DNA from: Gordonia terrae
GTDB lineage: Bacteria > Actinomycetota > Actinomycetes > Mycobacteriales > Mycobacteriaceae
Assembly: GCF_001698225.1 (NCBI RefSeq)
Contig: NZ_CP016594.1
Coordinates: 372,001-436,000 of the forward strand
Direction: 5' to 3'
DNA: 64,000 nt
The notes under the pieces were generated by a model that did not search any database, had not been told where the DNA came from, and was given only the letters and a program-made list of their open reading frames with translations. How positions within the stretch are numbered: the stretch's first letter is position 1; every line of letters begins with the position of its first letter. The translations under genes were made by a program, and so were the position numbers. Positions 1 to 64,000 of the stretch are shown here, piece by piece.

Positions 1-1411
1 GTCGCCGGCCCATGTCCGACATGAACACCCGGTTGGGGTCGATCCGACGACGCGTGGCGATCCACTCGTCGATCTCCGGGTACATGGCGTGGAAGTTCTC
101 CGCCGACGTGCGCGAGTCCTTGGCGGTGTAGAGGCGGCCGCCCATCGACATGACGCGGCGGTCGAGCTCGTTGAGGAACTCGGCGAGATCGGCCTTGACG
201 GGGAAGTCGAGGCAGACGTTCCAGCCCTTGAACGGGAAGCTCAGGGGCGCCCGGTTGCCCTCGCCGAAGAGCTTGATGACGTTGAGGAAGCTGACGTGGC
301 CCGACGCCTGGATGTCCTCGATGAGTGCGGTGAACTCGCCCTCGTTGCCGGTCGGGACGATGAACTGGTACTGGCAGAAGCCGCCACCGCGTCCGTACGC
401 GTTGTTCCAGTCACCGAACACGTCGAGCATGTGATAGAACTGCGCGAGATTTTTGACCTTGCCCTCGCTCGGCGGTCCGATCCGGTAGTAGGCCTCGCCG
501 ACCGCGGAGAAGCTGAGTTTGTTGGCGAGCCCGCGCGGGAAGATGTCGGGGAACCGGACCAACGGCTTGTTGTTGAACGACAGCGGGTTGTCCCGGTACT
601 TCTCCGGCAGTTCGTCGACGCGGGCGAGGTTGCCCCGCGAGAAGGTGCCGCGGCCCAGCTTGGGCGGTGCGCTGATGGTGTCGAACCAGCCCGAGGCGTA
701 CTCGTACCCGTTCTCGAAGCCGTCCTCGAGGTGCAGGTCGATGGTTTCCTGCAGCGAGCCGGTACGAGCGGTGTCGGCGATGAAGTACGCGCTCTCGGTG
801 CGCTTCATCTGGATCGTCGCCCGCAACACGATCCCGGTCAGTCCGATGCCGCCGATGGTCGCCCAGAAGAGTTCGCCGGTGGGATCGTCGGCCGAGCCGC
901 CCGGGGTCAGGGTCAGGACCCGTCCGTCGGCGACGAGGAGTTGCATCTCGACGACATGATTGCCGAAGCTGCCCTGGCTGTGGTGGTTCTTGCCGTGGAT
1001 GTCGTGCGCGATCGCGCCGCCCACCGTCACCTGGCGGGTGCCCGGAAGAACCGGCACCCACAGGCCGTGCGGGAGCGCTGCCTGCATGAGCGCGTCCAGG
1101 GAGACGCCGGCATCGACATCGACGGTGGCCGATTCGTCGTCGATGGCATAGATCCTGGTCAGTGGCGTCATGTCGATCGTGAGGCCGCCGCTGTTCTGGC
1201 CCGACTCGTTGTAGGAGCGACCGAGTCCACGGGCGATGACGCCGCGCTTGAGGTAATCCGGCTTGTCCGCGTTGTCGTCGGCCACGCGGGCCACGGCCTC
1301 GGCGATGACCTCGGGGTACGGCGTGGACAGGACATGACCCTCGATCGGGGTGGTGCGAGACCAGCCCACGAGCTTGCGGGTCGTGATCGGCAGCAACTCT
1401 TCAGTAGACAT
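1..1411 (-). CDS. dprE1: DprE1, decaprenylphosphoryl-beta-D-ribose 2'-oxidase (3' end cut by window edge)
   Basis: FAD-dependent oxidase of the arabinan precursor pathway; with DprE2 it epimerises decaprenylphosphoryl ribose to the arabinose donor used in arabinogalactan and LAM synthesis. The translation from ATG 1411 follows mycobacterial DprE1 throughout: an FAD-binding stretch with [17 protein letters not shown], then [25 protein letters not shown], and a C-terminal half with [35 protein letters not shown] and FMSDMGRR. Only about five residues and the stop lie beyond the edge. Cys400 in GWNVCLDFP corresponds to Cys387 of M. tuberculosis, the covalent target of benzothiazinones, so the drug-binding cysteine is present. 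DprE2 is not in the window and would be expected just to the left. Confidence 0.96.
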
Positions 1412-1500
1412 CGCTAGAGAGGGTACCTGGGCGAGGTGCCCACCGACCGTCATGCCGGGGCCGGGTCCGGGAGGCGCACCGGTGGACACGAGGCCCGTCG

Positions 1501-1535
1501 GTGCCATCAGGAAACGAACCATTGACTGATGGCAC
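1501..1535. promoter_or_regulatory. Perfect 10-bp inverted repeat upstream of the AurF-like gene
   Basis: The arms GTGCCATCAG (1501-1510) and CTGATGGCAC (1526-1535) match perfectly around a 15-bp AT-richer centre. The element ends 55 bp before the preferred start at 1591 and sits between divergent dprE1 and the AurF-like gene. It could be an operator or a 5'-UTR hairpin. It argues against the upstream GTG at 1501 as the start codon. Confidence 0.5.
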
Positions 1536-1590
1536 GATCCGTGGTGGCATGCATCACAGACGCAGTCCCGCGTACGACGAGGAGTCCGGC

Positions 1591-2499
1591 ATGGAAGCGC
1601 TCAGTGATGTGACCCGTTCCGACGACGGGATCGACGAGGTGTCGCAGCGACTGCTGGCGTCGGCCGCGCGGTTGTCGCGCAATGCGCTGACGGAGATCGA
1701 CTGGGAGGCGCCGCTCGACCCGGGCAAGTACGGCTGCAGCCCGGAATGGTCGACGCTGTACGGCACCGCGTACTGGGACGAGATGACCGAGCAGCAGCGG
1801 ATCGCCCTCACGAGGCACGAGACAGCCTCGATCATGAGCATCGGCATCTGGTTCGAGATGATGCTGCAGGAGATGGTGATCCGCGACCAGTACCTCGGGG
1901 ACTACCACCGGCCGGAGTTCCAGTTCGCGCTGACCGAGGTCGCCGACGAGTGCCGGCACTCGCTGATGTTCGCCAAGACGTCGTACAAGCTGACCGGGAC
2001 CAGCTATACGCCGCACCCGCGCCTGGGTCGCTTCGGCAAGCTGTTCATGCGGGTTGCCGGCAGCGAAGTCGCCTACGCCGGAATCCTTGCCGCGGAGGAG
2101 GTCCTGGACGTGCTGCAGCGCGGGTGCATGCGCGACGACCGGGTGCTGCCGCTCGTGCGGACCGTCAACGAGATCCACGTCCTGGAAGAATCCCGGCACA
2201 TGCGATTTGCTCGCGAAGAGGTCCGCCAGTCGATGCAGGACGCCAATTGGCTTCGACGACAGTTCAGTTCGGTGATCACCGCGATGGCGGTGTCGTACAT
2301 CCTGGTCAGTCTCGTCCGTCCCAAGGCCTACGCCGACGCCGGCTTGGACCACCGTCGCGCCGTGGGGGAGATGCGCCGCAACCACCACTTCCAATCGATG
2401 GTCCGCTCGGGCTGCGCGCACCTGATGGGTTTTCTCGACGACGTCGGCCTGCTCACCCGGCCCGCGGCGCGCATCTACCGCAAGGTGCACATGCTCTGA
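1591..2499 (+). CDS. AurF-like diiron oxygenase (p-aminobenzoate N-oxygenase family)
   Basis: About 302 aa. The helical ferritin-like fold is indicated by repeated E/H metal-ligand signatures: [28 protein letters not shown] (ExxxxxRH), [16 protein letters not shown] and [18 protein letters not shown] (ExxH...E..H). This matches the AurF/DUF diiron N-oxygenase family; mycobacterial homologues are abundant but their substrates are mostly unknown. Start ATG 1591 is chosen because GAGGAG precedes it by about 6 nt; an in-frame ATG at 1549 and GTG at 1501 lie upstream, the latter inside an inverted repeat. It is monocistronic, divergent from dprE1 and convergent with eutC. The oxygenase class is fairly secure, the substrate is unknown. 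Confidence 0.85.
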
Positions 2500-2516
2500 C
2501 GGCGCGACGAGACCGT

Positions 2517-3317
2517 CTACTCGACGTTGTCCACGGTCTCATCGGCGTGCTCGAGAACGCCCGCACCGCCTTCGGCGAGTTGGGCGCGTGAGGTGTCCTT
2601 CAGTGCGACTCCCGATCGTCCGAGTTTGCGGGCGCCGTCGACGAGGGATGCGGTGATGGCGGCCGCGGTCGTGTAGTCGAGCCCGCCGGGCGGGTGGATG
2701 TTGGAGATGCAGTTCCGGTCGGCATCGCTGCGCCCCGGTCGGGGGAGGTGGGTGAGGTAGATCCCCAGGCTGTCCGCGACCGACAGACCGGGACGTTCGC
2801 CGATGATCACGATGATCGTCTGCGCGCCGAGGGCTTCGCCGATGTGATCACCCAGGGCGACCCGGGCCTGGGTGGCGATCACCGGGGGCGCGATCGAGAA
2901 CCGCGAGCCCAACTCGTCGATGAGCGCCGCGAGCAGTCCGCGTCCGTGGTCGACGAGCGCGCGCGGCGACAGACCGTCGGCGAGCACGATCCCGACGTCC
3001 GAGCCGGTCTCGGGCAGATGTGAGAGGTCGTCGGGCTGCCGTCCGAGGTCGGGTCGTCGTAGATACTCACCGCGGGACCCGGCTCTGCTGGAGACATGCA
3101 ACGCCGGCTCGATGTCGACGTCGCTGATCTGCTCGGTGAGGGCGGCGACGTCGAGTGGTTCGTGAACGGCATCGCGGGCGGCGGAGTGGGCGGCCTTGAA
3201 CTCGAGCACCCGCTGCGACGGGAGCGAGTTCCCCGCCCGGCCGAGTCCGATGCGCGCCTGTGTGGTCTGCCGCAACTCGGCCCAGGGGTCCTGCGCCGGC
3301 CGGGAGGAGGCGTTCAT
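2517..3317 (-). CDS. eutC: Ethanolamine ammonia-lyase small subunit EutC
   Basis: 266 aa. Small subunit of the adenosylcobalamin-dependent lyase that converts ethanolamine to acetaldehyde and ammonia. Family hallmarks include DPWAELRQTTQARIGLGRAG near the N-terminus, then LRRPDLGRQ, DVGIVLADGLSPRALVDHG, IGEALGAQTIIVIIGERPGL, YLTHLPRPGRSDADRNC and SNIHPPGGLDY. The ATG (3317) overlaps the eutB stop by 4 bp (ATGA), so the two are translationally coupled. It is the last gene of eat-eutB-eutC. No carboxysome-type shell genes are present, as in other actinobacterial short eut loci. B12 supply genes are not in the window. Confidence 0.95.
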   Translation of the reverse strand: MNASSRPAQDPWAELRQTTQARIGLGRAGNSLPSQRVLEFKAAHSAARDAVHEPLDVAALTEQISDVDIEPALHVSSRAGSRGEYLRRPDLGRQPDDLSHLPETGSDVGIVLADGLSPRALVDHGRGLLAALIDELGSRFSIAPPVIATQARVALGDHIGEALGAQTIIVIIGERPGLSVADSLGIYLTHLPRPGRSDADRNCISNIHPPGGLDYTTAAAITASLVDGARKLGRSGVALKDTSRAQLAEGGAGVLEHADETVDNVE

Positions 3318-4723
3318 CGGGCCACGGTCAGTGATCGCAGGGGTGAGGTGTCCAGATCGACGGGCAGGATGCGTCCGTCGGGGTCGACCATGCCGAGCCC
3401 GGCGAGCCAGGTCTCGAACTCCGGGGCAGGGCGAAGGCCCAGTGCGCGGCGAACATACAGCGCGTCGTGGAACGACAGGCTCTGATAGCCGAGCATGACA
3501 TCGTCGGCGCCCGGGACCGCGATGACGAAGGCCGCCCCGGCAACGCCGAGCAGGGTCAGCAGAGTGTCCATGTCGTCCTGGTCTGCTTCGGCGTGATTGG
3601 TGTAGCAGACGTCCACGCCCATGGGGAGGCCGAGGATCTTGCCGCAGAAGTGGTCCTCGAGGCCGGCCCGGATGATCTGCTTTCCGTCGTAGAGGTATTC
3701 GGGCCCGATGAATCCGACGACCGTGTTGACGAGCAGGGGTTCGAGGATGCGGGCCACTGCGTAGGCGCGCGCCTCCAGGGTCTGCTGATCGACGGGTTTG
3801 CCGCCGGTCCCCAGGTGAGCGTTCGCGGAGAGCGCCGACCCCTGCCCGGTTTCGAGATACATGAGGTTGTCGCCGACCGTGCCGCGATGCAGCGACCGTG
3901 CGGCCTCGTTGGCTTCGCGCAGGATCGAGATGTCGATCCCGAAGCTGCTGTTGGCCTTCTCGGTGCCGGCGATGGACTGGAACACGAGGTCGACCGGCAC
4001 GCCTTGGTCGATCATCTCGATCGTGGTGGTGACGTGGGACAGGACGCAGGACTGCATCGGAATTCCGAAGCGTTGCCGTATGTCGTCGAGCAGGTGCAGC
4101 AGGTCGGAGGTGGCGTGAGGCGAGTCGGTTGCCGGGTTGATCCCGATGACCGCGTCCCCGCACCCCATCAGCAGTCCGTCCAGGGTTGCTGCGGCGATGC
4201 CGCGGGGATCGTCGGTGGGGTGGTTGGGCTGTAGGCGGGTGGAGATGCGTCCGGGCAGTCCGACGGTCGTGCGGAATGCTGCGGAGACCGTTGCTGCCGA
4301 CGCGGCCAGGATCAAGTCCTGGTTGCGCATGATCTTCGACACCGCGGCAACCATCTCTGGTGTCAGTCCCGGTGCGACCGCGGCGATTCGGGCGGCGCTG
4401 TCCTTCCGGACCGCGGTTTCCAGGAACCAGTCTCGAAGGCCGCCGACGGTGAGGTGTGCGACCGCCTGGAACGCGCGGCGGTCCTGGGTGTCGATGATCA
4501 GTCTGGTGACTTCGTCTGTCTCGTAGGGAACGACGGGATTTTCGAGGAAGGTCGTCAGCGGGAGGTCGGCGAGTTGCCAAGCCGCAGCTGCACGTTCGGC
4601 ATCGGACTCGGCGGCGCACCCGGCGAGTTCGTCGCCGGAGCGACGGGGGGTGGCCTTGGCCATCAGGTCGACCAGCCCGTCGAATGTGTATGTCGTGCCC
4701 GAGATGGTCTGGGTGTAGCTCAT
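3314..4723 (-). CDS. eutB: Ethanolamine ammonia-lyase large subunit EutB
   Basis: 469 aa, the expected family length. TIM-barrel catalytic subunit binding ethanolamine and B12. Substrate and cofactor contacts known from enterobacterial EutB are visible: TRLQPNHPTDD (Arg and Gln), GINPATDS (Asn), YLETGQGSALSANAHLG (Glu and Ser) and VDVCYTNHAEADQDDMD (Asp). It lies between eat and eutC with 4-bp overlaps at both ends (ATGA at 4720-4723 and 3314-3317), which makes a tight operon. Acetaldehyde disposal enzymes are not adjacent, so flux must use enzymes encoded elsewhere. Confidence 0.96.
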   Translation of the reverse strand: MSYTQTISGTTYTFDGLVDLMAKATPRRSGDELAGCAAESDAERAAAAWQLADLPLTTFLENPVVPYETDEVTRLIIDTQDRRAFQAVAHLTVGGLRDWFLETAVRKDSAARIAAVAPGLTPEMVAAVSKIMRNQDLILAASAATVSAAFRTTVGLPGRISTRLQPNHPTDDPRGIAAATLDGLLMGCGDAVIGINPATDSPHATSDLLHLLDDIRQRFGIPMQSCVLSHVTTTIEMIDQGVPVDLVFQSIAGTEKANSSFGIDISILREANEAARSLHRGTVGDNLMYLETGQGSALSANAHLGTGGKPVDQQTLEARAYAVARILEPLLVNTVVGFIGPEYLYDGKQIIRAGLEDHFCGKILGLPMGVDVCYTNHAEADQDDMDTLLTLLGVAGAAFVIAVPGADDVMLGYQSLSFHDALYVRRALGLRPAPEFETWLAGLGMVDPDGRILPVDLDTSPLRSLTVAR

Positions 4724-6162
4724 CGGAGATCCTCCTCGGCTTCGGCGAGGGCGGCGAACTCCTCGTCAGGAGAGTTGGCCACCAGGTGATGGCGGCTGTA
4801 CAGCGCGAAGTACAGCATGAACAAGGCGAACACACCGAGGCAGCACAATGCTGCGACCACGTCGACCAGGAACGTCGCGATGACGGCGATCAGTGCGACG
4901 ACGAGGGCGAAGCCGGTGGTGACGACGCCACCGGGGGTGCGGTAGGGGCGATTCATGTCGGGTTCCCGCCGCCGCAGGATGATGTGACTGACCATCATCA
5001 GCACGTAGCTCGACGCCGCGCCGAAAACGGCCATGTTCAGCAGCAGGTCACCTTTCCCGGTCAGCGACAGCAGGAAACCGATGATGCCGGGCACGATCAG
5101 CGCCAGGGTCGGCGCCTTGCGCTTGTTGGTCACCGACAACACGGGCGGCAGATAACCTGCGCGCGAGAGCGCGAACAACTGTCGCGAGTATGCGTAGATG
5201 ATCGAGAAGAAGCTCGCGATCAGCCCGGCCAGTCCGATGTAGTTGACCACCTTCGCCATCGACGAATCCCCGAGTGCCTCGACGAGCGGATTGCCCGACT
5301 CCGACATCGGCCCTGCGCCACCCGCGCCGGTGGTGAGGAACAGCACGGTCACGCAGGTGACGAGCAGAACGCTGATCGCGGCGATGATGCCCCGCGGCAC
5401 GTTGCGTTCGGGATCGGCGGCCTCCTCGGCTGCGAGCGGCACGCCCTCGATGGCCAGGAAGAACCAGATCGCGAACGGAATCGCCGCCCAGATGCCGAGG
5501 TAACCGAACGGCAGGAACGATGACGCCCCGGCTGCGTCGGTCGGTGCGATGTCGGTGAGATTGCCGACCTCGAAGTGCCCGATCGCGGTGATCGCGAAGA
5601 TCACCAGGCCGATCAGCGCAATCGCGGTGATCGCGAACATCACCTTCAATGCCTCACCGGCGCCCGACAGGTGAATCCCGATGAAGATCGCATAGACGGC
5701 CAGATAGACCCACCAACCGTCGGTGATCCCGAACAGGTTCAATGATTCGACGTAGGCGCCGATGAACGTGGCAATCGCGGCCGGTGCGATCGAGTACTCG
5801 ATCAAAATCGCTGTGCCCGTGGCGAAGCCGCCCCATGGACCGAGGGCGCGGCGCGCGAACGTGTAACCGCCACCGGCCGCGGGGAGGGCCGAGGACAGTT
5901 CTGCCATTCCCAGCACGAGGCACAGGTACATGGCCGCGATCACCACCGCGGCGATCGCGAGCCCGCCGAAACCGCCCTGTGCCAGTCCGAAATTCCACCC
6001 CGAGTAGTCGCCGGAGACCACGTAACTCACGCCCAGGCCGGCGAGCAGCAACCACCCCGCGGTCCCGCCCTTGAGCTGGCGTCTTGCCAGATAGTCCGGA
6101 GACTCCGAATGGCTGTCCGCACCCCCGGCGTGGTGCGCGCTCGCCGAATCGTCGATGGCCAT
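4720..6162 (-). CDS. eat: Ethanolamine permease (APC superfamily)
   Basis: 480 aa. About 12 hydrophobic segments follow a short polar N-terminus. The pattern is that of the ethanolamine permease branch of amino acid/polyamine/organocation transporters: YLARRQLKGGTAGWLLLAGL, GDYSGWNFGLAQGGFGG (TM1), MAELSSALPAAGGGYTFARR, AIPFAIWFFLAIEGVPLAAE and YSRQLFALSRAGYLPP. It supplies ethanolamine to EutBC and is the first gene of the operon. ATG 6162 has AAGGGAGG 6 nt upstream. A TetR-type gene lies further upstream on the same strand and is the obvious candidate regulator, but this is inference. Confidence 0.93.
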   Translation of the reverse strand: MAIDDSASAHHAGGADSHSESPDYLARRQLKGGTAGWLLLAGLGVSYVVSGDYSGWNFGLAQGGFGGLAIAAVVIAAMYLCLVLGMAELSSALPAAGGGYTFARRALGPWGGFATGTAILIEYSIAPAAIATFIGAYVESLNLFGITDGWWVYLAVYAIFIGIHLSGAGEALKVMFAITAIALIGLVIFAITAIGHFEVGNLTDIAPTDAAGASSFLPFGYLGIWAAIPFAIWFFLAIEGVPLAAEEAADPERNVPRGIIAAISVLLVTCVTVLFLTTGAGGAGPMSESGNPLVEALGDSSMAKVVNYIGLAGLIASFFSIIYAYSRQLFALSRAGYLPPVLSVTNKRKAPTLALIVPGIIGFLLSLTGKGDLLLNMAVFGAASSYVLMMVSHIILRRREPDMNRPYRTPGGVVTTGFALVVALIAVIATFLVDVVAALCCLGVFALFMLYFALYSRHHLVANSPDEEFAALAEAEEDLR

Positions 6163-6248
6163 GATGGCCTCCCTTTACTCAGGGGCCAGCCACTCGGTGC
6201 TCCGGGCAACTCTGGTCCAAGAAGATGTGACGCCCGACACTAAGTCGC

Positions 6249-6258
6249 GCAACGTTGC
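6249..6258. promoter_or_regulatory. GCAACGTTGC palindrome upstream of eat
   Basis: A perfect 10-bp palindrome about 87 bp upstream of the eat start, inside the 221-bp gap between the TetR gene and the eut operon. It may be an operator for the eut operon. The gap otherwise shows no ORF with plausible coding character and no clear terminator. Confidence 0.25.
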
Positions 6259-6383
6259 AACCGAGTTGGCCAGGTTGATCACCTACCCGACCGGCCAGGT
6301 CGATCGGCCTGCGCACCCTGCCCGCGCCACGGCGGGTCGCAGGGCCCACCTGTTCTGACGGACCAGGGTCGACGGGCCGCGGT

Positions 6384-7010
6384 TCAGGAATCGTGACGCG
6401 GGGGAGTGATGATCGCGGCGTTGACCAACGACAGCAGGTCCTCGACCCTGATGCCGTCGGGCAGCTCGGTGGCGAAGTCGGTCTCCAGCGAGGCCAGCCC
6501 GTGCGCCATCGCGAAGGTCGCGATCGCGATGAGATTGCCGGGCACTCCGCCGCCCCAGCCGTCATCCGCGGCGTCGGAGACCGTGCGCATGTGGAGTTCC
6601 CACGCCCGTGCCCGCGCCGCGACCAGCTCCGGGGCCTTGTTGTCGACCAGGCGTGAACCCATCATCAGGCCGACCGCGGCGCGGTGGTCGCGCGCGAACC
6701 GGACGTAGACCTGGCCCAGAGTGGCCACCGCCTCTCCGAGCGGCGCATTGCCGGGCAGCTGTTCGAGCGCACGGGTGTGCTCGGCGTGCAGGGTGTCGAA
6801 CCCCTGCACGGCCACCGCCGTGAACAGCGCACGGCGATCGGCGAAGTGGTGGGCCACCGACTGATGGGTGATTCCCACGCGGCGAGCGATGGCGCGGAGG
6901 CTCGCCTTCTCCGGACCGGCCTCGTCGAGCTCGGCGACGGCCGCGACGAGCAGCGCCTCCCGGACCTCGGGTGTGGTCCGGCGTCGGATCGGGCAAGCCG
7001 GCTTCTGCAT
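6384..7010 (-). CDS. TetR/AcrR family transcriptional regulator
   Basis: 208 aa from ATG 7010. The N-terminal HTH reads REALLVAAVAELDEAGPEKA, SLRAIARRVGITHQSVAHHF and ADRRALFTAVAVQGFDTL, with typical TetR helix 2-3 spacing. The C-terminal ligand domain resembles the TetR_C WHG group (LGQVYVRFARDHRAAVGLMM). An upstream in-frame start at 7082 would add 24 non-conserved residues. A CATAAT -10-like hexamer (7018-7023) ends 7 nt before ATG 7010, which fits a leaderless transcript and supports this start. It lies directly upstream of eat-eutBC on the same strand and next to the siderophore operon, so its target is uncertain. Confidence 0.9.
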   Translation of the reverse strand: MQKPACPIRRRTTPEVREALLVAAVAELDEAGPEKASLRAIARRVGITHQSVAHHFADRRALFTAVAVQGFDTLHAEHTRALEQLPGNAPLGEAVATLGQVYVRFARDHRAAVGLMMGSRLVDNKAPELVAARARAWELHMRTVSDAADDGWGGGVPGNLIAIATFAMAHGLASLETDFATELPDGIRVEDLLSLVNAAIITPPRHDS

Positions 7011-7113
7011 GTCCGCGATTATGTCCCACCCATGCGGGTGAGTTGGCGGACTCGAGGTCGCCGGGGCACGTGCTCGAGGCACGTCTCGGACCCCTCACTG
7101 CCGCCACGACCCG

Positions 7114-7132
7114 TTAGGTTAGGATGCGCTAA
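7114..7132 (+). promoter_or_regulatory. IdeR/DtxR iron box
   Basis: TTAGGTTAGGATGCGCTAA matches 15 of 19 positions of the DtxR/IdeR consensus TTAGGTTAGGCTAACCTAA, with the left half perfect. It overlaps a TAGGAT -10-like hexamer (7120-7125) and lies 64 bp before the siderophore lipoprotein start, so Fe-IdeR binding should block initiation. This predicts iron-repressed expression of the whole 7197-11958 operon. Confidence 0.85.
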
Positions 7133-7196
7133 CTGGCAGGGTCGGGGTTGACCGGTGCCGCTCTCGGCAGCGCCGATTCGTGAAAGGGCTTGTTGC

Positions 7197-8117
7197 ATGC
7201 GTGCGTCCGTGGTTCGACGTGGAGTGGTGCTGGCGGCGGCGATCGTCGTGGGATTGGCGGGGTGCTCGTCTCAGTCGGACGGCGAGGACGACTCGGCTGC
7301 CGGTGGCGGAACACAGAGTGTGGAGCATGCCCGGGGCACGGCAGACGTTCCGAAGAATCCGCAGCGGGTCGTCGTGCTCGAGCCGGTGGAACTGGATACC
7401 GCGGTCGCGCTCGGGGTGACGCCGGTGGGCGCCGCGGTGGCCAGCAACGTGGCGGGGATTCCGAAGTATCTGGGCGTCGATGGGGTGGAGCCGGTCGGAA
7501 CGGTGCCGGAACCCGATCTGGAATCGATCGCCGCCTTGAAGCCGGACCTGATCCTGGGTACCGAGTCTCGTCATTCCAAACTGTACGACCAGCTCGAGTC
7601 GATCGCGCCGACGGTCTTCATGGCGTCGCAGGCGGACCCCTGGCAGGAGAACGTCCTCCTGGTCGGGCAGGCGTTGGGCCGCAAGGACAAAGCGCAAGAA
7701 TTGCTGAACGGCTTCAACGAGCGGTGCGCCCAGATCAAGGACACGTATGACGTCGAGGGCGAGACAGCGAATCTGATCCGGCCGCGCGACGAGACGACAC
7801 TGAGCCTGTACGGACCGACCAGCTTCGCCGGCGGGACCCTGCAGTGTGTGGGGTACACGATCCCCGACCGCGAATGGGAAGACGGTCTGCAGGCCGACAT
7901 CTCGCCGGAGAACATCCGGCAGGCGGTGGCCGACGACGTGTTCATCACGACGAGTGATGTCGACGACCCGTCGACGATCCCTGCTGCCATCACCCAGAAC
8001 CGGGCTGCGTTTCCGTCGGTGACATTGGTGGACACCAGCTATTGGATCTCGGGAGTCGGGCTCAAGGGCGGCGCACTTGTTCTCGACGACATCGAGCGGT
8101 TCCTCCAGAAACCCTGA
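7197..8117 (+). CDS. Iron-siderophore ABC transporter substrate-binding lipoprotein
   Basis: 306 aa. Signal peptide MRASVVRRGVVLAAAIVVG followed by lipobox LAGC marks a membrane-anchored lipoprotein. The mature part is a FecB/FhuD-type (BtuF fold) binding protein: RVVVLEPVELDTAVALGVTP, IAALKPDLILGTESRH and a C-terminal half with GGTLQCVGYTIP and TSYWISGVGLKGGALVLDDI. ATG 7197 is chosen because it begins the signal peptide and has GAAAGGG 8 nt upstream; an upstream GTG at 7155 would disrupt the signal. First gene of a five-gene operon with an IdeR box upstream. The stop overlaps the next start (TGATG at 8115-8119). Confidence 0.95.
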   Translation: MRASVVRRGVVLAAAIVVGLAGCSSQSDGEDDSAAGGGTQSVEHARGTADVPKNPQRVVVLEPVELDTAVALGVTPVGAAVASNVAGIPKYLGVDGVEPVGTVPEPDLESIAALKPDLILGTESRHSKLYDQLESIAPTVFMASQADPWQENVLLVGQALGRKDKAQELLNGFNERCAQIKDTYDVEGETANLIRPRDETTLSLYGPTSFAGGTLQCVGYTIPDREWEDGLQADISPENIRQAVADDVFITTSDVDDPSTIPAAITQNRAAFPSVTLVDTSYWISGVGLKGGALVLDDIERFLQKP

Positions 8118-9181
8118 TGTCGTCGTTGATCGACGCACCCGCCGGCACCGGCAGCGAGAACGCGGCGTCCGAACGGATGCTGCGGGCCTTGCCGACGTCG
8201 ATCGGCCTGATGGGTGTGGCGCTTCTTCTCATTGTTGCGGTGGCGATGTCGCTGATGATCGGGTCGAACTCGATCACACCGGCAGCGGTGCTCGAGGTTC
8301 TCCGGGGTGGCGGTTCGCCCGAGGCGCGGTACGTGGTCATGGAGCTGCGGATCCCGCGTACGGCCGTCGGCCTGGTGGTGGGGGCGGCACTCGGCGCCGC
8401 CGGCGCGTTGATCCAGGCGTTCACCCGTAATCCGCTCGCCGACCCGGGCATCCTGGGAGTCAACGCGGGCGCTGCGTTCGCGGTTGCGGTCGGAGTGGCG
8501 TTCTTCGGGTTGCAGAGCATTCTCACCTCGGTCTGGCTGGCGCTTCTGGGGGCACTGGTGGTCACGCTCGGGGTGTATGTCATCGGTTCGTCGGGCCGCG
8601 GTTCGGCCGACCCGGTGCGCCTCACCCTGGCCGGCGTGGCGCTGGGCGCGGTGTTCTCCGGCATGACCACGGGTATGACGCTGAGCAATCCGGATGCCTT
8701 CGAGCACATGCGTTCGTGGAATGCGGGCTCGCTGGTCGGTCGCGGGCTGGATGTGCTGGCCCCGACCGTGCCGCTCGTAGCGGTCGCCTTGCTCGCGGCG
8801 TTCGTGCTGGCCGCCGGGTTGAATGCGCTCGCGCTGGGCGAGGATGTCGCGCGGGCGCAGGGGGCGAACGTGCGCGCCCTCCGCATCGGCGTCATCGCGT
8901 CGGTGACGGTTCTGGCAGGCACCGCGACCGCGCTCGCCGGGCCGATCGCCTTTGTGGGACTGATGGTTCCGCATGTGGCGCGGTGGTTGTTCGGGGTGGA
9001 CCAGCGCAGGATCCTGGCGGCGTCGGTGGTCCTGGCGCCGGTGCTCGTCCTCCTCTCCGACGTGCTGGGGCGAATCCTCATCTCGCCGGCAGAGATTCCG
9101 GTCGGCATCGTCACGGCGTTCGTCGGGGCGCCGGTACTGATCCTGTTGGTTCGGCGGCAGAGAGCGAGCACGCTGTCATGA
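8117..9181 (+). CDS. FecCD-family iron-siderophore permease (first subunit)
   Basis: 354 aa, about nine to ten membrane segments. The FecCD signatures are clear: YVVMELRIPRTAVGLVVGAA, IQAFTRNPLADPGILGVNAG, VRLTLAGVALGAVFSG, a GPIAFVGLMVPHVARW loop that contacts the ATPase, and the C-terminal ISPAEIPVGIVTAFVGAPV. ATG 8117 overlaps the lipoprotein stop by one base. It forms a heterodimeric channel with the next gene. Longer in-frame starts upstream overlap the lipoprotein coding region and are rejected. Confidence 0.95.
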   Translation: MSSLIDAPAGTGSENAASERMLRALPTSIGLMGVALLLIVAVAMSLMIGSNSITPAAVLEVLRGGGSPEARYVVMELRIPRTAVGLVVGAALGAAGALIQAFTRNPLADPGILGVNAGAAFAVAVGVAFFGLQSILTSVWLALLGALVVTLGVYVIGSSGRGSADPVRLTLAGVALGAVFSGMTTGMTLSNPDAFEHMRSWNAGSLVGRGLDVLAPTVPLVAVALLAAFVLAAGLNALALGEDVARAQGANVRALRIGVIASVTVLAGTATALAGPIAFVGLMVPHVARWLFGVDQRRILAASVVLAPVLVLLSDVLGRILISPAEIPVGIVTAFVGAPVLILLVRRQRASTLS

Positions 9182-10233
9182 CCGGCACCGGGTTGATCGA
9201 CGTCGGTTACCGACGGCGGGTGATCGGCGTCGGTCCGTACGCGATGCCGGTGCGGGCGCGCAGCGTGGCCGTGGGTGTCGGCCTCGGTCTCGCCGTCGTC
9301 GTCCTCGGTGTCGTCGCACTCGGGCTGGGAACCTATCCGTTGTCGCCACTTGCCGTCGTCGAGACCCTGCTGGGCGGGGGCGACGCGCTCGATCGCACCG
9401 TGGTCTTCGAATGGCGACTGGCACGCACCCTTGCCGCGATCATTCTCGGCGCACTACTGGCGGTGGCCGGCGCGATCTTCCAGACGGTGACCCGGAACCC
9501 GTTGGTCAGTCCGGACATTCTGGGTCTGTCCAACGGGGCGTTCACCGGCATGCTCGTCACCGTTGTGGTGTTCTCGGCGAGCTGGTCGCAGATCACAGCC
9601 GGAGCGGTCGTCGGTGGTGTGGTGACCGCGGCAGTCATCTGGATGCTCGCCTACAAGGGTGGATTGCAGGGTTTCCGCCTCATCGTCACCGGCATCGGGG
9701 TGGCGGCGATGCTGGCGTCGCTCAACACGTGGATGCTCCTCGAGGTCGAGCTGGACACCGCGATGTTCGCCTCCGCCTGGGGTGCGGGGAGCCTCAACGG
9801 TGTCACCGCAACGCCTTTGATCGGCGCCGTAGGCGTGGCGATCGTCCCGGTGATGGTGCTGGCGGTCCTGACGCCGCGGATGCGGCAGCTCGACCTCGGT
9901 GACGACGTGGCCGCGGCCACCGGGGCCCGCCCCGCCCTCGTTCGCACAGTGGTACTGCTCAGCGCCGTCACACTCGTGTCCGCGGCGACCGCGGTCATCG
10001 GGCCGGTCGCCTTCATCGCCCTCGCGGCCCCGCAGATCGCACGACGACTGTCCGCGACTCCGTATCTGTCGCTGACGATATCGGCGCTCGTGGGGGCACT
10101 GTTGCTGCTGGCGTCCGATGTGATCGCCCAGCACGTTCTGCCCGTGACGTTGCCCGTCGGGGTGGTCACCGTCTCGGTGGGAGGCATCTACCTCGTCGCC
10201 ATGATCATCCAGGAGATCCGTCGCCGTGCCTGA
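9178..10233 (+). CDS. FecCD-family iron-siderophore permease (second subunit, FepG-like)
   Basis: 351 aa. Same fold as the preceding subunit: VFEWRLARTLAAIILGALLA, FQTVTRNPLVSPDILGLSNG, GFRLIVTGIGVAAMLAS, GPVAFIALAAPQIARRL and LPVTLPVGVVTVSVGGIYLV. A roughly 25-residue polar N-terminal extension precedes TM1. ATG 9178 overlaps the upstream stop by 4 bp (ATGA). The two non-identical permeases indicate a heterodimeric importer like FepDG. Confidence 0.94.
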   Translation: MTGTGLIDVGYRRRVIGVGPYAMPVRARSVAVGVGLGLAVVVLGVVALGLGTYPLSPLAVVETLLGGGDALDRTVVFEWRLARTLAAIILGALLAVAGAIFQTVTRNPLVSPDILGLSNGAFTGMLVTVVVFSASWSQITAGAVVGGVVTAAVIWMLAYKGGLQGFRLIVTGIGVAAMLASLNTWMLLEVELDTAMFASAWGAGSLNGVTATPLIGAVGVAIVPVMVLAVLTPRMRQLDLGDDVAAATGARPALVRTVVLLSAVTLVSAATAVIGPVAFIALAAPQIARRLSATPYLSLTISALVGALLLLASDVIAQHVLPVTLPVGVVTVSVGGIYLVAMIIQEIRRRA

Positions 10234-11095
10234 CAAACACTCACCCACATCCGGCAACCGGCCCCGCACGTCGACCGAGGGCTCCGTGCGGTTGCGCGCC
10301 GACGACGTGACCCTCGGCTACGACGGCAAGACCATCATCGCCGGGCTGAGTGCGTCGATCCCGGACCGGTCGTTCACCGTGATCATCGGCCCGAACGCGT
10401 GTGGCAAATCCACACTTCTCCGTGGCCTGTCACGACTTCTCGCGCCCACGTGCGGGCAGGTGATCCTCGACGGCAAGGCGATCTCGAGCCGGCCGGCGAA
10501 AGACGTGGCGCGGCGCCTCGGTCTGCTCCCACAGTCCGCGATCGCGCCGGACGGGATCACCGTCGCCGATCTCGTTGCGCGGGGGCGATATCCGCACCAG
10601 GGTCTGCTGCGGCAATGGAGCAGTGCCGATGAGCAGGCGGTCCTCGACGCGCTCGAGGCCACGGGGACTGTCGATCTCGCCCCGCGACGCGTCGACGAGC
10701 TCTCCGGCGGGCAACGCCAACGCATCTGGGTGGCCATGGTGTTGGCGCAGGAGACCGATCTTCTCCTCCTGGATGAGCCGACAACATTTCTCGACATCGC
10801 CCACCAGGTGGAGCTCATGGAGTTGTTCGCGCATCTCAACCGCCAGGGACGTACCGTCATCGCGGTCCTGCACGACCTCAATCACGCAGCCCGGTACGCC
10901 GATCACATCATCGCCATGCGGGAGGGTGAGATCCTCGCGGCAGGCCCACCCGCGGAGGTGGTCACCAGCCAACGGGTCGAAGAAATCTATGACCTGCCCA
11001 ATGTCGTCATCGCCGACCCCATCACCGGCGGGCCCCTCGTCGTACCCCGTCCGATGCCCGTCGGATCCATCCCGCACGTGGAGGCAGCACAATGA
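10226..11095 (+). CDS. Iron-siderophore ABC transporter ATP-binding protein (FepC-like)
   Basis: 289 aa. Walker A GPNACGKST, Q-loop LLPQSAI, signature LSGGQRQR, Walker B LLLLDEPTTFLD and switch histidine LHDLNHA are all present, so the ATPase looks competent. Walker A has Ala-Cys where most FepC proteins have Gly-Ser/Cys, which is still compatible with function. The GTG start at 10226 lies 8 bp inside the upstream permease gene. It energises import by the two FecCD permeases. Confidence 0.95.
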   Translation: MPDKHSPTSGNRPRTSTEGSVRLRADDVTLGYDGKTIIAGLSASIPDRSFTVIIGPNACGKSTLLRGLSRLLAPTCGQVILDGKAISSRPAKDVARRLGLLPQSAIAPDGITVADLVARGRYPHQGLLRQWSSADEQAVLDALEATGTVDLAPRRVDELSGGQRQRIWVAMVLAQETDLLLLDEPTTFLDIAHQVELMELFAHLNRQGRTVIAVLHDLNHAARYADHIIAMREGEILAAGPPAEVVTSQRVEEIYDLPNVVIADPITGGPLVVPRPMPVGSIPHVEAAQ

Positions 11096-11958
11096 CGCAG
11101 TCGATCGAATCGACCCGACCGTGGGAGTACAGCGCATTCCCGGTGACAGTCGCAAGCACACAACGGATCTCGCCGAACTTCATCCGCGTCACCCTGCTCG
11201 ACCCGTCGCTGGGGAATTTCGCTCCCTGGGGCCTCGACCAACGCATCAAGCTCGTCCTGCCCATGGTCGACGGCACCGAACCCGACTTCGGACTCCTCGA
11301 GGACCCGACCCCGCACCCGAAGCAGTGGTACACCCGTTGGAAGGAGCTCCCGGCGGATCGCAGGAACGAGCTGCGGACTTACACCCCGTCGGCGATCCGT
11401 CCCGACCAGGGTGAGATCGATGTCGACGTGTTCGTCCACGAGCCGGCCGGGCCGGCTTCGCGATGGGCTCTGACCTGTTCGGCCGGCGACCGTCTCGTGA
11501 TCACCGGGCCGGACGTCCGGGTCGGGCGCACCGGTTATGGAATTCACTACCAGCCACCTCACGCACCTGATCGGTTGCTCCTGATCGGTGATGAATCCGC
11601 GATGCCGGCGATCGGCAACATCATTGCCGCCACGCCGCCCACCACCCGCACGGATGTGTTGCTCGAACTCGCCGACCCACTCGACGACATCGTCGGTGCG
11701 GGACATCCGCACGCTCGGATACAGCACGTCACCCGCGGGCCCGACACGGGCCGACGGCTCGAAGAAGCGGTGCGGGACTGGGGTGCTCGGCATGCCGGCG
11801 ACTTCCGGGACACGCTCCCGGCCGCCTATGCCTGGATCGCCGGTGAATCGACCACGACGACCCGGATTCGTCGGTACCTCACACACGAACTCGGCATGGA
11901 CAAGAATCACGTCGCGTTCCTCGGATACTGGAAACTCGGTGGGCCGCTGGTCGGATGA
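11092..11958 (+). CDS. Siderophore-interacting protein (ViuB/SIP-type ferric-siderophore reductase)
   Basis: 288 aa. FAD-binding domain with the flavin motif RTYTPSAIRP near residues 100-110, followed by a Rossmann-like NAD(P)H half with LLLIGDESAMPAIGNIIA; this is the SIP/ViuB arrangement. Such proteins reduce Fe(III)-siderophores in the cytoplasm and release Fe(II). The ATG overlaps the ATPase stop by 4 bp. It ends the IdeR-boxed operon and converges on the AhpD-like gene. No siderophore synthetase is in the window, so the operon may serve a xenosiderophore or a remote cluster. Confidence 0.93.
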   Translation: MTQSIESTRPWEYSAFPVTVASTQRISPNFIRVTLLDPSLGNFAPWGLDQRIKLVLPMVDGTEPDFGLLEDPTPHPKQWYTRWKELPADRRNELRTYTPSAIRPDQGEIDVDVFVHEPAGPASRWALTCSAGDRLVITGPDVRVGRTGYGIHYQPPHAPDRLLLIGDESAMPAIGNIIAATPPTTRTDVLLELADPLDDIVGAGHPHARIQHVTRGPDTGRRLEEAVRDWGARHAGDFRDTLPAAYAWIAGESTTTTRIRRYLTHELGMDKNHVAFLGYWKLGGPLVG

Positions 11959-12000
11959 GTGGCGGGGTCGAGAACCAGATTGCCTCGCCGACCCTCCGAG

Positions 12001-12561
12001 TCACCGTCCCATGGAGTAGAACTCGTCGTTGGGTGCGACCGCCGTCAGGTGTGCGAGACGGTTGGATGCGGCGAAGAACGCCGTGATCGCACCGATGTCC
12101 CAGATCTCGACGTCGGTGAGCCCCGCTGACCGAGCCCGGGCCATGTCACTGTCCGCGAACAGTTCTGGTGTCCTGGTGAGGGCGAGACTGAGATCGACGA
12201 TCGCGCGCTGCCGACCATCCAGGTTCGCGCCCGCCGGGTTGGTTGCGACGTGATCGGACAGGTGTGAGTCCTTGGACCGCACACGCAGAATGGCGCCGTG
12301 GGCGACGACGCAGTAGATGCACCGGTTCGCTCCGGACGAGGCGACCACGACCAGTTCGCGCTCGGCTTTCGACAGTGGCCCGGGTTGGTCCATCAGGACG
12401 TCGTGGTAGTCCAAGAAGGCTCGCAACTCGTTTGGTCGGTGCCCCAGTGCGCGGAAGATGTTGGGGACGAAACCCGACTTCGACACGATGGGTTCGATCC
12501 GTTCACGAAGGTCAGGTGGCAGGTCGGCGAGCTCGGTCAGGGGAAACCGACTCGTACTCAT
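12001..12561 (-). CDS. AhpD-like / carboxymuconolactone decarboxylase family peroxidase-related protein
   Basis: 186 aa. The CMD/AhpD motif CIYCVVAHG gives the redox CxxC plus histidine of alkylhydroperoxidase-type proteins. The N-terminal KSGFVPNIFRALGHRPNELRA segment and DVEIWDIGAITAFFAASNR near the C-terminus fit the uncharacterised peroxidase-related family. ATG 12561 is preferred over the TTG two codons upstream. It converges on the siderophore operon with a 42-bp gap. Peroxide detoxification is likely but the physiological reductant is unknown. Confidence 0.85.
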   Translation of the reverse strand: MSTSRFPLTELADLPPDLRERIEPIVSKSGFVPNIFRALGHRPNELRAFLDYHDVLMDQPGPLSKAERELVVVASSGANRCIYCVVAHGAILRVRSKDSHLSDHVATNPAGANLDGRQRAIVDLSLALTRTPELFADSDMARARSAGLTDVEIWDIGAITAFFAASNRLAHLTAVAPNDEFYSMGR

Positions 12562-12697
12562 GGGCAACGCCTTCCGTCACAGGGGCAGACTCTGTTCGCT
12601 GCGCGACAAGCCAATGCTCGCGCCTGGTGACGTGACTCACCACCCCCGGAAGGAGGGGGCGAAACCTTGCCAACGATCGATGTCACATATAGAGTCC

Positions 12698-12727
12698 CTG
12701 CCACTGGCAGTCTGAGTGTGGTCAGAC
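12698..12727. promoter_or_regulatory. Two adjacent palindromes upstream of mmpS
   Basis: CTGCCactGGCAG (12698-12710) is followed directly by GTCTGA, a 6-nt spacer and TCAGAC (12710-12727). A TATAGA-like -10 sequence lies just before (about 12688). The 217-bp gap upstream of mmpS also has a GC hairpin near 12645-12660 (CCCCC/GGGGG). The layout suggests repressor sites controlling mmpS-mmpL, but no regulator gene is adjacent. Confidence 0.4.
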
Positions 12728-12778
12728 CAGGGAAAGTCCAGGTCGAACCGCACGAGGGCTGATGTCGATGGGGGTCCG

Positions 12779-13222
12779 ATGAAGAAATCCGGTGCACGTG
12801 GCGGCTCGCTGTGGATCGTTCTGGTGGTCATCGCTGTGATGGCGGTGTCGGCGTTCTATGTGGGCAAACTGCGTTTGAGTGAGATCCCGGACCGGGCGAT
12901 CGGGCACTCACCCCCGGCGCCGCAGGCGGGCGTCGTGCGCGACAAGTCGATCGAGTACGTGGTGACCGGCCCGGCGGGATCATCCGCGCGGGTGTCCTAC
13001 ATCGAGCCCAGCGGGCGGGTCGTGGACGACAAGGTGTCCGTTCCGTGGCGGGTGGTGCTCCGAACGCGGGAACTGACGACATCCGTCGGGGTCCTGACCC
13101 AGTCATCGGGCCGCGGAACGGTGTCATGTGCGGTGCGGGTCAACGGATTCGAGCGCGCGCGGCAAGCCGGCTCGGGCGCCGACGGCAGCACTGTCGCCAA
13201 CTGTCTGGTTCCGGTGGCGTAG
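12779..13222 (+). CDS. MmpS-family membrane accessory protein
   Basis: 147 aa. A single N-terminal membrane anchor (SLWIVLVVIAVMAVSAFYVG) is followed by an extracytoplasmic beta domain typical of MmpS: IEYVVTGPAGSSARVSYIEP, VSVPWRVVLRTREL and a C-terminal Cys pair (VSCAVRVNG and VANCLVPVA). MmpS proteins assist the cognate MmpL lipid or siderophore exporter. The stop codon abuts the mmpL ATG (13223), so the genes are cotranscribed. ATG 12779 precedes the anchor; a longer in-frame start at 12716 would run through the palindromic region. Confidence 0.9.
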   Translation: MKKSGARGGSLWIVLVVIAVMAVSAFYVGKLRLSEIPDRAIGHSPPAPQAGVVRDKSIEYVVTGPAGSSARVSYIEPSGRVVDDKVSVPWRVVLRTRELTTSVGVLTQSSGRGTVSCAVRVNGFERARQAGSGADGSTVANCLVPVA

Positions 13223-16201
13223 ATGAGCACCGACGACGGGGAACGGCAGATGGCCACCACACGCGGGCGGCTCGCGCGCCTTCGGCACGGGCTCTTCGCG
13301 GAGATCCGGCGACCCGTGCACCGCGAGGTGCTCCGTGACGGGGCATCGTCGCGTCCCCGGTTCGCGCGCTTCCTGTACGCCTGCTCGATCCCGGTCATCG
13401 TCATCTGGCTGCTCATCGCCGGTGGTCTCAACATCGTTGTACCGCAGCTCGAATCGACGGTCACCGAACACGCCCAGTCCTTCCTGCCCGACGAGGCGTC
13501 GTCGGTGCAGGCGCTGGTCAAGATGGGCGAGTACTTCGGCGGCGGGGGCAGCAACAACTTCGTCTACGTCCTGATGGAGGGTGACGAACCGCTGGGACCG
13601 GAAGCCCGCACCTACTACAACGAACTCCTGGCCGAGCTGACCGCGGACACCGAACACGTGAACTCCGCGATGGACCTGTGGTCGAATCCCGATCTCGCCC
13701 CGGCGGCGCAGAGTTCCGACGGTCATGTCGCCTATGTGCTGGTCAACCTCGCCGGCAACATGGGCACGGCGCTGGCCATGGAGTCGACCCAGTCCGCGCG
13801 CGACACGATCGCCGCGTCGACGCCGCCACCCGGCATCGACGTTCACGTCACCGGACCGTCGGCCGTCGTCAACGACGAGATGGTGGCCATCAACGACTCC
13901 ATCATCCTGCTGGTGTCGGTGTGCGCGTTGCTGGTCGGCGCCGTGCTGCTGCTCGTCTACCGATCTGTGGTCACCGCGATGGTCCCCCTGTTGGGCGTGG
14001 GACTGGCCCTGGCGGTGGCCCGCGCGACCATCTCCTTCCTGGCCGAGAACGAGGTCATCAAGGTCTCGATCTTCGCCGCGGCGCTGTCGGCGGTGATCGT
14101 CCTGGGCGCAGGCACCAACTACGGGATCTTCCTGGTGGGCCGCTATCAAGAGGCCCGACGTAAGGGGCGCGACCGGGAGGACGCCTATTACGACGCGCTG
14201 GCCGGTGTGCAGCACATCGTCGTCGCGTCGGCGCTGACGGTCGCGGGTGCGATGGCCTGCCTGGCGGCAACCCGACTCGCCATGTTCAGCACGTCGGGAT
14301 TGCCCTGCACCATAGCAATTCTCATCACCCTCGCCGCTGCACTCACCCTCGGGCCGGCGGTCCTCGCGGTCGCGACCCGACTGGGTTTCGTGGAACCCCG
14401 GGAGTCGGCCTCACCGCGACGCTGGCGCCGCATCGGCACCACCGTCGCACGCTGGCCGGGTCCGGTACTCGCGGCGGCGCTCGCCGTTCTCGCGGTCATG
14501 ATCCTTCCGCTCGCCATGTACGCGCCGAGCTACAACGAACGCCGCGCGCAACCGGCGGACTCGCCCGCGAACGTGGGATTCGCTGCGGCAGACAGGCATC
14601 TACCGCCCAACATCATGGCGCCGAGTGTGCTCATCGTCGAATCCGACCACGACATGCGCAATTCGGCGGATCTGATCGCACTCGCGCAGATGACCGACGC
14701 GGTCGCCTCGATCGACGGTGTGAACGCCGTCCAGGGCATCACCCGCCCCCTCGGGCAGACCCTCGACCAGGGAACCCTCACCTCGCAGGCCGGGTACATC
14801 GGCAACCGCTTCGGGCAGATGACATCGCTTCTGCGCGATCGGATCACCGATCTCGACGCGATCGGCGCAACGGTCGACCGCCTGGACACCGCCATCGACG
14901 GCGTCGACGCCGCGCTGCGGCAAGGGGCGGCCGGCGCGGGGTCGCTGTCCGACGCCACCACGCAACTGCAGCAGACCAGCGACTCGACGCTGGCCAAGGT
15001 CGACGAACTCTCGGCGGGGATCGCGCCGATGCGCGGGCTGGTCCGGTCGATCCCGCAGTGTGGGGATGTCGCCGCGTGCCGCACCGCCCTGACCGGGCTG
15101 TCCGTTCTCGACGACGTTCCCGCCCTCCGCGAATCGGTCCGGGATCTCGCCAACGGCACGCGGTCCCTGAGCGGCGCCTTGCCCACCGCCGCCGAGCAGA
15201 TCCCGACGCTGCGCGCCACGGTCACACAGATCCGTGAGCTGGTCGGGCCGTTGCGCACGACCCTGGGGGCTCTCCTCCCGCAGGTGGGTGAGATCACCGA
15301 CTTCCTCGACGAGGTCAGTGGCGCGTACTCGGCGGGCAGTCCCGCTGCCGGCGGATTCTTCCTTCCGAGCCAGGCGTTGGAGAGCCCGCTCTTCCAGAGC
15401 GGTATCCCGTACTACTTCTCCGACGACGGCAAGGCGACGCGGATGATCGTCACCCCGCAGCGTGAGGGATTCAGCCGTGACGCGATGGACGTGAGCGCGC
15501 ACGTCATCCCGACTGCCCTGGGCGCGATCAAGGACACGTCCCTGGCCGGATCCACCGTCAGCATCGGCGGCCCCGGCGGGACCCTGCTGAACATCGAGTC
15601 GTTCGCGCACGAGGACTTCATCGCCATCGTCGTCGCCGCCTTCGCCTTCGTGTTCTGCGTCGTCCTGTTCTTGCTGCGCAGTCTGGTGGCGGCGCTCGCC
15701 GTGATCGGGACCGTCGGCCTGTCGTATCTGTCGGCAATGGGGGTGTCGGTGTTCCTGTGGCAGGGCATCATCGGCAATCCACTGCACTGGTCGGTCGCGC
15801 CGATCGCGTTCACCTTCCTGGTGGCCGTCGGCGCCGACTACAACATGCTGCTGGTCAGCCGCTTTCGTGAGGAGTACGGGGCCGGCGGCGGCACCGGACT
15901 GATTCGCGCCATGGTCGGCACGGGAAGTGTTGTCACGCAGGCAGGTCTGACGTTCGGGATCACGATGCTGGCCATGCTCGCCAGCTACGCCCACAATGTC
16001 GCGCAGATCGGCACGACCGTCGCCATCGGACTCCTGATCGACACTCTCATCGTGCGGACCCTGGTCATGCCGGCGATCGCACGTCTCTCCGGCCGGTGGT
16101 TCTGGTGGCCGACGCCGTTCGTGTCGCTACCTGCGCGACGGACCCGCCTGGAACCCGAACACGACGAGCAGATGAGTCCGACCGTCGCGCAACGGCTCTG
16201 A
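13223..16201 (+). CDS. MmpL-family RND lipid/siderophore exporter
   Basis: 992 aa, the usual MmpL length. TM1 (VIVIWLLIAGGLNIVV) is followed by a periplasmic porter domain, a TM2-6 block, a large helical second extracytoplasmic loop (about residues 450-770, rich in TTQLQQT/VDELSAG-type coiled helices) and TM7-12. The second-half relay motif is intact (VGADYNMLLVSRFREE, Asp872-Tyr873). The first-half motif reads GAGTNYGIFLVGRYQEAR, with Asn299 where MmpL4/5-type proteins carry Asp, an unusual change at a proton-relay position. It pairs with the adjacent MmpS. The siderophore operon next door makes siderophore export a possible role, but lipid export is equally open. Confidence 0.93.
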   Translation: MSTDDGERQMATTRGRLARLRHGLFAEIRRPVHREVLRDGASSRPRFARFLYACSIPVIVIWLLIAGGLNIVVPQLESTVTEHAQSFLPDEASSVQALVKMGEYFGGGGSNNFVYVLMEGDEPLGPEARTYYNELLAELTADTEHVNSAMDLWSNPDLAPAAQSSDGHVAYVLVNLAGNMGTALAMESTQSARDTIAASTPPPGIDVHVTGPSAVVNDEMVAINDSIILLVSVCALLVGAVLLLVYRSVVTAMVPLLGVGLALAVARATISFLAENEVIKVSIFAAALSAVIVLGAGTNYGIFLVGRYQEARRKGRDREDAYYDALAGVQHIVVASALTVAGAMACLAATRLAMFSTSGLPCTIAILITLAAALTLGPAVLAVATRLGFVEPRESASPRRWRRIGTTVARWPGPVLAAALAVLAVMILPLAMYAPSYNERRAQPADSPANVGFAAADRHLPPNIMAPSVLIVESDHDMRNSADLIALAQMTDAVASIDGVNAVQGITRPLGQTLDQGTLTSQAGYIGNRFGQMTSLLRDRITDLDAIGATVDRLDTAIDGVDAALRQGAAGAGSLSDATTQLQQTSDSTLAKVDELSAGIAPMRGLVRSIPQCGDVAACRTALTGLSVLDDVPALRESVRDLANGTRSLSGALPTAAEQIPTLRATVTQIRELVGPLRTTLGALLPQVGEITDFLDEVSGAYSAGSPAAGGFFLPSQALESPLFQSGIPYYFSDDGKATRMIVTPQREGFSRDAMDVSAHVIPTALGAIKDTSLAGSTVSIGGPGGTLLNIESFAHEDFIAIVVAAFAFVFCVVLFLLRSLVAALAVIGTVGLSYLSAMGVSVFLWQGIIGNPLHWSVAPIAFTFLVAVGADYNMLLVSRFREEYGAGGGTGLIRAMVGTGSVVTQAGLTFGITMLAMLASYAHNVAQIGTTVAIGLLIDTLIVRTLVMPAIARLSGRWFWWPTPFVSLPARRTRLEPEHDEQMSPTVAQRL

Positions 16202-16223
16202 CGGTCGTTCGAATCCCGACCCG

Positions 16224-16566
16224 CTACTGCACCGGTTCGATGCGTAGCGAGCTGATGTGGCCGCCAGGCGTCGACCGTGAACCGGTTGGCCAGATCCCCT
16301 CTGCCGCCGGGGAAGTCGCCTTCGATGCGCTGGATGGCGATGACGGCGTCGCCGTCGCGCTCGATACGCATCAGTGTGGCCGTGTACGTGAACGCGTCGG
16401 CGACTGCCGCGCGCCACGAGGCGATCGCGGCACGCCCGTCGTAAGTGTGTCCGTCGTCGACGACGGCGGCGAACTCGGCGAACAGCGCGGAGATCCGGGT
16501 CGGATCTGTGCTCGGTGTCGCGTCGAGGTATGTCTCGACGACCGGCGGCGACTTCGGCCGCGCCAC
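16224..16566 (-). pseudogene. SnoaL-like/NTF2-fold protein, frameshifted
   Basis: Reading from about 16566, the frame gives a SnoaL-type polyketide cyclase-like start (PPVVETYLDATPSTDPTRIS, DDGHTYDGRAAIASWRAAV) and continues to ANRFTVDA. One extra base near 16,265 then pushes translation out of frame. In the shifted frame the expected ending GGHISSLRIEPVQ and a TAG stop (16226-16224) appear at once. Unshifted, the frame runs antisense into mmpL to 15985. The first residues are replaced by sequence belonging to the divergent MerR remnant, so the native start and promoter seem lost. A single-base assembly error could explain the 3' defect, but not the 5' truncation. Confidence 0.75.
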
Positions 16567-16892
16567 CCGTCTCAGCGCGAAAGCGTTGCGGTTCTACCAC
16601 CGCGTCGGACTGCTCGAGCCGGCTCGCATCGATGCCGCCACTCAGTATCGCTACTACGCACCCGAGCAGATCGACGACGCACGTGTGATCCACCCATCCG
16701 GTCACTCGACATGCCGGTCGAGGAGGTGCGCCGTGCGCTGACAGCGCCCTCCGCAGCTGCCAAGAACGAGATCATCGCCGATCCGTCAGCGAGCACGGGA
16801 TCGGTGCGACCGGGCCGGTCAGGGAGACGTATGTCGACGGCATCCCGGGCCAGAGCGGGACAACCGAGATCGCGTGGCCGGTTCACAGCTGA
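16542..16892 (+). pseudogene. MerR-family regulator remnant with effector-binding tail
   Basis: Three fragments of one MerR protein occur in three frames. GDFGRATRLSAKALRFYHRV plus GLLEPARIDAATQYRYYAPE is the winged HTH; after a one-base loss near 16,691 comes IRSLDMPVEEVRRAL; then, beyond a large internal deletion, TGPVRETYVDGIPGQSGTTE and IAWPVHS-stop give the last ~30 residues of a GyrI-like effector domain (stop 16890-16892). The start codon is missing. The gene was divergent from the SnoaL-like remnant; a deletion at their shared promoter would explain both truncated N-termini. Confidence 0.75.
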
Positions 16893-16975
16893 CCCCGGTG
16901 GCGACAGGCCGCGGGTTTCACGGCCGTCGTCGAGGGGCACGCGGTGGACACAACCCGACGACAGGAGCCCGGCAC

Positions 16976-17293
16976 ATGAGTCACAAGCCTCCCAAGGACG
17001 TCCAGGAAGCAGCCCAGCGCGCGGTTCGATGGATCGACGACGGCAAGGCGGGGAAGGGATTCACCGACACCGGCCGCCATCGGGCCCACCAGTTGGCCGA
17101 GGGCAAGGACGTCGACGACGAGCAGATCCGCAAGATGCGCAACTACTTCTCCCGCCACGAGGTGGACAAGGACGCCACCGGGTTCAGCAACGGTGAAGAC
17201 GGTTTTCCCTCGGCCGGACGTGTGGCCTGGGATGCATGGGGTGGCGACCCCGGACGCCGATGGGCGAACTCGCAGAAGATCGAGGGGGAGTGA
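16976..17293 (+). CDS. Conserved hypothetical small protein (Trp/Gly-rich C-terminus)
   Basis: 105 aa from ATG 16976, preceded by ACAGGAGCC as ribosome site. It starts MSHKPPKDVQEAAQRAVRW and carries a helical lysine-rich middle (IRKMRNYFSRHEVDKDATGF) and an invariant-looking end (GRVAWDAWGGDPGRRWANSQ). I recognise this as a family of short actinobacterial and phage-associated proteins, but no function is known to me. It is a soluble, basic, single-domain protein without signal peptide. It is followed closely by the arginase-like gene (23 nt), probably cotranscribed. Confidence 0.7.
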   Translation: MSHKPPKDVQEAAQRAVRWIDDGKAGKGFTDTGRHRAHQLAEGKDVDDEQIRKMRNYFSRHEVDKDATGFSNGEDGFPSAGRVAWDAWGGDPGRRWANSQKIEGE

Positions 17294-17315
17294 CCCGGGC
17301 CGCCAGGAGGACTCG

Positions 17316-18215
17316 GTGAAGATCACGGTGTTGGGGGCGCCGAGTAGTGCCGGTGCCTACTGCGTGGGCGTCGAACGTGCGCCCGCCGCATTGCGAGACG
17401 CCGGCCTCGTCGAGCAGTTGGCTGCCACCGGCGCGGAGGTCGTCGACGTAGGAGATCTGACGACAAGGTTGTGGTTTCCCGACCGGCAGAGCCCGTTCGC
17501 GCAGAACCTGGGTGGCGAGACGGATGCACTCGAGGAACTCTCCGCAGCTGCTGCCGGCTTGCTCGCAGCCGGGCAGCGTCTGCTCGTGCTCGGCGGCAGC
17601 TGCACGGCTGCGGTCGGGATGTGTGCCGCGATGGCGCTGGGCGGCGAACGCCCCCGCATCGTCTACGTGGACCGGCATCTCGATCTCAACACCCCGCGCT
17701 CGACGGCGGAGGGTTCGCTGAGCTGGATGGGCATGGCGCACGCGTTGGCCGTCGAGGGGGCGGCGCCGGAGTTGGTCGGCCTCATCGACCGCACGCCGAT
17801 GCTGCACCCGTCGGACCTGGTCTACCTCGGAGTGGATGTGACTCGGGAGACCACTCGGTGGGAACGCGATCAGGTTGCCGAGCTGGGACTCGCGATCGTC
17901 GATCAGCGAACGCTCTGCGACGACCCCGGAGATGCGGCCCGCACCGCCCGCAGCACTCTCGCCCCCGGTCCGTTCGTGGTGCACCTTGACGTCGACGTGC
18001 TCGATTTCCTGGACGCGCCGATCGCCGAGAACGTGAACGGACGCAACAGCGGTCCGACCATCGCGATCCTCGAACAGGCCCTGGTCACGCTGCTGCACGA
18101 CCCTGACTGTCGGGGGATGTCGATCGGGCAGCTGGACCCCGCGCGCGCCGCGGCGGATCGAACTGCGATACCGAGGCTCGTGTCGGCACTCGTCTCGGCA
18201 CTGACCTTCACCTGA
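17316..18215 (+). CDS. Arginase/agmatinase-fold protein with altered first metal motif
   Basis: 299 aa from GTG 17316, chosen because AGGAGG ends 5 nt upstream. Ureohydrolase fold with the second and third metal clusters recognisable: YVDRHLDLNTP (Asp119, His121, Asp123) and HLDVDVLDF (Asp225, Asp227). The first motif, normally GGDH, reads GGSC (residues 93-96), replacing the aspartate and the metal-binding histidine. Actinobacterial relatives with Cys at this position exist to my knowledge, but losing both residues suggests a single-metal or non-ureohydrolase role. Substrate unknown. Confidence 0.8.
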   Translation: MKITVLGAPSSAGAYCVGVERAPAALRDAGLVEQLAATGAEVVDVGDLTTRLWFPDRQSPFAQNLGGETDALEELSAAAAGLLAAGQRLLVLGGSCTAAVGMCAAMALGGERPRIVYVDRHLDLNTPRSTAEGSLSWMGMAHALAVEGAAPELVGLIDRTPMLHPSDLVYLGVDVTRETTRWERDQVAELGLAIVDQRTLCDDPGDAARTARSTLAPGPFVVHLDVDVLDFLDAPIAENVNGRNSGPTIAILEQALVTLLHDPDCRGMSIGQLDPARAAADRTAIPRLVSALVSALTFT

Positions 18216-18242
18216 GCGGCCCGGGTCGGATCGGTGAGCCGG

Positions 18243-19826
18243 TCAGCCCAACGCGTCCACTCCCAGTACCGCGGCAGCGGCGTTGCGGCCCGGGATGCCG
18301 CTGACCCCGCCGCCGCGTCGAGCACCCGCCCCGCACAACAACACTCGAGGATGCGGGGTCTCGACGCCCCACTGGGCGACCTCGGCGGCGGTCTCGGCCC
18401 ATGGCCACTGCAACGGCCGGTGGAAGATGTGCCCGCCGGGGAGTCCGATTGTGTCTTCGAGGTCCTGTGGCGTCTTCACCTCGATGCACGGACGACCGTT
18501 CAGGTCATGCGCGATGACCGACTGAACGGGTTCTCCGAGTACGGAGTTCAACGACGCGAAGGTTGCACCGACGGCGTGTTCGACGGCACCGGGTTCGTCG
18601 AACACCTCGGGCGGCATGTGCAGGCCGAAGAGAGTCAGCGTGTGTTTGCCGGCCAGCTCCGGTCCCAGGATCGACGGATCGCTGAGGGTGTGGCAGTAGA
18701 TCTCGCAGGGTGGGAGATCCGGCACCTCACCACGATTCGCCTGCCGCCACGCATCGTGTAGTTGGGTTGCGGTCTGGTTGATGTGGAACGTTCCGGCGAA
18801 CGCCGCCGCCGGCGAGACCGACCCGTCGCGGAGTCGCGGCAACCGGTCGAGCAGCAGATTGATCTTGAGCTGTGCTCCGCGGACGTCGGGCTCGCAGGGG
18901 ATCGGCACCCCGTCGAGAAACGTGTTGAAGACCTGAGGCGCGCACGCCGCATAGAGCATCGACCCGCGATAGGTCCCGTCCGTCGTCCCGACGGTGCCGT
19001 CGTCGGGATCGACACCGGTGATCTCGACTCCCGTCACGAAGTCGGCGCCCGCCGAGTTCGCCGCCTGATACAGCGCTCCCGACACCGCGCCCATGCCGCC
19101 GACCGGCACATCCCAGTCCCCGGTTCCGCCGCCGATGACGTGGTACAGGAAGCAGATGTTCTGGCGCAGGGACGGATCGTCGAGGTCGGCGAAGGTGCCG
19201 ATGAGTCCGTCGGTCGCGGCGATGCCGCGGACGAGATCGTCGTCGAAGTACTGGCGCAGGAGCGTGCCCAGCGGCAGCGTCGTGAGCGCTTCCCACAGTT
19301 CGGCGGTCGAGGTGTCGGTGGTGAGCCCGTCTGGGCCGACGACGAGGTCGTGCATCTCGGCCGCGGTGCGTAGGGGTTGGGTCATGGTCGGGAACACGCG
19401 GTCGGCGACCACGCCGAGCCGACGGTAGAACGACCGCCATGCGGTGAAGCCGACGTCGGACCCGGTCACCTCCCGGAACGTCGCGGCCGTCGCGTCGTCG
19501 TCGAGGGTGTCGACCAGGATTCCGCGCGCCGGGTCCGAGGGCACCGGTGTGTACGACGAATAGCGTCGGCGGACGAGCGAGATGTCGAGGTCGAGGTCGG
19601 CGATGACCGCGCGCGGCATCAGCGAGACCAGGTAGGAGTACCGCGACAACCGCGCGGACAGACCGGCGAACGGTGTCGCGGACACGGTGGCGCCGCCGAC
19701 GTGGTCCGCTTTCTCCAGGACCAGCACGCGGCGTCCGGCGCGGGCGAGGTACGCGGCGGCGGTCAGGCCGTTGTGGCCCGCGCCGATCACGATGTCGTCG
19801 TACGACGCGTCGTCTGCGATGCCCAT
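18243..19826 (-). CDS. CrtI/phytoene-desaturase-like FAD-dependent oxidoreductase
   Basis: 527 aa. N-terminal dinucleotide-binding motif DIVIGAGHNGLTAAAYLARA followed by VLVLEKADHVGGAT, and a C-terminal FAD-contacting end with LLCGAGARRGGGVSGIPGRN. These are features of the phytoene desaturase/CrtI-like NAD(P)/FAD oxidoreductase family, whose mycobacterial members have mostly unknown substrates. ATG 19826 starts just before the Rossmann motif; a longer frame to 19949 overlaps the divergent aldo/keto reductase. No carotenoid genes are nearby, so carotenoid desaturation should not be assumed. Confidence 0.88.
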   Translation of the reverse strand: MGIADDASYDDIVIGAGHNGLTAAAYLARAGRRVLVLEKADHVGGATVSATPFAGLSARLSRYSYLVSLMPRAVIADLDLDISLVRRRYSSYTPVPSDPARGILVDTLDDDATAATFREVTGSDVGFTAWRSFYRRLGVVADRVFPTMTQPLRTAAEMHDLVVGPDGLTTDTSTAELWEALTTLPLGTLLRQYFDDDLVRGIAATDGLIGTFADLDDPSLRQNICFLYHVIGGGTGDWDVPVGGMGAVSGALYQAANSAGADFVTGVEITGVDPDDGTVGTTDGTYRGSMLYAACAPQVFNTFLDGVPIPCEPDVRGAQLKINLLLDRLPRLRDGSVSPAAAFAGTFHINQTATQLHDAWRQANRGEVPDLPPCEIYCHTLSDPSILGPELAGKHTLTLFGLHMPPEVFDEPGAVEHAVGATFASLNSVLGEPVQSVIAHDLNGRPCIEVKTPQDLEDTIGLPGGHIFHRPLQWPWAETAAEVAQWGVETPHPRVLLCGAGARRGGGVSGIPGRNAAAAVLGVDALG

Positions 19827-19887
19827 CGGTCCAGCGTTCCAGATCGACACACGACGCAGGATGCGGTTGTCGACATATCCTGATGCG

Positions 19888-20718
19888 GTGGACATCCCCT
19901 CGGTCGAGCTCAGCAACGGAAACTCGATCCCCCTGGTGGGGCTCGGCACCTACAACATGCTCGGCCGGCCGTGTGTGAGCGCCGTTGGGTCGGCCATCAA
20001 ATCCGGCTACCGCCTCCTCGACACCGCGCCGCGGTACAGCAACGAGCTGAGCGTCGGAATGGGCCTGCACGGCACCGGTGTCCCCCGCGAGGACATCGTG
20101 GTGCAGACCAAGTTGGGTGGCGGCGACCAGGGTTTCGACGAGGCGATCAACGCCGCCAAGGAGAGCGCCCGGCGGCTGGGCGTCGCCCACATCGACGTCT
20201 ACCTCATCCACTGGCCGTGCCCGAGCCTCGGCCGCACCGTCGACTCGTGGAAGGCCCTGCTGACGCTGGCCGACGAGGGATATGTCCGCACGCCGGGCGT
20301 GTCGAACTTCAAGCAGCATCACCTCCAGATGCTGTTCGACGAGACTGGGCGGTGGCCGGTGCTCAACCAGATCCAGTGCTCGCCGGTCCTGCCGCGCACC
20401 GAACTGCGAGAGTTCATGGCCGAGAGAGGCATTCACGCACAGGCATGGCATCCGACGGGCCGCAAGGAGGGGCTGCTCGCCGATCCGGTCATCCTCCGCA
20501 TCGCGCGCAAGTACGGCAAGTCGCCCACCCAGATCGCGTTGCGGTGGTCGGTGCAGAACGGCATCAGCGTGGTTCCGAAGTCGTCGCACACCGGGCGACA
20601 GCTCGAGAACGCCGACCTCTTCGACTTTGCTCTCGACGACGCCGATCTCGCCGAACTCGCCACCCTCGACCGCGGCGAACGCGCCGCCCGCGACTCCGAC
20701 GTCGACGAGGAGTTCTGA
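19888..20718 (+). CDS. Aldo/keto reductase
   Basis: 276 aa. AKR (beta/alpha)8 barrel with the catalytic tetrad visible: Asp and Tyr in LLDTAPRYSNE, Lys in VVQTKLGG and His in YLIHWP. The NADPH-binding end SVVPKSSHTGRQLENADLFD is typical of AKR3/5. GTG 19888 is preferred because a TATCCT -10 element (19876-19881) ends 6 nt before it, indicating a leaderless mRNA; an upstream ATG (19861) would lie before that promoter. It is divergent from the CrtI-like enzyme. Substrate not determinable. Confidence 0.9.
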   Translation: MDIPSVELSNGNSIPLVGLGTYNMLGRPCVSAVGSAIKSGYRLLDTAPRYSNELSVGMGLHGTGVPREDIVVQTKLGGGDQGFDEAINAAKESARRLGVAHIDVYLIHWPCPSLGRTVDSWKALLTLADEGYVRTPGVSNFKQHHLQMLFDETGRWPVLNQIQCSPVLPRTELREFMAERGIHAQAWHPTGRKEGLLADPVILRIARKYGKSPTQIALRWSVQNGISVVPKSSHTGRQLENADLFDFALDDADLAELATLDRGERAARDSDVDEEF

Positions 20719-20741
20719 CCCGCCTCGGCTAGGGTGTCAGC

Positions 20742-21284
20742 GTGTCTCGACCCGATCCCGGTGACCACGACGAGAACGCCGTCGGCGCTGACCACCATCT
20801 CCACGACGCCGATCACCCGCGTCACGAGGACTTCGCCACCCGGCATGCGCCGATGCCGATGGAGTTGCCGCTCGACGACGAAGAGGCATCGACCGACGTC
20901 GACCTGAAAACCCAGCTCATCCGGTTCGTCATCACGGGCGCGGGCTCCGCCGTCCTCGACTACGCCCTCACCATGTTCCTGCAGTACGTCGTCGGAGTGC
21001 CGGGGGGTGTGGCGAAGGCGGGCGGGTTCATCCTCGGCACCACCACGGCGTATCTGATCAACCGTCGCTGGACCTTCCGTGCCGAGCCGAGCACCGCGCG
21101 GTTCATCGCCGTTGTGTGCCTCTACCTTGTGACCTTCGTGGTGAACGTCGGGTTGTACGGCTGGTTGTCGCACCTGTGGGAGGAGACGGCCCTCTACTCC
21201 GCGATCGCCTTCGTCATCGCCCAGGGCACCGCGACCGTGATCAACTTCGTCGTCCAGCGGATGGTCATCTTCAAGATCCGCTGA
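20742..21284 (+). CDS. GtrA-family membrane protein
   Basis: 180 aa. An acidic His-rich tail of about 65 residues precedes four membrane segments with GtrA motifs: QLIRFVITGAGSAVLDYALT, GGFILGTTTAYLINRRWTF and FVIAQGTATVINFVVQRMVI. GtrA proteins are thought to carry polyprenyl-linked sugars; the M. tuberculosis homologue Rv3789 is linked to arabinan biosynthesis and lies next to dprE1. Here dprE1 is about 19 kb away with accessory genes between. GTG 20742 follows TAGGGT (20730-20735) by 6 nt, so a leaderless start is likely. Confidence 0.9.
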   Translation: MSRPDPGDHDENAVGADHHLHDADHPRHEDFATRHAPMPMELPLDDEEASTDVDLKTQLIRFVITGAGSAVLDYALTMFLQYVVGVPGGVAKAGGFILGTTTAYLINRRWTFRAEPSTARFIAVVCLYLVTFVVNVGLYGWLSHLWEETALYSAIAFVIAQGTATVINFVVQRMVIFKIR

Positions 21285-21340
21285 CCGGCCGGGTTCGGCA
21301 TGCAGGGTCCCGCGCCGCGTCTGCCGGTTACGGTGTCCGG

Positions 21341-22747
21341 ATGAGAACAGCGGTCGTCGTCGGCAGCGGACCCAACGGACTCGCAGGCGCGGTGCGCCTC
21401 GCGCAGGCAGGTCTCGACGTCACGGTCTTCGAGGCTGCCGACGAGATCGGCGGCGGGACGCGGAGCGCAGAGTTCCTCGAACCCGGCATCGTGCACGACG
21501 TCTGCTCGGCCTTCCATCCGCTCGGCGCTGCCTCGCCCTACCTTCAGACCCTCGGACTCGAGCGGTACGGGCTACGGTTTCTCAATCCCGAGATCGACGC
21601 CGCGCACCCGCTCGACGACGGCACCGCCGGCCTGTTCTATCGATCCGTCGAGAAGACCGCAGCGGGGCTGGGTCCCGACGGTCGTCGGTGGCGGGCGATG
21701 TTCGGCTCGCTCGGCGAGCATTTCGGCACCATCGCCGACGATGCGCTCGGCCCGATGCTCAGGGTGCCGCGGCATCCGTTGCGCTTCGCCGGCTTCGCGG
21801 CCCGGTCGGCACTGCCCGCGACCACGCTGGCGAGAGCCTTCTCGACGCCCCAGGCGCGGGCCCTGTTCATCGGTATCGCGGCACATCCGTTCGTCCGCCT
21901 GAACCACATCGGCACGGCCGCGGGCGGAGTCATGCTCACCGCCGCCGGACATGTCGCGGGCTGGCCGGTCGCCGAGGGCGGTTCGGCGGCGATCTCCCGT
22001 GCGCTCGCGGCCCTCCTGGAAGATCTCGGGGGCAAGATCGTCACCGGCAACCCCGTGCACTCACGTGCGCAACTCGACGCCGACATCGTCCTCTTGGATG
22101 TCGATCCCACTGCCGCGCAGCGCATTCTCGGGACCCAACAGCCCGAGCGCGTTGCGCGGGGGTACCGGCATCATCAGGCCGGACCGGCAGCGTTCAAGGT
22201 CGACTATGTGATCGACGGCGAGGTCGGCTGGACCGCACCCGGTTGTGACCGGGCGGGCGTCGTGCATCTCGGCGGCACGATGGACCAGGTCGTGAGGTCG
22301 GAGAACGCTGTGCTCGACGGTCGGATGCCCGACGATCCCTTCGTACTCATCGGGCAGCAGTGGTTGGCCGACCCGGGCCGGGCAAAGGGTGACCTCAAGC
22401 CCTTGTGGGCGTATGCGCATGTGCCGCAGGGATTCAGCGGCGACGCGACGGAGGCGGTGACGGCCCAGATCGAACGCTTCGCCCCGGGGTTCCGATCGCG
22501 GATCCGGGCCACGCGGAGCGCAGGCCCAGCCGATCTGCAGGCCGAGAACGCCAACTACGTCTCGGGGGACATCGGCGGCGGCCGAAACGACCTGTGGCAC
22601 CTCATCGCCCGTCCACGCCTGACGCCGAATCCCTACGCCACGGGAGTCGAGGGCGTGTACCTGTGCTCGGCCTCGACCCCGCCCGGCGGCGGCGTGCACG
22701 GCATGTGCGGATTCCGTGCGGCCGAGGCGGCGCTGGCTGCTCGCTGA
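21341..22747 (+). CDS. CrtI-like NAD(P)/FAD-dependent oxidoreductase (second copy in window)
   Basis: 468 aa. Rossmann motif VVVGSGPNGLAGAVRLAQAG then FEAADEIGGGTRSAEF, and a C-terminal FAD motif CSASTPPGGGVHGMCGFRAA. Same superfamily as the 18243-19826 gene but clearly divergent and about 60 residues shorter. ATG 21341 follows a TACGGT -10 hexamer (21329-21334) by 6 nt, pointing to its own leaderless transcript although gtrA ends only 56 bp upstream. Substrate unknown. Confidence 0.88.
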   Translation: MRTAVVVGSGPNGLAGAVRLAQAGLDVTVFEAADEIGGGTRSAEFLEPGIVHDVCSAFHPLGAASPYLQTLGLERYGLRFLNPEIDAAHPLDDGTAGLFYRSVEKTAAGLGPDGRRWRAMFGSLGEHFGTIADDALGPMLRVPRHPLRFAGFAARSALPATTLARAFSTPQARALFIGIAAHPFVRLNHIGTAAGGVMLTAAGHVAGWPVAEGGSAAISRALAALLEDLGGKIVTGNPVHSRAQLDADIVLLDVDPTAAQRILGTQQPERVARGYRHHQAGPAAFKVDYVIDGEVGWTAPGCDRAGVVHLGGTMDQVVRSENAVLDGRMPDDPFVLIGQQWLADPGRAKGDLKPLWAYAHVPQGFSGDATEAVTAQIERFAPGFRSRIRATRSAGPADLQAENANYVSGDIGGGRNDLWHLIARPRLTPNPYATGVEGVYLCSASTPPGGGVHGMCGFRAAEAALAAR

Positions 22748-22781
22748 CGCACCGCAGGTCGGGTTCTGGTCGACGGGGTCG

Positions 22782-25409
22782 TCACGCCCGCTGCGGCACT
22801 TCGGGCGGGATCGCCGCGAGCAGCTTGCGGGTGTAGTCGGTCGCCGGGTCGTGCAGGATCTCCGACGCCGGTCCGCTCTCGACGACCTTCCCCTCCTGCA
22901 TCACCGCGACGGTGTCGCTGATCTGCTCGACGACGGCCAGGTCGTGCGCGATGAACAGGTACGTGAGGTTCTTCTCGCGCTGCAGCTCGGCGAGCAGGTC
23001 CAGCACGCTGGCCTGCACGGAGACATCGAGCGACGCGGTCGACTCGTCGAGGATCAGGATCTCGGGGTCCGAGGCCAGCGCACGCGCGATGCTCACCCGC
23101 TGCCGCTGTCCGCCGGACATCTCGTGCGGATAGCGGTCGAGGAACGACGCGTCCAGGCTGACGTCGGCGAGCAGCTGCTCGGCGCGTTGCCGCATCCCGT
23201 TGCGGCTGTCGGCCAGGCCGTGCGTCCGCAACGGTTCGGCGATCGACGCGGCCACGGTCATGCGGGGGTCGAGTGATGCAGCCGGGTCTTGGAAGACCAT
23301 CGCGACCCGACGCCGGAGCAGGGCCTCGTCGGAGCCACCGACTCCGACGGCCTCCACCTGTCGGCCGTCGACGGTGACCGCGACGCTGCCCCGGACCGTC
23401 GTCCCCTGACCGGAGGTGATGAGTCCGGTGATGACACCCGCGATGGTCGACTTGCCCGAACCCGACTCACCGACGATGCCCAGGGTGCGACCGCGGGCGA
23501 CGTCGAGATCGACACCGTCGACGGCGTGCACCACCTGCCGTCCCGACGGACCGCGGACCACGTAGTCGACGCCCAGCCCCGTGACACGTAACAGGGGGTC
23601 GGCATCGATCCGCTTCTCGAGGGCCGGGGCGTCGCCGCGCTCCACGACCTTGCTCAGCAGCGGACGCGAATCGAGCAGCGTGCGAGTGTAATCGTCCTGC
23701 GGGTCGTCGAACAGCGTTGCGACGTCGCTGCTCTCGACGATCCGCCCCTCGCGCATGACCATCACGCGGTCCGCGATCCGACCGATGACGCCGAGGTCGT
23801 GGCTGATCCACAGGACCGCCATTCCGCGTTCGCGCTGGAGTTCGGCGACGAGGTCGACAATCTGCGCCTGCGTGGTGACGTCGAGTGCGGTGGTGGCCTC
23901 GTCGGCGATGAGCAGCTCGGGGTCGCAGGCGAGCGCGATGGCGATCATCACGCGCTGCCGCTGGCCGCCGGACAACTGGTGGGGATAGGAACGCAGGCGG
24001 TTCTCGGGATCGGGGAGGTTCACGTCGCGCAGCAGCTTCAGCGCGCGCTCCCGCGCCTCGGCACGCGTGAGGCCGAGATGGCGGCGCGGGCCCTCGGTGA
24101 GCTGCTGCTCGACGGTGAGCAGGGGATTGAGACTCGACGACGGGTCCTGGAAGACGAATCCGACGCGCGAACCGTGCAGTGCCCGAAGTTTCGACGGTGT
24201 GGCGCCGACGATCTCGGTGTCACCGAGAACCGCCGAGCCGTGGACATAGGCGCTCGGCGCGTCGAACAGTCCGGTCGCCGACAGGACGCTCAGCGACTTG
24301 CCCGATCCGCTCTCCCCGACGATGCCGAGCGTCTCACCCGGTGCGACGGAGAAGCTGATGCCGTGCACGATCTCTCGCGGGCCGACACCGACGACGAGAT
24401 CCTCGACGCGCAAGACCGAACCGTCGGATTCGTGGCGCTCCGCGGTCGAGGGTCTTGTCACCGTCGGCGACCTGCGCTCGTGCCCCCGGTTGCGCAACAG
24501 CGTGCGCTGACGCGGGTCGAGTACGTCGCGGACCCCATCGCCCACGAGGTTGAACGCGAAGACCGTCACCAGGATGGCCAGACCGGGAAAGACGCCCATC
24601 CACCACGCGGTGGTGATGAATCCCTGTGCGTCGAAGAGCATCCGGCCCCACGACGGGTCGGGCGGTTGAACACCGAGGCCGAGGAACGACAGTGCCGCCT
24701 CCGACAGGATGGCGAATGCCAGCGAGATCGAGGTCTGGACGATGACCGGTCCGGAGATGTTCGGCAGCACATGGCGTGCCAGGATCGCCGGCGTCCGCAC
24801 GCCCATCGTGCGTGCCGCCTGGACGTACTGGGTCTGCCTCACCCGCAACGTGTCCGCCCGGGCGACGCGGGCGAAGATCGGTATGTACACGACGCCGATC
24901 GCGATCATCGCGGAGGTGACGCCTGGCCCCAGGACGGCGACGATGGCCAGCGCCAGCAGCAGGACCGGGAACGAGAACACGACGTCGACGATGCGCATGA
25001 GCGCCGTGTCGAGGACACCACCCGCGAAACCCGCGACCATGCCGAGGATCACGCCGACCGTGAGGGAGATGGCGACCGCGATGACCGCCACCCGCATGCT
25101 CACCGATGCGGCGAGCACGACCCTCGAGAAGACGTCGCGCCCCAGGTCGTCGGTGCCGAACAGGTGCGACCAGCTCGGCGCCTGCAGCGCGTTCGGGACG
25201 TCGATCTCGTTGGCGCCGTAGGGAGCGATGAGTGGACCGAACACTGCACAGACCAGCACGACCGCGATGATGACGAGCCCGATCACCGATGTGCGATTGC
25301 GCAACAGCAGGCGCCAGGCCGAGTCGGTCGGCGCGCCGGAGCCCGATGCCCCGGTGGCCGACTCGTCGGCGGTGCCCGGCTCGGGAGGATCGGGTGAGGT
25401 GAGGGTCAT
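22782..25409 (-). CDS. Peptide/nickel ABC transporter: permease fused to two ATP-binding domains (DppC-DppD-DppF)
   Basis: 875 aa in one uninterrupted frame. Residues about 20-310 form a DppC-like permease: LFGTDDLGRDVFSRV, the EAA-type loop QAARTMGVRTPAILARHVLP, and FGL-type ending FNLVGDGVRDVLDP. A short charged linker (RNRGHERRSPT) leads to ATPase 1 (GESGSGKSL, LSGGQRQR, LLIADEATTALD) at about 330-590 and ATPase 2 (GESGSGKST, MSGGQRQR, ILILDESTASLD) at about 600-870. ATG 25409 overlaps the upstream permease stop by 4 bp. Half-fusions of DppD-DppF are common; three-domain proteins are known in actinobacteria but less usual. I checked the linker codons and see no stop. Confidence 0.92.
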   Translation of the reverse strand: MTLTSPDPPEPGTADESATGASGSGAPTDSAWRLLLRNRTSVIGLVIIAVVLVCAVFGPLIAPYGANEIDVPNALQAPSWSHLFGTDDLGRDVFSRVVLAASVSMRVAVIAVAISLTVGVILGMVAGFAGGVLDTALMRIVDVVFSFPVLLLALAIVAVLGPGVTSAMIAIGVVYIPIFARVARADTLRVRQTQYVQAARTMGVRTPAILARHVLPNISGPVIVQTSISLAFAILSEAALSFLGLGVQPPDPSWGRMLFDAQGFITTAWWMGVFPGLAILVTVFAFNLVGDGVRDVLDPRQRTLLRNRGHERRSPTVTRPSTAERHESDGSVLRVEDLVVGVGPREIVHGISFSVAPGETLGIVGESGSGKSLSVLSATGLFDAPSAYVHGSAVLGDTEIVGATPSKLRALHGSRVGFVFQDPSSSLNPLLTVEQQLTEGPRRHLGLTRAEARERALKLLRDVNLPDPENRLRSYPHQLSGGQRQRVMIAIALACDPELLIADEATTALDVTTQAQIVDLVAELQRERGMAVLWISHDLGVIGRIADRVMVMREGRIVESSDVATLFDDPQDDYTRTLLDSRPLLSKVVERGDAPALEKRIDADPLLRVTGLGVDYVVRGPSGRQVVHAVDGVDLDVARGRTLGIVGESGSGKSTIAGVITGLITSGQGTTVRGSVAVTVDGRQVEAVGVGGSDEALLRRRVAMVFQDPAASLDPRMTVAASIAEPLRTHGLADSRNGMRQRAEQLLADVSLDASFLDRYPHEMSGGQRQRVSIARALASDPEILILDESTASLDVSVQASVLDLLAELQREKNLTYLFIAHDLAVVEQISDTVAVMQEGKVVESGPASEILHDPATDYTRKLLAAIPPEVPQRA

Positions 25410-26371
25410 GACAGTCGGATCCTGGGATCGATGACGGCATAGAGGATGTCGACGACGAGGTTGACGACCAGGAAGATCACCGCGATGAGCAGGATCGCAC
25501 CTTGCAGCACCGGGTAATCGCGGGCGGCGACGGAGTCGTAGACCAGCAGGCCCAGCCCGGGCCAGGCGAACACGACCTCGACGACGATGACACCGCCCAG
25601 CAGGCCGGCGAACTGGATACCGGAGATCGTCAGGACGGGTACGAGCGCGTTGCGGCCGACGTGGTCGAGCATGACCTTTCTGGTGCTCAGACCCTTGGAT
25701 TCCGCGGTGGTGACGAACTGCGCGTTGACCACGTCGAGCACGGACGAGCGCACGTACCGGGTCATGATCGCCCCCGTGACCACCCCGACCGTGATCGCCG
25801 GGAGCACGAGGTGTTCCAACCATCCGAGCGGGTCGTCGGCGAAGGGTTGATACCCGGCGGACGGCAGCCAACCGAGCGCGGTGGAGAACAGCCCGATCAG
25901 CAGGATGCCCATCCAGAAGTCGGGCACGGAGATCCCGAACTGACTCACGACGCGAATGACGTTGTCGGCCATACGCCCTTCGCGCAGTGCGGCCCAGAAT
26001 CCCAGCGGGACGGCGATGAGCAGCGCGACGACGATCGCCGCGGTCGCCAGTGTGATGGTGGCGGGGAGCCTTTCGAACAGCATCGTCGTCACCGGTTCGC
26101 TGTTGCGGAAGCTGACTCCGAGATCGCCGGTGAAGGCGTTTCCGACATAGTTGACCAGCTGCGTGGCCAGTGGCTGGTCGAGACCCGACGCGCTGCGCAG
26201 CGCTTCATACGATTCCGGCGTGTAGCGGGTGCCCAGGGCGATCCGCACCGGATCGCCCGGGACGATCTGCATCAGGAAGAAGACCGCGACGATCACGCCG
26301 AGAAGCACTGCGACCGTGTAGAGAAGCCGCACGAGGATGAAACGCAGCAGCGGTGACTGCAGTGCTGTCAT
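25406..26371 (-). CDS. Peptide/nickel ABC transporter permease (DppB-like)
   Basis: 321 aa, six membrane segments. DppB hallmarks: ILVRLLYTVAVLLGVIVAVF, FFLMQIVPGDPVRIALG, LDQPLATQLVNYVGNAFTGD, GVSFRNSEPV and the loop TTAESKGLSTRKVMLDHVGR. ATG 26371 is one base after the binding-protein stop (26373), and its own stop overlaps the fusion gene by 4 bp, so the three genes form one operon in the order A-B-CDF. An upstream in-frame start (26395) would overlap the binding protein. Confidence 0.94.
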   Translation of the reverse strand: MTALQSPLLRFILVRLLYTVAVLLGVIVAVFFLMQIVPGDPVRIALGTRYTPESYEALRSASGLDQPLATQLVNYVGNAFTGDLGVSFRNSEPVTTMLFERLPATITLATAAIVVALLIAVPLGFWAALREGRMADNVIRVVSQFGISVPDFWMGILLIGLFSTALGWLPSAGYQPFADDPLGWLEHLVLPAITVGVVTGAIMTRYVRSSVLDVVNAQFVTTAESKGLSTRKVMLDHVGRNALVPVLTISGIQFAGLLGGVIVVEVVFAWPGLGLLVYDSVAARDYPVLQGAILLIAVIFLVVNLVVDILYAVIDPRIRLS

Positions 26372-26372
26372 C

Positions 26373-27947
26373 TCAGCTCCTCTCCAACCGGGCATCGCGG
26401 AACCGGATGGCCTTGTCGGGGCGGACGACGTATCCCTGCAGCTGTGTCACGAAGGCCTGTGTCGACGACGGGTTGTAGAGGTAGAGATAGCTGACGTCGT
26501 CGGCGATGATGCTCGCGGCGTCGGCATATGTCTGTTTGCGCGTCTCGACGTCGAGTTCGGTACGGCCACGGTCCAACAGCGCGTCGACCTCGGGGTTCGA
26601 GTACTTCTGTGAGTTCGAGGTGCCCTCGGAATGGTGTTGGGCGTAGTAGAAATCGTCCGGGTCGATGTTGCCCAGCCAACCGAGTAGCAGAGCGTCGAAG
26701 TCGCCTGCCGCCTGACGGTCGAGCCATGCGCCGAAGTCGAGCTGTTCGATCTTGACCGTGATGCCCACGTCCTCCAGGTTCGAGGCGATCACCTGTGCCG
26801 CGGTCACCGTCTCGGGATACTCGGTGGTGACCATCAGCCGCATGTCGAGGCCGCGGATCCCAGCCTGGCGCAGAAGCTCTTTCGACTTCGCGACCGCGGC
26901 GTCGCGATCGAGGCCCGCGGTGTAGCGGTCATATGGGGCGAACCAGGGACTGGTCGACGGAATGGCGAGCTGATTCGGTGTCGCGGTCCCGTATCCCACG
27001 ACCTGAGCGATGGACTCGCGATCGAGCGCGTAGGCCACGGCTTGCCGGACCCGGGTGTCCCCGAACGGTTCGGCGTCGAAGTTCATCGTGACGTACCAGT
27101 AGTCGTTGGCGACCACGGTGCCCACATCGAGTGTGTCGTCGCGGCGCAGGATGCTCAGCTGCTGAGCGGGAATGGCGTCGGTCCAGTCGATCTCACCGGA
27201 TCGCAGTGCCGACACCGCGGTGGTGCCCTGCGAGATGAAGCTGAAGTGGACTCCGTCGACGGCGGGTGCGCCACCCCAGTAGTCCGGGTTGGACGCGAGG
27301 ACGATCGAGGCGCCCGGGGAGCGGGAGACGAACCTGAAAGGGCCTGTCCCCACGGGTGTGGTGGCGATCTCGCCGGATTCGGCGTTGCGCCGGTTGACGA
27401 TGGCCAGTCCCTTGAACCCGCCGATGCTGGTGAGGAGGTTGGGTGTCGGTGCCTTGACGGTGAATCTGACACGGCGTTCGTCGAGTGCGGTGATCGAGGT
27501 GATGGCATCGAGTTTGTATGCGTTGGAGAGTTCTTCGTCGATGATCCGTCGGAAGGAGTACTCGACGTCGGCTGCGGTGAGTGGGTCGCCGTTGTGGAAC
27601 GTGACCCCGTCGCGCAGGGTGAAGTCCCAGTTCAACCCGTCGGCGTCGACCACCCAGCTCTCGGCCAGGGCAGGCCGCATCTGCAGCTTCTCGTCGGGCT
27701 CGACGAGGGTGTCGAAGACGTTCTCGAGAACTTCGAACGTGAAGTAAGAACTCGATTTCTGTGGATCGAGCTGATCGGGCTCACCCGCGATGGCTGCCTT
27801 GATCGTGTTGGCGGTGTCCGATGATCCACCACCGCATGCGGCCAGGAGTGACGCGCCGAGGATCGTCGTGCCCGCGACACCGGCGACCCGAAAGAATCCG
27901 CGCCTGCTCAGCGACGACGACATCGACCCCGCGGCCGAATCGGTCAT
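26373..27947 (-). CDS. Peptide/nickel ABC transporter substrate-binding lipoprotein (DppA-like, Tat signal)
   Basis: 524 aa. Twin-arginine signal SRRGFFRVAGVAG leads into lipobox LLAAC, so the protein is probably folded before Tat export and then lipidated. Mature SBP_bac_5 features: IKAAIAGEPDQLDPQKSSSY, LAESWVVDADGLNWDFTLRD, GVTFHNGDPLTAADVEYSFR, PVGTGPFRFVS and GWLGNIDPDDFYYAQHHSEG. ATG 27947 is selected because GGGAGGA lies 6 nt upstream; the alternative 27974 adds nine residues. First gene of the operon. Substrate (peptide, nickel chelate or other) cannot be read from sequence. Confidence 0.93.
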   Translation of the reverse strand: MTDSAAGSMSSSLSRRGFFRVAGVAGTTILGASLLAACGGGSSDTANTIKAAIAGEPDQLDPQKSSSYFTFEVLENVFDTLVEPDEKLQMRPALAESWVVDADGLNWDFTLRDGVTFHNGDPLTAADVEYSFRRIIDEELSNAYKLDAITSITALDERRVRFTVKAPTPNLLTSIGGFKGLAIVNRRNAESGEIATTPVGTGPFRFVSRSPGASIVLASNPDYWGGAPAVDGVHFSFISQGTTAVSALRSGEIDWTDAIPAQQLSILRRDDTLDVGTVVANDYWYVTMNFDAEPFGDTRVRQAVAYALDRESIAQVVGYGTATPNQLAIPSTSPWFAPYDRYTAGLDRDAAVAKSKELLRQAGIRGLDMRLMVTTEYPETVTAAQVIASNLEDVGITVKIEQLDFGAWLDRQAAGDFDALLLGWLGNIDPDDFYYAQHHSEGTSNSQKYSNPEVDALLDRGRTELDVETRKQTYADAASIIADDVSYLYLYNPSSTQAFVTQLQGYVVRPDKAIRFRDARLERS

Positions 27948-28098
27948 CGCTGTCCTCCCGCCCGAGGTGTTCACTCACCGGGGTGTGCGCACTTGTCCGT
28001 TCGTGCAGTCTGCCCCAGGGTGTGGGGTGGTGCAACAACGGACGCGGCGGCGCGTCGGGCCGGTGCAGTGCGTCGGGTGCGGTGGGCGGACCCCGATC

Positions 28099-28977
28099 TC
28101 AGCCGTTCATTTTGGCGATCACGTTGTCGGCGTACCAGTTCAGGTGATCGATCTTGGTCTGCAGCGGCTCGGTGTCCTCGCCCATCACGTAGGGGAGCCG
28201 GAAGCCGACGATCACGTCGGTGATCCCCTTGTCTTCCAGTCGCTTACAACCATCGACCGTATAGGCGTCCATCGAGATGACGTGGATCTCGAACGGGTCG
28301 TTGGTCTTACCCTCCGCCTTGCGGATCTCGGCGATCCGGTCGAGCAGCGTGTCGAGTTCCTCGGGCGGCCCACCGCCGTGCATCCAGCCGTCACCCCGGA
28401 TGACCGCACGACGCAGTGCGGCGTCGGCATGCCCGCCGACGAGCAGCGGGATGGGCTCGGTGGGTGCGGGTGTCATCTTGATCTTCGGGATGTCGTAGAA
28501 CTCGCCGTGGAACTCGAAGTACTCGCCGGTGGTCAAGCCCCGGATGATGTCCATGCACTCGTCCATGCGCTTGCCGCGACGCTTGAAGTCCACGCCCATG
28601 AAGTCGTAGTCCTCGGGCCACGGGCTGGTGCCCACACCCATCGCGAACCTGTTGTTCGTCAGATAGGCCACCGAGGCGGCCTGCTTGGCGACAAGCGCCG
28701 GCGGCCGCACCGGCAGTTTCACCACGAAGGGCGTGAAACGGATGGTCGAGGTGACCGCACCGAGAGCAGCAGCCTGGATGAACGTCTCGATGAACGCCTT
28801 GCCGTCGAGGAACTCGCGGTTGCCGTCGGGGGTGTACGGATACTTCGCGTCCGACTCCTCGGGGTAGGCGAGCGAGTCGGGGATGGTGAAACCGGCGTAC
28901 CCGGCCGACTCCGCAGCCTGCGCGAGCGGCGCGTAATACGACGGATCGGTCATGGCCTCGGCGAACGTGAACCGCAT
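28099..28977 (-). CDS. LLM-class F420-dependent oxidoreductase
   Basis: 292 aa. Luciferase-like TIM barrel of the F420 group: AESAGYAGFTIPDSLAYPEE, LTNNRFAMGVGTSPWPEDYD and PIPLLVGGHADAALRRAVIR. Actinobacteria encode many of these F420H2-dependent enzymes with unknown substrates. ATG 28977 is preferred (GAGGAG 4 nt upstream) over the adjacent ATG 28980. It stands alone between the peptide importer and the HxlR gene; the gap to the importer (27948-28098) shows no gene. Confidence 0.9.
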   Translation of the reverse strand: MRFTFAEAMTDPSYYAPLAQAAESAGYAGFTIPDSLAYPEESDAKYPYTPDGNREFLDGKAFIETFIQAAALGAVTSTIRFTPFVVKLPVRPPALVAKQAASVAYLTNNRFAMGVGTSPWPEDYDFMGVDFKRRGKRMDECMDIIRGLTTGEYFEFHGEFYDIPKIKMTPAPTEPIPLLVGGHADAALRRAVIRGDGWMHGGGPPEELDTLLDRIAEIRKAEGKTNDPFEIHVISMDAYTVDGCKRLEDKGITDVIVGFRLPYVMGEDTEPLQTKIDHLNWYADNVIAKMNG

Positions 28978-29074
28978 CATGCTCCTCGGGACGGCAAGTG
29001 GAACTGCCCTCACAGTAGAACACGTTCTAGTTACGTGGCATGGAGTTCGTGATCGTGGCAGGTGGGAGCGGGTG

Positions 29075-29548
29075 CTAGCGCCGCCCGGCGAGCGGATTGG
29101 CTGCAGTCGCGCCGGGGCCGGCGTGCACGCGGAGGTCGCCGACGGCGATGTGCTCGCCGCACGCCGAGCACGTCGGTTCCACGGTCATCGTCTGCCCGCA
29201 CGAATGGGTCGACACCACCGGCGCACCGTCTGCCGCGGTCCACTTGTCGCCCCACTGACGCAGCGCGGCCAGCACGGTCCAGAGGTCGCGCCCCTTCTCG
29301 GTGAGGCGGTAGTCGTAGCGCACCGGGTTGTCTTGATACGGCTCCTTGGTCAGGACGCCGTGCTCCACGAGGGTGTCCAGTCGCTGTGTCAGGACGTTCC
29401 GGGCGATGCCGAGGCGAGACGAGAACTCGTCGAAGCGCGTCACGCCGAACATCGCGTCCCGAACGATGAGCAGCGTCCACCATTCACCGACGACCTCCAA
29501 TGTCTGGGCGATCGAGCAGTTCATCCCGGCGAACGAGGCGCGGCGCAT
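29075..29548 (-). CDS. HxlR-family transcriptional regulator with C-terminal zinc-ribbon-like cysteines
   Basis: 157 aa. Winged HTH of the HxlR type: NCSIAQTLEVVGEWWTLLIV, RDAMFGVTRFDEFSSRLGIA, RNVLTQRLDTLVEHGVLTKE and YRLTEKGRDLWTVLAALRQW. The C-terminus has four cysteines (STHSCGQ, PTCSACGE and Cys13 near the N-terminus), some of which could form a metal or redox site. ATG 29548 follows a TAGTCT -10 element (29556-29561) by 7 nt on the minus strand, indicating a leaderless mRNA. It is divergent from the thioesterase-exporter pair, with two palindromic boxes between, so it probably controls both transcripts. Confidence 0.9.
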   Translation of the reverse strand: MRRASFAGMNCSIAQTLEVVGEWWTLLIVRDAMFGVTRFDEFSSRLGIARNVLTQRLDTLVEHGVLTKEPYQDNPVRYDYRLTEKGRDLWTVLAALRQWGDKWTAADGAPVVSTHSCGQTMTVEPTCSACGEHIAVGDLRVHAGPGATAANPLAGRR

Positions 29549-29565
29549 GAAATCCAGACTAGTGG

Positions 29566-29612
29566 GTTGCGTGACGCAACTCAACCTGCTTGCATGAGTT
29601 GCGTGAAGCAAC
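29566..29612. promoter_or_regulatory. Duplicated palindromic operator between HxlR regulator and thioesterase
   Basis: GTTGCGTGACGCAAC (29566-29580, perfect 7-bp arms) and GTTGCGTGAAGCAAC (29598-29612, one mismatch) are direct copies 32 bp apart, about three helical turns. The first abuts the regulator's -10 element. The second overlaps codons 2-7 of the divergent gene. The arrangement suggests cooperative binding by the adjacent HxlR protein and autoregulation. Confidence 0.7.
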
Positions 29613-30430
29613 TCAGCAGGCACAGCCCTGTCGACGACGGATTGTCGGACAGTTTCGGAGCGACCCCGACCGGCGATGGCCGTTGGTCGGCGACCATCGA
29701 CCCCTCCTGGTGGGGGTGGTCGGGTCCGCACGGCGGTGCGATCGCGGCGTTGGCCGTCCGGGTCGGTGCCGATGCGGCGCCCGACGTATCGGTGCGCGCT
29801 CTCGATCTGCGGTTTGTCGGCAAGCCGGACGGCGGGGAGTTGCTCCTGACGCCGTCGGTTCGGGAGGTCGGTCGGTACACCCGGATCGTCGATGTGACGG
29901 TCACGCAGGCCGGTGTCGAGGTCGCGACGGCGTCGGTCACCGCGGGACGCGTCGGCGATGCGGAGATCACGGATGTCGTCGATCGGATCTCGGGCGTGCC
30001 TGGTCCGGAAGGACTGGCCGCGTTCATGATTCCACCCGACATCGTGCCCATGGGTGCGCATTTGGACCTGCGGCCGGTCGACGGTCCGCTGCCGCTCACC
30101 GGCGCGAGCGAGTCGTGGATGCGCGCCTGGATCACCACTCGCACCCCGATGGCCGTCGATGCCGCCTACCTCGCTCTGCTCGCAGACTGTCTGCCGCCCG
30201 CGGTGTTCCTGACTCTGACTGCGCCCCTGGCGCTTCCGACGGTCGCCTTCTCCATGCACGTGACCGCCCCGTTGGACGATCCGACCCCCGCGCCGGTTCT
30301 CGTCCACACTCGTAACACGTCGACGTCCGGCGGGTGGTCGGTGGACGACACCTCGCTGCGCGACCGCAACGGCCGACTCCTGGCCTCCGCACGCCAGAGT
30401 CGTCGCGTTCTCGGATGGCCGACCCGATGA
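29594..30430 (+). CDS. Acyl-CoA thioesterase family protein (TesB-like double hotdog)
   Basis: 278 aa. N-terminal hotdog with SWWGWSGPHGGAIAALAVRV and RALDLRFVGKPDGGELLLTP; C-terminal hotdog including NTSTSGGWSVDDTSLRDRNG and RLLASARQSRRVLGW. This is the 4HBT_3/TesB-like thioesterase family found widely in actinobacteria. ATG 29594 overlaps a putative operator, so either it starts very close to the transcription start or regulation acts within the coding region. The stop overlaps the exporter ATG by 4 bp (ATGA), linking acyl-ester hydrolysis to efflux. Confidence 0.85.
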   Translation: MSCVKQLSRHSPVDDGLSDSFGATPTGDGRWSATIDPSWWGWSGPHGGAIAALAVRVGADAAPDVSVRALDLRFVGKPDGGELLLTPSVREVGRYTRIVDVTVTQAGVEVATASVTAGRVGDAEITDVVDRISGVPGPEGLAAFMIPPDIVPMGAHLDLRPVDGPLPLTGASESWMRAWITTRTPMAVDAAYLALLADCLPPAVFLTLTAPLALPTVAFSMHVTAPLDDPTPAPVLVHTRNTSTSGGWSVDDTSLRDRNGRLLASARQSRRVLGWPTR

Positions 30431-31833
30431 CCGCCACGCGTGCCGGAACATCCACCCCGGCCACACGTCACGCGCGTCCGGGCATCGTCCTGCTCATACT
30501 GTCCGGAGCCGCGTTCATGGCCAGCCTCGATGTGTTCATCGTCAACGTGGCCTTCGACGACATCGGTGCCGACTTCGCCGACGCGACGCTGTCGCAGATG
30601 TCGTGGATCCTCAACGCCTATGCCATTCTGTATGCCGCACTGCTGGTTCCGGCCGGGCGGATCGTCGACCGGTACGGTCGCAAGGGTGGATTCCTACTCG
30701 GTCTGGCGATCTTCACCGTCGCGAGTGCCGCATGTGCTGCAGCGCAGGGGGTGTGGTGGCTGGTGGCATTCCGGGCGCTGCAGGCGCTCGGCGCGGCGAT
30801 CCTGACCCCGGCGAGTCTGGGGTTGGTGGTCTCGACGATCCCGCCAGAGCGCCGCGCCCGGTCGGTCCGCATCTGGGCCGCCACCGGGGCACTCGCCGCT
30901 GCGTTCGGACCGGCTGTCGGCGGGTTGCTCGTCGAGGCGTCGTGGCGCTGGGTCTTCCTGGTGAACATCCCGGTGGGTGTGGCAGCCCTCGTCGCCGGGG
31001 CTGTTGTGCTGGCCCGTCCCCGGAACGACTCGGTCAGCGGCTTTCCGGATGCACTGGGTGCGACGCTGCTCGTCGTGTCGGTCGGTGCGCTCACGCTCGG
31101 CCTGGTCCAGGGAAGTGAGTGGGGCTGGTCGGACTTCCGGATCACCGGGGCATGGGTGATCGCCGTGGTGGCTCTGGTGGGGTTCATCGTCAGTTCGATG
31201 CACCACGACGAACCGGTCATCGCGCCGGCTCTGCTCCGGGTCCGGGCGTTCTCCGTCGCCAACGTGACGATGCTCCTGTTCTCGATCCCGTTTGCCGGCG
31301 CACTGCTCGCGAATATTCTGTGGCTGCAGCAGGTCTGGGGCTTCTCGCCGATCGCGACGGGGCTCGCGGTGTCGACCGGACCGCTGATGGTCCCGATCTT
31401 CGCGGCCGTCTCCCATCGTCTCAGCGCACGCGTGCCGGTCGGTGTGCTCGTCGCAATCGGGTGCGCATTGTTCGGGCTCGGCATCGTGCTCGTCGCCCTG
31501 TCGGTCGACGCCACACCCGATTTCGCATCGGAGATCCTGCCGGGGTGGCTGATCGGTGGCGTGGGAGTGGGATTCGCGTTGCCGTCGATCCTGTCGTCGG
31601 CGACCGCCGACCTACCCGCTGATCAGGCGGCGACGGGGAGCGCGGTGGTGAACATGAGTCGCCAGATCGGCATGTCCCTCGGCGTCAGCCTGCTGGTCGC
31701 GATCATCGGTACGTCGGTCGTGTACACAGACGTGCACCAGTCGTTCGTGACCGCGTGGTGGGTTCTCGCGGGAATCGCTGCGCTGGGGGCGATCTCGGCA
31801 CTGGGGATGACACCGCGGCACGGTGCTCCCTGA
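30427..31833 (+). CDS. MFS drug exporter, DHA2 (14-TM, EmrB/QacA) family
   Basis: 468 aa. DHA2 motifs: SGAAFMASLDVFIVNVAF (TM1 with Asp), WILNAYAILYAALLVPAGRI, DRYGRKGGF (motif A), RALQALGAAILTPASLGLVV and TGALAAAFGPAVGGLLVEAS (motif C). About 14 membrane segments. ATG 30427 overlaps the thioesterase stop; an in-frame ATG four codons upstream (30415) is also possible. With the HxlR regulator and operator boxes it forms an inducible efflux unit; the substrate is unknown. Confidence 0.92.
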   Translation: MTATRAGTSTPATRHARPGIVLLILSGAAFMASLDVFIVNVAFDDIGADFADATLSQMSWILNAYAILYAALLVPAGRIVDRYGRKGGFLLGLAIFTVASAACAAAQGVWWLVAFRALQALGAAILTPASLGLVVSTIPPERRARSVRIWAATGALAAAFGPAVGGLLVEASWRWVFLVNIPVGVAALVAGAVVLARPRNDSVSGFPDALGATLLVVSVGALTLGLVQGSEWGWSDFRITGAWVIAVVALVGFIVSSMHHDEPVIAPALLRVRAFSVANVTMLLFSIPFAGALLANILWLQQVWGFSPIATGLAVSTGPLMVPIFAAVSHRLSARVPVGVLVAIGCALFGLGIVLVALSVDATPDFASEILPGWLIGGVGVGFALPSILSSATADLPADQAATGSAVVNMSRQIGMSLGVSLLVAIIGTSVVYTDVHQSFVTAWWVLAGIAALGAISALGMTPRHGAP

Positions 31834-31879
31834 TCCGAAAGAAGCGCCCCCTCTGCTCTCTGAGGTGGCCGGACCCATT

Positions 31880-31980
31880 GCTCCCTGAGGTGCGAGGAGC
31901 GCAAGCGACGAGCCTCGAAGGGCTCGGTCACGTGCCTCGCAGGGCCCTTCGAGGCTCGCTTCGCTCGCACCTCAGGGAGC
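31880..31980. repeat. Long imperfect inverted repeat between convergent genes
   Basis: The left arm (31880-31923) and right arm (31944-31980) share GCTCCCTGAGGTGCGAG at the outer end and GAGCCTCGAAGGGC at the inner end, separated by a variable 13- or 6-nt core. A partial outer copy (CTCTGAGGTGGC) lies just upstream at about 31858. The element fills the gap between the exporter and glfT1 ends, and the transcript would fold into a long hairpin, so it may end both transcripts. Confidence 0.75.
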
Positions 31981-32025
31981 GGGGCGGGCTCGTCTCACTC
32001 CAGGGAGTAGAGCAGGATCAAGCCC

Positions 32026-32946
32026 TCAGGGCCGCGTGAACCGCTCCCGGCGTCCGAGGCCGCGGAGGCGTACCCACTCGGCGAACCCCTTCGGATCGCG
32101 TTGCTGCACAAGGAAGAACCATCCGAACCGGGCGTACTCCTGGGGCAGCAGCTTCCGGAGTCCGGGCTGGCTCATCAGATAACCGCGGTTGCGGTACGTG
32201 AAGAACCGCTTGGTCTCGTTGTCCGGGTACTGGGTGTGCATGCGACCGCCGAGAATCGGGCGGAACTCTGCCGACCCGTCCGGGTGCAGGTAGCCCGCGC
32301 GCAGGCATGTCCCGAACCGCACGCCGGATCGCACCAGACGACGGTGCACCTCGACCTCGTCGCCGCGGAAGAACAGCCTGAGGTCGGGAACACCCACCTG
32401 CTCGAGGCAGTAGGCAGAGAACAGCGCACCGTTGAACAGGGACGCGATACCGGGCAGCAGGTCATCGGACTGCGCCTCACCGTCGGCAAAGAGCTCCGAT
32501 CGCTTCCGCCGCCAGACGAGTCCACGACGCAGCGGGAAGGCGAGGGTGTCGGGGTCGTCGAGGTTGGCGACGACGGGCGACACCTCGTCGAGCTGATGCC
32601 GCTCGGCGCAGTCCAGGAGCGTCGAGAGCACGGTCGGTCCGTCGGGGCGCCCGTCGTCGTCGGCGCACCAGACCCAGTCGGCGCCGAGGGCGAGCGCGTG
32701 CAGCATGCCGAGGGCGAAGCCGCCGGCGCCGCCGAGGTTGCGCTGCGAACCGAGGTACGTCGTCGGAACCGGCTGTGCGGCAACCAGTGCCGCCACCTCG
32801 GGTTCGTCGGCGTTGTCGACGACGATCAAGTGGTCGACGGGCCGGTCCTGTCCGGACACCACGGCAAGTGACTCCGCCAGCAACTCGACGCGACGGTGGG
32901 TGACCACCACCGCGATCACCTTCTGGCCGGCACCGGCGTCGGTCAC
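32026..32946 (-). CDS. glfT1: Galactofuranosyltransferase GlfT1
   Basis: 306 aa. GT2-family enzyme: nucleotide-sugar start VIAVVVTHRRVELLAESLAV, IVVDNADEPEVAAL, NLGGAGGFALGMLHALALGA and the metal motif WCADDDGRPDG, followed by GTCLRAGYLHPDGSAEF and MHTQYPDNETKRFFTYRNRG. It adds the first galactofuranose residues to decaprenyl-PP-GlcNAc-Rha at the start of galactan synthesis (Rv3782 type). GTG 32946 overlaps the wzt stop by 4 bp (GTGA). Transcribed wzm-wzt-glfT1, so polymer initiation and export are co-expressed. Confidence 0.94.
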   Translation of the reverse strand: MTDAGAGQKVIAVVVTHRRVELLAESLAVVSGQDRPVDHLIVVDNADEPEVAALVAAQPVPTTYLGSQRNLGGAGGFALGMLHALALGADWVWCADDDGRPDGPTVLSTLLDCAERHQLDEVSPVVANLDDPDTLAFPLRRGLVWRRKRSELFADGEAQSDDLLPGIASLFNGALFSAYCLEQVGVPDLRLFFRGDEVEVHRRLVRSGVRFGTCLRAGYLHPDGSAEFRPILGGRMHTQYPDNETKRFFTYRNRGYLMSQPGLRKLLPQEYARFGWFFLVQQRDPKGFAEWVRLRGLGRRERFTRP

Positions 32947-33782
32947 TCCGGCTTCCCCTGCGCGTCGGACTTCTCGAGGTCGGCGATCACTTTCCGGACA
33001 TGCGCCGCGGCGTCGGGTCCCTCGTACGCGCCGACGACCTCTTCGATGCCGCCTTCCATCCGGACCTGACCGTGGTCGATCCACAGGGCGCGGTCGCAGA
33101 GCTGGGCCAGGAACTCGTTGGAATGGCTGGCGAACACCAGGATTCCCGACCGTTCGACGAGCGCCTGGAGCCGACCGCGTGCCTTGCGCATGAAGTCGGC
33201 GTCGACCGCACCGATGCCCTCGTCGAGGATGAGGATCTCGGGATCGATGGAGGTCACGACGCCGAGCGCGATACGCACGCGCATACCGGTGGAGTAGGTG
33301 CGCAACGGCATCTGCAGGTAGTCACCGAGCTCGGTGAACTCCGCGATGTCGTCGATCTTCTTCAGCATCTCCTTGCGGGTCATGCCCAGGAACATGCCGC
33401 GGATGATGATGTTCTCGTAGCCGGAGATCTCCGGGTCCATGCCGACGCCGAGGTCGAAGACGGGTGCGACGCGGCCGTGCACCCGGCACGCGCCGCGGGT
33501 GGGTTCGTAGATGCCGGAGAGCAGGCGCAGCAGCGTCGACTTGCCTGCGCCGTTGTGTCCGACCAGGCCGACCCGGTCGCCGTGCTTCAGATGCAGGTTG
33601 ATGTCCTTGAGCGCCTCGACGACCACCACGTTCGACTCGGTGGAACCGATCACGCCGCCGGCGGCGCCGATGACCGACTTTTTCAGCGAGCGCGTCTTGG
33701 CGTCGAAGATGGGGAAGTCGACGCACGCATCCCACGTGTCGACCCGGACCCGATCGTCGACGGGGTTGATGTTCTTGGCCAT
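32943..33782 (-). CDS. wzt: Galactan precursor ABC exporter ATP-binding subunit (Wzt, Rv3781-like)
   Basis: 279 aa. ABC-2 polysaccharide exporter ATPase: a KSVIGAAGGVIGSTESNVVV lead segment, Walker A GHNGAGKST, a variant signature YSTGMRVRIAL in place of LSGGQ (usual for Wzt/KpsT), and Walker B LILDEGIGAVD. There is no C-terminal carbohydrate-binding domain, so it matches the short mycobacterial type. ATG 33782, 13 nt after the wzm stop. Works with Wzm to flip lipid-linked galactan across the membrane. Confidence 0.93.
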   Translation of the reverse strand: MAKNINPVDDRVRVDTWDACVDFPIFDAKTRSLKKSVIGAAGGVIGSTESNVVVVEALKDINLHLKHGDRVGLVGHNGAGKSTLLRLLSGIYEPTRGACRVHGRVAPVFDLGVGMDPEISGYENIIIRGMFLGMTRKEMLKKIDDIAEFTELGDYLQMPLRTYSTGMRVRIALGVVTSIDPEILILDEGIGAVDADFMRKARGRLQALVERSGILVFASHSNEFLAQLCDRALWIDHGQVRMEGGIEEVVGAYEGPDAAAHVRKVIADLEKSDAQGKPE

Positions 33783-33795
33783 CTCGATTCCGTCC

Positions 33796-34659
33796 CTACA
33801 CCCAGTACGCCACGCGGGCCCGGTAGTTGCGCATCACCAGCATCGCCAGCACCCAGCCGACGGCGGTGCAGCCCAGGACGACGGCCCAGTGATAGAACTC
33901 CACCGGCTCACCCAGCAGCGGCCCACGTGCGATCTCCAGGTAATGGAACATCGGGTTCAGCTCGACGAGCTTCAGCCGCGACGACGTCTCGCCCGTCGAA
34001 TTGCCCAGGCTCTGGGTGGTCCAGATGATCGGCGTCATGAAGAACACCAGCTGCACCACGGTGGTCAGGAGTTGGCCGATGTCGCGGAACCGCGTCGACA
34101 AGATACCGAAGACGATGGTCACCCAGATCGAGTTCAGCACGTAGAGCACCAGCGCGGGGACGATCAGCGTCACCGTCCAATTGAGCGGCGGCGGAAAGAT
34201 CAGGAACAGGATGACGATGATGACGACGTTGTGGGCGAAGATGATCAGCGCTCGCCACACGACCCGGTAGACGTGCACGCTCACCGGGGCCGGGAGCTGC
34301 TTGATCAGGCCCTCGTTCTTCGAGAAGACCTCGGCGCCCTCGAGGATCGAGCTCGAGATGAAGTTCCAGAAGATGAAACCGAGTGCGACGTACGGCAGGA
34401 ACACCTTGATGTCCATGCCGAACAACTCGCCGTAGAGCAGGCCCATCGCGATGGCGGTCACACCGGTTGCGATGACGATCCACAGCGGTCCCAGCACCGA
34501 ACGGCGGTAACGCTGCTTGATGTCCTGCCAACCGAGATGGAACCACAGCTCGCGGCTTGCGAAACCGTCGCCGAGGTCCTTGACCGCGCGCGCGAAGCTG
34601 CGCGAATCGGACCCCTCGGGACGCGCGGGAATCGCGTCGTCGTCTACTACCGCTGACAC
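33796..34659 (-). CDS. wzm: Galactan precursor ABC exporter permease (Wzm, Rv3783-like)
   Basis: 287 aa, six membrane segments of the ABC-2 type: LGWQDIKQRYRRSVLGPLWI (the amphipathic interface helix plus TM1), GFIFWNFISSSILEGAEVFS, ILSTRFRDIGQLLTTVVQLV, FFMTPIIWT and NPMFHYLEIARGPLLGEP. GTG 34659 is the only reasonable start; a TACGCT -10-like element (34668-34673) ends 8 nt upstream and a 7-bp inverted repeat (34651-34671, CGCTGAC/GTCAGCG) spans the start codon. Promoter-proximal gene of the galactan export unit. Confidence 0.93.
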   Translation of the reverse strand: MSAVVDDDAIPARPEGSDSRSFARAVKDLGDGFASRELWFHLGWQDIKQRYRRSVLGPLWIVIATGVTAIAMGLLYGELFGMDIKVFLPYVALGFIFWNFISSSILEGAEVFSKNEGLIKQLPAPVSVHVYRVVWRALIIFAHNVVIIVILFLIFPPPLNWTVTLIVPALVLYVLNSIWVTIVFGILSTRFRDIGQLLTTVVQLVFFMTPIIWTTQSLGNSTGETSSRLKLVELNPMFHYLEIARGPLLGEPVEFYHWAVVLGCTAVGWVLAMLVMRNYRARVAYWV

Positions 34660-34694
34660 GAGGAGTCAGCGTACCCGTCGGCCCATGTGCTGCT

Positions 34695-34785
34695 CCCCGC
34701 TGGTTGAGCAGGCGACGAGCGCAGCCGCCGGGGCGAGCAAGCGGCCAAGGAGCGCGTCGAGGTCGAGGAGCCGTGTCGAAGCCAC
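34695..34785. repeat. Dispersed intergenic repeat, copy 1
   Basis: About 90 bp starting CCCCGCTGGTTGAGCAGGCG and ending GAGCCGTGTCGAAGCCACTC. It matches, in opposite orientation, the copy at 41626-41748 over nearly its whole length (shared GAGCGCAGCCGCCG, GCGAGCAAGCGGC and AAGGAGCGCGTCGAGGTCGA). It lies between the wzm start and the bpa stop. Confidence 0.8.
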
Positions 34786-34804
34786 TCGCCCGCACCCACA
34801 GCTG

Positions 34805-35365
34805 TCAGAGGTACTGCCCGGTGCTGTGACCGGGACCGCCGGGCGCGGGCATCCCGGGCGGGAGTGCGCCCTGTCGCATCTGCTCGAGCTGCGCGCGGGC
34901 GGCCATCTGCTGGGCGAACAGTGCGGTCTGGATGCCGTGGAACAGGCCCTCGAGCCAACCGACGAGCTGGGCCTGTGCGATACGCAGTTCGGCATCCGAC
35001 GGGGTGCCCTCGTCGGAGAACGGCAGGGCGAGCCGCTCGAGTTCTTCCCGGAGCTCCGGCGCGAGCCCCTCTTCGAGTTCACGGACCGACGACTGGTGGA
35101 TCTCACGCAGGCGGTTGCGCGACGCGTCGTCGAGCGGAGCCGCGCGAACCTCTTCGAGCAGCTGCTTGATCATCGTGCCGATCCGCATGACCTTGGCGGG
35201 CTGCTCGACCATGTCGGCGACGCTGGTCGATTCCGACGAGTCGTCACCAGCCTGCCCGTCCATCCCCGCGCCGACGACGATCACGTTGTCGGAGTCGCCT
35301 GCCGAGCCGAACGGTCCTGGGGTCGGGCCGGGTCCTGGAGTGCCTTCGATAGCCATGGGCTCCAT
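34805..35365 (-). CDS. bpa: Bacterial proteasome activator Bpa/PafE
   Basis: 186 aa from ATG 35365, or 183 aa from ATG 35356, which has GGAG directly upstream. Highly conserved core VEQPAKVMRIGTMIKQLLEE, VRAAPLDDASRNRLREIHQS and LVGWLEGLFHGIQTALFAQQ identifies the ATP-independent ring activator of the 20S proteasome (Rv3780). The C-terminal GQYL matches the docking motif that opens the proteasome gate. The N-terminal 45 residues are Gly/Pro/Asp-rich and variable. Proteasome core genes are not in the window. Confidence 0.95.
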   Translation of the reverse strand: MEPMAIEGTPGPGPTPGPFGSAGDSDNVIVVGAGMDGQAGDDSSESTSVADMVEQPAKVMRIGTMIKQLLEEVRAAPLDDASRNRLREIHQSSVRELEEGLAPELREELERLALPFSDEGTPSDAELRIAQAQLVGWLEGLFHGIQTALFAQQMAARAQLEQMRQGALPPGMPAPGGPGHSTGQYL

Positions 35366-35416
35366 TGTGCCCGGACACCGCGAAACGGCAGATGGCCGAC
35401 GTCTATCCTCGTGCCC

Positions 35417-36613
35417 ATGCCCTTCGACGTCGCCTATGTGCGTGGATTGATTCCATCACTCGGCGACGGCTGGATTCACCTCGATCCGCAGGCCGGAATG
35501 CAGATCCCTGACTCGGTCGCGACCGCGGTGACCACTAGTTTCCGCAATCTCTCGGCTGCCCCGGGAGGGGTGTATCCGTCGGCCCGCGTGAGCGCCGAGG
35601 TGGTCGACGGCGCCCGGCGCGCGATCGCCGACCTCGTCGGCGGCGACGCCGCGGGTGTGGTCCTCGGACCGTCGCGCTACGCGCTGTTGTCCGGTCTCGC
35701 CGATGCGCTCGCGCCGCACGCGTGGTTGCGCGGCGATGTCGTCGTCACGCGCCAGGACGACGAACCGAACATCGTGCCCTGGCTCCGTGCCGCCGATCGG
35801 TACGGCGGCCGCGTCCGCTGGGCCGAAGTCGACGTCGAGACCGGCGGCCTCCCGGCCTGGCAGTTCGGCGACCTCGTCACCCCGGAGACGGAGGTTGTCG
35901 CGGTGACGCTCGCGTCGTCGACGACCGGGGCGATCACCGACATCAGCGAGATCGCGCCCCTGGTCCGTGAAGCAGGTGCGCTGCTTGTTGTGGACGCCAC
36001 GAACGCCGCGCCGTACCTCAGCCTGGACATCCACGATCTGGGTGCCGACGTGCTCGTCGTGTCGGCCGAGCGCTGGGGTGGTCCGCGGATGGCGGCCATG
36101 GCCTTTCGCGAGCCCCACCTGATCGACCGCTTGAAGCTGATGGCCATGGATCCGGCCGCGCGCGGGCCCGCCCGGCTGGAACCCGAACCGCACCAGGGCG
36201 CGATGCTCGCGGGGCTCGTCGCATCGGTGGAACATCTGGCCGGACTCGACGAGGCCGGCATCGGCAAGCGGCGGCGCCGCCTCGTCACCTCGATGGACGG
36301 TGTCTACGAATATCTCCAGCGCCTCACCTACTACCTGGTGACGACACTGTCCCAGCTCAACCACGTGAACCTCGTGGGCACCGAGGACAACCGGATACCG
36401 CTGGCGAGCTTCACCGTCGAGTCCGTGGGTGCGGACAAGGTGGTCCGACGCCTGGCCGACAACGGTGTCTGCGCACTCGCCGACCTCCCCAATCGCGCGC
36501 TCGCGCGCATGGGCGCACCCGATTTCGGCGGGGCCGTGACGGTCGGGCTGGCCCCGTACTCGACGCCATACGAGGTCGACCACCTGGTGCGCACGCTCGG
36601 TTCACTCGCCTGA
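35417..36613 (+). CDS. PLP-dependent aminotransferase class V-like protein (Rv3778c-type)
   Basis: 398 aa. Fold-type I PLP enzyme related to cysteine desulfurases: IHLDPQAGMQIPDSVATAVT, VTLASSTTGAITDISEIAPL, LLVVDATNAAPYLSLDIHDL and SAERWGGPRMAAMAF. At the usual Schiff-base lysine position (DxxxxSxHKxxGP in relatives) this protein has SAERWGGP, so no lysine is visible there. It therefore may not be a standard desulfurase. ATG 35417 follows TATCCT (35404-35409) by 7 nt, a leaderless start. Divergent from bpa, as in mycobacteria. Confidence 0.85.
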   Translation: MPFDVAYVRGLIPSLGDGWIHLDPQAGMQIPDSVATAVTTSFRNLSAAPGGVYPSARVSAEVVDGARRAIADLVGGDAAGVVLGPSRYALLSGLADALAPHAWLRGDVVVTRQDDEPNIVPWLRAADRYGGRVRWAEVDVETGGLPAWQFGDLVTPETEVVAVTLASSTTGAITDISEIAPLVREAGALLVVDATNAAPYLSLDIHDLGADVLVVSAERWGGPRMAAMAFREPHLIDRLKLMAMDPAARGPARLEPEPHQGAMLAGLVASVEHLAGLDEAGIGKRRRRLVTSMDGVYEYLQRLTYYLVTTLSQLNHVNLVGTEDNRIPLASFTVESVGADKVVRRLADNGVCALADLPNRALARMGAPDFGGAVTVGLAPYSTPYEVDHLVRTLGSLA

Positions 36614-36684
36614 CAGCGCGCCGGTAACGTGCCGGTATTCACTATGGTGTTGTTTGAGTTAACGACAATGTATGTTGTCATGCT

Positions 36685-37182
36685 GTGTCGGCAAAAACGA
36701 TTGATGGTCCAGACAAGGGCCCACCCCGGTCGCTCACCGCTGCCGAGGCGGAGAGTTGGAAGAACCTGGTCGACGGCGGCTGGGCGCTGTTCGCCCGCGT
36801 CAACGACGAGTTCACCAAACGGAGCCTGTCCGTATCCGACCTGCGCATCCTCGAAGCGGTCTGCACCAGCCGGCAGTTGGGCGTGAGCGAGGTCGCCGAT
36901 GCGGTGCACATGCGCGTCAGCACGGTGTCGCGCATGATCGCCCGCCTCAGCAACGACGGCGACATCGAGCGCCTCGAGTCCAAGGTCGACGGGCGGCATC
37001 GGCTCGTGCGTCTCACCGATCAGGGACGACGCACCCTCGCCGACCACGTCAACGTCCGCGATCGGGTGATCCGGCAGTTCGTCGTCGACGCGATGAGCCC
37101 GGACGAGTTCGCCGCGCTCGGTGCCGCGTTCCGCAAGATCCGCGCGGCGGTCGACGCCGCGGAACCTCCTACGGCCGGTTGA
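36685..37182 (+). CDS. MarR-family transcriptional regulator
   Basis: 165 aa. Winged HTH: FTKRSLSVSDLRILEAVCTS, QLGVSEVADAVHMRVSTVSR and MIARLSNDGDIERLESKVDG, then RRLVRLTDQGRRTL-type wing and dimer helices. GTG 36685 follows TATGTT (36671-36676) by 8 nt. The 71-bp upstream gap is strikingly AT-rich for this genome, with TTGT/ACAA half-sites around a GTTAAC palindrome (36650-36690), a likely autoregulatory site. It converges on the quinone oxidoreductase gene, which is a plausible target. Confidence 0.88.
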   Translation: MSAKTIDGPDKGPPRSLTAAEAESWKNLVDGGWALFARVNDEFTKRSLSVSDLRILEAVCTSRQLGVSEVADAVHMRVSTVSRMIARLSNDGDIERLESKVDGRHRLVRLTDQGRRTLADHVNVRDRVIRQFVVDAMSPDEFAALGAAFRKIRAAVDAAEPPTAG

Positions 37183-37192
37183 GCATTACTGG

Positions 37193-38164
37193 TCACTCCT
37201 CGACGCTCAGCAGCACCTTTCCGACGACGTCTCCGCTGTTGAGGTGATCATGCGCGGCAGCGGCGTCGGCGAGCGGGAACACGCGGTCGACGACGGGAAC
37301 GACCTCCCCGGCTTCGATGAGCGGCCAGGTGCGGGTCAGCGTCGACGCGACGACCTCGGCCTTGCCGCCGGGTCCGTGCACGGGCCGGGCGCGCAGCGTC
37401 GTGCCCATCACGGACAAACGCTTCGCCAGCAGATGCCCGAGGTTGATCTCGGTGGTGGTGCCGCCCTGCATGCCGATGATGACGAGGCGCCCGTCGGTAC
37501 GTAGCGCCTTCAGGTTCGACTTCAGGTATTTCGCGCCGATGATGTCGAGGATGACGTCGGCGCCGCCGGCGTCCTTGAGGACCTCGGCGAAGTCCTGGCT
37601 CGAGTAGTCGATGAGGATCTCGGCTCCGAACTCGCGGCAGCGTTCGAGCTTGTCCGGGGTGCGAGCGGTCACCGCGACCCGCGCGCCCATCGCATGGGCG
37701 ATCTGGGTGGCATGCGTGCCGATACCGCTGGACCCGCCGTGGACCAGCAGGAGCTCGCCGGTGGTCAGGTGAGCGGTGTCGAAGATGTTCGACGACACCG
37801 TGCAGGCGACCTCGGGCAGCGCCGCCGCGGACACCAGATCGATGCCCTTCGGGACCGCGAGCAGCTGCTCGACCGGCACGGCGACCTTCTCGGCATAACC
37901 GCCGCCGGCGAGTAGTGCGCACACCTCGTCGCCCTCGGACCAGCCGGAGACGCCATCGCCGAGAGCCGATATCCGCCCGGAGACCTCCAGGCCGAGGATG
38001 TCCGACGCTCCGGGCGGCGGGGGATAGTTGCCCGCACGCTGCAGGATGTCGGCGCGGTTCACGCCGGCCGTGACCACGTCGATCACGACCTCACCGGCCT
38101 CGGGGGTCGGGTCGGGCACATCGGAGAGGGACAGGTTCTCGGATTCGACGACGATGGCTTTCAC
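37193..38164 (-). CDS. Zinc-independent MDR-type quinone oxidoreductase (Rv3777-like)
   Basis: 323 aa. GroES-like N-terminal domain (AGVNRADILQRAGNYPPPPG, SDILGLEVSGRISALGDGVS) and Rossmann domain (LLLVHGGSSGIGTHATQIAH, VILDIIGAKYLKSNLKALR). The NRADILQR..YPPP signature and lack of the zinc cysteines place it in the NADPH:quinone reductase (PIG3/QOR) group. GTG 38164 is chosen; the frame continues upstream through the tRNA-Ser gene, so longer starts are excluded. Function as reductase of quinones or enones is inferred. Confidence 0.9.
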   Translation of the reverse strand: MKAIVVESENLSLSDVPDPTPEAGEVVIDVVTAGVNRADILQRAGNYPPPPGASDILGLEVSGRISALGDGVSGWSEGDEVCALLAGGGYAEKVAVPVEQLLAVPKGIDLVSAAALPEVACTVSSNIFDTAHLTTGELLLVHGGSSGIGTHATQIAHAMGARVAVTARTPDKLERCREFGAEILIDYSSQDFAEVLKDAGGADVILDIIGAKYLKSNLKALRTDGRLVIIGMQGGTTTEINLGHLLAKRLSVMGTTLRARPVHGPGGKAEVVASTLTRTWPLIEAGEVVPVVDRVFPLADAAAAHDHLNSGDVVGKVLLSVEE

Positions 38165-38241
38165 CTCTTCGATGGTGTCACAGCGCACCGGAGTGCCAGG
38201 CGAGGTCCGTTCCGGCGTCGCTGTGTAACCTTGCTCGTCAG

Positions 38242-38329
38242 GGAAGCGTGGCAGAGCGGCCGAATGCACTCGCCTTGAAAGCGAGCGTGGGTAAAACCAC
38301 CGGGGGTTCAAATCCCTCCGCTTCCGCCA
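38242..38329 (+). tRNA. tRNA-Ser(UGA)
   Basis: Acceptor stem GGAAGCG/CGCTTCC, anticodon loop CTTGAAA between CTCGC and GCGAG (anticodon TGA), a long variable arm (CGTGGGTAAAACCACC) and a TPsiC arm with GGTTCAAATCC. The CCA end is encoded (38327-38329). A lower-GC gene follows downstream, a common integration context. Confidence 0.97.
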
Positions 38330-38332
38330 GGG

Positions 38333-38363
38333 GCCCCACCTGCGTGCGCAGGTGGGGCGTTTT
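38333..38363 (+). terminator. Rho-independent terminator after tRNA-Ser(UGA)
   Basis: GCCCCACCTGC (38333-38343) pairs with GCAGGTGGGGC (38348-38358) around a GTGC loop, followed by GTTTT. It sits 4 nt after the tRNA CCA. Confidence 0.9.
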
Positions 38364-38667
38364 CGTCATCCAGGTGTGGTGACCGCCGTCGTCAGCTCAG
38401 CCGATGACGTGCGATGTGCGAGTCGCCGCCGCACCTCATCGCGAATTAGCAGTGCGAGACGCTCAGCACGGGGCTGTCGACGCATCAGCGGTGAAGGGTG
38501 CTGCGGCCGAGATCACGCCGAACGGTCGCAGAGGATCGGGTCTGACCGTCCGTGGGTCCAAGCGTCTCGGCCTCCTGTACGAGATGGGGGTGCGACGCGC
38601 GGAAGATACTTCTAAAAAAGGAAATGCCTGGTCAGAGGTGCTTGAGCCAAACTTGGCGGGTTAGTCC
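38364..38667. other. Gene-free stretch between tRNA-Ser terminator and AlbA_2 gene
   Basis: About 300 bp with no ORF I would support. The frames here (for example 38404-38664) show no family resemblance. Composition shifts from high GC on the left to AT-richer on the right (TTCTAAAAAAGGAAATG near 38610). I looked for an integrase end or a repeat of the tRNA 3' end and found neither. Confidence 0.5.
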
Positions 38668-40173
38668 CTAAAAAGAGTCAGTTGTCCCCTTGGCCCACGC
38701 GGGTACGTACTGCATGTGCTTCCGGCCGGCATCCGGGTCGTGGGGTGCGATCCACCCCGCTTCGAGGGCTTCTCGAATGTATGAGCTCGCGGTCGACGAC
38801 TCCTTATCTGAAAGCCCAAACCGCTCGCGTACCGTGCTGTTTGTAATGCGTTCACCGCTGACGAATTTTAAGACGGCGTGGAGATACAGGGCCCTTATCC
38901 GTTCTTCCTTGCTCATCTCGTTTGGGGCTAAGTGCTGAAAAAGAGTTACTGCGGTGTGATTTTCGCTAACTCGCACTAGAGGTGCGGGAAGCTGGTACAT
39001 CTCTATCTCGGCCGCAATACGGTCCCACCCGCTGCCACGCTCCTCGCAGATATGGCAACGCCTCATCATGTAAGCAAGTTTCTCATTTCGCGAACGTGGC
39101 GGGGCGTCCACGAACCGCGCGGGATCCACGAGCGGGGTGCCTGGATTGGTAAACTCAATTCGATTGTCGTACAACTCGATTAAAGGTCCGCTACCGGATA
39201 TCGAGAAGTCTTGGTGAATCAGAGCGTTCGCCACGATCTCGCGTACAGCACTGGGCGGAAACATGCTGACCTCAGTGCGAAGTGCCCGACCGATTATCTC
39301 ATTAGACGGCAATAAGTTGTCAATGTAGTCGACTAGACCAGTAAATCCACAAGCGTAACCGCGTCCACCGAGCTGCTCTTTCTCCGCGGTCAGCTTGTTC
39401 TTCCCTTTGTACTTAATGACACGGGGCGCTTTTCGCTCCAGCGCAGGAAAGTCTGTTAGACGTTCCGCGAACATAAGGGCACCGAGATTGGTTATCGCGT
39501 ACCGTCCAGACGGCTCCAAAACAACGATCTGGTCAGCAACGAGCGCCTGAAGAATAAGTTCGGGTGTCGTCGGGACCGCCCTCTGTTGGAGCGTGAAGTA
39601 GACGCCATACTCTAACTGTTCGAGGACCTCATCTACCTCCAGCCCCGTCACGGCGAGTCGGTGTTCGAACGGGACGTCGTCAAGGTTCCGGTACAGCTGC
39701 TTCGCCTGAACAGGGTGATCATTCAGCTTCTTCTTATGGCTGCCGATGCGGATGTACGCGGTGCCGTTGAACAGCACCGGTGCGTGACTGGCTGCCGCAA
39801 TCTCGAGGACGCCGACGTCCTTGCCAGCGATCTTGCCGAAGTGAAGCGTCAATCCCGGGTCCGGGCGCAACTTCGACAACAGCCAGAGGTGAAGGGATTG
39901 GTTGCCCTTCTTAGCGGTCCTCAGGTTGAAGGATGTGCCGACGAGTGAGTGAGTTCCGTCTTGAACGCCCCAAACTATGTACCCGCGGGACTCGCCATGC
40001 AGAGCCGCTGAGTTGGATAGAGCCGAGACGTAAGCCCCGATCTCCTCCGGGTCGGCCATATTCTCTTTGAACTCGAGCCACTCGCTCTCGGCTGGTTGCT
40101 CTCGCAGCGTCGTGACGAGTGCCTCAAACTCAGTACTTGGCGGGTCGGGTGGTGGCGGCGAGGGGGGAGTCAC
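38668..40173 (-). CDS. AlbA_2 (Schlafen-like) DNA-binding/ATP-binding protein, probable horizontally acquired cargo
   Basis: 501 aa. Residues about 30-150 form an AlbA_2/Schlafen-type domain: ESEWLEFKENMADPEEIGAY, VSALSNSAALHGESRGYIVW and GVQDGTHSLVGTS. Residues about 300-370 resemble the HATPase_c_4 ATP-binding end of these proteins (PPSAVREIVANALIHQDFSI, LIELYDNRIEFTNPG and the ERGSGWDRI box). A winged-helix stretch follows (NSTVRERFGLSDKESSTASS). Codon use is unlike its neighbours: 39301-39360 has 25 G+C of 60. The GTG start (40173) lies in a 15-bp palindrome. Relatives are annotated as putative regulators or defence-linked proteins; the role here is unknown. Confidence 0.85.
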   Translation of the reverse strand: MTPPSPPPPDPPSTEFEALVTTLREQPAESEWLEFKENMADPEEIGAYVSALSNSAALHGESRGYIVWGVQDGTHSLVGTSFNLRTAKKGNQSLHLWLLSKLRPDPGLTLHFGKIAGKDVGVLEIAAASHAPVLFNGTAYIRIGSHKKKLNDHPVQAKQLYRNLDDVPFEHRLAVTGLEVDEVLEQLEYGVYFTLQQRAVPTTPELILQALVADQIVVLEPSGRYAITNLGALMFAERLTDFPALERKAPRVIKYKGKNKLTAEKEQLGGRGYACGFTGLVDYIDNLLPSNEIIGRALRTEVSMFPPSAVREIVANALIHQDFSISGSGPLIELYDNRIEFTNPGTPLVDPARFVDAPPRSRNEKLAYMMRRCHICEERGSGWDRIAAEIEMYQLPAPLVRVSENHTAVTLFQHLAPNEMSKEERIRALYLHAVLKFVSGERITNSTVRERFGLSDKESSTASSYIREALEAGWIAPHDPDAGRKHMQYVPAWAKGTTDSF

Positions 40174-40187
40174 AAGTTGTGACGTTA
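40169..40187 (-). promoter_or_regulatory. Palindrome and -10 element over the AlbA_2 gene start
   Basis: GTCACAAGTTGTGAC (40169-40183, 7-bp arms) covers the GTG start codon. On the minus strand a TAACGT -10-like hexamer (40182-40187) ends 8 nt before it. The gene is therefore likely leaderless, with an operator between promoter and first codons, which fits autorepression by the DNA-binding product. Confidence 0.55.
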
Positions 40188-40704
40188 GTTCAATCAGCTC
40201 AAAGAGGTGTGCGCCTCGGGGCTTCCTCCGGCCGCATGTAGCGGATGTCTAGTGGCACCACGGTGTTAGCGGCTACCTCGAGCTCAAGTTCTGCCGGTCG
40301 CTCACGTTTAGTTATGCGCGCATATTCGGTGTCGAACGTCATCGTAGTGGGCGTGAGGAACCCGCCAATCGCGCCCTATGACGATCGACCTGGCCGTTCG
40401 GGCTCTCTGTGTCACCGTGGACGAGGACCTGACCTCGCTCGCGATCGCATCTCATGACAAGCGCAGCGTCGAGCGGACTGCCGGCCTGTTCGGCTACGAC
40501 CCGGGTGAGGAGTTGGAGGTAGTTGCGGTCGTCATTGGTCAGCGAGGGATTGATGGCACTTATGCAAACATGGTGCAGCCCATGTAGGACCTGATGGGCC
40601 CGCATGCTGCCCGCATTTGTCCTCTTCCGGGTCCCGAGCGGGTGGGAGCCTCTTCTGAGATCGCCTAGCTTCGTCGGCGGGGCCGAGACGTGGAAGGTAG
40701 AGCC
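40188..40704. other. Stretch between AlbA_2 gene and xthA without a supported gene
   Basis: About 520 bp of mixed composition. One open frame (40378-40587, +, 69 codons, product starting MTIDLAVRALCVTVDEDLTS) has no ribosome site or promoter and no recognisable family; it may be a relic. I see no tRNA 3'-end repeat, terminator or transposase fragment that would mark the right end of an island. The xthA upstream region starts near 40,600 where GC rises again. Confidence 0.4.
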
Positions 40705-41577
40705 ATGGTCACCGGTGATTTCACCGTTGCATCGTTCAACGTCAACGGGATTCGGGCTGCGCGTCGTCGTGGCTTCGACGCCTGGCTCGCCGGACGGCAG
40801 CCCGATGTGGTCGGACTGCAGGAGTTGCGGTGCGGCATCGACGACGTCGGCGACTTCGACGGCTATCACGCTGCGATCGAGGTCGGCTCCATCGCGGGAC
40901 GGAACGGCGTCGCGGTGCTCACCCGAGACGAACCGGCCGCGGTGCGCACGTGGGTGAGCCATCCGCCCAAGGCTCGAGGACTGCCCTCCTTCGCCCACGA
41001 GGGTCGCTACGTCGAGGTCGACCTCGCCGATCGGCCGCTGACCGTTGCCAACATCTACCTGCCCAAGGGTGGGCTACCCGCCGAGTTGCAGCGTCCCGGT
41101 TCGTCGCGCGAGACGCTCGACGGTGGCGCCAAACACGCGCGCAAGCAACGCTTCCTGGCCGGGTTCACGCGTGAGTTGGCGCGCAACCGGCTCGCCGCAC
41201 GCCGCGCCGGTCGGGAGTTCCTCCTCCTCGGTGACCTCAATGTGGCGCACCTCGAACACGACGTCACCAACTGGCGCGCGGCCCGCAAGATGGAGGGCTT
41301 CCTGCCCGAAGAACGGGCGTGGTTCGGCGAGATCACCGGGCCGCGCCGGCTCGTCGACGTCGTCCGCGCACTGCACGGCGACCGCCCCGGACCGCTCACC
41401 TGGTGGAGCTGGGCGGGCGAGTCGTTCGTCAAAGACGTCGGATGGCGCATCGATCACCAACTCGCGTCGCCCACACTGGCCCGGCGGGCGCGCGCGGTGG
41501 TCGTCGACAAGGAGGCATCGCCGGACGCTCGGCTGTCCGATCACGCCCCGCTGGTCGTCGAGTACGCCGAGCTCTGA
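40705..41577 (+). CDS. xthA: Exodeoxyribonuclease III (AP endonuclease)
   Basis: 290 aa. Endonuclease/exonuclease/phosphatase fold: VASFNVNGIRAARRRGFDAW, the catalytic Glu in VVGLQELRCG, VANIYLPKGG, LLLGDLNVAH with catalytic Asp/Asn, SWAGESFVKDVGWRIDHQLA and the terminal SDHAPLVVE histidine. It repairs abasic sites in DNA. Compared with E. coli Xth it has a longer Arg-rich middle (AKHARKQRFLAGFTRELARN). ATG 40705 has GGAAGG 7 nt upstream; GTG 40690 is an alternative. Confidence 0.93.
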   Translation: MVTGDFTVASFNVNGIRAARRRGFDAWLAGRQPDVVGLQELRCGIDDVGDFDGYHAAIEVGSIAGRNGVAVLTRDEPAAVRTWVSHPPKARGLPSFAHEGRYVEVDLADRPLTVANIYLPKGGLPAELQRPGSSRETLDGGAKHARKQRFLAGFTRELARNRLAARRAGREFLLLGDLNVAHLEHDVTNWRAARKMEGFLPEERAWFGEITGPRRLVDVVRALHGDRPGPLTWWSWAGESFVKDVGWRIDHQLASPTLARRARAVVVDKEASPDARLSDHAPLVVEYAEL

Positions 41578-41625
41578 GTCCGGGCGCTCGGCGCCATCCG
41601 GATCACGCAAGCCGTTTGTGGCCCA

Positions 41626-41748
41626 GTGGCTTCGACTCGGCGCCTCGACCTCGACGCGCTCCTTCGCCGCTTGCTCGGCCCGGCGGCTGCGCTCGGTGCC
41701 GGCTCAACCAGCGGTGGGTGCGGTGCCGGCTCAACCCAGCGGTGGGGT
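41626..41748. repeat. Dispersed intergenic repeat, copy 2 (with tandem duplication)
   Basis: Reverse-complement relative of the copy at 34695-34785. Its right end is duplicated: CGGTGCCGGCTCAACCAGCG occurs at about 41694 and again, with one inserted C, at about 41721. It fills the gap between convergent xthA and the methyltransferase gene. Confidence 0.8.
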
Positions 41749-41762
41749 GACGGGGCGCCTTC

Positions 41763-42578
41763 TCACGCGACCGTCAGCACTGCTCGGAGGTACTCCCACT
41801 CCATCCGTCCGTCGGTGAGGTAGCGGTCGGCGTGGGCGGCGATGGCGGCGTCGAGTTCGGCGACCCGCGCGGGGTCGTCGCCGATGTTGCGGTACGCCAC
41901 GATCGTCGGTCCGTAGTGGGCCTTGAAGAACTCGCGGAACGCCGCGCCGTCGTCGAACTCGCTGATCTCCACGGTCTCGGTGACGAACTCATGGTCGGTG
42001 ACACCGAAACCGAACAGCGACCGCACGTGGTCGGCGTCGCCCCAGAGCGGACCCGGCTGCGCACCGGGCGGCGGTGGCGGGGCGTACGGCTTCATGACCG
42101 CGAACAGTTCGCCGATGAAACCTGTTGGCGTCCAGTTGATCAGCCCGATCCGTCCGCCGGGTCGTACGATGCGGACGAGCTCGTCGGCACACTTCTGATG
42201 GTTCGGCGCGAACATGACCCCGACACACGACGTCGCGATGTCGAACTCGTTGTCATCGAACGGGAGATCCTCGGCGTCGGCGGTACGCCAGGTGATCGGC
42301 AGGTCGCGGTGCCGGGCTTCGCCCACGGACAGGAGCTCGGGTGTGAGGTCGCTGGCGACGACGTGCCCGCCGGCCTCGGCCGCCGGTACGGCCACATTCC
42401 CGGCGCCGGCGGCGACGTCGAGGACCTTGTCCCCGGCGGTGACGTGCATTGCGTCGACGAGGCGTCGACCCAGCGGTGCGATGAGGTCGGCGACGGCCGG
42501 ATAGTCGCCGGAGGCCCAGAGCTTGCGGTGGCGAGCCTTGATCTCGGCGTCGAACGGGGCGCGTTGCGAAGTGGTCAT
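41763..42578 (-). CDS. Class I SAM-dependent methyltransferase (UbiE/Methyltransf_11 type)
   Basis: 271 aa. Motif I GDKVLDVAAGAGNVAVPAAE, acidic motif DLTPELLSVGEAR, motif II-like FDDNEFDIATSCVGVMFAPN and post-II RIVRPGGRIGLINWTPTGFI. A leading KARHRKLWASGDYPAVADLI segment is typical of small-molecule methyltransferases. ATG 42578. Divergent from an HxlR gene across a region with nested repeats, so probably under its control. Methyl acceptor unknown. Confidence 0.9.
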   Translation of the reverse strand: MTTSQRAPFDAEIKARHRKLWASGDYPAVADLIAPLGRRLVDAMHVTAGDKVLDVAAGAGNVAVPAAEAGGHVVASDLTPELLSVGEARHRDLPITWRTADAEDLPFDDNEFDIATSCVGVMFAPNHQKCADELVRIVRPGGRIGLINWTPTGFIGELFAVMKPYAPPPPPGAQPGPLWGDADHVRSLFGFGVTDHEFVTETVEISEFDDGAAFREFFKAHYGPTIVAYRNIGDDPARVAELDAAIAAHADRYLTDGRMEWEYLRAVLTVA

Positions 42579-42596
42579 GATGAAAGGTCCCTCGAG

Positions 42597-42644
42597 TCGT
42601 CGGATGGCTGTTGTCCGTGACCGGACACAACGAGCATCCGACGA
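42597..42644. promoter_or_regulatory. Nested inverted repeats upstream of the methyltransferase
   Basis: Outer arms TCGTCGGATG (42597-42606) and CATCCGACGA (42635-42644) are perfect. Inside lies GTTGTCCG/CGGACACAAC (42610-42631), near-perfect with one bulged pair. It begins 19 nt before the methyltransferase ATG, so it would be a 5'-UTR hairpin or an operator. Confidence 0.55.
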
Positions 42645-42670
42645 AGCCCGGCCCGGGCTCTAGACCAAGA

Positions 42671-42704
42671 TCTGTACCGGTGGCAGTTCAGTTTCTGTAC
42701 TGGT
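42671..42704. promoter_or_regulatory. Direct repeat pair TCTGTACYGGT
   Basis: TCTGTACCGGT (42671-42681) and TCTGTACTGGT (42694-42704) are 23 bp apart in register, about two helical turns. They sit between divergent methyltransferase and HxlR genes. Paired sites of this kind are expected for dimeric HxlR proteins. Confidence 0.5.
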
Positions 42705-42737
42705 CATCAGTCGACGACGGGTGTGTACTGGGTCGAG

Positions 42738-42790
42738 GAGGTTTCGACACGGCGCCTCGCTTCGCTCGGGGCCGGCTCAACCAGCAGCGG
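42738..42790. repeat. Dispersed intergenic repeat, short copy 3
   Basis: GGTTTCGACACGGCGCCTCG through GGCTCAACCAGCAGCGGGG. It has the same ends as the copies at 34695 and 41626 but lacks the central block. It lies inside the 5' region of the HxlR gene, and its last GGGG merges with that gene's GGAGG ribosome site. Confidence 0.75.
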
Positions 42791-42800
42791 GGAGGCTGCG

Positions 42801-43475
42801 ATGACATCGTATGGACAGTTCTGTCCGGTGGCCAAGGCGATGGAGTTGCTCGACGAGCGGTGGACAATTCTCATCGTTCGCGAACTCCTCCTGGGCAGTA
42901 GACATTTCAACGAGCTACGACGCGGCGTGCCGAAGATGTCGCCGGCACTGCTCACCAAACGGCTGCGAAGTCTCGAGCGCGCGGGGGTGATCAACCGCTC
43001 GGAGGTCGGCGGACGTTCGGTGTACACGCTGACGGCCATGGGCGAGGAGCTCACGACGGTCGTGGAGGCGTTGAGCGCGTGGGGTATCCGCTGGATCGGC
43101 GAACTCGGCGACGCCGACCTCGACCCCCATCTGCTCATGTGGGACATGCACCGCACCGTCCCCATCGACCGATGGCCGCGCCGACGCACCATGGTGCAGT
43201 TCGTCTTTCGAGACGTCATCGGCAAGGCGAGTATTTGGTGGCTGGTCGTCGCCGGCGGTGAGGCGCAGGTGTGCGACTTCGACCCCGGCTACGAACTCGA
43301 CGCCACCGTGGTGACCGATTTGCGTACTCTCACCGAGATCTGGCGTGGCGATATCGACTGGCGTCTCGCGCTCACGAGCGATCGGGTCGAGATCCACGGT
43401 CCCGCGGAGGTGGCTCGGGACGTGCCGTCGTGGATCGGTCAGAGCCTCACCTCGGCGATTCCGCGACCGGCCTGA
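42801..43475 (+). CDS. HxlR-family regulator with C-terminal SCP2-like domain
   Basis: 224 aa from ATG 42801, with GGAGG 6 nt upstream. N-terminal HxlR winged HTH: FCPVAKAMELLDERWTILIV, RELLLGSRHFNELRRGVPKM and SPALLTKRLRSLERAGVINR. The C-terminal half (about residues 125-220) with WWLVVAGGEAQVCDFDPGYE and TLTEIWRGDIDWRLALTSDR resembles an SCP2 lipid-binding fold, known in other actinobacterial HxlR proteins. A hydrophobic ligand is therefore likely. Divergent from the methyltransferase; a dispersed repeat occupies its upstream region. Confidence 0.9.
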   Translation: MTSYGQFCPVAKAMELLDERWTILIVRELLLGSRHFNELRRGVPKMSPALLTKRLRSLERAGVINRSEVGGRSVYTLTAMGEELTTVVEALSAWGIRWIGELGDADLDPHLLMWDMHRTVPIDRWPRRRTMVQFVFRDVIGKASIWWLVVAGGEAQVCDFDPGYELDATVVTDLRTLTEIWRGDIDWRLALTSDRVEIHGPAEVARDVPSWIGQSLTSAIPRPA

Positions 43476-43491
43476 GCGTGGCTGAGCCGGT

Positions 43492-44292
43492 TCAGGCGAT
43501 GTCGCGACGGAACGTCGTGTACCGACCGATGACCGCGAACGCGGCGATGTAGGCGAGCATCACGAGCGCGCCGGCCCACTGCGGGAGCAGGTCGTCGCTC
43601 CCGCCGCCCATCGTCGCGAAGAAGCTCGATCCGACAAGGGCGTCGGCGGCCGACCCGGGCAGGAACTTCGACACCGAGGACGTGACGTCGAACGTCGCGA
43701 GTGCGATGCGCGCGATGGGTTCGACGAGCTGGGTGAAGGCCAGCAAGATCACGATCGCAGCGACCTGGTTGGACACCACCGCGCCGAACGCCACGCCCAT
43801 CGCCGTCCACAGCACCATCACCAGCATCGAGAGACCGATCACCTCGAGGGTGGAGCTGTCACCGAGGAACGCGCCGTCCCCGACGGTGGCGAGGATCGGT
43901 GCCGCCGTCGCGACGACCGCCAGCGTGCCCAGGACGCCGTAGAGCAGGCCCATCGGGATACCTGCGATCAGCTTCGCCACCAACAGGACTCCGCGTCGGG
44001 GCTCGACGAGCAGACTCGCGGTGATGGTCTTGTGCCGGAACTCCCCGGTGACAGCGAGGCTGCCGATCACGAGGGCGAACACATACCCGATCGGGCTGGT
44101 GAGCGCGTAGATCGAGCGGGCCAGGTCGGCGCCGACGAGGGTCGTCGGTTGCTGCATCGCATTCTCGGTGGTCATCGAGAAGGCCAGCGCCGCACCGATG
44201 AAGCCGAGGTATACGACCATCGCGACGAGCAGTACCCACCACATCCTGGTGGAGGTGAACTTGCGGTACTCGGCGATCAGCGCGGCCCTCAT
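43492..44292 (-). CDS. ABC-2 type transporter permease
   Basis: 266 aa, about six membrane segments: the N-terminal RAALIAEYRKFTSTRMWWVL segment, a short extracellular loop, SPIGYVFALVIGSLAVTGEF, RHKTITASLLVEPRR and later hydrophobic blocks. The EFRHKT..LL.EPRR motif is typical of ABC-2 permeases that pair with a bacitracin-type ATPase. The ATG overlaps the ATPase stop by 4 bp. Exports an unknown lipid or antibiotic, or acts in resistance. Confidence 0.88.
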   Translation of the reverse strand: MRAALIAEYRKFTSTRMWWVLLVAMVVYLGFIGAALAFSMTTENAMQQPTTLVGADLARSIYALTSPIGYVFALVIGSLAVTGEFRHKTITASLLVEPRRGVLLVAKLIAGIPMGLLYGVLGTLAVVATAAPILATVGDGAFLGDSSTLEVIGLSMLVMVLWTAMGVAFGAVVSNQVAAIVILLAFTQLVEPIARIALATFDVTSSVSKFLPGSAADALVGSSFFATMGGGSDDLLPQWAGALVMLAYIAAFAVIGRYTTFRRDIA

Positions 44293-45257
44293 CGGACAGC
44301 CTCCGGCGACGTCGGGCCAGCGGCCGGGGGACCGGGTGGACCGCTCGGGAAATGACTCGTCGGTGCGTCCGACGACCTCGTGAGGTTCAGGAAGACCGCC
44401 TCGAGGTCGGCGCCGACGTCGGCGAGCTGGTGGAGTTCGATGCCCGCGGCGAAGGCCGCCGTACCGACCGTGGCAGCGCTCACGCCGGGAATCCGGAAAC
44501 CGTCGTGGGTGTCCTCGACCTGCCAGCCGCGCTCACCCGCGAGCGCGACGAACGACGCCCGCGACGGGGTCCGCACGACGACCGCGTGCTCGGCCAGCGC
44601 CTCGAAGTCGGCGAGCGTCGACGCCCGGACCAGCTTGCCGTTGCCGATCACCACGACGTCGTCGACGGTGCTCCGCACCTCGGCGAGCACGTGGCTGGAG
44701 ACGAGAACCGTCCGTCCCTCGTGGGCCAGTGAACGGAGCAGTCCGCGCAGCCACACGATCCCCTGCGGATCGAGTCCGTTCGCCGGCTCGTCGAGCAGGA
44801 TGATCTGCGGGTCGCCGAGCAACGCGGTGGCCAGGCCGAGGCGCTGCCGCATGCCCATCGAGTAACCGCCGACGCGGCGGTCCGCGGCCTGGGCGAGTCC
44901 GACGAAGTCGAGCACTTCCCGGCATCGTGACGTGGGGACGCCAACCTGTGGAGCGAGCGCTTTGAGGTGCCCGAGTCCGGTGCGCCCGGGGTGGAAGCTC
45001 GACGCCTCCAGTGCCGCGCCGACGTGCTGGGCGGGTTGCGGGATCTGCCGGAACGGACGGTCGCCGATCAGCGCCCGGCCGGTGGTCGGTTCGACCAGGC
45101 CCAGGAGCATCCGCAGGGTCGTGGTCTTGCCCGAACCGTTCGGTCCGAGAAACCCGGTGACGCGACCGGGCGCAACGGTGAACGAGAGGTCGTCGACCGC
45201 GGTCAGGCTGCCGAACCGCTTGGTGAGACCGTCGATCGTGATCGCGGGTGACTCCAT
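44289..45257 (-). CDS. ABC transporter ATP-binding protein (BcrA/DRA type)
   Basis: 322 aa. Walker A GPNGSGKTTT, Q-loop AALEASSFHP, signature YSMGMRQRLG, Walker B IILLDEPANGLD and H-loop SSHVLAEV. A regulatory C-terminal extension of about 100 residues ends in a Pro-rich tail. ATG 45257 is the first good start. First gene of a two-gene exporter operon with the downstream permease. The upstream 135 bp to corA has no further gene. Confidence 0.92.
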   Translation of the reverse strand: MESPAITIDGLTKRFGSLTAVDDLSFTVAPGRVTGFLGPNGSGKTTTLRMLLGLVEPTTGRALIGDRPFRQIPQPAQHVGAALEASSFHPGRTGLGHLKALAPQVGVPTSRCREVLDFVGLAQAADRRVGGYSMGMRQRLGLATALLGDPQIILLDEPANGLDPQGIVWLRGLLRSLAHEGRTVLVSSHVLAEVRSTVDDVVVIGNGKLVRASTLADFEALAEHAVVVRTPSRASFVALAGERGWQVEDTHDGFRIPGVSAATVGTAAFAAGIELHQLADVGADLEAVFLNLTRSSDAPTSHFPSGPPGPPAAGPTSPEAVR

Positions 45258-45392
45258 CGGTGCCTTCCGTTGGTGGGTTGGCCACTTACGCTATCAAACG
45301 CGCTCGTAATCAACCGGATTCGCGAGAATTCACCGGAAAGAGCCGGGAGTTGGTGCGCAATCTGTTGCGGCGCAGTCCAATCGGAGTTCAGC

Positions 45393-46481
45393 TCACAGCC
45401 AGTCGCGTTTACGGAACGAGAGGTAGAGGCCGACGACCACCACGACGATGAGCGTCGTGCTGGTGATGAAGCCGAGTAGTCGCTCGAAACCGGGGAACGG
45501 CACATTCTGTCCGTAGAAGCCGGTGATGGCGGTCGGCACGGCGATGATCGCGGCCCACGCGGTCAGCTTCTTCATGACCGTGTTGAGGCGCGCGTCGGCG
45601 AGGGTCAGGTTGGTCTCGAAAACGGTGGTGATCATGTCGCGCAACGACTCCGTCCACTCCGATGCGCGCAGCGCGTGGTCGTAGAGATCGGAGAAATGCG
45701 GATCGAGTTCGGGCGGCGCGTGGTTGTCGAACCGTCGTCGCTGGATGCCGGCGATCACCTCGCGCATCGGCAGGACCACCCGCCGTAGGACGACGAGGTC
45801 CTTGCGCAGGTCGTAGGTTCTGCGTTGCAGCTCGCGCCCCGGGATGCGCTCGTCGAAGAGCAACGCCTCGAGATCTTCGATCTCGTCGTCGAGGCGCTGC
45901 ACGGCGTCGAAATGTCCGTCGACGACGACGTCGAGCAAGCCGTGCACGAGCGCGCCGATCCCGTATTGCATGGCCCCGCTGTCCGACCACCGCCGCATGA
46001 CCTCGTCGATGTCGAGCGCCGGGGTCGGTCGCACGGTGATCAGTGCGTTGCGTTTGACGAAGACGGAAATGCGGTGCAGGTCGAACATTCGCGCCCGTCC
46101 GTTCGCAGAGGCGCGGAAATCGGTCGCCGCGGAGCCGTCATCGTCATCGTCCCGGTCCTCGGACTGTGCGTCTCCGTTGTGCAGCGACACCGCGTAGACC
46201 ATCACGAAGGTGTGCCCGGTGTACGTGACGGTCTTGACCCGCTCGGCCGCCGCGACGGTGTCCTCGATCGCGAACGGGTCGAGTTCGAGTTCGTCGGCGA
46301 GCCGGGACAGCGTCTCGTGGGTGGGACATTCCAGATCCGCCCAGATCAGTTTCTCGGGATCCTCCAGGCAGTGGGAGATCTCGCCGAGGTCGAAGCCGTC
46401 CACCGGATCACCGTTCCGCCAGATCTGACCGCGGATGCGTTCGACGCCGCGAGGTTCCGACACATCCGAGGGCACTGTCAT
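45393..46481 (-). CDS. corA: CorA-like divalent cation transporter
   Basis: 362 aa. A large cytoplasmic N-terminal domain (LIWADLECPTHETLSRLADE, VKTVTYTGHTFVMVYAV) is followed by a long stalk helix and two C-terminal membrane segments. The pore signature after TM1 reads YGQNVPF, close to the canonical GMN but with Gln for Met. The insertion EDRDDDDDGSAATD (about 108-121) is an unusual acidic loop that could bind metal. ATG 46481. Mg2+ transport is the default role; the GQN variant leaves Zn2+ or other metals open. Confidence 0.88.
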   Translation of the reverse strand: MTVPSDVSEPRGVERIRGQIWRNGDPVDGFDLGEISHCLEDPEKLIWADLECPTHETLSRLADELELDPFAIEDTVAAAERVKTVTYTGHTFVMVYAVSLHNGDAQSEDRDDDDDGSAATDFRASANGRARMFDLHRISVFVKRNALITVRPTPALDIDEVMRRWSDSGAMQYGIGALVHGLLDVVVDGHFDAVQRLDDEIEDLEALLFDERIPGRELQRRTYDLRKDLVVLRRVVLPMREVIAGIQRRRFDNHAPPELDPHFSDLYDHALRASEWTESLRDMITTVFETNLTLADARLNTVMKKLTAWAAIIAVPTAITGFYGQNVPFPGFERLLGFITSTTLIVVVVVGLYLSFRKRDWL

Positions 46482-46568
46482 GTGGCCATCGTGACACCGT
46501 CGGACGTTTTCCGACGGTTCGACAGGCAGTGGCGACGTCGGTCACGCCGGGTGGTCGTCGTCCGCGGG

Positions 46569-46607
46569 TAGCATCGAAATCGGTGTCTGTGACGGGAACG
46601 GACACCG
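46569..46607 (+). promoter_or_regulatory. -10 element and 5'-end hairpin before the 415-aa unknown gene
   Basis: TAGCAT (46569-46574) could serve as -10. CGGTGTC (46581-46587) pairs with GACACCG (46601-46607) across 13 nt, so a hairpin would form at the very 5' end of the transcript. Confidence 0.4.
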
Positions 46608-46632
46608 AATCTCCAGGTAAGGCGGCGACGAC

Positions 46633-47880
46633 ATGGTCGACAGCAGTTCCCGCGGACATCGGTTGATGCCCGCGCGCACGAGCGAACAGATCCGCGAGTG
46701 GTGCGATCGTTCCGCGGTGCCGGGCGAGCGGCGCGAACTGTCCGACACCGCGGCGCTGCTCATCGCGTCCGGATATCTCACCCCGGGTGGGCGGGCGATC
46801 GTGGTGCGCCGGATCTCCACCGGCCGGCCGATGCCGTCGATGTCCGCGGGCTTCGGCGACCTCCGACGCATGCAGCGCGCGATCGTCCAGATCGAACACC
46901 AGTTGTCGAGTCCGGTGGTGCCCGGCGTGGTCGGTGCCGTGATGCGCAACCGGCTCAACGGTCTGCAGCGCCGCCGCGAGGACGCCCGCAAGCAGATCGT
47001 CGCAGCCAAGGGTGTGTTCGCGTCGGGAACCAGGGCGATCCGGCGCGAGCGGCGCGAGAACGTCTATCTCGAGATCGAGGAACGAGACCGGCTCTTCGCC
47101 GGCCTGCTGTGCACGCCGACCCCCAACGTCAACACGTCGAGCTATGTCCGTCGCGCCGGAACCGCGGCGTTCGACCGGATCGCCGGCGTGGTCGGGCAGG
47201 TGGCCGCGAAGTCGGGCAACTCGCAGGCGGGGCAGTGGGCCGACCAGTTCCTGTCCGGCGTGCGCGAGGCGCCGGGGGGTGCCGCGCAGGCCGGTGCGCC
47301 TCGCGCCGCGACCTTCGTTGACGGTTACGAGACGCTCTTGTTCATCACCGGCCACTACTACGACCGCATCCTCGGCAACCCTGCGTGGCGTTCCGACCAC
47401 TTCGAGGTCCAGCGCACCCAGGTGAACCTGCATGCCGAGGTCGCCGAGATCGCCGCCGACGTCATCGCACTGCGAGCTGTCCGCATCGACCTCGATCGGG
47501 CCAAGCGCAACGGCGGCTTCGACCGCACCTTCGCCGCGCAGATCGATCAGCGTGAGACGACGCTGCGACCGGTGTGGACCGAGCTCATCGACCGCGTCCA
47601 GGCGCTCGGCGAGGTCGCGCACGTCGTCGAGTCCGCGGCCGTCGAGTTACAGGTCCTCGCCGAGTACAACAAGGCGGCCACGCTGGATGATCGCATCGAC
47701 GCGCTGATCGCGAGATCAGGTGACCGGGAGATCTCCGTCGACAACGCCAAGCGACTCACCGAGCAGGTCCGCAGCGGCGAAGAGCAACTGCGGATCTATC
47801 GAGATGTGTTGCAGGGCAACATCGCGCGGATCTCGCCGGCGGTGCCTCGCGAGCTACCCGCCCGCTACGAGCCCTCGTGA
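46633..47880 (+). CDS. Hypothetical protein, alpha-helical, unknown function
   Basis: 415 aa, soluble, no signal peptide or membrane segment. I do not recognise the family. Long charged helices dominate, for example residues 110-150 (RRREDARKQIVAAKGVFASG, TRAIRRERRENVYLEIEERD) and 270-380 (DQRETTLRPVWTELIDRVQA, LAEYNKAATLDDRIDALIAR), suggesting coiled coils. A short glycine-rich stretch (EAPGGAAQAGAPRAA) splits it near residue 220. An internal ATG at codon 12 is an alternative start. The 3' end overlaps the convergent thioesterase gene by 27 bp. Confidence 0.75.
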   Translation: MVDSSSRGHRLMPARTSEQIREWCDRSAVPGERRELSDTAALLIASGYLTPGGRAIVVRRISTGRPMPSMSAGFGDLRRMQRAIVQIEHQLSSPVVPGVVGAVMRNRLNGLQRRREDARKQIVAAKGVFASGTRAIRRERRENVYLEIEERDRLFAGLLCTPTPNVNTSSYVRRAGTAAFDRIAGVVGQVAAKSGNSQAGQWADQFLSGVREAPGGAAQAGAPRAATFVDGYETLLFITGHYYDRILGNPAWRSDHFEVQRTQVNLHAEVAEIAADVIALRAVRIDLDRAKRNGGFDRTFAAQIDQRETTLRPVWTELIDRVQALGEVAHVVESAAVELQVLAEYNKAATLDDRIDALIARSGDREISVDNAKRLTEQVRSGEEQLRIYRDVLQGNIARISPAVPRELPARYEPS

Positions 47881-48363
47881 CCACGCGCTGAGGTAGTCCT
47901 TCTCGGCGGGGGTGAGCCTTCGCAGGGTGTGCTTCTCGATGTCGACGACGGCCATCTGCGTACTCGCCACACATGCCGGACGACTGTCGGCTTCGGCGCC
48001 GGCACTGCGGATCTCGTAGCCGATGGTGAAGTCCACTGAACGAAAGCCCCTGATCCACATCCCGATTCGCAGTGGCGAGTCGTCGTGGCGCAGCTGTGCC
48101 TGGTATCGGATGTCGACGTGCACGATCATCGCGCTGGTGATCAGCGGGGCGTGGTCCTCGCCGGCGCTCAACAGCCACGCGATGCGCGCCTCCTCCATGA
48201 GCGTGACCATCCGCGCGTGGTTGATGTGACCGAACGCGTCCATGTCCGACCATCGCACCCCGACGTCGGCGACGTACGCGAAGTCGTGTCGCCCGAGCCT
48301 CTCGGTCGACGGTGCGTCGTCTGGCTGGGGAGGCTGGGGGTGAACAGCAGGTGAACTGGGCAT
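47854..48363 (-). CDS. Acyl-CoA thioesterase (4HBT hotdog family)
   Basis: 169 aa. Single hotdog domain with the catalytic 4HBT motif VRWSDMDAFGHINHARMVTL (Asp and His of the DxxGHxNN-type site), IRYQAQLRHDDSPLRIGMWI and FTIGYEIRSAGAE. The first 25 residues are Pro-rich and disordered. ATG 48363 has GAGGAAAG upstream. Its 3' end overlaps the unknown gene on the other strand. Divergent from the mycolyltransferase-like esterase. Confidence 0.9.
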   Translation of the reverse strand: MPSSPAVHPQPPQPDDAPSTERLGRHDFAYVADVGVRWSDMDAFGHINHARMVTLMEEARIAWLLSAGEDHAPLITSAMIVHVDIRYQAQLRHDDSPLRIGMWIRGFRSVDFTIGYEIRSAGAEADSRPACVASTQMAVVDIEKHTLRRLTPAEKDYLSAWSRGLVAGG

Positions 48364-48552
48364 CGTCGACTTTCCTCGGCGGTCCCGGTGACCGTGAGAC
48401 GCCGTGGTCACGGCCTTCCACTCCGCTGGACGCCGGGTAGTCTGTGAGTCTAGATGTCCGCGCCGCGCCGATCCGACCGGCGCGGACGCGTACGTGGTGA
48501 CACGACGGGTCCGAGTGCGCTCGGGGGGACTGTCGGCGAGGGAGTTGGCTGG

Positions 48553-49530
48553 ATGTCGAGGCGATTGATCGCAGGTCTGGTGTGCCTGATGGCGGGGATT
48601 CTGTTGACCCCCGCCATTGCCGACGCGGCTCCCAAACAGGTGGCGCGGATCGCCAAGTCCGAGAAACTGAGCGCTCTGCGCACCGACATCTGGGTGTTCT
48701 CGCCGGCGATGAACGAGCGGATCAAGCTCTCGGTGCTCACGCCGGTCGGCGGTTCGGCGCCGCGCTCGACGGTCTACATGCTCGACGGCGCGGGCGCCGA
48801 GGGCGCGGTCAGCGACTGGATCACCAAGGGTCGGGCCGGACGCTTCTTCGCGGACAAGAACGTGAACGTCGTGCTGCCCACGGGCGGCAAGGGCACCTTC
48901 TACACCGACTGGCAGAAGAAGGACGCGGCGCTCGGGAAGCCGATGTGGGAGACCTTCCTGACCAAGGAGCTGCCCCCGCTCATCGACGAACGGTTCGACG
49001 GGAACGGCCGCAACGCCGTCATCGGGCTGTCGATGGGCGGACAGGCCGCATTCTCGCTGGCCATCCGTCATCCCGAGATGTACACCGGGGTGGCCTCGCT
49101 CAGCGGTTGTCCGCCGGTGTCCGGGCCGGTCAACGAGGCGTATGTCCGGGGCACCGTCGGCCGCGACGGTGGCGACGCCACCAACATGTGGGGCCCGTTC
49201 GGTTCCGCGGGCTGGCGCGCGCACGATCCGAGCCTGCATCTGGACCGCCTGCGGGGGAAGAACATCTTCATCTCCGCCGGGTCGGGTGCCGTCGGTCCCC
49301 TCGACCTCCAGCGACAGATCGATCCGGAAGAGGGGCCGCGCGAGGTCGTGACCGCGTCGTCGTCGGCGCTCGAACTGGGTGCATACCGCTGCTCGCTGGA
49401 ATTCGCCATCACGCTGCGCGCGGCGGGGGTGCGCTATACGGACGGGTTCCGGCTCATCGGAACCCACACGTGGGCGTACTGGGAGCGCGATCTCGAGGTC
49501 CTCTGGCCGACGATCGGCCGCGGGCTGTAG
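48553..49530 (+). CDS. Secreted mycolyltransferase/esterase-like protein (antigen 85 superfamily)
   Basis: 325 aa. Signal peptide MSRRLIAGLVCLMAGILLTP with cleavage after IADAA. Alpha/beta-hydrolase of the esterase D/Ag85 family: RSTVYMLDGAGAEGAVSDWI, GKGTFYTDWQKKD, nucleophile GLSMGGQAAF and a C-terminal histidine in RLIGTHTWAYWERDLE. Transfers mycolic acids to trehalose or arabinogalactan in relatives. A 33-residue N-terminal extension from ATG 48454 is possible but would bury the signal peptide. Smaller than secreted C. glutamicum CMytA, with no C-terminal repeat domain. Confidence 0.88.
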   Translation: MSRRLIAGLVCLMAGILLTPAIADAAPKQVARIAKSEKLSALRTDIWVFSPAMNERIKLSVLTPVGGSAPRSTVYMLDGAGAEGAVSDWITKGRAGRFFADKNVNVVLPTGGKGTFYTDWQKKDAALGKPMWETFLTKELPPLIDERFDGNGRNAVIGLSMGGQAAFSLAIRHPEMYTGVASLSGCPPVSGPVNEAYVRGTVGRDGGDATNMWGPFGSAGWRAHDPSLHLDRLRGKNIFISAGSGAVGPLDLQRQIDPEEGPREVVTASSSALELGAYRCSLEFAITLRAAGVRYTDGFRLIGTHTWAYWERDLEVLWPTIGRGL

Positions 49531-49564
49531 TCGGCCGCGGGCTCGCGATCGCGACGACAGATCG

Positions 49565-50632
49565 TCAGGCCCGCGGGCCCTCCCAGTTCTCGGCGAACCG
49601 TAGGAACACGTCGTCCTCGGTGGCGTTGGTGACGGTCACCCGGACGCCGTCACCGTCGAACGGGCGGACCACCACACCGGCGTCGACGCAGGCGCGTGCG
49701 AATTCCATCGACGCCGCCCCCAGCTCGAGCCACACGAAGTTGGCCTGTGAGTCCGGCACCCGGTATCCGGCGTCGCGCAGTCGAGCGGTGACGCGGGCGC
49801 GTTCGGCGACGACCGCGTCCGTGCGGGCCAGCAGCTGCTCGCCGGCATCCAGGCTGGCGAGCGCTGCGGCTTGCGCCACGCTGCTGACCGAGAACGGGAT
49901 GTGGACCTTTCCGAGGGCTGTGATGACCTCCGGGTCGCCGATCGCGTACCCCACCCGCAACCCGGCCAGTCCGTACGCCTTCGAGAAGGTCCGCAGCACC
50001 ACCAGGTTGGGGAACTCACGGCGGAGCTCGAGTGCGTCGTACGCCTGATTCGACGGCAGGCGCAGGTACTCGAAGTACGCCTCGTCGAGGGCGACGACGA
50101 TGTCCGACGGCACGTTGTTCAGGAACTCACGGAGATCGGCTGCCTCGACGACGGTGCCGGTCGGGTTGTTCGGGTTGCACACGAAGATGAGCCGCGTGCG
50201 GTCGGTGACCGCGTCGGCCATCGCGCGCAGGTCGTACGTCAGGTCTCCGGTGAGCGGGACCTGCACCGGTGTCGCGCCCGCGACGCGGGTCGCGAGGGGA
50301 TAGGTCTCGAACGACCGCCACCCGAAGACCACCTCGTCGCCCGGTCCGCTCGTGATGAGGATCAGGTTCTGGCAGAGGATGACCGATCCGCAGCCGACCT
50401 GGACCTCGTCTTCGGTGACACCGAGCCCCTTGGCCAGCGCCGCGGTCAGCTCGACCATCCCGTTGTCGGGGTAGCGGTTCACGCCTGCGGCCGCGGCGCC
50501 GATGGCGTCGACGACGCTCGGCAGCGGACCTTCGGTGACCTCGTTGCTCGCGAGTTTCACCGCTCCCGGAAACGTCTTGCCCGGCACGTACACGGGAAGG
50601 TCGTCCAGGTCGGGGCGGATTCGCAAGCTCAC
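49565..50632 (-). CDS. hisC: HisC-type histidinol-phosphate / aromatic aminotransferase
   Basis: 355 aa. Class I/II PLP aminotransferase: VKLASNEVTEGPLPSVVDAI, NRYPDNGMVELTAALAKGLG, FVCNPNNPTGTVVEAADLRE, VALDEAYFEYL and the Schiff-base lysine in LRTFSKAYGLAGLRVGYAIG. It corresponds to mycobacterial Rv3772 (HisC2/Pat), which prefers aromatic substrates, so phenylalanine/tyrosine synthesis is as likely as histidine synthesis; tyrA lies about 5 kb away. GTG 50632 follows TACATT (50639-50644) by 6 nt on the minus strand, a leaderless start. Confidence 0.92.
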   Translation of the reverse strand: MSLRIRPDLDDLPVYVPGKTFPGAVKLASNEVTEGPLPSVVDAIGAAAAGVNRYPDNGMVELTAALAKGLGVTEDEVQVGCGSVILCQNLILITSGPGDEVVFGWRSFETYPLATRVAGATPVQVPLTGDLTYDLRAMADAVTDRTRLIFVCNPNNPTGTVVEAADLREFLNNVPSDIVVALDEAYFEYLRLPSNQAYDALELRREFPNLVVLRTFSKAYGLAGLRVGYAIGDPEVITALGKVHIPFSVSSVAQAAALASLDAGEQLLARTDAVVAERARVTARLRDAGYRVPDSQANFVWLELGAASMEFARACVDAGVVVRPFDGDGVRVTVTNATEDDVFLRFAENWEGPRA

Positions 50633-50750
50633 CCGACCAATGTAGGCCGCGACCCCGGAGACGCAGAAACCGGCTCTGACCAACCGGTTTGCTTGTGGAC
50701 GCGAAGGGTGTGTAACCTTTCGACTCGGCAGTTCGAAAGGACTCCGCCAG

Positions 50751-50843
50751 GGAGGCGTGCCAGAGCGGCCGAATGGGACTCACTGCTAATGAGTTGTTCC
50801 GCTTAAAACGGAACCGGAGGTTCAAATCCTCTCGCCTCCGCCA
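50751..50843 (+). tRNA. tRNA-Ser(GCU)
   Basis: Acceptor stem GGAGGCG/CGCCTCC, anticodon loop CTGCTAA between ACTCA and TGAGT (anticodon GCT), long variable arm (GTTCCGCTTAAAACGGAACC) and TPsiC arm GGTTCAAATCC. CCA is encoded (50841-50843). Confidence 0.97.
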
Positions 50844-50896
50844 CCGCAGTCGGCCGACGGCGGTACAACTGAAGAGCTGTACAACTGAATATCACG

Positions 50897-50971
50897 CGCC
50901 CGTAGCTCAACGGATAGAGCATCTGACTACGGATCAGAAGGTTTGGGGTTCGAATCCCTACGGGCGCACCA
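50897..50971 (+). tRNA. tRNA-Arg(ACG)
   Basis: Acceptor stem GCGCCCG/CGGGCGC, anticodon loop CTACGGA in TCTGA/TCAGA (anticodon ACG), TPsiC loop GGTTCGAATCC, CCA encoded (50969-50971). The A34 is the expected substrate for TadA encoded at 57031. Confidence 0.97.
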
Positions 50972-50972
50972 C

Positions 50973-51008
50973 AGAGGCCCGTCACCGATCCCGGTGGCGG
51001 GCCTCTTC
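50973..51008 (+). terminator. Terminator hairpin after the tRNA-Ser/tRNA-Arg pair
   Basis: AGAGGCCCG.CACC pairs with GGTG.CGGGCCTCT around ATCCC, beginning 2 nt after the tRNA-Arg CCA. Only a short T run (TCTTCT) follows. Confidence 0.75.
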
Positions 51009-51185
51009 TGTGTGCGCCGGACCCTGGGTGGGTGGACGAGGTGCCGGGGCACACGCTCTGGGGCACGGCGGCTCTCGGGCGGTCGCCGATGAGCTCGCGG
51101 ATGATCCGTCGTGGTGCCATCCATCCTCACCGGGCCGCGCGGCGTCGACACGAGTACGGCACTACCCCAATCGGCGAGGGGGTGG

Positions 51186-53363
51186 CTACCCGCGGAGGAT
51201 CACCAGCTGCTGGGTCGCCCGGGTCATCGACACGTAGCGGTCGACCGCACCCTCGATGCCCGCGCCGAAGGAGTCGGGGTCGACGAGCACCACGAGATCG
51301 AACTCGAGTCCCTTGGCGAGGGTCGGGGTGAGCGACCGCACGCGGTCGGTCCCGGCGAACCCCGGTTCGCCGATCACGCAGGCGATCCCGTCTCGATGCG
51401 TCGACGTCCACTCGCCGACCACCGCGTCGAGGTCCGCGCGGTCGCCGTACGTGACCGGAATGTCCGCCCGCCGAACAGAAGTCGGCACATTCGCGTCGGG
51501 GAGAACCGCGCGGATGACGGGTGCAGCAGCGTCCATGATCTCCTCGGGGGTTCGGTAGTTGATCGTGAGTCCCGCCGCTGTGACGTCGCTCAACCCGACC
51601 CGCTCGAGTCGCTCGGCCCAGGACTCGCCGAATCCTCGGCGAGCCTGTGCGCGGTCGCCGACGACGGTGAAGCTCTTCGACGGGCAACGATCGATCAGCA
51701 TCTGCCACTGGGCGTCGGTCAGTTCCTGTGCCTCGTCGACGACGATGTGCGCGAACGGCCCGGCCAGCGGGCCGGTGGTCTCACCGTCGAGGTCGTCCCC
51801 GAGGTTGTGGCGCAGGTTCTCGTGTCGCAGCATCGCCATCAACCCCTCTCCGTCGTCGTGGACCTCGGCGGCGATCAGGTCGTCGACCACCTGGTCGATC
51901 TTCTCGCGCTCCGCCTCCCGGTCGGAGCGCTGCCTACGACGACGGGCCGACGCCGCCGGGTCGCCGATCCGGCGGTGGGCGCGGTCGAGGATCGGCAGGT
52001 CGGCCTCGGTCCAGGCGTCCGGGTTGCTGCGCTGGAGTGCGCGGACCTCGTAGGGTGACAGCCACGGCGCGCACATGCGGAGGAAGGCCGGCACCGACCA
52101 CAGGTCACCGACGATCTCCGCGGCGTCGAGCACCGGCCACGCTCGCGAGAATGCCGTCACGAGTTCGTCGTTCGCCGACAGTGCACGACGCAGCGCGTGG
52201 TGCGGCACGTCGTCGTCGTGTCGCGACGCGATGATCGACATCAGCTCCTCCCAGACCTCGTCGCGGGCATCGTTGTGCGCCGTGCCGCGTTCCGGTACGT
52301 CGAAGGCCTCCGCCCAGTCGGTCGGGGTCAGAGTTGTCTCGGCCCAGGGCGTTTCGACGACAAAGGGTGCTGTGGGTGGTTGTTCGTAGAACTTGACCGC
52401 CGGTTCGACGGCCTCGACCATGCGAGCCGACGACTTCAACCGTGCGACGGCGGCGTCGGCTTCGGTTGTCGCCGAATCGCCTTCGGCAACCAGATCGGCG
52501 AGAGTGCATGTCTGGACACTCTCCTCGCCGAGGCTCGGCAACACATCGGCGACATACGAGAGGTAGGGCCGGTGGGGCCCGACGACGAGCAGCCCGCCCC
52601 GATTGCCGGCGAGGCGCGGATCGGCGTAGACGAGGTAGGCGGCACGATGCAGCGCGACGACGGTCTTGCCGGTCCCGGGCCCGCCGTCGACGACGAGGGC
52701 GCCGTGCGATCCGGCGCGGATGATCGCGTCCTGATCGGTGGCGATGGTGCCCAGGACATCCCGCATGCGCGGAGAACGACTGGCACCGAGGTCGGCGAGG
52801 AAGGCCGACTGGTCGTCGAGTGCCGCGTGTGAGGCGAGCACCGCCGGGTCGTCGACGAAGACCTCGTCCCAGTAGTCGGTGATCCGACCGTGTGTCCAGC
52901 GGTAGCGGCGTCTGCTCCGCAGCCCCATCGGGTCACGCCGGGTGGCGGCGAAGAACGGCGCGGCCAGCGGCGTGCGCCAGTCGACGAGCAGGGTGTCGCC
53001 GGTGGGATCGGTCAGACCGAGCCGGCCGATGTACAGGATCTCCCCGTCGTCGCGGACCAGACGGCCCAGGCAGAGGTCGAGGCCGAATCGGCGCAGAGAT
53101 CGAATGCGCGCCCCGAGCTGGTGGATCTCCATGTCGCGGTCGACCGCCCGGCGGCCCTTGCCGCCGGCTTCGCGCCGCAGTCCCTGCAAGCGTTCGTCGG
53201 CGTCGGCCAGCGTGCGGCACAGATTCGTGGTGATCGACGTGAAGTGTCGAGCGTCGTCGGCGATGAGGGCGGGATCGTTCTTCGGGGAGAGGCGGTGAGG
53301 GAGGTCGAACACCGCGGTGGTCGTCGAAGTCGCGTCGGAGGGGGCGTCGGGGGCTGAGGTCAC
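51186..53363 (-). CDS. helR: HelR, RNA polymerase-recycling helicase-like ATPase (rifamycin tolerance)
   Basis: 725 aa from GTG 53363 or 748 aa from ATG 53432; the start is uncertain. UvrD/HelD-like ATPase: NTP-binding VVDGGPGTGKTVVALHRAAY, Walker B HIVVDEAQELTDAQWQMLID, GDRAQARRG and GLEFDLVVLVDP with the C-terminal YVSMTRATQQLVILRG. A long N-terminal coiled arm (about 60-120) inserts into polymerase in relatives. HelR displaces rifamycins from RNA polymerase; a rifamycin-associated element lies just upstream, supporting that subtype over generic HelD. GTG 53363 is preferred because a CAGAAT -10 fits between element and start. Confidence 0.9.
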   Translation of the reverse strand: MTSAPDAPSDATSTTTAVFDLPHRLSPKNDPALIADDARHFTSITTNLCRTLADADERLQGLRREAGGKGRRAVDRDMEIHQLGARIRSLRRFGLDLCLGRLVRDDGEILYIGRLGLTDPTGDTLLVDWRTPLAAPFFAATRRDPMGLRSRRRYRWTHGRITDYWDEVFVDDPAVLASHAALDDQSAFLADLGASRSPRMRDVLGTIATDQDAIIRAGSHGALVVDGGPGTGKTVVALHRAAYLVYADPRLAGNRGGLLVVGPHRPYLSYVADVLPSLGEESVQTCTLADLVAEGDSATTEADAAVARLKSSARMVEAVEPAVKFYEQPPTAPFVVETPWAETTLTPTDWAEAFDVPERGTAHNDARDEVWEELMSIIASRHDDDVPHHALRRALSANDELVTAFSRAWPVLDAAEIVGDLWSVPAFLRMCAPWLSPYEVRALQRSNPDAWTEADLPILDRAHRRIGDPAASARRRRQRSDREAEREKIDQVVDDLIAAEVHDDGEGLMAMLRHENLRHNLGDDLDGETTGPLAGPFAHIVVDEAQELTDAQWQMLIDRCPSKSFTVVGDRAQARRGFGESWAERLERVGLSDVTAAGLTINYRTPEEIMDAAAPVIRAVLPDANVPTSVRRADIPVTYGDRADLDAVVGEWTSTHRDGIACVIGEPGFAGTDRVRSLTPTLAKGLEFDLVVLVDPDSFGAGIEGAVDRYVSMTRATQQLVILRG

Positions 53364-53434
53364 AGAGAGGGGCTCCGAATCGGCAGGCGGCAGGGTGGTC
53401 TCGGCAGGTGCGACAGCGATTCTGCACCGCATGG

Positions 53435-53454
53435 GGGGCCTTGCGGCAAGCCCC
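53435..53454 (-). promoter_or_regulatory. Rifamycin-associated element (RAE) upstream of helR
   Basis: Read on the minus strand, GGGGCTTGCCGCAAGGCCCC is a near-perfect palindrome of the RAE type reported upstream of actinobacterial rph and helR genes. Its CTTGCCG half could also serve as a -35 (TTGCCG), with CAGAAT as -10 19 nt further on. It predicts rifamycin-inducible helR transcription. Confidence 0.85.
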
Positions 53455-53895
53455 TGTCCAGGGCTTATGGTGAAAGGGGAAGAGCGATCGTCGGGCGCGC
53501 GGGTGAAACGGACCCCGGTTTCATGTGATCCGATGACCAATCAGCTGTTGCGGGCCGCGATGGTGTATGTGAAAGTACTTTCAGTTCACTACGGTGAACT
53601 CCTATCGGTGGGGCCTGTCAGGGGGCTGCCGCCCCCGAGCGCACGGGGGCGGGGCGGCAGCGCGGCCACAGCCTTCATTTCCCGGTCTCCCGGGTCGCGA
53701 CTCATTCGACCGACTGGTCCGCTTCTCTGCACCGCATCGACGTGACCTGCGGCTTTCCGATCGTCGGCGTGAGCACCAGACCTCGCGCCGTAAGGTCGGA
53801 GGTGGAATGACACGCGGCGTCGCGCCGGTCCGCCGGTTCGGAGCGGGTGCTTCGACGCGTCGACGACGACGCAGGATCTCGACCGGAGGCCGACG
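53455..53895. other. Gene-free region between helR and the MmpS-like gene
   Basis: About 440 bp with several structured elements but no ORF I support. It contains the operator-like pair at 53570-53600 and a GC-rich hairpin (53625-53661: GCTGCCGCCCCCG pairing with CGGGGGC...GGCAGC, 5-nt bulge) without a T tract. A frame from 53807 with a good GGAGG overlaps the next gene out of phase and has Arg-rich, non-coding character. Confidence 0.5.
53570..53600. promoter_or_regulatory. Two abutting palindromes (operator-like)
   Basis: TGAAAGTACTTTCA (53570-53583) is a perfect 14-bp palindrome and is followed at once by AGTTCAC-TACG-GTGAACT (53583-53600), perfect 7-bp arms. The DNA is AT-rich relative to its surroundings. 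No gene starts nearby on either strand within 100 bp. Confidence 0.55.
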
Positions 53896-54681
53896 ATGGG
53901 ACAGCCGTACGGGGAGCCGAACCACGGCGCCCGTGATCCGCGGCACCGCGGCGAGGTCGGCGGCCTGCCCGCCGGGTCGCCCCGCGACCCCTACGGTCGG
54001 CCCGTCGCGACACAGCTCTATCCCCCGCTCGGGTACGCCTCCGACGGCACCCCGATGTTCCGTCCCGGCCAGCCGACGAACACCGAACTGAACCTGGCCG
54101 AGCGCGCGGAGCGCGCAGAGGCGGAGCGCATCGCGACCGCCGAGCGCGAGGCCGACAGCTCAGCCGGTGAGTCCCGTTCGCGCATTCTCGACGTGCCCAC
54201 CGCGACACTGATTCTGACGCTCGGGGTGGTGGTGCTGCTCGTGGTGGCCTTCGTCGGTTTCCTCGGTCTGCGCAACGGGTCGTCGGACGAACCGGTCGCG
54301 GACTCGCCGCTCATCACCGACACGATGCCGATCCCGCGCACTTTCGAACCGCCCAGCCTCACCCCGCCCGAACCGGGACAACAGCTTCCGGGCCGGCCCG
54401 GTGAGCGAATCGACCCGCAGAACAAGCCGGTGACCTACGAGGCGACCATCGACGGTCAGGCCACCATCCTGTACGTCGACGACGCCGGCCTGCGCTCCGA
54501 ATTCGCCCCGACGAATCCGTGGACTGTTCGCTTCACCGGCGGGATCAACCCGCTGCGTCTGTTGGTGATCGCGGGGACGGGTAGCTCGGTGAGCTGTTCG
54601 ATCACTGTCGACGGCGAGAAGGTGGTGGAGGACACGGTGACGCCGTCGTCGACGCGCCGAACCGCGTCCTGCATCGCCTAG
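53896..54681 (+). CDS. Membrane-anchored MmpS-like extracytoplasmic protein
   Basis: 261 aa. An N-terminal cytoplasmic stretch of about 95 residues (Pro/Gly-rich, then a charged helix LAERAERAEAERIATAEREA) leads to one membrane segment (ATLILTLGVVVLLVVAFVGF) and an extracytoplasmic Pro-rich linker. The last ~85 residues resemble an MmpS beta domain: ATIDGQATILYVDDAGL, NPWTVRFTGGINPLRLLVIA, and two cysteines (VSCSITVDGE, RTASCIA). No MmpL partner is adjacent. GGAGG lies 7 nt before ATG 53896. Role unknown; possibly an envelope transport accessory. Confidence 0.8.
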   Translation: MGQPYGEPNHGARDPRHRGEVGGLPAGSPRDPYGRPVATQLYPPLGYASDGTPMFRPGQPTNTELNLAERAERAEAERIATAEREADSSAGESRSRILDVPTATLILTLGVVVLLVVAFVGFLGLRNGSSDEPVADSPLITDTMPIPRTFEPPSLTPPEPGQQLPGRPGERIDPQNKPVTYEATIDGQATILYVDDAGLRSEFAPTNPWTVRFTGGINPLRLLVIAGTGSSVSCSITVDGEKVVEDTVTPSSTRRTASCIA

Positions 54682-54776
54682 GTGTTCACGTCCCCGTCAC
54701 CGCGAATACCGCGTGTCGGTCGGATGACCTGCTCGTCCGATGTGTGATCGGGGCCGTGGCTCGCTACCGTGGTCTC

Positions 54777-55397
54777 GTGAGTTCTCCGCAGACAGCCCCT
54801 GACAGCGGTCAGTCCTCCGCCCCCACCGACGAGTTCAAGACGATGCTCACGTGGCGAGGCGAGGACACCGATCGACTCGAACAGGTCCGCCTGGTCGTGT
54901 CCGGCACGCGCCTCAAGGCATACGGACGGATCATCGCCGCGGCGACCGCCGACCACGAGGCGTTCTCCGCGTCGTACGAGCTGCAGACCACCGATGCCGG
55001 TGTGGTCAAGCGGCTGACCGTGCACCTGGTGCGCGCCGACGGCGAGACGCAGTTCGGCATCACCCGCGACGACGAGGGCACGTGGCTGATCCGTCGCCCC
55101 GACGGCGAGACCACCCGCTCGGACTTTGGCGGCGCGCAGGACGTCGAGCTTGCCCTGTCGCCCATGTTCAATTCCCTGCCGATCCGTCGCGGCGATGTGT
55201 CGACCTCGTCGACCGAGGCCGCCGAGGTCCCCGTCGCCTACATGTACCTGCCGAGTGGTGAGGTGAAGCCGGCGACGATGTCGTACACCGCGGTCCAGGG
55301 CGGTTTCGAGGTGGTCTCGCCGCTCGCGACGACCACCATCACCGTCGACGACAACGGTTTCGTCCTCGACTACCCGGGTCTCGCGCGCCGGGTCTGA
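54777..55397 (+). CDS. Putative glycolipid-binding domain protein (PF06475 type)
   Basis: 206 aa. Beta-rich soluble protein: FKTMLTWRGEDTDRLEQVRL, SGTRLKAYGRIIAAATADHE, FSASYELQTTDAGVVKRLTV and LDYPGLARRV at the end, matching the putative glycolipid-binding family. GTG 54777 is chosen because TACCGT (54765-54770) ends 6 nt upstream, a leaderless promoter; the longer ATG 54744 start would precede it. It ends 18 bp from convergent tyrA. Ligand and role unproven. Confidence 0.85.
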   Translation: MSSPQTAPDSGQSSAPTDEFKTMLTWRGEDTDRLEQVRLVVSGTRLKAYGRIIAAATADHEAFSASYELQTTDAGVVKRLTVHLVRADGETQFGITRDDEGTWLIRRPDGETTRSDFGGAQDVELALSPMFNSLPIRRGDVSTSSTEAAEVPVAYMYLPSGEVKPATMSYTAVQGGFEVVSPLATTTITVDDNGFVLDYPGLARRV

Positions 55398-55415
55398 GGG
55401 CGGCCGGTCCCGACC

Positions 55416-56390
55416 TCAGCCCACCCACACCCGGCCCTGGTGGGCCTGACGACGCAGTTCTTGCTGCCAGCCGTCGTCGCCGACGGTCACCCCGCTGATG
55501 ACCTCAGCGGTTCCGGAGTGCAACTGCTCGTAGGCCGACCGGGCGCGGTGCCCGTCGTCGACGAGCACTTCGACGGTGCCGTGGTCGCGGAGTTCGTCGC
55601 GCGCTGCGATGAGACGGTCGATGGTCTCACTGAGGACGTTGAGCACCGCGATGCCGTTGGCCTCGATCATCGCGCGTTGCAGGGCTGGTGCCGTGCCGGC
55701 GACCCGGGTTCCGTCGCGGAAGCTGCCCGCCGCCAGCCGCAGGGCGAGATCGCTCTCCCCGGCTCCGACGGCGGCGGTGGCCGCTGCGGTCAGATGCGGC
55801 AGGTGAGAGATCGCGGCGACCGCCCGGTCGTGCGCGTCCGGAGCCACCGGCACCACACGTGAGCCGACGGCCACAGCCAGCGAGGCCACCGTCAGCCAGT
55901 CGTCCGACGGCGTGTCGTCGGTGGTGGTGACCGCCCACATGGCCCCGTCGAAGAGGGCGGCGTCGGTCGCTGCCCAACCCGACGAACTGGTTCCCGCCAT
56001 CGGATGGCCGCCCACGTACCGGCCACCGGGGTGGAGGTGGGCGAGCACGCGCGCGACTTCCTGCTTGACGCTGATGACGTCGGTGACCAGGACGCCGGGG
56101 GCGTGTTCGGCGAGAGCGGTCACCAGCGGCTCGATGGTCGTCACCGGCGTCGCCAGCACGACCAGCGCGTCCGACGACGCCGCGCGCTGAAGTGTCGCAA
56201 CGAGATCCGTAGACGCGTCATAGCCGTCGCCGGTGGCGGCGTCGACCGTCGCGGTTGACCGGTTGTAGCCGAAGGCGTCGTGTCCGGCGTCGTGCAGGGC
56301 CCGCAGCAGTGACCCGCCGATCAGCCCGAGACCGAGCACGCACACCGGTCGGGGGAGGACGGGAGCGGGGGACGACGGCGCGGCAGTCAC
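55416..56390 (-). CDS. tyrA: Prephenate dehydrogenase TyrA
   Basis: 324 aa. NAD-binding VCVLGLGLIGGSLLRALHDA, DALVVLATPVTTIEPLV, the substrate-site VGGHPMAGTSSSGWAATDAA and HDRAVAAISHLPHLTAAATA with catalytic histidine, then FRDGTRVAGTAP. Converts prephenate to 4-hydroxyphenylpyruvate for tyrosine. No C-terminal ACT domain is evident at this length, so feedback control would be different from ACT-bearing TyrA. GTG 56390 start. The gap to the divergent gene is only 78 bp. Confidence 0.94.
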   Translation of the reverse strand: MTAAPSSPAPVLPRPVCVLGLGLIGGSLLRALHDAGHDAFGYNRSTATVDAATGDGYDASTDLVATLQRAASSDALVVLATPVTTIEPLVTALAEHAPGVLVTDVISVKQEVARVLAHLHPGGRYVGGHPMAGTSSSGWAATDAALFDGAMWAVTTTDDTPSDDWLTVASLAVAVGSRVVPVAPDAHDRAVAAISHLPHLTAAATAAVGAGESDLALRLAAGSFRDGTRVAGTAPALQRAMIEANGIAVLNVLSETIDRLIAARDELRDHGTVEVLVDDGHRARSAYEQLHSGTAEVISGVTVGDDGWQQELRRQAHQGRVWVG

Positions 56391-56468
56391 CCTGACACGT
56401 TCCCATACCGGTCACGCACGGTGAACCGGGACTTGGGAGTACCGGTGATAGGGGCTACGGTTTGCTGC

Positions 56469-57011
56469 ATGGCCGGTGCCGGATTTGGGAAGTCGGGGTC
56501 GAACGCGCAGGACGTGGACGACGACATCGACGGTTTCGCCGTGGCGGTCGTCCGCGACGAGAGTGGCTGGAAGGTCACCGCGATGAAACCGTCGGCGCTC
56601 TCCGACCTCGAGGACGCCGAAACCCAGTTGCGTGAGCTGCGTTCCGCGGGCGCGGTGTTCGGGCTTCTGGACGTCGACGACGAGTTCTTCATCATCGTGC
56701 GGCCGTCCCCGACGGGAGCGCGTCTGCTGATCTCCGACGCGACCGCCTCCGTAGACTACGACATCGCGGTCGACGCGCTGGACGCGCTGAACGTCGAGGT
56801 GCCCGACATCGATCCGGACGAGCTCGACCAGATCGATCCGTGGGAGGAAGGGGATCTCGGGTTGCTCGCCGATCTGGGACTGCCCGACGCGGTGATGAGC
56901 ATCATCGTCGGCGACACCGATCTCTACGCCGACGAACAGCTCGGCATGATCGCGGCACGGCTCGGCTTCGCCGACGAGCTGGGCAAGGTCCTCGACTCCC
57001 TCGGCCACTGA
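56469..57011 (+). CDS. tRNA adenosine deaminase-associated protein (Rv3753c-type)
   Basis: 180 aa, very acidic (pI low): DVDDDIDGFAVAVVRDESGW, LLDVDDEFFIIVRPSPTGA and DIDPDELDQIDPWEEGD. It is the conserved actinobacterial partner gene always placed next to tadA and opposite tyrA; its molecular function is not established. ATG 56469 follows TACGGT (56456-56461) by 7 nt, a leaderless start. tadA begins 19 nt after its stop, so the two are cotranscribed. Confidence 0.9.
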   Translation: MAGAGFGKSGSNAQDVDDDIDGFAVAVVRDESGWKVTAMKPSALSDLEDAETQLRELRSAGAVFGLLDVDDEFFIIVRPSPTGARLLISDATASVDYDIAVDALDALNVEVPDIDPDELDQIDPWEEGDLGLLADLGLPDAVMSIIVGDTDLYADEQLGMIAARLGFADELGKVLDSLGH

Positions 57012-57030
57012 GTCGGCACGAACTCGTGCG

Positions 57031-57495
57031 ATGAGTGCGCCCGCCTGGGAGGCCATGGTTCGTGCGGCGCTCGACGCGGCAGCACTCTCGGGGACCGACG
57101 ACGTTCCCATCGGCGCGGTCGTGTTCGACCCGGAAGGCATCGAACTGGCTCGCGCCGCCAACCGCCGCGAGGCCGATGGCGATCCGACGGCACACGCCGA
57201 GGTGCTCGCTCTGCGTGCGGCGGCGCGGGCGTTCGGTGACGGCTGGCGCCTGCCCGGATGCACGATCGCGGTGACCGTCGAGCCCTGCACCATGTGCGCG
57301 GGCGCGATCACGCTGTCCCGGGTCGACGCCGTCGTGTTCGGAGCATGGGAGCCCAAGACGGGCGCGGTCGGCTCGCTGTGGGACGTCGTGCGCGACCCGC
57401 GGCTGTCGCATCGGCCCCAGGTGAAGGGTGGCGTGCTCGAACCCGAGTGCCGCGCCCTCATGGTCGACTTCTTCGCCACCCGACGACATCCGTGA
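57031..57495 (+). CDS. tadA: tRNA-specific adenosine deaminase TadA
   Basis: 154 aa. Zn-deaminase motifs HAEVLALRAAARAF (His and catalytic Glu) and EPCTMCAGAITLSRVDAVVF (Cys pair). The AEV motif, VPIGAV start and length fit TadA, which makes inosine-34 in tRNA-Arg(ACG); that tRNA is encoded at 50897. Cotranscribed with the associated acidic protein. Confidence 0.92.
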   Translation: MSAPAWEAMVRAALDAAALSGTDDVPIGAVVFDPEGIELARAANRREADGDPTAHAEVLALRAAARAFGDGWRLPGCTIAVTVEPCTMCAGAITLSRVDAVVFGAWEPKTGAVGSLWDVVRDPRLSHRPQVKGGVLEPECRALMVDFFATRRHP

Positions 57496-57617
57496 CCGCG
57501 GCGTCTCGGGGTCGCGAGACATCAAGATCGGTGAGATCTCAGGGTCCCGTCCGGTGGTCGTGGCCGCTCGGTCCTGGCAGATTGGACTGCAGTACCCCCG
57601 ACCCGCGAGGAGTAGTC

Positions 57618-57887
57618 ATGACCGATCCGTCCGACAAGGTGACCGCGGCCTTCGACACCGCGAAGGCGAAGATCAACGAACTCGCCGAGAGCGGCAAGGT
57701 CCAGGAGGCGCTGGGTACCGCCCGCGACAAGATCGACGAGTTCGTCGAGAGCAAGCAGGTGCAGGACGCCCTGGGCACCGCGAAGGACAAGCTCAACGAC
57801 CTCGCCGAGAACGAGAAGGTCCAGGAGGCGTTCACCACCGCCAAGGACAAGCTCAACGAGGTGTCGCAGAAGTTCAACAACCGCTGA
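57618..57887 (+). CDS. Small protein of 20-residue amphipathic repeats
   Basis: 89 aa, no cysteine or tryptophan. Four consecutive 20-residue units follow the pattern A-[FL]-x-T-A-[KR]-x-K-[IL]-[ND]-[ED]-[LFV]...V-Q-[ED]; for example ALGTARDKIDEFVESKQVQD and ALGTAKDKLNDLAENEKVQE, the last unit truncated. This predicts one long amphipathic helix like LEA or apolipoprotein segments, perhaps binding membranes or stabilising under stress. GAGGAG precedes ATG 57618. The CsbD stress gene follows 150 bp later. Function unknown. Confidence 0.8.
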   Translation: MTDPSDKVTAAFDTAKAKINELAESGKVQEALGTARDKIDEFVESKQVQDALGTAKDKLNDLAENEKVQEAFTTAKDKLNEVSQKFNNR

Positions 57888-58037
57888 CCTGGGGTTCTGC
57901 AGACCATCGTGGTCCTGTGGCACGGTGGAAGCAGGAGTCAGCTCCTGAGCGGCGGCGTTGGCGTCGAGCCGTGGCGCGACGAACGTCGTCGAGTTCTTCC
58001 ACTCGGCCGATGGGCCGAACCCTATCGAGGAGGCTTC

Positions 58038-58247
58038 ATGGGAACCACTGACGACGCACAGAACAAGGCCGAAGAGCTGAAGGGTCGCGGCAAGGAAGCT
58101 GCCGGCAGCCTCACCGACAACCAGGACCTCAAGAACGAGGGCAAAGGTGACCAGGCGCAGGCCCAGGGCAAGCAGAAGATCACCGATGCCGCTGACGCCG
58201 TCAAGGGCAAGATCGACGACGTCAAGGACAAGCTGACCGGCCACTGA
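58038..58247 (+). CDS. CsbD-family stress-response protein
   Basis: 69 aa, highly charged, Gly/Lys/Asp/Gln-rich: AQNKAEELKGRGKEAAGSLT, NEGKGDQAQAQGKQKITDAA, KGKIDDVKDKLTGH. This is the CsbD pattern, linked to sigma-B-type general stress in other bacteria. GAGGAGG lies 7 nt before ATG 58038. A CAGGAG/CTCCTG inverted repeat (57932-57947) lies upstream. Function of CsbD is not known. Confidence 0.92.
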   Translation: MGTTDDAQNKAEELKGRGKEAAGSLTDNQDLKNEGKGDQAQAQGKQKITDAADAVKGKIDDVKDKLTGH

Positions 58248-58324
58248 TCCAGCCGGCCGCCCGGCGGTGCTCGCCTGACCAGCCGATTTAAGTCTGACCG
58301 CCCCTCTGCGGTACAGTCTTCGGC

Positions 58325-58415
58325 GGTGGCGTGTCCGAGCGGCCGAAGGTGCAGCACTCGAAATGCTGTGTGCGGTAACCCCGTACCGAGGGTTCAAATC
58401 CCTCCGCCACCGCCA
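58325..58415 (+). tRNA. tRNA-Ser(CGA)
   Basis: Acceptor stem GGTGGCG/CGCCACC, anticodon loop CTCGAAA in AGCA/TGCT (anticodon CGA), long variable arm (TGTGCGGTAACCCCGTACCG) and TPsiC arm GGTTCAAATCC. CCA encoded (58413-58415). Confidence 0.97.
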
Positions 58416-58453
58416 GAAATGGCCCCCCACTCGCAAGGGTGGGGGGCCATTTC
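58416..58453. terminator. Perfect 15-bp terminator hairpin after tRNA-Ser(CGA)
   Basis: GAAATGGCCCCCCAC (58416-58430) pairs perfectly with GTGGGGGGCCATTTC (58439-58453) around an 8-nt loop, starting right after the CCA. The A/T-rich stem base serves as T tract in both directions, so it may also end the convergent porin transcript (stop at 58479). Confidence 0.9.
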
Positions 58454-58478
58454 GATGTTCTGGCCGCGGTTCCGCGGA

Positions 58479-59159
58479 TCAGCCCATGCTGAACGGCTTG
58501 CCGTACACGGCGATCGATTGCGACACGTTGTCGGTCGTGATGCTCACCTTGGCGTAGGAGCGGGCCTGTGCGTAGCCGGCACAGCCGTTCACCATCATCG
58601 TCTCGTTGGTGTACGCCAGGGTGCCCTTGCCGCCGGCGAAGCTGATCGACGACGAGTGTCCGGCTGCACCGAACGCGTCCTTGTACTCACGGTCGTTGAT
58701 GACGTAGTTGACCGCCTGGCCGGGGCCGATGGTCACGCCGGCTCCGGTCTCGGCCGTCGTGGTCGCGCTCTGGAGGTCGTAGTCGGGTGCGGTCGCGCCG
58801 GCCCGGCTGTTCGAGTTGCCGCCGAGGGTGAGCTGGCAACCGACGATGTAACCCGCGCCGACGCCGATCTTCGCCGCCTTGTCGGAGGTGGTCACCACGT
58901 ACTTGCCGGAGACCCATGCATTGCGATGCAGGGGCGTGCCGCCCATGGAGGGGTTGATCCGCGCGGATTCGTTGCTGCGCGTGATGGTCACCGTCGTACC
59001 GTCTTTCAACTTCTTCGTGACGGACTGTCCGGGGAGTTGGACGGCGGTGTCGGCCTGCGCGGGTGCGGCGGTCAGCGCGGGCACCAGTGCCGCGCAGGCG
59101 ATTGCGGTTGTGGCCGCGATGATCCGGGTGCGCGCGGCGGGGCGCTGGGGGACGGTCAT
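58479..59159 (-). CDS. MspA-family outer-membrane porin, copy 1
   Basis: 226 aa. Signal peptide ending PALTAAPAQADTAV, then the MspA domain: LKDGTTVTITRSNESARINP, LHRNAWVSGKYVVTTSDKAA, KIGVGAGYIVGCQLTL and C-terminal CAGYAQARSYAKVSITTDNV. MspA-type proteins form octameric channels in the mycolate outer membrane. GGAG lies 5 nt before ATG 59159. Only 47 bp separate it from the upstream copy, so they form an operon. Both keep the pair of cysteines in GYIVGCQ and NGCAGYAQ, which could form a disulfide. Confidence 0.92.
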   Translation of the reverse strand: MTVPQRPAARTRIIAATTAIACAALVPALTAAPAQADTAVQLPGQSVTKKLKDGTTVTITRSNESARINPSMGGTPLHRNAWVSGKYVVTTSDKAAKIGVGAGYIVGCQLTLGGNSNSRAGATAPDYDLQSATTTAETGAGVTIGPGQAVNYVINDREYKDAFGAAGHSSSISFAGGKGTLAYTNETMMVNGCAGYAQARSYAKVSITTDNVSQSIAVYGKPFSMG

Positions 59160-59206
59160 GGGAGCTCCGATTCGGCGAGTCTTGGTCATGGTCAACGGGT
59201 TCGCGG

Positions 59207-59875
59207 TCAGCCGATGGAGAACGGCTTGCCGTAGAGGTTCACCTTCTGGTGCACCTCGCCGGTGGTCTCGATCGTGGTGAAGGCACGGGCCTGGGCGTAC
59301 CCGCCACAGTTCTGCACATCGATCTGGGCGTCGTCGTAACCGAGATGGTAGGTGCCGGCCTTCTCGATGTTCTTGGTGTTCAGCACCACGAACGTGACGT
59401 CGCCGGCGGCAAGTGGAACGGTCAGGGTGCCCGAGAGCGACGGCGCGGTCGGGGTCAGCGAGCCGGACAGCCCGCCCTGGAGGCCCTTGATGTTCACCTG
59501 GCATCCGATGATGTAACCGGTGGACAGTGTGGCGGCGGCGCCGTTCGTCGCGGTTCCATTGCTCCCCGGTAGTGTCGTCTCGCCGGCCGCACCGACACTC
59601 GGCCCTGCCTTGGCGGGCTTGAGATGTGGTGCGTACAAGGTGATCTGGCCGCTGACCCAGGTGGTCCTGGACACGCCGTTCGCGGCCATCGACGCCGAGA
59701 CCCGGGCGCTCTCCTCGGACCGGACGATCTGGATGCCCTCACCTTTCGCGGTGCCGCCCGGAAGTCGGACGAATGCGTCTGCGCCCGCCGACGCGGCGCC
59801 GGCGAGCAGCGCGGCAGTCACCGATCCGCCGATGAGTGCGGACAGTCCGACGGCCCGCAAGGTTCGTTGTGTCAT
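59207..59875 (-). CDS. MspA-family outer-membrane porin, copy 2
   Basis: 222 aa. Signal peptide MTQRTLRAVGLSALIGGSVT...AGADA. Shares with copy 1 the spine SEESARVSASMAANGVSRTT, WVSGQITLYA, STGYIIGCQVNIKG and CGGYAQARAFTTI, and the ending YGKPFSIG (copy 1: YGKPFSMG). A Gly/Ala/Thr-rich insertion (TTLPGSNGTATNGAAATLST) sits where copy 1 has a shorter loop. First gene of the porin pair. The two are old paralogues, not a recent duplication. Confidence 0.92.
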   Translation of the reverse strand: MTQRTLRAVGLSALIGGSVTAALLAGAASAGADAFVRLPGGTAKGEGIQIVRSEESARVSASMAANGVSRTTWVSGQITLYAPHLKPAKAGPSVGAAGETTLPGSNGTATNGAAATLSTGYIIGCQVNIKGLQGGLSGSLTPTAPSLSGTLTVPLAAGDVTFVVLNTKNIEKAGTYHLGYDDAQIDVQNCGGYAQARAFTTIETTGEVHQKVNLYGKPFSIG

Positions 59876-59898
59876 CTCGTGCTCTCCTCGTTTCGTCT

Positions 59899-59916
59899 CC
59901 CCGTCCGCGGACGGGG
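59899..59916. promoter_or_regulatory. Perfect 18-bp palindrome in the porin 5' region
   Basis: CCCCGTCCGCGGACGGGG lies 24 bp upstream of the porin copy-2 ATG, inside its probable 5' UTR. It could be a stabilising hairpin or a regulator site. Confidence 0.45.
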
Positions 59917-60030
59917 TGTCGCACTGCGTCGAGAACTCATCGCAGGGGGATGAGCCCGTCAGCTGCGGCAGGGTGGCGATCGTAGGTGAACGTACCCTAA
60001 ATAGAAGATGAGTGAAAAACTATGTAGGGG

Positions 60031-60068
60031 TTGACACACACCCCTCGAATAAAGGTAGCCTAACCTCT
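60031..60068 (+). promoter_or_regulatory. Promoter with overlapping IdeR iron box
   Basis: TTGACA (60031-60036) with TAGCCT (60056-60061) as -10, spacing 19. Read on the minus strand, 60050-60068 is AGAGGTTAGGCTACCTTTA, 14 of 19 matches to the IdeR consensus with a perfect AGGTTAGGCTA core. It overlaps the -10, so iron repression of rightward transcription is predicted. Confidence 0.8.
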
Positions 60069-60102
60069 GTAAGGCGGTGGGCTCCTCCGGCGTTCGCGGG
60101 TT

Positions 60103-60858
60103 GTGGTTCACGCACTGTGTGTCGGGTTCGACTGCAGCGCAGACGAACTCGTTGACCATCGGGGATGTGTGACTCGGACGTCGACTTCGTGCTCGCTGCT
60201 GGGAGCAGCCCACGACATTCACGGTGCATTGCCCGCAGTGCACACCGGCGACGTCGTCATCGACTTCGAACGCTTCTATGAGTCCGTGGAGTGGATGGCC
60301 GAGCAACTGGTCTTCTGCGGGGTCACTCCCGGGAGCCGGGTGGCACTCGCGATCCACACGGGTTGGGAGTTCGTCCTCGCGTGGCATTCGTTGCTGGAGG
60401 CCGACGTCGTGACGGTCCCGATCGTCCTCGGCCCACGCTGCAATGCGGTCGGCACTCAGGATGTCGGTTTCGTCTTCGCCCACATCGACCAGTGCGTCGA
60501 GGTCGAGGACTTCGTCGAAGCCGTTGTGCCGCCGGCTCCATCCCGGGTGCTGTACCGGGTTGCCGGTGATTTCGTACTCGTCGCTCTCGGACGGGCTGCT
60601 CCGATCCGCGAGGAGGGTGGTCTCGTCACCGACCTCGAAGCCGGGTCTGTCGACAGTGCTCGCCGCCTCGTGGCCGAGGCGGAGTGGATGGCCGAGGACG
60701 ACGGCGGTGTGCGGCGAGGTGTCCGTGTCCGACTGGAAGGGGATCTCGCCACCCGCGAGACCATGGTCCGAATTCTCGCGTGTGCGTCTGCCGGCGCATG
60801 TGTGGCGGTCGACGCGCCCTTCGGGCTGCCCGAGTGGGGTGCCCCCGTCGCTCCGTGA
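60103..60858 (+). CDS. Short ANL-like (AMP-ligase N-terminal) protein under iron-box control
   Basis: 251 aa from GTG 60103; the start is uncertain. Residues 45-100 resemble the N-terminal part of acyl/aryl-CoA and NRPS adenylating enzymes: VIDFERFYESVEWMAEQLVF, CGVTPGSRVALAIHTGWEFV and LAWHSLLEADVVTVPIVLG. A second part (SARRLVAEAEWMAEDD, TRETMVRILACASAGACVAV) parallels the segment after the AMP-binding loop, but no SGTTGxPK loop, no YGxTE and no C-terminal domain exist. It cannot be a working adenylase alone. Actinobacterial half-length families like TIGR03089 exist; membership here is a guess. Confidence 0.6.
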   Translation: MVHALCVGFDCSADELVDHRGCVTRTSTSCSLLGAAHDIHGALPAVHTGDVVIDFERFYESVEWMAEQLVFCGVTPGSRVALAIHTGWEFVLAWHSLLEADVVTVPIVLGPRCNAVGTQDVGFVFAHIDQCVEVEDFVEAVVPPAPSRVLYRVAGDFVLVALGRAAPIREEGGLVTDLEAGSVDSARRLVAEAEWMAEDDGGVRRGVRVRLEGDLATRETMVRILACASAGACVAVDAPFGLPEWGAPVAP

Positions 60859-60875
60859 CCGATGCGCCCGATACC

Positions 60876-62405
60876 TCAGCCCAGCGCGGCGGAGACCCGG
60901 TCGGCGAGGTCGGTCTCACGACGCCGGGCGAGGAGGCCGAGGATGTCGTCGACAGTGGAATCGTCGGGTAACCACAATGATTCCGCGAGTATCCGGGTGA
61001 GCCGGGACCTGGTGATGCGTTCCGGGCGACGTCCGATCCGGGTCAGGATGGCGTTGCCGGGTGACGTGCTGGAGTGCTCGGCCCGTCGAACGGCGAAGGT
61101 GCTCGGTCCGAAGTCGAGGAAGACCGCCGAACCGGCCGTGAGTTCGAGTGCGTCGATGAACCGTTTGATCGAACCCGTCCGTGCCTGAACCGACGCCCAC
61201 CTGAAAGTCTGTGACCCCAGCGCGGTCTCGAGGACGACCGGTGTGCCGGGGCCGATGCCGAGGACGCCGGCGAGGGCGCTGGGAATGTTGAATCCTGTTC
61301 CGCGACACTGCGCCGGAGTGATCGTCGTCGCCCAGTGCACGACGTCGTTCTCGCGGTACAGGCCGCGTGTCCGTCCAGGCGTCCGGCGGGGCCGATGTGT
61401 TCGTTCGCGCCGGGTGACAATGCCGCCGCGGGTCTGGAACTCGCCGGCCCCGGCGTACGCACGGATGGTGGCCTCGCTGACGTCGTGACGGCCGCGGATC
61501 GTCGCGATGACGTCGTCGAGAGGCGCGGCGCCGTCGCGGTCGGACAGAATCGCATCGATCTGCAGATGGACCGGTTCGTATCGTGGGAGGCCCCACTCGG
61601 CGAGGCCATAGCGGGTGCGGTCGGTCTTGACGATACGTGCGTCCGATGCGAGGGCGTTTCGAATACTGTTGTGGGCACGCGGGATCGACGATATCGCGTC
61701 CACAATCTCGTCGAATGTCAACGGCGCGCCGTGTATCGCGAGCGTCGCGACGACGATCTCCCCCGTCGTCGAGCGGGTGGCGATCGCGTGGCCGTCGAGC
61801 ACTTCGTATCCCGCCCGCCGCAACCACCGTGCGGCCGAATCATCGGACAGGCCGAGGTGGTCGGCGATCGCGGCTACCGGGGGCACCTCGCCGGGGCGTG
61901 CCGCCGCCGCGACGGCTGACTTCGTGAACTCGGCGACCCTTCGGAGGCTGCCCCGGATGATCCAGTTCTCGCTCGTGCGCAGACCCGACGCCGCGGCCAC
62001 CACTCGCCAGCACGGGGCCTCGAGGTCGCCCACCGGTGACCCGGCGAGCGTCGAGTCGCCGGTGAGCGCAGTGGCGTCCGCGATCGGCGCGGCCCGCCGG
62101 TCGATCATCGCCGACAGCTCGGAGAGAACCGGATCGGCGTCTATCAACGAGGCCAGACGGGCTCGGAGGGAGCGATCGATCTGGGTGATCCGCTCGCGGG
62201 ACAGTCCGAGGATCTCGGCGACCTCTGACTGTGTTCGAGGGTGGGCGGCGTAGACCCGCTCGGTCAGCACCCGCCGCTCCTGGCCGGACAGTCCGGCGTC
62301 GAAGGCGGCGACCGCGTCGAGCGCCTGCCTGTCGCCCGGCGTCCGTTCCGACGCCGAGAGTCCGCTGGCATGCGCGGTCATGGGTGGTGCGTTCTCGTCC
62401 ACCAT
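60876..62405 (-). CDS. Sigma-70 region-4/HARE-HTH-like DNA-binding protein
   Basis: 509 aa from ATG 62405, GGGGGA 8 nt upstream. N-terminal region 4-like HTH: ERRVLTERVYAAHPRTQSEV, AEILGLSRERITQIDRSLRA. The middle has a second winged segment (about 225-275) resembling HARE-HTH: GAPLTFDEIVDAISSIPRAH, NSIRNALASDARIVKTDRTR and YGLAEWGL. The C-terminal ~150 residues (FRWASVQARTGSIKRFIDAL, GSAVFLDFGPSTFAV) form an unrecognised domain. There is no region 2, so it is not a complete sigma factor. Similar architecture occurs in actinobacterial proteins of unknown role; regulation of a mobile or defence function is speculation. Confidence 0.8.
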   Translation of the reverse strand: MVDENAPPMTAHASGLSASERTPGDRQALDAVAAFDAGLSGQERRVLTERVYAAHPRTQSEVAEILGLSRERITQIDRSLRARLASLIDADPVLSELSAMIDRRAAPIADATALTGDSTLAGSPVGDLEAPCWRVVAAASGLRTSENWIIRGSLRRVAEFTKSAVAAAARPGEVPPVAAIADHLGLSDDSAARWLRRAGYEVLDGHAIATRSTTGEIVVATLAIHGAPLTFDEIVDAISSIPRAHNSIRNALASDARIVKTDRTRYGLAEWGLPRYEPVHLQIDAILSDRDGAAPLDDVIATIRGRHDVSEATIRAYAGAGEFQTRGGIVTRRERTHRPRRTPGRTRGLYRENDVVHWATTITPAQCRGTGFNIPSALAGVLGIGPGTPVVLETALGSQTFRWASVQARTGSIKRFIDALELTAGSAVFLDFGPSTFAVRRAEHSSTSPGNAILTRIGRRPERITRSRLTRILAESLWLPDDSTVDDILGLLARRRETDLADRVSAALG

Positions 62406-62527
62406 CGGATTGTCCCCCGAGCACAAAGGTCCGGAGGAAGTCTGGCCTCCGCGACCGTTCCCGTTCGCCTCTCGCTTCCATAGTGTTCTGGATCACATCG
62501 ACCACCACGAATTCGGAGGCAAGTCCG

Positions 62528-63994
62528 TTGACCAGCACGTACTTCGCATGGGATCTGACCCACCGCGCCGACACCCCGTGTGTTCGCGATGACGAGGTCG
62601 CCCTGGACTACGCCGGTTTCGCGCGGCGCGTCGAGGGTGTCGCCGAACAACTCAGCCGGGGTGGCGTTCGACGCGGGGACGTCGTGGCCACCTTTCTGCC
62701 CAACCGGATCGAACTGCTGGTCACGCTGATGGCGGCATGGCGGATCGGTGCGGTTGCCACTCCGGTCAATCCGGCATTCACCCCCGCGGAAGCCGAGTAC
62801 CAGCTGACGGATTCGCGAGCACGGGTCGTCATCGGCACACGCACAGCGGAACTGGGGTCCGGACTTGCCCGGTTCGACGTGGATGAGCTGGCGACGGGGC
62901 CGAGCGCGGACTGGCGGGGCTCAGAATCGCCGTCCGCCGACGACGACGCACTGCTCATCTACACGTCCGGCTCCACCGGCAAGCCAAAGGGTGTCCGGTT
63001 GTCGCACGGCAATCTGCACTACATGGCGTCGACGATGGTCACGCACTTCGGTCTCACCGAGGCCGACCACGCCCTCTTGGTGCTGCCCCTGTTCCACGTC
63101 AACGCCATCTGCGTGAGCTTCCTGGCGCCGATGCTCGCGGGCGGACAGCTGAGCATCACCGGAAAGTTCTCGCCATCAAGGTTCTTCGATGATGTCGCAC
63201 GCCTCACCCCGACATACTTCTCGGCCGTGCCGACAATCTACGCGCTACTCGTGTCGCAGGACGGACTGACGAGCGAGGCCATCGGGTCACTCCGGTTCGC
63301 GGTCTGCGGCGCCGCCCCGATATCGAGGGAACTCCTCGATCGGGTCGAAGGCGCCTTCGGGATACCTGTCGTCGAGGGCTACGGCCTGACCGAGGGCACC
63401 TGTGCGTCGGCCTGCAATCCGGTCGTCGGAGTACGCAAACTCGGGACGGTGGGCCCCGCGCTTCCGGGCCAGCGGATCTCAGTCGTCGACGAACAGGGCA
63501 CGGAGGTGCCCACCGGTGAGATCGGTGAAGTGGTCATCAGTGGGCCGAATGTCATGCGCGGCTACCTGAATCGACCGGAAGCCACCGCGGCGACCATCGT
63601 CGACGGCCGACTGCACACCGGGGATGTGGGCCGGCTCGACGAGGACGGATACCTCACCCTGGTCGACCGCATCAAGGACATGATCATCCGGGGCGGGGAG
63701 AACATCTATCCAAAGGAGATCGAGAACGCCCTCGCGACCCACCCGGACGTGCTCGAGTGCGCGGTCGTGGGCGCGCCGGACGAGCTCTACGGCGAGTTGC
63801 CGGTCGCATTCGTCGTCGCATACCCGGGCCGCGCGCTGGACGCCGAGACGCTGGCTGCTCACCTCGCCGGTCGATTGGCAAAGGTCAAGCAGCCGAGCAT
63901 CATTCAGGTCGTCGACCAACTCCCGCGAAATCCGGTGGGAAAGATCGACAAACCGGCGCTGCGATCCGGTCTCCGAAGTCCGCAGCCCATCTGA
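62528..63994 (+). CDS. Acyl-CoA synthetase / AMP-dependent ligase
   Basis: 488 aa. Complete ANL enzyme: P-loop LIYTSGSTGKPKGVRLSHGN, VVEGYGLTEGTCASACNP, LHTGDVGRLDEDGYL, DRIKDMIIRGGENIYPKEIE and the catalytic lysine in RNPVGKIDKPALR. A TTG start at 62528 is chosen because GGAGG lies about 9 nt upstream and the reading STYFAWDL begins the domain; upstream the frame continues but without family similarity. It acts on an unknown carboxylic acid. Divergent from the sigma4/HARE gene. The stop lies 6 bp before the window end. Confidence 0.92.
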   Translation: MTSTYFAWDLTHRADTPCVRDDEVALDYAGFARRVEGVAEQLSRGGVRRGDVVATFLPNRIELLVTLMAAWRIGAVATPVNPAFTPAEAEYQLTDSRARVVIGTRTAELGSGLARFDVDELATGPSADWRGSESPSADDDALLIYTSGSTGKPKGVRLSHGNLHYMASTMVTHFGLTEADHALLVLPLFHVNAICVSFLAPMLAGGQLSITGKFSPSRFFDDVARLTPTYFSAVPTIYALLVSQDGLTSEAIGSLRFAVCGAAPISRELLDRVEGAFGIPVVEGYGLTEGTCASACNPVVGVRKLGTVGPALPGQRISVVDEQGTEVPTGEIGEVVISGPNVMRGYLNRPEATAATIVDGRLHTGDVGRLDEDGYLTLVDRIKDMIIRGGENIYPKEIENALATHPDVLECAVVGAPDELYGELPVAFVVAYPGRALDAETLAAHLAGRLAKVKQPSIIQVVDQLPRNPVGKIDKPALRSGLRSPQPI

Positions 63995-64000
63995 TCCTCA

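Follow-up and report, generated by a model that had tools for sequence, protein, structure and literature searches.

The window analysed here comprises 64,000 nt of the Gordonia terrae genome (assembly GCF_001698225.1, NZ_CP016594.1 positions 372,001-436,000, forward strand), and on its reverse strand lies helR, preceded by a rifamycin-associated element (RAE). The RAE is described as a 19-bp palindrome overlapping the -35 box of the downstream promoter (PMC10719064), and the palindrome at this locus fits that printed description, in support of the original prediction, which had identified it as an RAE situated 70-90 bp before the GTG start of a HelD-like ATPase. The 20-mer that it reported, GGGGCTTGCCGCAAGGCCCC, does lie there, at 53435-53454 (minus strand), 72 bp before the GTG at 53363. 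The principal features are as follows.

51186..53363, minus strand: helR, RNA polymerase recycling/rifamycin-protection ATPase HelR, 725 aa from GTG, NCBIfam NF041254
53373..53376, minus strand: GGAG, a plausible helR ribosome binding site 9 nt before GTG 53363, placed by eye
53436..53454, minus strand: RAE core palindrome GGGGCTTGCCGCAAGGCCC, 19 bp; the originally reported 20-mer extends to 53435
G000:C1:196716-197168, minus strand: arr, outside the window, which likewise has an RAE flanked by the two -10 boxes (L002, L209)

Elsewhere in the window, the ORFs at 58479-59504 and 59207-59875 (minus strand) are adjacent and apparently encode paralogous secreted proteins with a common C-terminal GYAQAR...YGKPFS-G.

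The HelR protein

The helR product scores 1178.3 bits against NCBIfam NF041254 (motor_HelR; cut-off 750), with residues 19-724 aligned to positions 1-706 of the 706-position model, and this full-length pass supports the proposed identity as a HelD-like ATPase and HelR. Far lower scores were obtained for the same ORF with the HelR_2 model (409.7) and the M. smegmatis HelD model (358.3). The solved structure closest to it in sequence is that of M. smegmatis HelD (PDB 6yxu, E 1.6e-93); the clamp-arm region aligns with that of the M. smegmatis protein at similar length, and D485, which is reported to clash with rifampicin, is matched by a Glu, as counted by eye on a printed alignment. The translation also contains the Walker A ATPase motif GGPGTGKT, a trait of class II HelD/HelR proteins. 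The product probably frees RNA polymerase from rifamycins. The genome encodes a second protein of the HelD family (C1:3210810-3213104), 35% identical to HelR.

An alternative helR start at 53432 was rejected, being upstream of the predicted sense transcription start; it lies between the -35 and -10 boxes of the sense promoter and therefore could not be used by a transcript from that promoter.

RAE sites in the genome

Within the window, GGGGCTTGCCGCAAGGCCCC has no other match at up to 3 mismatches, and only 2 of 100 shuffled sequences gave any match. Across the 5.70-Mb genome the same threshold returns only two RAE sites, namely the helR site (0 mismatches) and C1:197216-197235 (1 mismatch). 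As a control, the reversed pattern gave 3 genome matches at up to 3 mismatches, and none when the 19-bp pattern was used at up to 1 mismatch. The second RAE directly precedes arr, an ORF scoring 172.9 bits on NF033144, rifampin ADP-ribosyltransferase (cut-off 130). Since the only two sites in the genome precede helR and arr, the element is common to both. Hence the locus displays two traits of an RAE regulon: the 19-bp palindrome overlaps the -35 of a rifamycin-resistance gene, and the element is common to another rifamycin gene of the same genome. We predict that helR is a rifamycin-inducible target-protection gene. Neither the second RAE nor a mirrored antisense -10 box, described below, figured in the original prediction.

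Conservation beyond the palindrome

To describe the surroundings of the palindrome, positions were numbered from p=0 at its first G (window 53454) and 168 sites were oriented by their gene, of which 43 were dropped for similarity or a missing flank. The 125 non-redundant sites retained comprise 41 from the genus and 84 from named genomes, the latter among the matches listed. These sites were chosen by the core pattern and hence were not used as evidence on the core itself, for which the genus helR set served instead. Conservation among the 125 extends well beyond the 19-bp palindrome, and at the G. terrae locus the conserved positions correspond to the following features.

53444..53449, minus strand: sense -35 box TTGCCG inside the RAE; TTGC is invariant in the 125 core-chosen sites and in 48/48 genus helR sites
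53419..53424, minus strand: sense -10 box CAGAAT, 19 bp past the -35; NANNNT at the same spacer in 121/125 sites
about 53414-53411, minus strand: predicted sense start
53441..53446, plus strand: antisense -35 box TTGCGG in the other RAE arm, the mirror of the sense -35; GCAA is invariant
53466..53471, plus strand: antisense -10 box TATGGT, 19 bp past the antisense -35; TANNNT in 122/125 sites and in 48/48 genus helR sites
53478..53479, plus strand: predicted antisense +1/+2 GG, 7 nt past the antisense -10

The sense layout thus consists of a -35 TTGCNG at p5-10 and a -10 CAsAAT at p30-35, with a 19-bp spacer, which bears out the suggestion that one half of the RAE acts as a -35 with CAGAAT as its -10. 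The antisense layout is its mirror image about the centre of the palindrome, with TTGCNG occupying p13-8 and TANNNT p-12 to p-17, again separated by a 19-bp spacer. That spacing is specific: antisense TANNNT occurs in 0-1 sites at each of the remaining spacers between 12 and 26 bp. The box accompanies all five gene families, in 63/64 sites before HelR, 14/15 before Arr, 30/30 before rox-like genes, 8/9 before Rgt and 7/7 before Rph, and the predicted antisense +1 and +2 positions are G in 123 and 114 of the 125 sites respectively. The two hexamers are asymmetric; the sense box is NANNNT in 121/125 sites but TANNNT in 1/125, against 122/125 for the antisense box. The commonest forms are CAGAAT and CACAAT on the sense side and TATGGT, TACGTT and TAAGTT on the antisense side. 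A scan for consensus promoters confined to 16-18 bp spacers found nothing in the region, which counts against the two-promoter reading.

In the genus helR set, TTGCNGCAA and antisense TANNNT are each present in 48/48 sites and sense NANNNT in 47/48. A family-level scan of 111 genomes, at least 81 of which gave a match, provided sites outside the discovery of the pattern; the antisense box was present in all 25 new loci examined among the matches listed, one of which (G055) is also among the 48. When the palindrome arms were left out and the G. terrae genome was searched with both -10 boxes and TTGCNGCAA only, the matches without mismatch were helR and arr, the next being 7 matches at 3 mismatches, compared with 3 control matches. 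Because the antisense box is so widely conserved, the RAE can be read as the place where two promoters, lying back to back, are fused at their -35 boxes, and in our judgement the antisense reading of the upstream box is quite likely to be right.

Distribution in the genus and in named genomes

At up to 1 mismatch a site is present in 47 of 59 genus genomes, as against 2 control matches. All 58 such sites were read, and they precede helR (43), arr (11) or a rox-like FAD monooxygenase (4; L131, L153, L155 and L170, 35-37% identical to the Nocardia query). A HelR orthologue, at about 51-52% identity or more, occurs in 48/59 genus genomes, and the element stands before every one of the 48; the core search had reached 43 of these sites, and starting from the genes added the other 5. 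Scoring from the gene side covered 37 different helR genes and found the best position to be the RAE in 37/37, with the downstream box of L206 shifted by one base; no tblastn hit was obtained for the six HelD-paralogue pieces L264-L269, which were left unscored. The HelD paralogues, at about 34% identity, carry no RAE at up to 1 mismatch, since all 58 genus sites are assigned elsewhere. It is therefore very improbable that the palindrome stands by chance in front of a helR that is expressed constitutively, given its presence before 48/48 helR genes and its absence from these paralogues. Arr is encoded in 24 of the 59 genomes, with an RAE in 11 of them.

The helR genes of G050, G042 and G013 (L191-L193) have the core CGGGCTTGCCGCAAGGGCC and an upstream box, CAACTTATAGCG, whose score against the non-HelR profile is among the highest in the genus. 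At G017:C18:14018-16151, helR appears as two separate matches with the RAE kept, which could reflect assembly error or decay.

The named genomes are a sample, comprising 121 sites in 120 stretches among the matches listed. A recognised gene follows in 110 of the 121 sites so listed: HelR/HelD in 44, rox-like in 30, Rgt in 17, Rph in 13 and Arr in 6, although 6 of the 44 'HelR' partners show no more than 35-37% identity and could instead be HelD. The statement that the same palindrome occurs upstream of rph and helR elsewhere is thereby corroborated, and can be widened to arr, rgt-like and rox-like genes. One example each of the rox-like, Rgt, Rph and Arr genes was compared with NCBIfam; Rph and Arr pass, and because the Rgt (503 vs 800) and rox-like (346 vs 800) examples fall below their cut-offs, these two names are approximate.

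A dedicated divergent gene was considered as a general purpose for the antisense promoter and rejected, since the ORFs on that side differ in cluster among the genus members sampled. At three Microbacterium helR loci (L031, L058 and L117), related ORFs begin at a distance of 1-47 bp from the RAE, on its antisense side, that of L058 having an FMN_red domain, and the antisense promoter may drive them there.

Palindromes without a recognised gene

Thirteen palindromes have no recognised gene downstream (11 from the named set among the matches listed and 2 from Lysobacteraceae); 7 have both -10 boxes and 6 have neither. In the named set the boxes are both present in 7/11. Five of these (L007, L059, L063, L067 and L080) have 49-507 bp of downstream room; the L056 palindrome overlaps a HelR hit, and L112 (about 933-1325, minus strand), with 1168 bp of room, is followed by what by eye resembles a rox-like N-terminal remnant. 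Neither box is found in L010, L012, L022 and L108 (4/11), and the L012 palindrome probably lies inside a gene, because it is located between two Rph-like matches. Where there is more than 400 bp of room (n=8), both boxes are missing in 6, which speaks for the composite element, while L063 and L112, the two that have them, speak against it. The flanking boxes help to separate palindromes of rifamycin genes from chance ones.

The element beyond Actinobacteria

In the Lysobacteraceae (the Vulcaniibacterium family of the NCBI taxonomy), the core is matched in 17/79 genomes and the control in 7. Seventeen loci were read, and 15 of them lie upstream of a gene for Arr (10), a rox-like protein (4) or Rph (1); the 15 include the seed site L286, and one further site, in G234, was left unread. 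Antisense TANNNT occurs at 19 bp in 11 of the 15 gene-linked sites, and the 2 geneless loci have neither box. In L270, L278 and L280 (rph or rox-like) we note by eye an antisense TAAGAT at a 16-bp spacer in place of TANNNT at 19. A search of 299 Pseudomonadota genomes with the composite pattern gave 5 matches, all before arr or rox-like genes, and 1 control match; 3 of the 5 repeat the Lysobacteraceae sample and, because the pattern demanded bases of both boxes, these matches are not independent proof of them. In Minicystis rosea (Myxococcota; L093), an RAE with the antisense box precedes a rox-like gene, the sense hexamer ending in A, and in Aerophototrophica (Alphaproteobacteria; L032) arr has the palindrome without antisense TANNNT at 19 bp. 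Two MAGs labelled as Chloroflexi have an RAE before rph (L026) and a rox-like gene (L042), possibly through contamination. At the level of sequence, these loci show the RAE element to be present outside Actinobacteria.

Discussion

The G. terrae locus belongs to the already known RAE-helR kind and is well formed. What is new is that the palindrome reads as the centre of a larger element with a mirrored antisense -10 box. Our literature comprised excerpts of PMC10719064, PMC12802891, PMC8655204, PMC11464796 and PMC13246000, with the primary RAE papers outside this scope, and these excerpts nowhere describe the RAE as having an antisense promoter. What reads the element is stated to be unknown both by a review of 2022 (PMC10719064) and by a paper of 2026 (PMC12802891), and a mirrored antisense -10 before five unrelated kinds of resistance gene makes the question of drug sensing directly testable.

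We consider it probable that helR is an inducible gene governed by a composite element of about 60 bp, in which the RAE would provide the shared -35 region of back-to-back promoters. By analogy with its relatives, HelR, as a class II HelD, would bind and open a stalled RNA polymerase, displacing both rifamycin and nucleic acids. The sense promoter to helR would be weak, having C at the first -10 position and a 19-bp spacer; the antisense promoter, which has TANNNT and would start at GG, is predicted to be active and to read away from helR, and looks the stronger of the two. As the -35 boxes overlap, one polymerase should use only one promoter at a time. In the absence of drug, occupation of the shared -35 would keep the sense promoter low, and rifamycin would relieve that occupation, such that helR and arr would rise together. 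A polymerase arrested on the antisense side should, in turn, cover the sense -35, so that either the arrested complex is cleared fast or a dimeric factor chooses the promoter.

How the drug is sensed can be explained in more than one way. The RAE might be a polymerase-reading switch with no operator, in which a strong antisense promoter competes with a weak sense promoter and RNA polymerase is itself the sensor. If true, this would explain how one palindrome serves unrelated genes (helR, arr, rph, rgt-like and rox-like) and recurs in Gammaproteobacteria and Myxococcota, although we hold it only tentatively, at rather less than an even chance. An antisense-arrested polymerase should block the overlapping sense promoter and not free it, and 4 of the 15 antisense hexamers at 19 bp in Lysobacteraceae are not TANNNT; both points count against the two-promoter view. 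The RAE might instead be an ordinary operator, through which a rifamycin-responsive dimeric factor activates or releases the sense promoter, with the mirrored box as an outer site or an incidental promoter. This possibility, raised in the Discussion of PMC12802891 and in PMC10719064, falls only a little short of an even chance in our estimation. A bound factor is favoured because the arms of the RAE are conserved beyond the need of a -35, with G at p1, G at p2 and C at p17 each in 48/48 genus helR sites. The outer boxes, however, are not copies of one half-site and yet both fit a -10; no factor is named in the excerpts of PMC10719064 and PMC12802891; and the same regulator would be needed in the gammaproteobacterial family (15/17 loci, before arr, rox-like or rph) and in Minicystis.

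It is also conceivable, if unlikely, that there is no antisense promoter and that the upstream box serves as -10 for a further sense promoter (P1), as in M. smegmatis helD. Two sense promoters have been mapped in M. smegmatis, where the RAE follows the P1 start by about 20 bp (PMC10719064). The reverse complement of TANNNT contains ANNNT, so that the upstream box may equally be taken for a sense -10; in the sense direction the box reads CANNNT, and NANNNT is found in 124/125 sites. The loss of the first antisense T in exceptions such as L032, L270, L278 and L280 is likewise better tolerated by a sense reading. Yet no sense -35 is conserved to accompany such a box, TTG occurring in no more than 2/125 sites at each position between -60 and -29, and a start 20 bp before the RAE would place the -10 further upstream than the box. 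Neither the A at p-12 nor the C at p-24 (98% each) would be explained by a second sense promoter, nor would the exactly mirrored spacing, and the conserved bases around the hexamer agree with an antisense start.

Comparison with known systems

The B. subtilis helD/pps alarm offers an appealing though inexact parallel. It is alike in combining a weak sense promoter with a stronger, GTP-initiated antisense promoter (PMC12802891), although in G. terrae the order of strength is read from the bases of the boxes. In B. subtilis, the strong antisense promoter holds helD down until rifampicin arrests it, and moving the convergent promoters into the range of steric interference abolished induction by rifampicin (PMC12802891), which weighs against the overlapping arrangement proposed here. 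The alarm promoters are convergent and 39 bp apart, whereas those proposed here are divergent with overlapping -35 boxes, an arrangement distinct from that which defines the alarm; for this reason the collision mechanism of B. subtilis could not apply unchanged. The rpoBC operon of M. smegmatis resembles the proposed switch in having two promoters between which the drug shifts the balance to one; it differs in that these are the upstream and downstream promoters of a single operon, described in the excerpt of PMC10719064 without mention of an RAE. Closest are the helR and helD genes of M. abscessus, S. venezuelae and M. smegmatis, which likewise encode HelR/class II HelD proteins and have a 19-bp palindrome over the -35 (PMC10719064, PMC8655204). 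Accounts of those genes invoke two sense promoters and an unknown factor, while the G. terrae element, as we read it, has a mirrored antisense -10 box.
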